Positions 1 to 26,151 of a DNA stretch of 26,151 bases are shown one piece after another. The stretch's first letter is position 1. Each line of letters begins with the position of its first letter. The DNA comes from a virus. Under the pieces are notes generated by a model. The model was not told the origin of the DNA. It saw nothing but the letters and a program-made list of their open reading frames with translations, and did no database searches. The DNA lies in the IMG/VR virus record IMGVR_UViG_3300030333_006401, positions 1 through 26,151 of that record; one strand, given 5' to 3'. The translations under genes were made by a program, and so were the position numbers.

Positions 1-249
1 CTGTGTTGTTCCTTCTTGGTTGGCATTTTCTACCGCACTACCACTTCCAGCTATATGACCATAAGTTACTGAAAGATGGTCTTTTGAATTATATTGAATA
101 TTATAGTAGTAAGATTTTTGAGTAGCAGACAATGAAGACGTTGTAAAATTTGAACCAGCAAGAGTTCCAACACCACCATCAAAAAATCCATTGGTCACAG
201 TAATCTGTGTTGTTATAGTATCTTCTGCTATATTAAATGTTTTCATCAT
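1..249 (-). CDS. Virion structural protein, N-terminal part (cut by window edge)
   Basis: An open frame of 83 codons runs from ATG at 249 to the left edge without a stop, so the gene is 3'-truncated by the window. The protein starts MMKTFNIAEDTITTQITVTN and continues with a Gly/Ser/Thr-rich stretch, then a YYYNIQY...VTYGHIAGSGS stretch. I associate this opening with a virion protein seen in T4-like marine phages, but I am recalling it, not searching. The start lies 10 bases after the stop of the 228-aa gene. An AGGG about 8 bases upstream of the first ATG is a weak ribosome binding site; the second ATG at 246 is an alternative. Its place at the end of the fibre and baseplate operon supports a structural role. 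The exact function is unknown. Confidence 0.75.
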   Translation of the reverse strand, partial: MMKTFNIAEDTITTQITVTNGFFDGGVGTLAGSNFTTSSLSATQKSYYYNIQYNSKDHLSVTYGHIAGSGSAVENANQEGTTQ

Positions 250-259
250 GGTTCAAACC

Positions 260-946
260 CTATGTTGTTGTGTTGTTAGCTTTTATAGTTATTGAAGCAA
301 ATGCTGGAGCAGCACCTTCTCTTGTTATCTCAACACCAATTGTCTTATCAGCAGTTATCTGTTGTGGTAAAGCATTCAAAGTCAATTGTTGAGGACCACC
401 AGTACCGATACCATCGAAAGTGTAAATAACAGGATCTGGATGGTCAAAAGGTGGTAACTGAGTGCTGTTGAAATCTGCAGCAGGAGTAGAAACTACACTT
501 GGATTTACCCCACTATAAGTCAACCCTCTCATGTCCAATACTTTAAAAGTATAAGTAGCATTATCAACACTTGGGAAAACTCTTGGGATAATTGTAATAG
601 GATTACTCTCAGTTTCTTTTGGAACTTTTGTTATGGTAACTGAAGTTCCACTTGTTATGGTAATAAAAGAAAAGTTCTGAACATTTCTTTCACCTTGTCC
701 ATATAATTTAAATCTTAAAAATACATTGTCATCTGGTACAGCTTCTAACATTGGTAGAGAAGTGATAGCACTTCCATACGAATCTGAACCACTCGGATGA
801 GCAGAGTTATAAAGTGTGTAGTCAACTCCTGTATCTCCGAAAGCATATTGTGTGACGCCTAATGGTTGTCCATTAGCTAACTTTTGTCGACCTAATTTAG
901 TTAGAATGGCATCGACTATTACGGTATCATTATCTAAAATTCCCAT
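260..946 (-). CDS. Virion structural protein (228 aa), marine myovirus type
   Basis: The protein begins MGILDNDTVIVDAILTKLGR, followed by a short Tyr/Asp-rich region with YAFGDTGVDYTLYNSAHPSG. This opening (LDN.TV.VDAILTK.GR, then D.GVDYTLYN..HP.GS..YG.AI..LPMLEA) is one I recognise from structural proteins of T4-like marine phages. The rest is beta-rich, with many Thr, Val and Ile residues and no visible enzyme motif. The ATG at 946 follows AAGGG at a spacing of 9, a good ribosome binding site. Unlike its neighbours it has a 57-base gap in front of it, so it may have its own late promoter. I infer a tail or baseplate component; its exact position in the particle cannot be told from sequence. 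Confidence 0.8.
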   Translation of the reverse strand: MGILDNDTVIVDAILTKLGRQKLANGQPLGVTQYAFGDTGVDYTLYNSAHPSGSDSYGSAITSLPMLEAVPDDNVFLRFKLYGQGERNVQNFSFITITSGTSVTITKVPKETESNPITIIPRVFPSVDNATYTFKVLDMRGLTYSGVNPSVVSTPAADFNSTQLPPFDHPDPVIYTFDGIGTGGPQQLTLNALPQQITADKTIGVEITREGAAPAFASITIKANNTTT

Positions 947-1003
947 AGTTGTAATCCCTTATGTTATAATATTACTCATCTATAAATATGTCTAAAAAAT
1001 ATT
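947..1003 (-). promoter_or_regulatory. Intergenic gap with possible late promoter and RBS
   Basis: This is one of only two gaps longer than 10 bases inside the otherwise packed late operon. Read on the minus strand it is A+T-rich and contains ATATTTATA, followed by TAATATTATAA and then an AAGGG ribosome binding site before the ATG at 946. The T4 late promoter consensus TATAAATA is present at 981-988, but on the plus strand, which is the wrong way round for the downstream gene. A promoter here is an inference from the gap and the A+T-rich elements only. Confidence 0.3.
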
Positions 1004-4000
1004 TTACCTTATTACTTTTAACTTCTTAGTAGTATCTGAACCACCTACATTGATTGTATAAGCTGGTATTTTTGGTGATGTATCTAATTCTTTATCAAAT
1101 CTTGGTGGATTCGAACCATCATTTTGTGTTCCTTTGTAAATAAGATTTACTAATGTATCTTTACTTGTTCCAACCTTAAAATAGTGATTTATTGGATAGA
1201 AAATTTCACCATTTGATGAACTAAAGAAAAGTGTTCTACCGACCATTCTACCATCTACAGTTGCTGGATTTACTCCAAAGTGAGAGGTGTAGGTATATCC
1301 ACTTCCACTATCCACATAATAACGATTTCCAAAGTGTCTAAAGTTATCGTGATGATTGAAAGGTTGTTTAGCGTTTACACCAGTTCTTTTTTCATAAGCA
1401 CCACTTACAGGAAAAAACTCTTCTATATCACCAATTGTTCTAAAATGAAACCTACTTTCGTACTTGTATGTGTTGTAATCACCATCGTTACCAGGATTAC
1501 CAGATTTAAAGAAAGTCTGATTTGAACTACTACCATGATTCTTAAAAAACTCGTTTTTAGAACCAAGAAGTAAATTTGTAAAATTACTCAAAGTTATGTT
1601 GAATATAGTCTGATTTGACGAATCACTTAAATTAACAACATCTAATGGAGCAGAATAATTTGTGTGAACTTTATCATTAGCAGTAGATGTTATGTTAACT
1701 TCATCAGTAAGTACATTTATTGTTTTTTCTTTTAAATTTTCATTAGCAAATCCCGATACAGAAAATTCATCCAATGGTACATCAATAGATTTTTCATATT
1801 TGTTTTCATTAAAATTAAAACTAACAGTTGGTTCTGTTAAATTAGTTGAACCCTCAGCTTTATTAGGATTAAGTTGTGTTTGTAAAGAAGCCTTTTTTAT
1901 TTTTGGTCTAAACAAAGTATCATTTTTAACTTCGTATGAAAATTCAAGTTTAGTTTTTGCTGGTAAAAGTTTTTCTATTTTTTCTATAAATTCAGGATCA
2001 TCTGTGTGATTTTCTATAGCACTTAAATTCTGAACAATATCAGTTTGTATTTCTCTTTCTTGTATGAGTTGTTTTCTTAAAGTTAAAAGGTCATCGTAAA
2101 TTCCATTGTTGTCATAATCATCTAAGTAATCATCTAACTTAAAATCAGCCATAGCGTTAAAAACTATCGAATCTATAGCATCCACATAAGAATAAGATTT
2201 TCCTATTTTGTTTACTACTTCAACCTTTGGTTCATTAGTACCTGATTTTACAGGTTGTTTTATAGATGAAACCTTTGAATTTAAAGGAGCAACAACTTTG
2301 AAATCAGTACCTATTTTAGTTTGTTTGTTACTCTTTACATCTTCTTTACCACCCCTAACCTTAAAAGCAAAATTCTTAACGGTAGAAACAGCTCTTTTTA
2401 TAGTTAGACTTTTTTGGTCGGAAACAGTTTTACTAAAATCTTTTACTTTACTCGGAGACGAAATATCTTTAATCGTAGTAGCATTATTATTTTCATTTAA
2501 CCTATAATGATATACCAAATTATCTCTTGGTGTTGTTACTGAACCACCGACCACACTATTATAATTTAAAATATGTTGTTTAAATTTTGACATACTTATG
2601 TAAGCATCCCAAGCTCTTATCTCACTAATTGAACCAGTAATCTGTTCACCAAATAATAAATTGTCACTTGTTTGACCAGAAGCAGTTATATAATTTTTGT
2701 TAGCAAGTGACGAAGTTACTGACATACTTATGTGTTGTATATCCTTTATAGCATCACTATCTTTTCTACCAACAAACATGTGATATGATTGAGTTAACTC
2801 CGTAGTCTCTGTTATTATATCTCGTTGTACTAAAACATTGTAGAACTTAAAGTCGTTCAATGTATCTATAAAATCAGTAGACATAGACACTTCATTTGGA
2901 GCTGAAAGTGCACTACCAGCATGTTGACTTGTATTTAATCTAAATTCTAATTTAGCTTTTGTATTAGAAGAACCTGATGGTACTATTCTCAAATCCCAAT
3001 TATCATTTGAACCACTTGACCTAATAAGTTTTTGAGTATTGTTAGTATTTGATGTTCTAAATATAAACTCAACACCATTTGGTTCAGCGTCATTTGACCA
3101 CCAATCTAAAGTAAGATATTCTGAGCCAGATGAAAGATTTAATGAACTAAAAGGTTCTGTATGTTCTACAAATGAAACATTACCTTTTGTATTATTTAAT
3201 CCTGTTTCTATATCATTTTTAGCATCATTAGTAACAACACTTGGATTATGTTCGTCTACTGAACCACCGAACTCTGTTAAAGAAAATCCGTTAGTATTGT
3301 ACCCATAAAGATTTAGTAATGTATTAATACTCTCATGAGTTCCTTTTGTTTTGTAAACATAAATTACATTGTTTAAAATTTTAGTCCATAAAGAAGCGAT
3401 AGCTTTTTTATCACCAACTTCATCTCCACGAGCCGATTCTAAATATTCTTCTAAACTACCAGAAAGTGGGTTTTTTAAATCAAATCCAATTGTATCACCT
3501 ATTAATGGCAATAAATTGTCTGGCATAGAATTTGGATTCTTATATCCTAATTTATATATCTTGTGATAATTGTCTATGTAACTCCTTAACAAATCAAATT
3601 GTTCACCCAACATATTTACAAAGTCACGAAGAACTTTATGTTCTTCACCAGTTCTTAATACAGTCGGTAAGTTATTTACAAGTGAATGGATATTATCATT
3701 ATCATAATTATTTGCAATAGTTTCCATTGTATTGTACCAACTATTCCACTCTGACGAACCAGCATAACTTCCACTTGGTGGTCTGTAAACTTTTGAGAAA
3801 GGATGTATGTTAGTTGGATTATTTTTTGTCACTACTACATTTGTAAAAAAAGATGTTTTATTACCAGTCTCTTCGGTGAACACAGGAAATAAATCACCTT
3901 GTGGTAATATTGAACCTGTAAAAACACTTGAATCATCTATTGTTCTGTCACTTTTCATTCTTGATGGAAAATAATATGGAGCAAATGCACCTTGATCCAT

Positions 4001-5632
4001 ATCCATAATTCCATAAGCAAACCCATCACCTACAGAACCACTTATAGAAGCAGAAGCTACATTTGAACCACTTAATATTTCCCAAGATGTAGAAGTTGAA
4101 CCATAACTTTCTTCACCATTTATTAATCCAAATAACAAACCACCTGTTTTAGTTGGTCTAAAATATTGTTGTTTTGCCGAAAATATGTATCTTTTATAAT
4201 TTGAACCTGTTGATTCTGTATTTACTATAGCAGAACCACTCCAAGCATTATGTGGTATATTTCTACCACTATTATAAAGGTAGTTACCTAACTTTGTTGA
4301 TGTTGAATTGCTGTCATATCTTTCGTTAGCTAACCCACCACTAATGTTTAGACTATATTCACTTACAGCACCACCACCTCTTAAAAGAAAAGATAAATAA
4401 AATTCATCGTCTGAATTATAAAAGGGTGGATTTTCTACATTGTATAAATCTGTAAATAAATGAACAAATCCATTGTGTCCTTTTTTATAAACTTTATCAA
4501 AACCCTCACTATCTTGTAATGTATTTTCCGTAGTATGAGTGTATCCATTTTGTGAACGGAAAAAATTATTACCAGCAAGATTTACACCCACACCAGGTGC
4601 TGAAGAAGTAGAGTAACTTTGTCCATCGTTGTACATGAAATGTTCATAATGGGTAAACTCATCTTCTATTTTTCTTACTTCTTTAAATAAATCTTTTCTT
4701 TTTTCTATAACTTTTAAACTACTTGAAAAGGCAAGAGACTGACTTATTTGATTATATAATCCCTCTAATCTTACAGCTTTGTTTTTAAATCCTTGTAGTT
4801 TAGATTTTGCCGAACCAAAGAAAACATGTTCGTCAAATTTTTCATAATCTATATTTAGATTAAGGTCTTTTTGTTGACGAGTTATTTCCTCTACAATATT
4901 TAATCCAGAGGAACCAGTAATATTATTAAAGGTATCATACCCATCATCAATTTGATTAGGTTCACTAAGATATGATTCATCAATTGTTAATCCCAATCCA
5001 CTTATAGAAAGACCTTCTCGGTCAATAAAAAATATTGTTTCTGTCTGTGTAGATAAAAATTTATTTGATATATTAAAATTAGTTGATAATGCTGGTATAT
5101 CAGATGGTAATGGTTGATGTAACTTTATAACTAAAGTTTTTTTATTACCAGTTACATTGTCAAACGCATAACCATTGATTGGAATCAAACGACCTTCTGA
5201 TAGTTCTAAGTAAGAATTAAATTGATATTTACCTTCTTCATCTTCTTCTGTCATAAATTTTACAATATCAGTTTCATCTTCTATTGTGCCATTTACGATA
5301 CTTAATCTTATCTCTTTTCTACTTGGGGATATTTCAGATATGTGAAAAGCACTCGTGTCTAATCTAATAATAAAATCATATTGTAAGTTATAGTTACCTT
5401 CACTATATCCACTTCTGTCTAAGTATTCGTTTGGTTTTAAAAATAATTCATTTTCTTTTACATAAAAATCTCTACCCTCTTCTAAATCAATCGATACTTG
5501 AAAGGTATTTACCTCATTGAATAATGATAGTTTTACGACATGAATTTCAGAATTAAAATCTGATAAAACATATGCCTCATCTGAAGACATAAGTTGTAAA
5601 GTGTTATTGTTATATGGTTGTAATATTTGCAT
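1004..5632 (-). CDS. GpI/gp7-like baseplate wedge protein with LamG-like domain (1542 aa)
   Basis: Residues about 640-785 resemble the tail protein I (P2 GpI/T4 gp7) family: a helical stretch with NLPTVLR, the LLPLIGDTIGFDL segment, and the IYVYKTKGTHESINTLLNLYG segment typical of its end. In T4, gp7 joins two gp6 copies to make the wedge core. Here gp6 and gp25 are in the same operon, which supports the call. Residues about 815-1060 look like a LamG/concanavalin-type beta-sandwich (WWSNDAEPNGVEFIFRT to EIRAWDAYIS...LVYHYRLNE). A charged, probably helical stretch follows at about 1160-1225. Three degenerate 20-22-residue repeats lie at about 1280-1341. The C-terminus has VDGRMVGRTLFFSSS...EIFYPINHY. 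The ATG at 5632 overlaps the upstream TAA by one base. The N-terminal 600 residues are unrecognised. Confidence 0.75.
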   Translation of the reverse strand: MQILQPYNNNTLQLMSSDEAYVLSDFNSEIHVVKLSLFNEVNTFQVSIDLEEGRDFYVKENELFLKPNEYLDRSGYSEGNYNLQYDFIIRLDTSAFHISEISPSRKEIRLSIVNGTIEDETDIVKFMTEEDEEGKYQFNSYLELSEGRLIPINGYAFDNVTGNKKTLVIKLHQPLPSDIPALSTNFNISNKFLSTQTETIFFIDREGLSISGLGLTIDESYLSEPNQIDDGYDTFNNITGSSGLNIVEEITRQQKDLNLNIDYEKFDEHVFFGSAKSKLQGFKNKAVRLEGLYNQISQSLAFSSSLKVIEKRKDLFKEVRKIEDEFTHYEHFMYNDGQSYSTSSAPGVGVNLAGNNFFRSQNGYTHTTENTLQDSEGFDKVYKKGHNGFVHLFTDLYNVENPPFYNSDDEFYLSFLLRGGGAVSEYSLNISGGLANERYDSNSTSTKLGNYLYNSGRNIPHNAWSGSAIVNTESTGSNYKRYIFSAKQQYFRPTKTGGLLFGLINGEESYGSTSTSWEILSGSNVASASISGSVGDGFAYGIMDMDQGAFAPYYFPSRMKSDRTIDDSSVFTGSILPQGDLFPVFTEETGNKTSFFTNVVVTKNNPTNIHPFSKVYRPPSGSYAGSSEWNSWYNTMETIANNYDNDNIHSLVNNLPTVLRTGEEHKVLRDFVNMLGEQFDLLRSYIDNYHKIYKLGYKNPNSMPDNLLPLIGDTIGFDLKNPLSGSLEEYLESARGDEVGDKKAIASLWTKILNNVIYVYKTKGTHESINTLLNLYGYNTNGFSLTEFGGSVDEHNPSVVTNDAKNDIETGLNNTKGNVSFVEHTEPFSSLNLSSGSEYLTLDWWSNDAEPNGVEFIFRTSNTNNTQKLIRSSGSNDNWDLRIVPSGSSNTKAKLEFRLNTSQHAGSALSAPNEVSMSTDFIDTLNDFKFYNVLVQRDIITETTELTQSYHMFVGRKDSDAIKDIQHISMSVTSSLANKNYITASGQTSDNLLFGEQITGSISEIRAWDAYISMSKFKQHILNYNSVVGGSVTTPRDNLVYHYRLNENNNATTIKDISSPSKVKDFSKTVSDQKSLTIKRAVSTVKNFAFKVRGGKEDVKSNKQTKIGTDFKVVAPLNSKVSSIKQPVKSGTNEPKVEVVNKIGKSYSYVDAIDSIVFNAMADFKLDDYLDDYDNNGIYDDLLTLRKQLIQEREIQTDIVQNLSAIENHTDDPEFIEKIEKLLPAKTKLEFSYEVKNDTLFRPKIKKASLQTQLNPNKAEGSTNLTEPTVSFNFNENKYEKSIDVPLDEFSVSGFANENLKEKTINVLTDEVNITSTANDKVHTNYSAPLDVVNLSDSSNQTIFNITLSNFTNLLLGSKNEFFKNHGSSSNQTFFKSGNPGNDGDYNTYKYESRFHFRTIGDIEEFFPVSGAYEKRTGVNAKQPFNHHDNFRHFGNRYYVDSGSGYTYTSHFGVNPATVDGRMVGRTLFFSSSNGEIFYPINHYFKVGTSKDTLVNLIYKGTQNDGSNPPRFDKELDTSPKIPAYTINVGGSDTTKKLKVIR
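1610..1795 (-). repeat. Degenerate 20-22-residue repeats within the gpI-like protein
   Basis: The encoded residues about 1280-1341 contain three related units: EKSIDVPLDEFSVSGFANEN, EKTINVLTDEVNITSTANDK and a weaker TNYSAPLDVVNLSDSSNQT. They share the pattern (E)K-[ST]-I-[DN]-V-x2-D-E-[FV] followed by a Ser/Thr/Asn-rich end, with a period of about 22 residues. The repeat is visible in protein but diverged in DNA. Confidence 0.55.
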
Positions 5633-8600
5633 TAATAAGCTTGTTTTTCTGGATCGTTACTTAACAAAGGTACATCAGGTAAAGACTCTTTTGTTATACG
5701 AGCATTTTCTTCTTGTTTAAGTTTATAATCACCAACTAATATTCCCTTATCACCAGTACCTACTTGGTTTTGAATTGTTAAGAACTCTACCTCACTTGGA
5801 TTAAAATCAATTTTTAAATCTTCGTCATCTATAAATATGTTGGTAGCTAAAGTATTGATTGGTAATTTAACACTATCTAACTTAAAATCGTTATCAACAA
5901 TTTCTAATCTATCGTCTGTTATAAAATTATAAATGTCTTTTGGTTTAGAAAATACTCTTGTAGTTCCTAAATCTATTTGACCAGGAAATTCACCGTACTC
6001 ACCATCCCTATATTTTTTTAAATATTGTGAAATTGAATTTTTAGCTAAATAATCTTCTTGAACAAAATCATCATCTTTTCTCATATTTAAAAGAGATTTA
6101 TGATAATCGGAATCAGATGATAATCCACCTAAAAATGCTTCTTTTTTGTTTTCAGAAAGTGGTAGGAAGTTAAAATTAGTTCCACCAAATATTGAAAAGT
6201 TTTGAGCGTTTGTTAAACCATCGTTGACAACTATATTGGTTGTCACTAACTTTGTTTCAAAAATCTCTTGTTCAAACTGAGTAGTTCTAAAAACAATAGC
6301 TTTAATTGTCTTTACGCCAGGTGTTTCGTAAACATGTTCTTCCATATTTACGAAACCCTCAACATTTTCACCACCAGTATCTTCACCATCTTCATCAAGG
6401 TTAGCAACATATTTCGGTGACTTTATGTATTCAGAATCAAAGTAAAAATCTAAATATCTTTTAACATCCCATAAGTCTAAACTTTGGTCTTTATACATCT
6501 TAAATAAGAAACTATTTAATATATCTTGGTCTGTTAATTTAGTTTTTTCATCACCCCATTGTATAACTTTATATTTGTAAACTGAAGCAGTTGGTGGTAT
6601 ACCAGTCTCTTCGTCTGCTGGAGTTGCTAGTTGTAATCCATTAGCATTAATTTCTTGATATTCTATTCCTTGAAATCGTACAATAAATCCTGCATTTTCT
6701 GTTACCGAATATAACTTCGATAATTTTACCCTAAGAAACGCAGAAAGACTAAGACTACTTTCAGCCGCATCAATTTCAAATGGGTTTGATTTTACATCAA
6801 AAGAATTACCAAAATCAGTTCCTACCTCATCACCTGTAAATCTATAACTTTTATTAGTCTCATCACCGATGAATTGAACATCCTCTTGAAAAGTGAAAGG
6901 TCTAGCATCAAGTCTTAATCTAGCATCATTAGGTGTACCATACAATTTTTTAATCTGAACACCTTTGATTACTATTCTATAAAATCCTTGTCCATTAAAA
7001 TCTGAAAATACTCCTCTACTATTTATTCTATGATTACCATCATTGTAGAACTCACACTCCATTCTTGTATCAGTAAACTTAAATTTTGGAAGTCTTACAG
7101 TATCTGTTTTAGCTCTATCCCTTAGACCACTTCTAGTTACTCCTGCAACTGTGTTATCATATCCATGTGCTTCTACTGGTGCATCCGTTCTTGTAACACC
7201 ATCGACTTCTTCTACAAACCCACCAGCTAAATCACGAGTGGTGTTTATAAGTGGAAAATCAATATCTTGATTTTCAAGAGTAAGTTGGTCACCAAAGTTC
7301 CAAGCATTACCGACACTATAATCATCATATTCCGAATCCGTCCAAAAGTTTATGTTTTCATTTTGTTTCCAACGACCTGGCCACTTTGGTATAGTTCCAA
7401 GCTGATTATCAACAACATAACTTTCGTTACCATTTTGATTTACTTGGTTAGTCCAATATGGTCTTACATCATCACCTGTGTCTGTGTTATAATGAGTTAT
7501 TGTAGTTACAGGTGCATCATTGTCAAATATAGAAACAGTCTTATCAGCAAATGAATCTTCGTTTGTATAATCTTTAAAATACCTATCGTTTCCAGCACCA
7601 GAAAATCGAAACCAATTACCTAAACCCATATACAATGGTGGTTTGTCTGAATCTTCCCAATTCTGTGTACCTCTACTCCACATATCCCATTGTCCTCTTT
7701 CTTTATCGTTAGGAGTACCATTACCACCGACATTACCTTGAGCTAACTGATTTAAATCTACATTTATTGGTAAGAACTTACCTCTTGTATCACCGTCTCC
7801 ACCATCATCTCCGTCAAATGAGAATCCGTAACTTGAAAGAGTGTCTTGCTCATAAGCATAACCTCCAAATTCATAAAAAGTTCTATTGTAAAGACTATCA
7901 AATGGTGGTAAGTCAGGTGAAGCACCATTTGTATTAGCTCTACTATTATATCGTAAATCAACACCAGCATTTACAGATTCTTCAACCCAAGTTCCAATGC
8001 CAGGAAATATTTTATCCAAGTATATTTCTTTAATGCCATTTGAGTCTCCTCTAAGGTCAACGACTCTGTAGGTTCTATCTTTTTGACCTTGCCTACTTCC
8101 AGCTCCAAACTTAACTCTATCCATTATTCCAATTTGACTACCATCGGAAGTAAATTCAAAACTATTTCCACTGTTGTATCCATCTGGTATTTCTATTACT
8201 ATTTGAGCATGTCCTCTAGCAACAGTATGCCATGACCTTGAACCACCACCAAATGTATAACCGTCACCATCATAACCTTCACTATTGTAGTCGAAAAAAT
8301 AATTTATATTAACTACTTTATTTGATAATCGTTTGGAAGATTTATTTCTTCCACCAGATATATACCACATGCCGTTAGTTGTCGAGTCACCATAAGGTGT
8401 TTGTGTCAATCCTCCGTCAGCAAAAGTTTTAAGTTCACTAACTCCACTTGGAAATTCAGCACCACCAGCAGCATAATCATCTATTAAATCTTGTGCCCAA
8501 TCTTGAGCAAAAAGTTCAGTCAAAGTAACATCTTGGTCTTCTTTTTTTCGTACATTATTTGGATTAAGAACATTACCGTAATCGTAAAAATCAATACCAA

Positions 8601-9036
8601 ATTTTACCTTTAACGGATAAGAAGTCTTATTAAAATTATCTACCTCATTAGGAAAAAAATATTGAAAAGAAGAACCAGATGATAAAAAATTATTATTTGT
8701 AAACTCTTGTGAGTTGAACATGATATACTCTTTTTTAGGTAAAGTAGTATAAGCAAATCCAAAAATACCATCATCTATATTTGTAGGCTCATTATTAAAA
8801 ACAAGACCATCTATATTATCTTCTGTATAATCCCTAACCTTTCCACCTTGTTCTATCTTAAAAGCTACATTCTCAAATCTATAACTTTGCCAACTTCCAA
8901 TAGAAAATGTTTCTAAATTTTCTCGGTTCAATCCTATTTTTATAGCACCATCTAAAGTAGATAAAGATCCAGTATCAGCATAAATTCCTTGTCTTTTTAT
9001 GCTAGGATATTGAGTTTGTTTCTTAAAAAATCCCAT
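5632..9036 (-). CDS. Large virion protein, probable peripheral baseplate or fibre component (1134 aa)
   Basis: I do not recognise a full-length family. The protein begins MGFFKKQTQYPSIKRQGIYA and is rich in Asn, Asp, Gly, Tyr and Phe, as tail fibre and baseplate proteins often are. It has no signal peptide and no membrane segment. Near the C-terminal quarter, an acidic insert (NLDEDGEDTGGENVEGF) precedes a segment ending TPGVKTIKAIVFRTTQFEQEIFETK. That segment resembles the last strands of a PKD/Ig-like beta-sandwich. The ATG at 9036 overlaps the TAA of the 240-aa gene by one base, and its own TAA overlaps the start of the gpI-like gene, so the three are probably translationally coupled. The C-terminus ends KQAY; the upstream neighbour ends KQAF. 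A role in the virion is inferred from size, composition and position. Confidence 0.6.
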   Translation of the reverse strand: MGFFKKQTQYPSIKRQGIYADTGSLSTLDGAIKIGLNRENLETFSIGSWQSYRFENVAFKIEQGGKVRDYTEDNIDGLVFNNEPTNIDDGIFGFAYTTLPKKEYIMFNSQEFTNNNFLSSGSSFQYFFPNEVDNFNKTSYPLKVKFGIDFYDYGNVLNPNNVRKKEDQDVTLTELFAQDWAQDLIDDYAAGGAEFPSGVSELKTFADGGLTQTPYGDSTTNGMWYISGGRNKSSKRLSNKVVNINYFFDYNSEGYDGDGYTFGGGSRSWHTVARGHAQIVIEIPDGYNSGNSFEFTSDGSQIGIMDRVKFGAGSRQGQKDRTYRVVDLRGDSNGIKEIYLDKIFPGIGTWVEESVNAGVDLRYNSRANTNGASPDLPPFDSLYNRTFYEFGGYAYEQDTLSSYGFSFDGDDGGDGDTRGKFLPINVDLNQLAQGNVGGNGTPNDKERGQWDMWSRGTQNWEDSDKPPLYMGLGNWFRFSGAGNDRYFKDYTNEDSFADKTVSIFDNDAPVTTITHYNTDTGDDVRPYWTNQVNQNGNESYVVDNQLGTIPKWPGRWKQNENINFWTDSEYDDYSVGNAWNFGDQLTLENQDIDFPLINTTRDLAGGFVEEVDGVTRTDAPVEAHGYDNTVAGVTRSGLRDRAKTDTVRLPKFKFTDTRMECEFYNDGNHRINSRGVFSDFNGQGFYRIVIKGVQIKKLYGTPNDARLRLDARPFTFQEDVQFIGDETNKSYRFTGDEVGTDFGNSFDVKSNPFEIDAAESSLSLSAFLRVKLSKLYSVTENAGFIVRFQGIEYQEINANGLQLATPADEETGIPPTASVYKYKVIQWGDEKTKLTDQDILNSFLFKMYKDQSLDLWDVKRYLDFYFDSEYIKSPKYVANLDEDGEDTGGENVEGFVNMEEHVYETPGVKTIKAIVFRTTQFEQEIFETKLVTTNIVVNDGLTNAQNFSIFGGTNFNFLPLSENKKEAFLGGLSSDSDYHKSLLNMRKDDDFVQEDYLAKNSISQYLKKYRDGEYGEFPGQIDLGTTRVFSKPKDIYNFITDDRLEIVDNDFKLDSVKLPINTLATNIFIDDEDLKIDFNPSEVEFLTIQNQVGTGDKGILVGDYKLKQEENARITKESLPDVPLLSNDPEKQAY

Positions 9037-9758
9037 TAGAAAGCCTGTTTGGTTTTATCTTTTTCAATACCATCTGCTGTATTAAATGTATCTTTTTGTA
9101 ATCTAAAATTTTCATCTAAAGTAACTTGAAAATCTTGATTGTATGTTAAGTTATTATAATCTGTATTATCCACTAACTCGTCTGTGGTGTTACCACTATA
9201 ATCTATATTAATTATTAAACTATCGTCTATCTCTTCATTATTAGTTATTGGTGTTTGTTCATCAATACTGTAATCGTTCCAATCGCCATCTGTAGGTCTT
9301 CCACCCCAATACAAATCCTCATCTACAGTTTCTGTAAAATTACCAAACTCATTTAGTCGAGGTAAGGTTGGATAGTAATAATTATTTCCATAAAAATTTG
9401 TAGGTTTCCAATTTTGACTTGAGTATTGATTTATAACAATCTTGTTATAAGCTTTTCTTGGTAATTTAGAACCAGAGGTAACTCCTATATCAGAATCTTC
9501 AACTACTAATTCTACACCTATTCCTGTGATATCACTAAAGTTAGCATCCCTACCACCTACTTTTTCTGGCATAATATTATTCCAGTGATATTTGGAATTT
9601 GGATTATCAGCTCTGTCATCAGAAAATCCTAGTTGTACAAACATGGGTTTTACACCCTTGTAAACTTTAGTCGTAGAAATATCAACATCGTTTAAACCAG
9701 TGTCTTTAAACGAGTCATTAAATTTTCTACTTATGTATCCATTGTTTATTATTGCCAT
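9036..9758 (-). CDS. Hypothetical virion protein (240 aa)
   Basis: I do not recognise this protein. It starts MAIINNGYISRKFNDSFKDTG and is rich in Asn, Asp and Tyr, including a YYYP stretch near residue 127 and a strongly acidic C-terminal third. No enzyme motif, signal peptide or membrane segment is visible. The ATG at 9758 follows GGATAAAA, a plausible ribosome binding site that overlaps the stop of the 1956-aa gene (3-base gap), and its stop overlaps the start of the 1134-aa gene. Tight coupling between two giant structural genes suggests it is a virion part or a fibre adaptor or chaperone, but this is inference. It ends KTKQAF, similar to the KQAY end of the next protein. Confidence 0.6.
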   Translation of the reverse strand: MAIINNGYISRKFNDSFKDTGLNDVDISTTKVYKGVKPMFVQLGFSDDRADNPNSKYHWNNIMPEKVGGRDANFSDITGIGVELVVEDSDIGVTSGSKLPRKAYNKIVINQYSSQNWKPTNFYGNNYYYPTLPRLNEFGNFTETVDEDLYWGGRPTDGDWNDYSIDEQTPITNNEEIDDSLIINIDYSGNTTDELVDNTDYNNLTYNQDFQVTLDENFRLQKDTFNTADGIEKDKTKQAF

Positions 9759-9761
9759 TTT

Positions 9762-12700
9762 TTATCCAACATTAATTACAGTTACTTGACCTGTTTCTGC
9801 ATCACCAGCATCTCTTATTCTTCCCTTACCACTACCAGGTCCGTCACCACCTATATTATGTACGATGTAATTTTCAGCAATATAAGTGTGTGTATTTTCA
9901 ACTTCAAAATTAAATGTATCAACTATAGAGTCGACTGCTTCTATAGAATCTATTCTAACTTTTGTTAAGTCTCTATTATATAAATAATCACCAACAGATA
10001 ATTTATCAGCTAAAGGCCAATCATATTGTGACCTTCCGTTGGTATCGGCTAATATAGCATGGTTGGTCGTTACTTTCATTACACCATTAATAATTAAATA
10101 TCTTCCATAAGATAAATGTTCTGTACTCGGTGGATGAAAGAAAGTTTGAACTACCTTGTTACTAACAATCTGTTTTGTCTCTTCGTCATATGACATTACT
10201 AAATCATCAACTTTAATCTGTTCTATAGGTTTAAGACTACCATCTGCCATTGTAATCATAGTCCCCCTTAAGAAACAAGTACCACCGCCAGGAGGATCAT
10301 CAGGATCGTATGCGGACATTATAGGTCTTATGTTTATAGTAGTTGGACTTGAATTAGCATAATTAGAAACATTTGTTATTACAGTATTATTTATATCTAT
10401 AGTATTTGGTATGGTGGTTGAACCATTGTAAGTATATCCTTGTACAAGGAATCCATCAGCAGCTACGGTTAAAACCGTATCAGGATCTGCAGTAGTTAAT
10501 GTGTCACTCGTTTGATTGTTTTCGAATTGATATGTAGCATCACTTACATTATTTCCACTTGTTGTTTGTGGTACTAAAACATTAAGGGTGACATCATATA
10601 GTTCTGGTTCAGAATCTCCAGCATCAGTAAAAATATAATTAGCTCTTAATTCAATATTTAAGTCTTCATACAATTCAGAATAATAAAGATTATTAATTTG
10701 AACAGTAGTATTTGGATTGTCGGTTTGTTCTACAAAAACTGGTGATTGACTCGGATTGATACCTAATTCCCAATTTACAAATTCAAATACATTGTCATCA
10801 GAACCTTGTATTTCAATAGATTGATTATCACTATTTAAAGTAAAAGTTTGATTTACACTTGGAGTTAAACTTGCACCACCCTCACCTGATTGTGGATTTT
10901 CATTATATTCAATTCTCATAGTAATGTTAATATTAGGAGATATGTTAGCAAAAGTTCTGAAATTATTTTGACTAAACTCATTCTGATAATCCATCCAAAC
11001 TGAATTTACAATATCCGAACTCGTAAAAGGATCGAATGGAACAGTATCAGGTAAATAAGCTTTTACCCTTATTCTAAATTGATATTCTCTGTCTTCTATA
11101 TAATTACTTTGACTACTATCAAATCTATAAGTTGCCGTTTCTTCACCAGTATATTGATAGTTAATTAACCCAATCTGTTCCCAATCGGTTAAACCGCTAG
11201 AACTATAATATCTAGCTTCAATTTGATATTTTATTATTGTAGATGCCGTACTTGCGTTTAGAAAATTCCAATTTAGTGGACTTCCAGTTTCAAAAATATT
11301 ATTGTTTACAAGTTCTGTAGGTATTAAATGACTCCAATAAAAATCAACAAAACCAAAACCACCAATAAGAGTAAAATTATCAATTTCATAATCAATTGAA
11401 TAATTATAATATCCATATCCAGCAGGAGTATACATAGGTGATGGTATTTGTTTTGTCGCCGCTTGTAAATTAGGATATTCATATTCTGTGTGAGCATTAG
11501 AATCATAATTTATAGAAGTAGGTGTTACTGAACCATAGTTTATTAAATCAGGATTATACTGAACCCAAACGAAAGCACTAAATAAAAGTTCATCTGAACT
11601 ATACCCTTTTACATTTACAGCATAATTAGGACCTTGATACCATTCTGGTGCTTGAAGAAATGTTTCTGCAGCATTCCAACTAGCGTTAAAATTATTACGA
11701 TTTATTATCTGATTGTTTGTCGGTGCTCCAAAACCTGACCATTGTACAAATTCTAAATCATCATAAATACCTAAAGGATCGTCAAAGGTAAATGACAATC
11801 CTACAATACCAGCCACATCTGCCTTATAGTTTATGGGATGGTTTCCACCAAAATCTATAGCTCCACCTGAAGCATAAAGACCTGGTGTATCATCTCTTGG
11901 TTGTACGACTGAAAATGTACCCTCTCGTGTAATGTTAATTGTAACTGGTGGTGCTAGATTAGGCATTTGACCTGGCACTTGCACAGCAATAATCTCATCT
12001 CCTATTGTTTCAATCCAATACCTTTCGTTTCCATCTCTATCTTGGTCAGGATTATCAGGATTTATATCTACAATCCCATCGTCAAAATTACGAAAATCTG
12101 ATTCAGCAAGTGTGTCTGTGTAATTTACCCTTCGTATTCTATACTGATAAATAGCACCTGGTAAAAAGTCATGTGGACTTTCAATACCTTCGTTATTTGC
12201 CTCTTCATAAAATATGTTGGATTCATTTGGAATCGGTAAACCCGTTGATGAATCAAAATTACCTGGCAGTAAACCATCATCGTAGAATGAAAAATTACCC
12301 ACACTTTCAGATTCTAACGCACCTGGTAAGTCACCATATTGGTCGTATTTAGCTGCAATAGTTAATGACCTATTTCCTTGTACACCCCCTTCTGAAAATT
12401 CGTCTAAAATGTGAAAATCATTTTCTCTTCCATCACCACTTTGTGACCAATTAAAACGACTTGTAAATGAACCAAACTGCCCATACGGAAATATGTTTTC
12501 AGCATCATCACCATAATGTTGTTCATTGTAATATTCATCATCACTTCTTTTCCACAATAGTTCAACCCAATCTGTTTCTGGCACTATTAAGTTACCACTA
12601 TCATCATATATCGGCAATCGTTTCTTTTGTATTTCCCAACCAAGAAACATTTTGCCATTGGAATCAAGTTGTTCAAATATCGGTGACGGGTCTATATCTA

Positions 12701-15632
12701 ATTGTAGTAAAGCACCAGCAGGTCTAGGTCCTCCTAATATCGGTGACAATGAATCATTTGCTTCAAACCAATCTAATGTAACTTCTCCTGTAAGACCTGT
12801 TCCCATTCCGTATGTATTCACCTCTTTAATAGGATTCCAACTACTCCAATTAATTTGGCTTGATTGTGGATTACTCTCGTCCCAAGATGAATCACATACT
12901 CTACAATGAATCTGATATAATTTATTAGGTTCTAACTGAAAATTTCCTGTAGTAACAGTAGTTATAAATGTAGGTGGAACTCCTGATTCAGGTGTCCAAT
13001 CAGGATCCTGTATCTCTTGTACGACAATGTTTTCGTTACTTTTTATCTCATGTCTGTAAAAATCAAACTGATTACCATTGGGTGCTACATATTTTCTAAC
13101 ACCATTTTCTGAATAAAAATGATATGATGCCTGTGTATCAACATCGGTAACTTTGAAATGATATACACCAAACCCATCTTCAAATCCAATATCAGAGTAA
13201 CTATCAGCGTTAATAGTAACACCAGAATCCGTTGTTGCATTTACATTGTAATGTACAGCCTCAAGTTGTATTTGGATGTAAGGATAATCTCTATCACCAA
13301 ATGTTAAATTTTCTTGACCAATATCAAAGAACAAAAGTGAATTTGGATTGGTATTACCAGTTGGAACACTTTGTCCATTTTCGTTCATATTACCCTCACC
13401 TTGCCAAAACAAAGAAAAGTTTGCTGGAATCTCATCTGTTACAGGTCTGATAGGAAAGATTGTCACACCACCACTTCTGTTTCCTAAATTATCTTCTGTG
13501 TAAATATTATACAGATAATCCCTTTGGTCAAGATTACTATCTTTAAAAGAATAAACAAAATTATTACCATCATCACTTGTACTATATACAGCTCTATTAT
13601 TACCAACATCAGCTAATATTAGTTCAGTTCCATTTGTGTATCCATCCGAATCATCAAATCTTTCAATCACAACCCTTTCCATATCTCCAGCAATATTAGA
13701 TATTTGCTGACCATCTATAGATGTTGTTCTCCATGTTAAATAAACTTCATCAAAGTCAACACCTTGTGTTGGAAAAACATCACCATTAAAAGTAAATACA
13801 TCTAAAGGTGGAGTGATATCAATCGATTCAAATACAGCAGTAATGTTATAATTCTGCACTATTGCTTCGGTTAATCTATATTGGTTTTTTATTGCCGATG
13901 TCCCATCGTCTAATTGAAATTCTTCTGTTAGTATGTTTTCTAATTCTACTACACCACCATTTTCATCTATAAATTTTTCAAGAACCACTTGTTGCCAATC
14001 TCCTTCCCTAGCACCTTCGGGTGATAATTCTTGTCCAACATAACCATAACCATAAATTATTTCTAAAATAATTTCGTTGTAACTTTCATGATTAGTAGTT
14101 GTTGGTGCTATCATATTTGGATTACTTAATGTTGTAAATGTTACAAAATCTGACAAAACAAAATCAAATGGTGTCCCTTCGGATGGTTGAAAATTTACAA
14201 CAGCATCATTTCCAAGTGAATCATTCTCACCACCTATGTTAAGAGTTACATCAAAGTCAAACAAACATGAACCATCGTCAAAATTAGCATCTGGATTAAA
14301 ATTGGTTGAGCGTTTACCTTCATTGTTAATATAAGAATCATCAATAGATCCTGTAGCTATCGTACACCCAAAAAGATATCTGTCAACATCATCGGTTGGT
14401 GTTTGATAGGGAGATAATATTTCCATGAACGGTGAAGAGATTTTAGCATAATCAACTTTAGATAGAGTGTCTAAAATACTTAACCTATCAAATAAATTTA
14501 TCTTTTCTATATTACCTAAGTCTACTTTATCAGTTGAGAAGTCTATGGGATTTACACCCACCATATTATACATAGATTTTATAAGAGCAGAATTTTTACT
14601 TAGTCCACCTACGGATGCAAAGTTTTCATATTGAAAAAAGTTAAGGTCATAATTAACAGAAGCATTTAAAAGTATGTTTGTTTGAAATCTCTCCCAAGTT
14701 CTTAGTTGTGTACCAAAACCACCAACTTGAAAGACCACACCAGTAATGGAATAGTAACCAGGTTTTTTATATCTATGTTCAAACAAAGTGGTTGATTCTA
14801 ATAACTTTGGTTTATCCGTATATTCTACTTCAGTACCATCACCCCAATTTAGCTTAAATATGTACAACCCATTACCATCGTAAGGACCGTCATTCCGAGA
14901 GGCAGATGTACTGTTATTACCAGTTATCATTACATCAAAAAAGTTTCTTCCACCATCTCTTGTTCTTTTATCTCTCCTTGAAAATATATCTATGTTTTCT
15001 CTTTTTTCATCTAATGGTGACCTACCACTAAGTCTTGGTGATAGATAAAATTTTATTTTACCTTCTGTTGCTAAATTATATTCTGTAGGATTTATTTCTT
15101 TATCGTAGTATTTATCAATCGGTATTATATCATCGGTTTCAGGATTAACTACAAATGGCAAAGCATCAATTGACCAATAAAATGTTTCGTTTACATTTGA
15201 ATTTTCCCCATGTACACTTGACTCTGTAGTTAAGGTTACAGGACCATCTAATGTATCTTTTATTATAGTCGGTTTTGTTTTGAAATTATTTTCACCTATG
15301 TATTTTGACAATTTTAATTCGTCAAAATTATTTTGTTCCCAAGTTAATCTATCATTAAGTGTTATAGTTCCCAAGTCTTGTCTATCATCATAACTAACAT
15401 AGACCTCTGTACTACCACTCTGTCCAGCAAGTGGATGAGTTTCTCCCTCTTGAGGATGTGTTTGAGGGTAAACAGTAAAAGGAAATTTAGGATTTTGATA
15501 CAACAAGTCCCTACCCCTATCAGGTTGAAAAACTTGTAAGACAGTTGACACTTCAGGATTACCATCTAAATGATTTGGTCCTCCTACAGATTGTTCTACT
15601 TGTATCTCTTCTGCTGTTTTGTATTTAGCCAT
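9762..15632 (-). CDS. Giant multidomain virion protein with PKD, FN3-like and C-terminal Hint domains (1956 aa)
   Basis: This is the largest gene in the window. Reading along the protein: a PKD-like domain at about 230-325 (LNWGDGT, then FEHRYKKPGYYSITGVV); a motif at about 422-456 of the GCT...NFNPDANFDDGSCLF type, found in many marine surface proteins; a FN3-like beta-sandwich at about 605-730; and several further beta-rich modules. Segments with FVQWSG and FVNWELG resemble InlB-B-like repeats, the second near residue 1650. A Hint (intein-like) domain fills residues 1786-1926. A 30-residue Gly-rich tail follows. There is no signal peptide, as expected for a cytoplasmically assembled phage fibre. 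The ATG at 15632 lies 7 bases after the upstream stop. I infer a host-recognition or peripheral baseplate fibre that may process itself. The family names come from motifs; the overall role is inferred. Confidence 0.75.
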   Translation of the reverse strand: MAKYKTAEEIQVEQSVGGPNHLDGNPEVSTVLQVFQPDRGRDLLYQNPKFPFTVYPQTHPQEGETHPLAGQSGSTEVYVSYDDRQDLGTITLNDRLTWEQNNFDELKLSKYIGENNFKTKPTIIKDTLDGPVTLTTESSVHGENSNVNETFYWSIDALPFVVNPETDDIIPIDKYYDKEINPTEYNLATEGKIKFYLSPRLSGRSPLDEKRENIDIFSRRDKRTRDGGRNFFDVMITGNNSTSASRNDGPYDGNGLYIFKLNWGDGTEVEYTDKPKLLESTTLFEHRYKKPGYYSITGVVFQVGGFGTQLRTWERFQTNILLNASVNYDLNFFQYENFASVGGLSKNSALIKSMYNMVGVNPIDFSTDKVDLGNIEKINLFDRLSILDTLSKVDYAKISSPFMEILSPYQTPTDDVDRYLFGCTIATGSIDDSYINNEGKRSTNFNPDANFDDGSCLFDFDVTLNIGGENDSLGNDAVVNFQPSEGTPFDFVLSDFVTFTTLSNPNMIAPTTTNHESYNEIILEIIYGYGYVGQELSPEGAREGDWQQVVLEKFIDENGGVVELENILTEEFQLDDGTSAIKNQYRLTEAIVQNYNITAVFESIDITPPLDVFTFNGDVFPTQGVDFDEVYLTWRTTSIDGQQISNIAGDMERVVIERFDDSDGYTNGTELILADVGNNRAVYSTSDDGNNFVYSFKDSNLDQRDYLYNIYTEDNLGNRSGGVTIFPIRPVTDEIPANFSLFWQGEGNMNENGQSVPTGNTNPNSLLFFDIGQENLTFGDRDYPYIQIQLEAVHYNVNATTDSGVTINADSYSDIGFEDGFGVYHFKVTDVDTQASYHFYSENGVRKYVAPNGNQFDFYRHEIKSNENIVVQEIQDPDWTPESGVPPTFITTVTTGNFQLEPNKLYQIHCRVCDSSWDESNPQSSQINWSSWNPIKEVNTYGMGTGLTGEVTLDWFEANDSLSPILGGPRPAGALLQLDIDPSPIFEQLDSNGKMFLGWEIQKKRLPIYDDSGNLIVPETDWVELLWKRSDDEYYNEQHYGDDAENIFPYGQFGSFTSRFNWSQSGDGRENDFHILDEFSEGGVQGNRSLTIAAKYDQYGDLPGALESESVGNFSFYDDGLLPGNFDSSTGLPIPNESNIFYEEANNEGIESPHDFLPGAIYQYRIRRVNYTDTLAESDFRNFDDGIVDINPDNPDQDRDGNERYWIETIGDEIIAVQVPGQMPNLAPPVTINITREGTFSVVQPRDDTPGLYASGGAIDFGGNHPINYKADVAGIVGLSFTFDDPLGIYDDLEFVQWSGFGAPTNNQIINRNNFNASWNAAETFLQAPEWYQGPNYAVNVKGYSSDELLFSAFVWVQYNPDLINYGSVTPTSINYDSNAHTEYEYPNLQAATKQIPSPMYTPAGYGYYNYSIDYEIDNFTLIGGFGFVDFYWSHLIPTELVNNNIFETGSPLNWNFLNASTASTIIKYQIEARYYSSSGLTDWEQIGLINYQYTGEETATYRFDSSQSNYIEDREYQFRIRVKAYLPDTVPFDPFTSSDIVNSVWMDYQNEFSQNNFRTFANISPNINITMRIEYNENPQSGEGGASLTPSVNQTFTLNSDNQSIEIQGSDDNVFEFVNWELGINPSQSPVFVEQTDNPNTTVQINNLYYSELYEDLNIELRANYIFTDAGDSEPELYDVTLNVLVPQTTSGNNVSDATYQFENNQTSDTLTTADPDTVLTVAADGFLVQGYTYNGSTTIPNTIDINNTVITNVSNYANSSPTTINIRPIMSAYDPDDPPGGGTCFLRGTMITMADGSLKPIEQIKVDDLVMSYDEETKQIVSNKVVQTFFHPPSTEHLSYGRYLIINGVMKVTTNHAILADTNGRSQYDWPLADKLSVGDYLYNRDLTKVRIDSIEAVDSIVDTFNFEVENTHTYIAENYIVHNIGGDGPGSGKGRIRDAGDAETGQVTVINVG
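9855..10277 (-). other. Hint (bacterial-intein-like) domain coding segment
   Basis: It encodes 141 residues, 1786-1926 of the 1956-aa protein. It starts with CFLRGTMITMADGSLKPIEQ, the classic intein block A (Cys1, G-T, then DG). It carries the TTNHAI block B (TxxH) and ends with NTHTYIAENYIVHN, the block F/G pattern with the terminal His-Asn. The residue after Asn is Ile, not Cys, Ser or Thr. There is no homing endonuclease, as the domain is only 141 residues. Known chemistry of the family predicts an N-S acyl shift at Cys1 and Asn cyclisation, so cleavage is more likely than ordinary splicing. Confidence 0.85.
14265..14369 (-). other. GCT...NPDANFDDGSC motif segment
   Basis: Residues 422-456 of the 1956-aa protein begin with GCT and end with NFNPDANFDDGSC. 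The two cysteines are about 33 residues apart. The motif is a short, probably Cys- or metal-stabilised module that I know from repeated surface proteins of marine bacteria. Its single copy in a phage fibre is a hint of module exchange. Confidence 0.5.
14658..14945 (-). other. PKD-like domain segment
   Basis: Residues about 230-325 of the 1956-aa protein carry the hallmarks of a PKD domain: an F-x-L-x-WGDGT strand followed by HRYKKPGYYSITGVVF, the H-x-Y-x3-G-x-Y-x-[IV]-T signature. PKD domains are Ig-like folds used as spacers or binding modules in extracellular proteins. Confidence 0.7.
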
Positions 15633-15639
15633 TTCATTT

Positions 15640-18021
15640 CTATGCTATAATGTCCGCTTCACCTGTGGTTTCAATTTCGCCTTCTTGTACATCAAAAGAT
15701 GGTGGTGGAGCATTAAATTGTAAAGACTTAACTTTATATCCACGAGCCCTTAACAAATCAGAACGGCTTATTATTTCTACCTTACATTTAGCACCCAATC
15801 CACTATTAGAAACGAAGTCTCCACTTTGATTTTTATGATTTAACCAAAAATCAGGATCGTTCCCAAAAGTATTCATAAGGAAAAAAGAACCAGCTTCATT
15901 AATAGATGGATTATAGGTAGCACATATAAAAAACCACTCGTCTAAATTATTTGTTGGAACTTGAATATGGTCAAAAAAACGATTATCAGTTACACCTTCT
16001 CTGTAAGCTGGTGCGTTATTTTCGATAGTATTATATCTTTGTCTTGGAGTTGGTGGGTTAGGATCGATAATACTACTATCGTATAAGTTGTCACCATCAC
16101 GAACAATCAACCTAACTATTCTTCTGTTTTTATCATATTCTTTTGCTATTGTCTCTAATCTAAACCCATATGGATTGTCAACTGCCGTTGGGTTTCCTAA
16201 ATTAAATAAAGTACCTCTTCCGACTTTACTTACAAACCTAACCCACATTGTTACAGTAAATCCATTAGTTAAAAAACTTGGTTTACCACTTACATCTTTT
16301 TGAAGTTCTAATAAACCACCATCTTCACTTCTTATTATAATTGCTTGATTTGGTTTTCTTATTTTTAAAAATCCAGTTGATTTATTTTCATATTCGTCTA
16401 AAGAATCAGGAATCACTTGAACGACATTATCAACATCACCGAGATAAGTGTTTAATCTATTTCTCATAGACTCAAGTGTCTTACCAACATTAGCCTCACC
16501 ATTGTTAGGATTATCGGTATCACTATCTAAACGAGTTATAAAAGCATTTGGATTATCACCAGCACTTATTCTATTTTCTGTATCACTCTGAAGATTTACA
16601 ATTTGTTCACCAATTCCATCCCCATCAACATCTTGAAATCCTGGTTTAGGACCTATGAGATTATTAAAGTCTTGAAAGAAAGAATTTATCTCGTCTTGTC
16701 GAGTTGTCTGTGTTGGAAGTAATTCAAATATATTTGTATCTAATACTTCACTAGCTTTATCTGCATCAATTTTTGTACCAGTTTTTGGTTTTACTAATTG
16801 ACTTAAATTTAAAATATCAGTAAAGAATCTACTTCGTTCTAATGCACCCATTTCAGGAACATCTTCATATAGTATAAGTTCGTTTGCTATGGCGATTACC
16901 AATACTTGACCACTTAAACTTTCATATCGTAAACCATATCTTTTTCTCATATAATAAAAGCTTACTGGTAACTCTTCTTCTGATGTATATGATTCTTCAA
17001 CTGGTGGTGTAAAGGTAAATCTCTGTTCTATTATTTCAGGAGGTAGATTGTCTTGATAAATACTTTGACACACTTCCTCAAATACCTCACCTTGTAAATC
17101 ATCTCTGTTTTCTAAAGTATTCCTATCTTTTTTATAGAAAACAAGTGGTTCGTCTTCACCACGACCTGTTTGTTTTATACCATCACGAATGGTAGTTTGC
17201 ATTGACAAAAGTTGTTGCTCAGTTAAAGTATTAGATTCAAACCATAGTTTATAAAATAAATCACTTACTATTTCTCTAACTTGTTGTAGTGATTCGAATG
17301 TAAATTTTTCTATCAATACATTTTCTAAGTCTACTGATAAATTATCATCCTTGTCTAAATCTGTCTCTTGTCTTTTACCAACATGAAAAGTGCCATCAGA
17401 ATGTTTATGATATTCACCAATGTATTGTTGTTGTAAATTGTTTTTAAAATAAATTCTATCTTGTTCTGTAGCAATTAAATTTATTTCTGTTATTGGATTT
17501 AATAAACCTTCTTCAGACTCTTCTGTTTCTTGAGTGTCTCCTTCAGATTCCTCAGAAGTTTCCTCTTGTGATTCAGTTCCAGTAGTCTCCATCTGTTGTT
17601 CTTGAAATATTATCTCGTCCTCTACGAGTTCATGTACCACTCCTAAAACACCCCCACCAATCATGGCTGTGCCATCTTGATGTAAATGATATGGTCCTTC
17701 ATAAGGACTATTGTTTTTTAAGAATCTCCATCCATCTTCAGCCTTAGCAATTAAGTTGACAACTACAATTGGATTATCACCACCAGTAACATCTGGCGGA
17801 GATGGTGGTAATGGTGGTGTAGCTGGTGCTACAGGTGGTGCTGTTGGTGGTGCAGGTGGTGCAGTACCAGTTGGAGGACCACTTGGCGCCATCGGAGGAG
17901 ATGGTGCAGCAGGAGGACCAGTTGGTGCCATCGGAGGAGATGGTGGTGATGGTGGTGGTGATGGTGGTGATGGTGGATTTTGTCCACCACCCTCTTCACC
18001 AGAATAATCGTAATCAGCCAT
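15640..18021 (-). CDS. Proline-rich virion protein with duplicated YHxHxDGT motif and LamG-like domain (793 aa)
   Basis: The N-terminus (residues about 15-77) is a low-complexity tract of PP, SPP and AP units. Two related segments follow at about 84-125 and 176-216. Each has NLIA, an aromatic FLKNN or YFKNN, and YHxHxDGT, and they are separated by an acidic Glu/Ser/Thr linker (about 139-172). A middle region of helices follows. DVDGDGIGE at 464-472 looks like a calcium-binding EF-hand-like or dockerin-like loop. Residues about 560-770 look like a LamG/concanavalin-type lectin fold (GFTVTMWVRFVSKVGRGTLF, then EWFFICATYN). The ATG at 18021 follows GAGGA at a good spacing. It lies between the DNRLRE-like gene and the giant Hint gene. 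I infer a fibre or baseplate adhesin that may bind glycans; the ligand is unknown. Confidence 0.7.
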   Translation of the reverse strand: MADYDYSGEEGGGQNPPSPPSPPPSPPSPPMAPTGPPAAPSPPMAPSGPPTGTAPPAPPTAPPVAPATPPLPPSPPDVTGGDNPIVVVNLIAKAEDGWRFLKNNSPYEGPYHLHQDGTAMIGGGVLGVVHELVEDEIIFQEQQMETTGTESQEETSEESEGDTQETEESEEGLLNPITEINLIATEQDRIYFKNNLQQQYIGEYHKHSDGTFHVGKRQETDLDKDDNLSVDLENVLIEKFTFESLQQVREIVSDLFYKLWFESNTLTEQQLLSMQTTIRDGIKQTGRGEDEPLVFYKKDRNTLENRDDLQGEVFEEVCQSIYQDNLPPEIIEQRFTFTPPVEESYTSEEELPVSFYYMRKRYGLRYESLSGQVLVIAIANELILYEDVPEMGALERSRFFTDILNLSQLVKPKTGTKIDADKASEVLDTNIFELLPTQTTRQDEINSFFQDFNNLIGPKPGFQDVDGDGIGEQIVNLQSDTENRISAGDNPNAFITRLDSDTDNPNNGEANVGKTLESMRNRLNTYLGDVDNVVQVIPDSLDEYENKSTGFLKIRKPNQAIIIRSEDGGLLELQKDVSGKPSFLTNGFTVTMWVRFVSKVGRGTLFNLGNPTAVDNPYGFRLETIAKEYDKNRRIVRLIVRDGDNLYDSSIIDPNPPTPRQRYNTIENNAPAYREGVTDNRFFDHIQVPTNNLDEWFFICATYNPSINEAGSFFLMNTFGNDPDFWLNHKNQSGDFVSNSGLGAKCKVEIISRSDLLRARGYKVKSLQFNAPPPSFDVQEGEIETTGEADIIA
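17374..17772 (-). repeat. Two copies of a YHxHxDGT module
   Basis: The 793-aa protein carries two imperfect copies of about 41 residues. Copy 1 (residues about 84-125) includes NLIAKAEDGWRFLKNN and YHLHQDGTAMIGG. Copy 2 (about 176-216) includes NLIATEQDRIYFKNN and YHKHSDGTFHVG. The shared pattern is NLIA-x(6-8)-F-K-NN-x(5)-G-x-YH-x-H-x-DGT. They span 17647-17772 and 17374-17496, with the acidic linker between. The paired His residues suggest a metal or assembly site. Confidence 0.65.
17791..17979 (-). repeat. Proline-rich low-complexity tract
   Basis: The DNA encodes residues about 15-77 of the 793-aa protein, mostly Pro with Ser, Ala, Thr and Met. On the plus strand it appears as GGT/GGA triplet runs and is much more G+C-rich than the rest of the window. 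It probably forms an extended rod between the N-terminal anchor and the folded domains. Confidence 0.8.
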
Positions 18022-18022
18022 T

Positions 18023-19117
18023 TTATGTCCTCAATATAAATTCAAAATCGTTATCGTAGATTATCTCCTGACCATCATCATGGTTGACCTTTATCAAAAT
18101 CTTGTAAGCACGATTAGGTTCAAAGGCATTTAGGTCTTGTTTAAAATAGTTAGAAGTCGTATCACAACTCATCGTTGTGTAAGCACTAAATGGAACAACT
18201 GACTCGTTTGTCGCCATGTCTATGATAGAGTAAGAACCTGAACTATGTGGTATAAAACTACCACTTACAGTTTGAACTGATGTTGTAAATGATTTTTGTA
18301 TGTATCTTTTACGAGCACCAAATCTAAACTTAACAGTTTCGTTTTCCTTGTATGCTTCTCTAAAATGTATTGGATATAAATAGTTTTCACTATTACCACT
18401 CACATCTAAAGAAGTTAAACTACCTGTATTTGAGCCAGTTGCTGGTAGATGGTCATCCCATTTAAGTTCTAATTTTGGAGAATAAATGGTGTTAGTTTGT
18501 CTTGAGAAAAATTTAAGGTCTTCAAAACTACCACTTGATGTTTCTCTACTACCAGAAAGTCTAAGTAGCACACCATAATTATTGTTAGTCGAGTTAAACC
18601 ATTTTTTAGCAATAGTTGTGATGTCCATGTTGATATCAGGCGACTCAGATGAAAATGCCTGTGTAACTTCATCTCCAGCAATATATGTACCACCCGCAGT
18701 AGCCCATTGTATCTCAGAAGCTCCTTCTCTGTTTTGTCTAAACTTCCAACTACATCCATCTGTTGTTTTTGGTTCGTCCAACTCTTTACCTACACCCTCA
18801 TCCCAAGATTCACTTATAGGATAAGCAGCGATTGTATAATCTTCACTTAAACCACTTGTACCTTCCGTTTCGTATAGTCTAAGATTAACTTTATAATCAT
18901 TAGGTAAGACAGATGAACTAATATAGTTTTCCATGTCGGTAGTATTAAATTGAAGAAGAACACGAGTTGGATAAGAAAATGCCCTATCAAAAAATACTTT
19001 TTTTAATTCAAGTATTTCGTCTTGACCCGTATTCTTGTCTTTGAAATCTTCGCCCGTAATGGAATTTGAACCACTACTAATAAAGGCATCTTTGGTTGTA
19101 AAAAAATATCTATGCAT
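18023..19117 (-). CDS. DNRLRE-like virion protein (364 aa)
   Basis: The first 225 residues fit the DNRLRE beta-domain pattern: KDAFISSGSN near the start, then RVLLQFNTTDM, then ISESWDEGVGKE and DGCSWKF, then QWATAGGTY, DITTIAKKW, NNYGVLLRLSG and PKLELKWDD. These domains occur in large extracellular and cell-surface proteins. The last 130 residues are a second beta-rich module without a clear name. The ATG at 19117 overlaps the TAA of gp6 by one base, so translation is probably coupled. Lying directly after the gp6-like gene, it may attach to the wedge, in the place where T4 has gp8 to gp10, but this is inferred from position only. No membrane segment or signal peptide is present. Confidence 0.7.
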   Translation of the reverse strand: MHRYFFTTKDAFISSGSNSITGEDFKDKNTGQDEILELKKVFFDRAFSYPTRVLLQFNTTDMENYISSSVLPNDYKVNLRLYETEGTSGLSEDYTIAAYPISESWDEGVGKELDEPKTTDGCSWKFRQNREGASEIQWATAGGTYIAGDEVTQAFSSESPDINMDITTIAKKWFNSTNNNYGVLLRLSGSRETSSGSFEDLKFFSRQTNTIYSPKLELKWDDHLPATGSNTGSLTSLDVSGNSENYLYPIHFREAYKENETVKFRFGARKRYIQKSFTTSVQTVSGSFIPHSSGSYSIIDMATNESVVPFSAYTTMSCDTTSNYFKQDLNAFEPNRAYKILIKVNHDDGQEIIYDNDFEFILRT

Positions 19118-21042
19118 TATATCACTTTTCCATATATGTCATTGTTAGGGTTTCTTAATTCAAATACCGCTGGAGCAACTGATGGTCTGTATACTCCATT
19201 TTCATCCAAGGCTTCAGCAAAGTTATATTCAAATCCATAATCAGTTTCACTACCATTTGTAGTTCCATCAGCTCTATAGTAATAAAGTTGTCTACCAGTA
19301 GCATATTCATCATTACCTATTTGAAATAATTCTAATGTTTTTATACCAATCACTCCATCCAAACCTAAAATATTATACCTTAAATCATTCATGTTTATTG
19401 ATTGTCTAAACTGCATTTTTTCTATTTTGAAAAAATCTTTTATCTTATCAATAACATTTAATTTAACTTCAGTAGGATTAAATCTTCTATCATAGTTTAC
19501 GATAAAACGAACCCCAAAATTTATTATGTATGCTGAATATAATGTGTCATTTAATGTAAATCCAAAATCAACTATATCATTCACCATTCTAAATTGATTT
19601 AAATAGGTCGCAACATTTTGTAATACAAGTCTTGGAGTTTGTACTAATTTTTTACTTTGGTTGTACGAAAGTGTAGAAACTAAAAGTGTACCAGCATCCA
19701 TTCTTTCCACATGAGCTTTAGCAATACCACCGAACTTTGGTGGTAAACTTAATATTCTAGCAGCATAATCTTCTTTTGTCACACAACGGAGTTGTGATGC
19801 AAAAAACGCACTGGCATTATTTTTTATCTCGTCTACAGTTTGTCCATCAGTTCCACCAACACCTGGCTCGTCATTAGTTACAGTTATTGATACACCTGCT
19901 GGAGCATTATTTACAGTAGTTAATTCACCAACTTGAACATTGGAATTAGCACCACCACCTACTCTATATGTAAATGTTAATATAGTGTTAGCTGGAGCCT
20001 CACCTAAATTAAAATGATTTTCTATACTACCACCAATAGCACTTCTAGTTAAGTCTGTCATGTTTTGACCATTGATTGTAACACCAGCTTGTTCTACCAT
20101 TTCAGCATTAGAACCAGAGTTACTAAATCTAAATAAACCATTACCAAATTGTACTTTATAAGTTTGAGTATCTTCATCAAATTTACTCGTAAACTTTTTA
20201 GCAACTTTAATATATTCAGCTACATAAGGAATTGGTATGGGTGATATCGAACTCTCATCTGGTCCTTGGTTATAAGCATTGTTACTTCTGTTAGCGTCAG
20301 CATCAGTATAGTAAGTTTCCTTTAATACCTTTTCTTGTGCTAAGTAATCAACCTCATACCATTTTTCTCCTGAAGAATCTATACAATTTAATATTTCGAT
20401 TACATTAGATTCACCTAAATCTATTTCTAAAAATTTAGTTGGACTTGTTATTGTAAAAGATTTAGTTTTAGTTTTACCAGACACAGCTCTTACATTTCTT
20501 GTAAGTATGTATTTTTCAGCTTCACCATTATCGTTTAAGATTGGAGCACTTACAGCAGGATCACCTGAACCACTTGATGTGAAATCAACTTCTTCGGTAG
20601 TCTCAAATAAAATTTCACTATCTACACTCGAAGCAATTTGTAATCCACTATCTATCGGAGATGGCGCTTCACCATACACTGGTTGACCTGTAGTTCCGTC
20701 TGCACTAATTGTTGTTTGTACTTTTAATTTTACAACAGATGGAGTTGTGTTTGGTGATTTATATCCAAGAAACTCAGATAATCTACGGACATTTCTCTTC
20801 TCTGTCGCAGTAGTTAAAATATTTTCTTTGTAATTATAATCAATATAATAAGAAAGGACATCACCAACATAACTTGTCAATTCTATCAACATCATGCCAG
20901 GTGATGTCTCGTTGAAATCTTTATATGTATCAGGAAAATAAGATTTAGTATATTCAATTAAATCATTTTTTATTGAACTAAAATCTTTACTTGTATATTG
21001 TACATTCGTTGGTTTTAATTTTTGTTTTTCTGTATATGCCAT
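19117..21042 (-). CDS. gp6: Baseplate wedge protein, gp6/GpJ-like (641 aa)
   Basis: The N-terminus has TSKDFSSIKNDLIEYTKSYFP, then DFNETSPGMMLIELTSYVGDVLSYYIDYNYKENIL, then TEKRNVRRLSEFLGYKS. This is the signature opening of T4 gp6 and P2 GpJ-like wedge proteins (PD..E.SPG..LIEL.AYVGD.LSYY.D....E..L). The rest contains the typical KDEIKNNA-type and TKEDYAARI segments (DEIKNNASAFFASQLRCVTKEDYAARILSL, given here as parts). gp6 dimers form the continuous inner baseplate ring. I start the gene at ATG 21042, one base after the gp25 stop, because GGAG lies 9 bases upstream. A frame-matching ATG at 21057 inside gp25 has no ribosome binding site. The length fits the family. The downstream gene overlaps its stop. 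Confidence 0.92.
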   Translation of the reverse strand: MAYTEKQKLKPTNVQYTSKDFSSIKNDLIEYTKSYFPDTYKDFNETSPGMMLIELTSYVGDVLSYYIDYNYKENILTTATEKRNVRRLSEFLGYKSPNTTPSVVKLKVQTTISADGTTGQPVYGEAPSPIDSGLQIASSVDSEILFETTEEVDFTSSGSGDPAVSAPILNDNGEAEKYILTRNVRAVSGKTKTKSFTITSPTKFLEIDLGESNVIEILNCIDSSGEKWYEVDYLAQEKVLKETYYTDADANRSNNAYNQGPDESSISPIPIPYVAEYIKVAKKFTSKFDEDTQTYKVQFGNGLFRFSNSGSNAEMVEQAGVTINGQNMTDLTRSAIGGSIENHFNLGEAPANTILTFTYRVGGGANSNVQVGELTTVNNAPAGVSITVTNDEPGVGGTDGQTVDEIKNNASAFFASQLRCVTKEDYAARILSLPPKFGGIAKAHVERMDAGTLLVSTLSYNQSKKLVQTPRLVLQNVATYLNQFRMVNDIVDFGFTLNDTLYSAYIINFGVRFIVNYDRRFNPTEVKLNVIDKIKDFFKIEKMQFRQSINMNDLRYNILGLDGVIGIKTLELFQIGNDEYATGRQLYYYRADGTTNGSETDYGFEYNFAEALDENGVYRPSVAPAVFELRNPNNDIYGKVI

Positions 21043-21043
21043 T

Positions 21044-21514
21044 TTAATAAGCTCCATCAGTTATTGTTGTGGTGCCAGCACCTACACCATCAAATGTAAC
21101 TTGAACACTCTCTAAACTATTAGGTGCTCTTTTTATATTAAATTGTATGTTAATATTAACTTGACTTAGTTCGTCTCTTCTTTCTATTTCTATATTTTTT
21201 AATTCTACAAAAGGTAACCATCTTTCAAAAGTATCTACGATGTTATTTTCCATTTGTATTGTTAAGTTTTCGTCCAATGGTTCAAATAAAAGTTGTCGTA
21301 AATTCATACCTAAAGCCGGTTGAAATACCCTTTCACCAGTATTAGTTTGTAAAAGAAGTCTGATATTATTTTTTATTGAATCTACAGTTGTCTTTGTAGT
21401 TTTAAAATATCCATCACCATTTGGAACTCTACCAAAAGGAAAGTCGATTCCTACAGAGACTCTTGTATCTTGGTCTTCTACAAATCTATTTTTTTTTCTG
21501 TCTAATATTGCCAT
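21044..21514 (-). CDS. gp25: Baseplate wedge protein, gp25/GpW family (156 aa)
   Basis: The sequence fits the GPW/gp25 family. It has IDFPFGRVPNGDGYFKTTKT near the start, a DSIKNNIRLLLQTNTGERVFQ helix and turn, and then GMNLRQLLFEPLDE. That last stretch holds the conserved E-P dipeptide of the family's EPR-type motif, with Leu in place of Arg. After it comes an amphipathic helix (NNIVDTFERWLPFVELKNIEI) and a beta hairpin. gp25 is a core wedge protein that in T4 contacts gp6 and the sheath. It lies immediately upstream of gp6, an arrangement common in contractile tails. The ATG at 21514 overlaps the TAA of the preceding gene by one base. Length matches the family. Confidence 0.93.
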   Translation of the reverse strand: MAILDRKKNRFVEDQDTRVSVGIDFPFGRVPNGDGYFKTTKTTVDSIKNNIRLLLQTNTGERVFQPALGMNLRQLLFEPLDENLTIQMENNIVDTFERWLPFVELKNIEIERRDELSQVNINIQFNIKRAPNSLESVQVTFDGVGAGTTTITDGAY

Positions 21515-21930
21515 TATATTATACTATTCGCGTTTAATAGTTGTACCTTAGAGCTTTGTGATTTAGGATCTGCCTCAGGTGATTGGTTTGAGGGAGTACC
21601 CTCAGTAGCTTTTTTAATTACTGCCTTCGATATTATCGTTGGACTGACTGCAACTATTGGTGCCGTAGTAGCACCAGTTTGAGCAACTGCAGTTCCAGCA
21701 GTAGACACTGGTATTGGATTTGGAACAGTACTAGATACAGGTGGTATCTGAATCGTAGCTTCTGCTTCAGTAATCGTAAAGACTTGACTCTTAACCCAAT
21801 TAGCAAATGCATTTGCCAAATCATCTGATAAGGTTTTTATTTTTGCTCTACCATTCGCATCTTGGTTATCTAAGTTTTCCTTACCAAGATTTTTTTCAAA
21901 AGCCTTTTCTATATCACTACTGAGAGACAT
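21514..21930 (-). CDS. Small virion-associated protein (138 aa)
   Basis: I cannot name this protein. The N-terminal 55 residues look helical and charged (SSDIEKAFEKNLGKENL, then LSDDLANAFANWVKSQVF). A Pro/Thr/Val/Ala-rich low-complexity stretch at about 60-105 (IQIPPVSSTVPNPIPV, then TAGTAVAQTGATT) follows. It reads like a flexible linker. The start overlaps the previous gene by 14 bases and its stop overlaps the gp25 start by one base. Similar small proteins with a helical head and a Pro/Thr linker sit next to gp25 in T4-like marine phages, as I recall. A structural or assembly role is inferred from position. Confidence 0.55.
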   Translation of the reverse strand: MSLSSDIEKAFEKNLGKENLDNQDANGRAKIKTLSDDLANAFANWVKSQVFTITEAEATIQIPPVSSTVPNPIPVSTAGTAVAQTGATTAPIVAVSPTIISKAVIKKATEGTPSNQSPEADPKSQSSKVQLLNANSII

Positions 21931-22336
21931 TCTTAAACTTATCCTTTTCCTTTAGTTTGTTCATTACTGCTGAATAATCTTTGTTTATAGCATTTGATAA
22001 AAAGTCAGGAAGTCCTTCAGTATTCTCTTTTACGGATTTAACTTCTCCTTCTTTTTCAATGTTTTTCCATTCACCACTTTGAGCAGTTTCATTTAGAATA
22101 TCATTAAGAATAGAGTCTTTAGTTAATGGAACTTTATTATCACTCTTTGGTGATTTTTCTTCCATCATTTTTTTAACAGACGATGAGGTAGGTTGTGGCG
22201 TTTTATCTTCTATTATATTATTAGATCTACCACTAACTAACACTTCATCTAATTTTTTTTCAAGTCGACTAAATTTATAATCTAACTCTTCTCTTACTAC
22301 TTCTCTTATTAATTTCTTAAATATATTAACCTTCAT
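21917..22336 (-). CDS. Hypothetical helical protein (139 aa)
   Basis: The protein starts MKVNIFKKLIREVVREELDY and continues into a charged helix that looks like a coiled coil (FSRLEKKLDEVL). It is then Lys/Ser/Glu-rich and probably disordered. No known domain is seen. I chose ATG 22336 because AGGAG sits 5 bases upstream; a GTG at 22342 would add only two residues and has no better signal. It overlaps the end of the gp5-like gene by 11 bases and the next gene by 14. An N-terminal helix of the form IFKKLIREVVREEL is common in small phage virion-assembly proteins, but I do not know its function. Confidence 0.55.
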   Translation of the reverse strand: MKVNIFKKLIREVVREELDYKFSRLEKKLDEVLVSGRSNNIIEDKTPQPTSSSVKKMMEEKSPKSDNKVPLTKDSILNDILNETAQSGEWKNIEKEGEVKSVKENTEGLPDFLSNAINKDYSAVMNKLKEKDKFKNVSQ

Positions 22337-23636
22337 TTTCACTCCTAGCGTTTTTCTCTATGTAATGATGATGACTTAAAAAGTTAGGACCGTCATTATC
22401 ATATATTGTTTCATTGTCCTGATTACTCTCTGTTCTTGCTTCTAATTCTGTTACTATATCAGTTATACTTCTTTCATTATTATCAACATAAGGTAGATTA
22501 ACTGCCACATTTAGTGGAGCACCAGTTTTATCCACGAGTGGTATAGGAACTCCTTGTACAAGAGCATGAGCGTTTTTTAATACCTTTGCCATATCAGATA
22601 ATATCTTTCTTAACTCTTCACCTAACACCATAGGTTCAGATTTTTTCTTAGCTTCCTTCCCTAAATAAATATTATTAGAATTAATAACTGAATAACCTGC
22701 GTTGTTTAAAGTAAAATTTTGTCTAGCACCAAAGTTAATATTATGATTTGATGATACAGTAAAGTCACCAAACTGAGGATTTCTAGCATCAAAGGTTATC
22801 CTATCTGAAGTTATTAATATCTGATGTGACTCTTGATTAGCGTTCTGTTCAAAATCAGCATCAAAAAAGTTCTTTACTGAATAATCATAATAAAAAGAAT
22901 TATCATCACCATCATTTCCATTATTCAATCTAAAACTACTTTGTGGATTCTGTTTATCTATAGATAATAAAAAATTATCATTCTGAAAATTATCTCTAAT
23001 ACTACCTACTGATAACATTGATATACAGGATCCTGAATCTATTGATTCTATTCCATCAAGTAATTCATTATGTATCTTTATATTTGGAAATGCGTAATCA
23101 CCAACAACACCATAAGAACCAAGTCTAATAGAATTACCATGTCTTCCTTCTAAAGTAGTATCAGTATATTTAGAACTTTCAAATTGAGTCGAATAACCTA
23201 AATTTTCTAATTTAGGATTCTGTGATTTATAAACTTTATTTACATTTTCAAGTGGATATTTTACACCATATGGATGACTTTCTTTTGTCATATTACCTGG
23301 TACATTTCCCCATACCTCTTCTCCCATTATTTCTTTATCATAAATGTGACTTGATGAATCGAATGGTAAATTATTAGTATTTAGTGGTCCTATGTAAAAT
23401 ATCTTTTTTTCAATTACGACATATAAAACTAAATCATTCTTAGTTATAGAATCAGAAAGACCTCTAATTAAAGGGACAGCTGATAAAGTAGTTGATGTTC
23501 TTGTGTAATTATTTCTTAATGGCTTTAGTTCTATCTGTTGAGAAGAACCATTACCTTCATCACCATAGTACACTTTAAAAACAGAACCTAAGTTAAACTC
23601 AGTTTTCTTAGTTAAGTCCTCAAATGGTCTTCCCAT
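22326..23636 (-). CDS. gp5/spike-like baseplate protein (436 aa)
   Basis: Residues about 15-90 look like a small OB-type beta-barrel (GSVFKVYYGDEGNG to LVLYVVIEKKIFYIGP). A typical phage motif, TLEGRHGNSIRLGSYG, follows at about 161-176. Near residue 275 a beta-rich segment (ILITSDRITFDARNP, then FTVSSNHNINFGA) resembles the repeating strands of the needle-like gp5 beta-helix region. The C-terminus ends with HHHYIEKN after SNQDNETIYDND. Phage central spike proteins (T4 gp5) pair an OB domain with a beta-helix, which fits. I see no lysozyme domain, so if this is a gp5 homologue it lacks the cell-wall hydrolase. The start overlaps the 132-aa stop by one base. The call rests on motif recall, not on a search. 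Confidence 0.55.
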   Translation of the reverse strand: MGRPFEDLTKKTEFNLGSVFKVYYGDEGNGSSQQIELKPLRNNYTRTSTTLSAVPLIRGLSDSITKNDLVLYVVIEKKIFYIGPLNTNNLPFDSSSHIYDKEIMGEEVWGNVPGNMTKESHPYGVKYPLENVNKVYKSQNPKLENLGYSTQFESSKYTDTTLEGRHGNSIRLGSYGVVGDYAFPNIKIHNELLDGIESIDSGSCISMLSVGSIRDNFQNDNFLLSIDKQNPQSSFRLNNGNDGDDNSFYYDYSVKNFFDADFEQNANQESHQILITSDRITFDARNPQFGDFTVSSNHNINFGARQNFTLNNAGYSVINSNNIYLGKEAKKKSEPMVLGEELRKILSDMAKVLKNAHALVQGVPIPLVDKTGAPLNVAVNLPYVDNNERSITDIVTELEARTESNQDNETIYDNDGPNFLSHHHYIEKNARSENEG

Positions 23637-24034
23637 TATGTATCACCATACTTCTGTCTTATCTCAGATATATCAACAATGTCATCTTTCTTCTTCTGTA
23701 AATCTTCTGCTACATCTTCAAGGGAAGCCATAAGTTGTTCTTTCTCTTCATCAGATAATAGACTAACTCCACTTTCATCAATAGTTTGTTTGGACATTAT
23801 CCTCTGATATAGAGTAGCTAGTTTAACAAGGTTATCATCATTCTTGATACCGACATCCATCAGTTCTTTAATAATAGGACCTACGATAGCGATATCCTCG
23901 ATACCTTGTATGTAACCATGCACCTCTTGGATTAACAAGTCGATTTGAGTTTTCTTTAACTTGTTATTCTCGTATATCTCTTTAGATAAATCCGAGAAGT
24001 TTTTGTCACCGAATATTTTAATGTCATTTTCCAT
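23636..24034 (-). CDS. Hypothetical helical protein (132 aa)
   Basis: Mostly helical by composition, acidic, with DEEKEQLMASLEDVAEDLQK near the C-terminus that reads like a coiled coil. I do not recognise a domain. It sits between the sigma-like gene and the baseplate genes, where some T4-like phages carry late-transcription or assembly helpers, but I see no resemblance to gp33. The ATG at 24034 is not preceded by a Shine-Dalgarno sequence; the bases upstream are A+T only (TATATTTATATGT). Its stop overlaps the start of the gp5-like gene by one base. Confidence 0.55.
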   Translation of the reverse strand: MENDIKIFGDKNFSDLSKEIYENNKLKKTQIDLLIQEVHGYIQGIEDIAIVGPIIKELMDVGIKNDDNLVKLATLYQRIMSKQTIDESGVSLLSDEEKEQLMASLEDVAEDLQKKKDDIVDISEIRQKYGDT

Positions 24035-24061
24035 ACATATAAATATAGTATGGTTACAATA
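24035..24061 (-). promoter_or_regulatory. A+T-rich gap before the 132-aa gene, possible late promoter
   Basis: This 27-base gap follows the sigma-like gene and precedes the virion module. Read on the minus strand it includes CTATATTTATATG, sharing ATATTTATA with the gap at 947-1003. The plus-strand copy at 24038-24045 matches the T4 late consensus TATAAATA, but that orientation points away from the virion genes. No ribosome binding site is visible. A promoter role is only inferred. Confidence 0.3.
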
Positions 24062-24769
24062 TTACACTAAAGAACCTGTATATCTTAGGTTATCTATGTG
24101 ACCTCTTGTAAGCACTTCTTCTTGGATTTTAGGATATATTTTACGGAATGTATTCGTAATCTGAGTTATTTTAGATGTTTTCACATCTGTCATCTCACGA
24201 ATCATTATGTATATTGCCTTTTTATTAAAATTATCTATACTATCTTTGTTCTTACATAGATATAATATAGATTCAGCAATATCTCTATCTTGTGGTTTTG
24301 GAAATAATACCTCTATATTTTCATCAAAATAATCGATAGTTTTTTTAAAAACTTCTACAGATGGATTCTTGTTTATATTTTCATCTTCATCACCATGTCC
24401 ATATAAAACATCGATGTCGTCATGTATCTTCATCTTCTTGTAGTTGGCATTATTATTTAGGATAAGATAATTCTTTGCTACTACAGAGAAATAACTAAAT
24501 GCCTTACTTCCTTTAGTTTCATCAAACTTATGCATGTTGATAACAAGGTTAGAAACTACCTCTTCTTGTAAGTCTCTAAACCCATAACTAAAATAACTAA
24601 ACTTAAAAGTATTAATTATATTTTCTGCCAACTTAAGAAATGCAGCATGTATCTCTTCAGTATAAATTTTGTTTCGTTCTATTGGACTTTCACAATGATT
24701 ATACCTTACAATAGCATCATGTACTGGCGTACCAAAATAAACTTTACTTTTCTTTCGTCTTTTTTTCAT
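24062..24769 (-). CDS. gp55: gp55-like late sigma factor (235 aa)
   Basis: After a very basic start (MKKRRKKSKVYFGTPVHDAI), residues about 48-108 carry a sigma region 2-like segment: DLQEEVVSNLVINMHKFDET, then FSYFSVVAKNYLILNNN. This matches the T4 gp55 family pattern (LxxEVV.N.....KFD..KG..AFSYF..VAKN). T4 gp55 recruits host RNA polymerase to late promoters with the sequence TATAAATA. I start at ATG 24769 because GAGG sits 9 bases before it; a TTG at 24778 is a weaker alternative. The gene overlaps the upstream membrane-protein gene by 26 bases. It lies just before the baseplate module it would turn on. No region 4 (the -35 binding domain) is obvious, as expected for gp55, which relies on a partner clamp instead. 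Confidence 0.85.
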   Translation of the reverse strand: MKKRRKKSKVYFGTPVHDAIVRYNHCESPIERNKIYTEEIHAAFLKLAENIINTFKFSYFSYGFRDLQEEVVSNLVINMHKFDETKGSKAFSYFSVVAKNYLILNNNANYKKMKIHDDIDVLYGHGDEDENINKNPSVEVFKKTIDYFDENIEVLFPKPQDRDIAESILYLCKNKDSIDNFNKKAIYIMIREMTDVKTSKITQITNTFRKIYPKIQEEVLTRGHIDNLRYTGSLV

Positions 24770-25034
24770 TTTCTTCAACCTCGGTTTCGAATAAATTTTC
24801 TAAGTCTTTTCCAAGTTGTTTTATCTCCGTAAAGAAAAAACCAACCTCATCATCTGATTCAAATGTACCTTTATCGTCTATTACTTTAAGTTGAAGTTTT
24901 ATTGATTCTACTGTATTGCTTATGTTTAGTATTATGTTTTCGTATGCATTGATACGGCGTAATGCGTAAAAAGTCACCACACCTGAAAGGATAGCGACAA
25001 TTCCTAATATGATTGTAATAATTAAATGTAACAA
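24744..25034 (-). CDS. Small one-TM protein with coiled-coil tail (96 aa)
   Basis: The reading frame holds no ATG near the start, and the only other start codons (GTG pair at residues 19-20) would cut the hydrophobic helix, so I use TTG at 25034. It follows the TAA of the 47-aa ORF directly. Residues about 2-26 form one membrane segment (LHLIITIILGIVAILSGVVT), then RR, then a long charged helix and a Glu/Lys-rich end (EVEENEKKTKEK). The RR after the segment predicts the C-terminus in the cytoplasm. The end overlaps the sigma factor gene by 26 bases. It could be a lysis or membrane-associated accessory protein, but I cannot assign a family. Confidence 0.6.
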   Translation of the reverse strand: MLHLIITIILGIVAILSGVVTFYALRRINAYENIILNISNTVESIKLQLKVIDDKGTFESDDEVGFFFTEIKQLGKDLENLFETEVEENEKKTKEK

Positions 25035-25178
25035 TTATGACTCTAATTCGATAATTTTATTATCTATTAAATCTATGACTTCTATAATGATTTCGTTTTG
25101 GTCTTCTTCATGATGAGTATCTATTTCTAATAACAAGGCTTTTAAATCTTCTAAGAAGATTATCATCTCGCTGTTCAT
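25035..25178 (-). CDS. Small acidic ORF (47 aa)
   Basis: A 47-codon frame starts at ATG 25178 and ends with TAA at 25035-25037. The ATG overlaps the TAA of the upstream gene (TAATG), the same coupling used by most genes here, and its own TAA is followed directly by the TTG of the membrane protein. The product is a short acidic helix (MNSEMIIFLEDLKALLLEID, then EEDQNEIIIEVIDLID). It could be a small regulator or partner of the membrane protein. I do not recognise it, but the stop and start overlaps argue it is real. Confidence 0.6.
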   Translation of the reverse strand: MNSEMIIFLEDLKALLLEIDTHHEEDQNEIIIEVIDLIDNKIIELES

Positions 25179-25510
25179 TAAGCATCTCCTACTATTTGAG
25201 TTAGTAAATCAAGAACTTCATCGTCACTTAAATCTTCAAGTTCTGATATATGTTTATCTAATGTAGAAACCAAATCTTTCATACCAGTGTTTTCATACTG
25301 AACTATTGTTTTACTATATAATTCAGGATTATCTATTTCTAATACATCAAGTATTTGATTAATCAAGTCATTAGCATTTGTTAAGTTCTTACGAACCTTG
25401 TAAAACATTTCTTTATGTCTTGATTGCTCAATCTCAATAGTATCTAACTTACTAAGTATGAAAGATAATACTTTAATGATTTGTTCGTTACTTGTTTCTT
25501 TCCGTTCCAT
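25178..25510 (-). CDS. Hypothetical helical protein (110 aa)
   Basis: The protein is almost entirely helical and charged: KVLSFILSKLDTIEIEQSRH, later VRKNLTNANDLINQILDVLEI, and an acidic end (ISELEDLSDDEVLDLLTQI). A coiled coil is likely. I use ATG 25510. A TTG at 25540 would add ten residues but has no clear ribosome binding site, and neither start is strongly marked. Its stop overlaps the start of the 47-aa ORF. It belongs to the small-gene block under the right-hand promoter. No domain is recognised. Confidence 0.6.
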   Translation of the reverse strand: MERKETSNEQIIKVLSFILSKLDTIEIEQSRHKEMFYKVRKNLTNANDLINQILDVLEIDNPELYSKTIVQYENTGMKDLVSTLDKHISELEDLSDDEVLDLLTQIVGDA

Positions 25511-25574
25511 ATACTCATAAATAGTCTGCCACCTAACCAAATCAGTTATATTTAAGTATTAAGATTTTAGATTT

Positions 25575-25817
25575 TTAATACACATCCATTCCTATATCAC
25601 CCAATGTTTCGATATCTTCACGACCATCACAATCTGAATAATCATCTGTAGCAACATCATCTAATTCGTCTTCGTTGTAATAATCAAGATTGACACGGCG
25701 ATTGTTCTTAAAGTTTTCACTTAATGGTGATAACTTGTCTAAAGATTTCAATTGCCTTTCGTCATCTTTATCTAACATGAATTGAGAAATATCTATTTTA
25801 GTTTTAGTCTTCTTCAT
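25575..25817 (-). CDS. Hypothetical acidic small protein (80 aa)
   Basis: The first gene after the promoter. It has a basic N-terminus (MKKTKTKIDISQFMLDKDDE) and a strongly acidic second half (YYNEDELDDVATDDYSDCDG). Only one Cys, no motif, no membrane segment. The ATG at 25817 follows AGAGG at a spacing of about 6, a good ribosome binding site. The first gene in a phage operon like this is often a host-takeover or regulatory factor, but that is inference and I cannot name a function. Confidence 0.7.
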   Translation of the reverse strand: MKKTKTKIDISQFMLDKDDERQLKSLDKLSPLSENFKNNRRVNLDYYNEDELDDVATDDYSDCDGREDIETLGDIGMDVY

Positions 25818-25820
25818 TTT

Positions 25821-25829
25821 AACCTCTTA
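25821..25829 (-). promoter_or_regulatory. Ribosome binding site of the 80-aa gene (copy 2 of TAAGAGGTT)
   Basis: Minus-strand TAAGAGGTT, five bases before the ATG at 25817 after AGAGG. An identical TAAGAGGTT occurs at 25890-25898 with no start codon after it. Confidence 0.65.
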
Positions 25830-25847
25830 GTTTATGTTTTAAATTTA

Positions 25848-25884
25848 AGGGGCATAGAAGAAAGGAAGAAAGAACTATGCCCCT
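25848..25884 (-). promoter_or_regulatory. Leader hairpin 2 with purine/pyrimidine loop
   Basis: AGGGGCATAG and CTATGCCCCT pair exactly over 10 bases, with a 17-base loop (pyrimidine-only on the minus strand). It is the most G+C-rich element of the gap. The bases after it on the minus strand (TTAAATTTAAAAC) are not a U-run, so I do not call it an intrinsic terminator. It lies between promoter and gene, so it would fold in the 5' untranslated leader. Confidence 0.75.
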
Positions 25885-25888
25885 ATAA

Positions 25889-25909
25889 GAACCTCTTAAA
25901 ATGAGATTC
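25889..25909 (-). promoter_or_regulatory. Leader hairpin 1 that sequesters an orphan SD copy
   Basis: On the minus strand GAATCTC and GAGGTTC can pair over 7 bases with one G-U, closing a 7-base loop. The 3' arm is part of the TAAGAGGTT copy that has no start codon. Confidence 0.5.
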
Positions 25910-25948
25910 AATTCTTTGAGAACGATAACCTATTTAAGTATCCATAAT

Positions 25949-25977
25949 AATATACAAAAAAATAACCATTAAGTCAA
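25949..25977 (-). promoter_or_regulatory. Sigma70-type promoter for the small-gene operon
   Basis: On the minus strand TTGACT (25972-25977), a 17-base spacer (25955-25971) and TATATT (25949-25954) form a near-consensus promoter. The predicted start is near 25942, leaving a leader of about 125 bases before the 80-aa gene. It lies in the largest gap of the window and points at the first gene of the block, which adds weight. Confidence 0.75.
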
Positions 25978-25980
25978 GCA

Positions 25981-26151
25981 TTATTTTTGAGAACTTGTAA
26001 CTAAGTTATTAGAAACTTGTTCACTTAATAGAGATTGTATTGTAAAATATAGAGACGGGTTTCGTTTCAATAAATCCTTAAAGTCTTTTTGATTCCAAAC
26101 TAAACATTCAGCGTTATGTTCTACCTTACAAGTTGCTGTTGCTGGTTTCTC
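25981..26151 (-). CDS. Cyclic-nucleotide-binding-domain protein, C-terminal part (cut by window edge)
   Basis: An open frame of 56 codons enters from the right edge and stops with TAA at 25981-25983, so the 5' end is missing. The residues read EKPATATCKVEHNAECLVWN, then KDFKDLLKRNPSLYFTIQSL. This matches the last strands and the C-terminal helix of the cNMP-binding (CRP/FNR effector) fold: R.ATV.A...CLLVW...DL..LL..NP.L...L...L. A helix-turn-helix does not follow, because the protein ends about 14 residues later (SEQVSNNLVTSSQK), so it is not a CRP-type regulator with a C-terminal DNA-binding domain. Domains may exist upstream, outside the window. It is separated from the next gene by a fresh promoter. 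Confidence 0.7.
   Translation of the reverse strand, partial: EKPATATCKVEHNAECLVWNQKDFKDLLKRNPSLYFTIQSLLSEQVSNNLVTSSQK

Follow-up and report, generated by a model that had tools for sequence, protein, structure and literature searches.

A LamG-like module inserted at a fixed junction of a probable GpI/gp7-type baseplate wedge protein

What does a lectin-type fold do on a baseplate wedge protein? The question is raised by a 1542-residue protein, the product of an open reading frame at 1004-5632 (-) in a 26-kb IMG/VR virus record (IMGVR_UViG_3300030333_006401), whose analysed stretch of 26,151 nucleotides is called the window here. The original prediction placed a wedge-type GpI/gp7-like domain and a LamG-like domain one after the other in residues 640-1060 of this protein (window 2453-3715), and proposed that a carbohydrate-binding module might thereby sit directly on the baseplate wedge, merging core and receptor functions in one chain. 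The domains of the protein, their order, the operon and the pattern of insertion of the LamG module are described below. The parts of the protein and its conserved neighbours are as follows.

1004..5632 (-): probable GpI/gp7-type baseplate wedge protein with LamG module, 1542 aa (open ORF; relatives)
5015..5632 (-): N-terminal β-rich domain, aa 1-206 (predicted strands, pLDDT mostly 74-86)
4628..4915 (-): conserved helical hairpin region, aa 240-335 (helices 275-299 and 306-324)
3776..4627 (-): β-rich stretch, aa 336-619 (predicted strands, low confidence)
3233..3757 (-): GpI-type wedge domain, aa 626-800, with NPNSMPDNLLP and KTKGT motifs (P2 GpI profile match)
2357..3190 (-): LamG/concanavalin-A-like module, aa 815-1092 (predicted sandwich; Foldseek and VIA-align)
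1883..2230 (-): conserved helical domain C1, aa 1135-1250 (HMM anchor on the 3' side of the LamG insertion)
1007..1882 (-): C-terminal part, aa 1251-1542 (short repeats in 1251-1370 and a conserved end, 1371-1542; low-confidence model)
21044..21514 (-): gp25-like wedge protein (GPW_gp25, 48.2 bits, cut-off 27.2)
19117..21057 (-): gp6-like baseplate wedge protein, 646 aa (PHROG baseplate wedge families, best E 1.4e-21)
18023..19117 (-): 364-aa conserved operon protein (5' of the GpI gene in 177 of 195 loci)

Scanned alone against Pfam and PHROGs, the 1542-aa sequence gave nothing useful, and a search of PDB sequences with the protein and with long alignments found no relative. Matches to His_kinase and Cytadhesin lay far under the cut-off and were set aside as chance. 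AlphaFold modelled residues 590-1542 poorly as a whole (mean pLDDT 51.9) and the N-terminal part at a mean pLDDT of 58.0; the latter has no convincing fold in the PDB (Foldseek probabilities <0.4; best Z 5.3), and what it most resembles in BFVD are phage proteins that are unnamed or uncharacterised. The helices of aa 240-335 may be core-bundle helices. The β-rich stretch of aa 336-619 is mostly missing, as an alignment gap, from the proteins of Microcystis phage Mel-JY01 and LR756508. Repeat segments of the NENK-EKSIDV-TDEV type are visible by eye in residues 1251-1370 (window 1523-1882, -).

Relatives are numerous in viral contigs and rare among phage records. Thirteen close loci of the 1542-aa protein were found in viral contigs. 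An alignment-based scan confirmed 125 relatives, the best 80 of which were kept; a scan headed by the GpI domain of a Flavobacterium phage protein confirmed at least 585, of which 80 were kept, and 21 loci came from a scan with the full-length Flavobacterium phage protein. Only six of 50,697 phage records hold a relative: Mel-JY01, an uncultured 484-kb phage and four records of Flavobacterium phage immuto. The window's own protein as the query found two of these six, Mel-JY01 and the 484-kb phage. The gp6-like protein matches 59 phage records; those matched over 97% or more of the query number six, and they are the GpI-protein records just named.

The wedge-type domain predicted inside the 1542-residue chain is borne out by profile comparison. 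Residues 626-800 are predicted to be helical, with low to moderate confidence (local pLDDT about 42-70); KTKGT stands ahead of the final helix, and a strand follows that helix. Their family profile (A8, 34 sequences) was compared with a profile built from P2 GpI plus ten diverse relatives, and it matches GpI positions 36-112 at 91.9% (E 7e-7), against 0.1% for the reversed GpI alignment and 0.8% for the best of 30 column-shuffled decoys. By eye, the two share a motif, KNPNSMPDNLLPLIGDTIGFD in the 1542-aa protein and WNPDTCPANLLPWLAWAFSVD in P2 GpI, followed by KTKGT and HKGT, respectively. Curated models respond below their cut-offs: TIGR02242 ("phage tail protein domain") matches the window's domain at E 9.4e-5 but at 22.5 bits misses its cut-off of 51.85, and PF09684 reaches 9.2 bits on the window protein and misses 20.6. 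Among the 34 relatives, weak matches are given by TIGR02242 in 12, by PF09684 in 11 (best E 0.069) and by TIGR01634 (tail_P2_I) in one. Because aa 626-800 stay under the PF09684 and TIGR02242 cut-offs, they are called here a distant GpI-like homologue outside these curated models.

The GpI-domain family profile matched no related solved structure among the PDB sequences, its matches to hexokinases (E 0.12-0.13) and to one designed protein (E 2.1) being regarded as chance. GpI relatives were also absent from the fold matches of the residue 590-1542 model; this says nothing about the GpI fold, because LamG structures took the whole list. Comparison with T4 gp7 was not significant (0.2-1.3% for the family profile by hhalign), and the test is judged insensitive because T4 gp7 and GpI themselves miss each other as well (0.1%). 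A KG motif near T4 gp7 residue 738 lies opposite K763-G764 of the 1542-aa protein in this non-significant alignment. The LamG profile did not match T4 gp7 by hhalign.

A lectin-type fold after the wedge domain, the other half of the prediction, is likewise present in the model. Residues about 819-1092 were modelled as a β-sandwich, with many blocks at pLDDT 70-91. The sandwich resembles LamG/pentraxin/ConA-like structures: Foldseek gives E 2.5e-5 to a neurexin LG domain at 13% identity, and VIA-align gives Z 17.0 to PAPP-A (rmsd 3.7 over 206 aligned residues), with LamG-type matches at Z 16-17. At the sequence level, Pfam including Laminin_G_3 did not match the window's own LamG stretch, and Laminin_G_3 was found weakly, with E values up to 1 and a best of 9.3e-5, in the LamG stretches of 14 of 34 relatives. 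The LamG profile hits neurexin among PDB sequences at E 0.00028 for the whole sequence, the best single domain having an independent E of 0.18. Two outcomes were looked for as speaking against the prediction, a lack of any GpI/gp7 fold match for residues 640-785 and a lack of a sandwich in 815-1060, and neither arose.

The invariant LamG columns, G1000, R1006, W1008 and H1020, lie within GSISEIRAWDAYISMSKFKQH, where E1004 is conserved at 94%. This stretch resembles the scaffold motif typical of LamG_3. The alignment columns of LamG showed no invariant acidic cluster, a statement about sequence columns only.

Some relatives are without the module. In the immuto protein, the GpI domain is followed after 47 residues by the helical domain C1, which in the window comes after LamG. 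A census of 195 GpI-bearing ORFs gave 174 with both anchors, GpI and C1; the remaining 21 had no C1 match and were left out (nine with LamG and 12 without). LamG is present in 99 of the 174, with GpI-C1 gaps of 315-477 residues, mostly 320-350, and absent from 75, with gaps mostly of 43-52. The predicted domain pair is shared by many relatives, although 99:75 is not to be read as a frequency, because some contigs are present twice among the 195 ORFs, with different locus ids, and the queries were drawn from both LamG states. The census HMMs derive from the family itself, and finding its members is therefore partly by construction; the gap-length classes are independent of the LamG HMM. The same two classes appear in 67 representatives (24 with LamG, 43 without). 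Gaps of 121-142 seem in most cases to reflect partial C1 matches, and the long gap of one LamG-minus row, L280, is due to a FISUMP insertion within GpI. L013 and L045, which have broken reading frames and no C1 in the census, were excluded from the alignments, and L093, L040 and L043 are cut by contig ends. LamG is thus a discrete insertion, roughly 290 residues long, whose site is always the point where the GpI domain meets a conserved helical domain.

On a tree of the GpI and C1 domains (67 rows), the LamG state changes once (SH-aLRT 98), and none of 500 shuffles gave so low a number. This change may be a gain or a loss; with midpoint rooting, used for drawing only, the LamG-minus clade appears as a single loss. 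Cultured phages occur in both states: Mel-JY01 (WWT39511.1) has LamG and immuto (YP_010114574.1) lacks it. An association of LamG with additional genes lying between the 364-aa gene and the GpI gene was considered and dropped, because the intervals of the LamG-plus clade L298-L317 are short, as in the LamG-minus clade.

The genomic setting is that of a baseplate operon. In the window, the genes for gp25, gp6 and the 364-aa protein are followed on the same strand by those for proteins of 793, 1956, 240 and 1134 aa and then by the gene for the 1542-aa protein. The Baseplate_J match of the 646-aa gp6-like protein is under the cut-off. A gp6 gene precedes the GpI gene on the same strand in 167 of the 195 loci (85/108 LamG-plus, 82/87 LamG-minus), and gp25 lies upstream in 125 (55/108 and 70/87). 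The 364-aa protein is upstream in 93 of 108 LamG-plus and 84 of 87 LamG-minus loci and is 75-93% identical among close relatives where found; it belongs to no recognisable family, and hhalign detected no similarity to T4 gp6-gp11. Elsewhere in the window, the product of 24062-24778 (-) matches the PHROG "late sigma transcription factor" (E 1.5e-6).

The 1542-aa protein is conserved over 97-99% of its length at 43-70% identity in 22 of 22 loci examined. In those loci, the matched length is 26-37% for the 1134-aa neighbour and 13-50% for the 1956-aa neighbour. Because these two are matched only partially while the 1542-aa protein stays full-length, they look more like host-range genes. Within the protein, median identity between the window and its close relatives is 81% for the GpI domain, 79% for aa 240-335, 59% for aa 336-619, 64% for LamG, 68% for aa 1251-1370 and 82% for aa 1371-1542. 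The 1956-aa baseplate-cluster protein (9762-15632, -) has a Hint domain near its end, at aa about 1785-1926 (PT-HINT 31.4 bits, cut-off 27.7), suggesting self-processing near the C-terminal end.

Modules of other kinds occur in the protein of single relatives, the FISUMP and BACON-like ones at places other than the LamG junction. L280 (3840-7031) carries a FISUMP (Fib_succ_major) domain at 138.9 bits that splits the GpI domain between its two halves, and L236 carries a BACON-like stretch at 24.9 bits against a cut-off of 25, each in one contig. Weak intein-like C-terminal ends are found on the GpI proteins of L236 and L287. In the one contig L272 (3828-7685), a stretch with a YYYCGNHPNMGG motif at the LamG site looks cupredoxin-like by eye; Pfam gave no match on L272, L270 or L283, among the six of ten listed long ORFs that were scanned. 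The presence or absence of the LamG insertion, together with the FISUMP and BACON-like modules, indicates that the wedge subunit is a scaffold with removable modules. A bolder extension is a long shot. In this very large and almost uncultivated family, the wedge subunit itself would then be a modular adhesin scaffold, with LamG, FISUMP, BACON-like and perhaps cupredoxin-like modules at defined sites by or inside GpI or at the C-terminus; the wedge would sense surface contact and transmit it straight to the gp6-GpI core bundle, with no separate fibre.

Taken together, the 1542-aa protein is probably a GpI/gp7-type wedge subunit of a contractile-tail phage, in which LamG is a fixed-site insertion, presumably carried on the outside of the wedge, and most likely serves as an auxiliary contact module. 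By analogy with GpI, gp7 and XM1 gp17, the GpI domain (aa 626-800) would form each wedge with two gp6-like subunits. The gp7-like part, as in XM1 gp17, T4 and eCIS structures, would lie laterally and bind fibres or spikes, and LamG would be held on the wedge exterior from the GpI-C1 junction. From there it may make auxiliary contacts, either weak binding of cell-surface glycans in adsorption or docking of a tail fibre, and would not be the main host-range determinant.

The protein could instead be a tail fibre or adaptor that merely contains a GpI-like segment, with another gene supplying the true gp6 partner. The great length of the chain, its variable N- and C-terminal modules and the lack of a significant T4 gp7 match would suit such a protein, and the operon also encodes the conserved 364-aa protein; however, the GpI profile match, the full-length conservation and the regular co-occurrence with gp25 and gp6 make it improbable, and none of the T4 wedge proteins tested resembles the 364-aa protein. 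Equally doubtful is the idea that LamG is the main receptor-binding part, uniting core and receptor functions. What stands of the original proposal is that a GpI domain and a lectin-type fold share one chain in a gp25-gp6 operon, and a wedge protein of phage Vp4 that bears carbohydrate-binding modules (CBMs) does bind cells (PMC11406892). A primary receptor role is nevertheless disfavoured by the slow, single-event history of the module on the tree, by scaffold-like invariant residues, by the many relatives, a whole clade, without LamG and by the large, faster-changing 1956-aa and 1134-aa neighbours, which are more host-range-like.

LamG domains are sometimes purely structural. A LamG that binds no ligand, and braces adjoining wedges or supports the C-terminal region, is a real though lesser possibility, nearly as likely as auxiliary contact. 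It fits the vertical descent of the module, whose state changes only once on the tree, the invariant residues in the apparent scaffold motif without an invariant acidic cluster, and the retention of the module in phages with widely differing neighbour genes. Against it stand the absence of LamG, mostly unreplaced, from a large clade that includes a cultured phage, its median identity of 64% where the GpI domain has 81%, and the adhesin-type modules that occur on this protein in single relatives. The auxiliary binding role is favoured because FISUMP and BACON-like modules occur in the same protein and because the Vp4 wedge protein with CBMs binds cells. Receptor or carbohydrate binding by the LamG module is plausible.

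These findings give a likely function, that of a wedge subunit, to proteins called hypothetical in the annotated phage records checked. Since many relatives have the core part either with or without LamG, the role of the insert can be tested: the same subunit exists with and without one lectin-type module, in cultured phages of both kinds, and what such a module adds can be asked. gp7-like subunits connect fibres to the trigger of sheath contraction.

In the open-licence literature, as covered by titles and the starts of abstracts, no published description of LamG attached to a GpI/gp7-type protein, or of the plus/minus pattern of this fusion, was found. Laminin_G_3 and ConA-like domains are reported on virion proteins of jumbo phages, where they are tied to tail fibres and other components (PMC7824862); the word "baseplate" was not found in its text. 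Wedge proteins that bear lectin-type modules have been published before, namely Vp4 Gp119 and AlgoCIS Alg11, so that the arrangement has precedents. Gp119 of the Bacillus phage Vp4 is a baseplate wedge 3 (BW3) protein that carries carbohydrate-binding-type folds and binds cells, and its relative Gp177 of Deep-Blue, 341 aa compared with 831, is listed without such a fold (PMC11406892). Gp119 differs from the present protein in being matched to A511 gp105 rather than GpI, in having CBM16-type rather than LamG folds and in having measured cell binding (PMC11406892). In AlgoCIS, Alg11 and Alg12 are wedge proteins with large extra domains; Alg11 contributes two CBMs to the spike cage, and the gp7-like part of Alg12 is termed an evolutionary hotspot and binds fibres (PMC8894135). 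AlgoCIS is, in contrast, a bacterial contractile system with its CBMs on Alg11, and the available text describes no LamG beside a GpI domain (PMC8894135). XM1 gp17 is involved in spike attachment (PMC10457771). Compared with P2 GpI, a stand-alone protein of 176 aa, the GpI-like domain lies mid-chain in 1542 aa and falls under the curated cut-offs; the contrast with a small GpI drawn in the original prediction holds in that respect but is milder than stated, as T4 gp7 itself has 1032 aa. With T4 gp7 the protein shares a long chain that adjoins gp6. With P2 GpI and R2 pyocin Tri2, the solved GpI relative (PDB 6u5b), it shares the NP..P..LLP and KGT motifs and the place of its gene after the homologues of gp25 and gp6.
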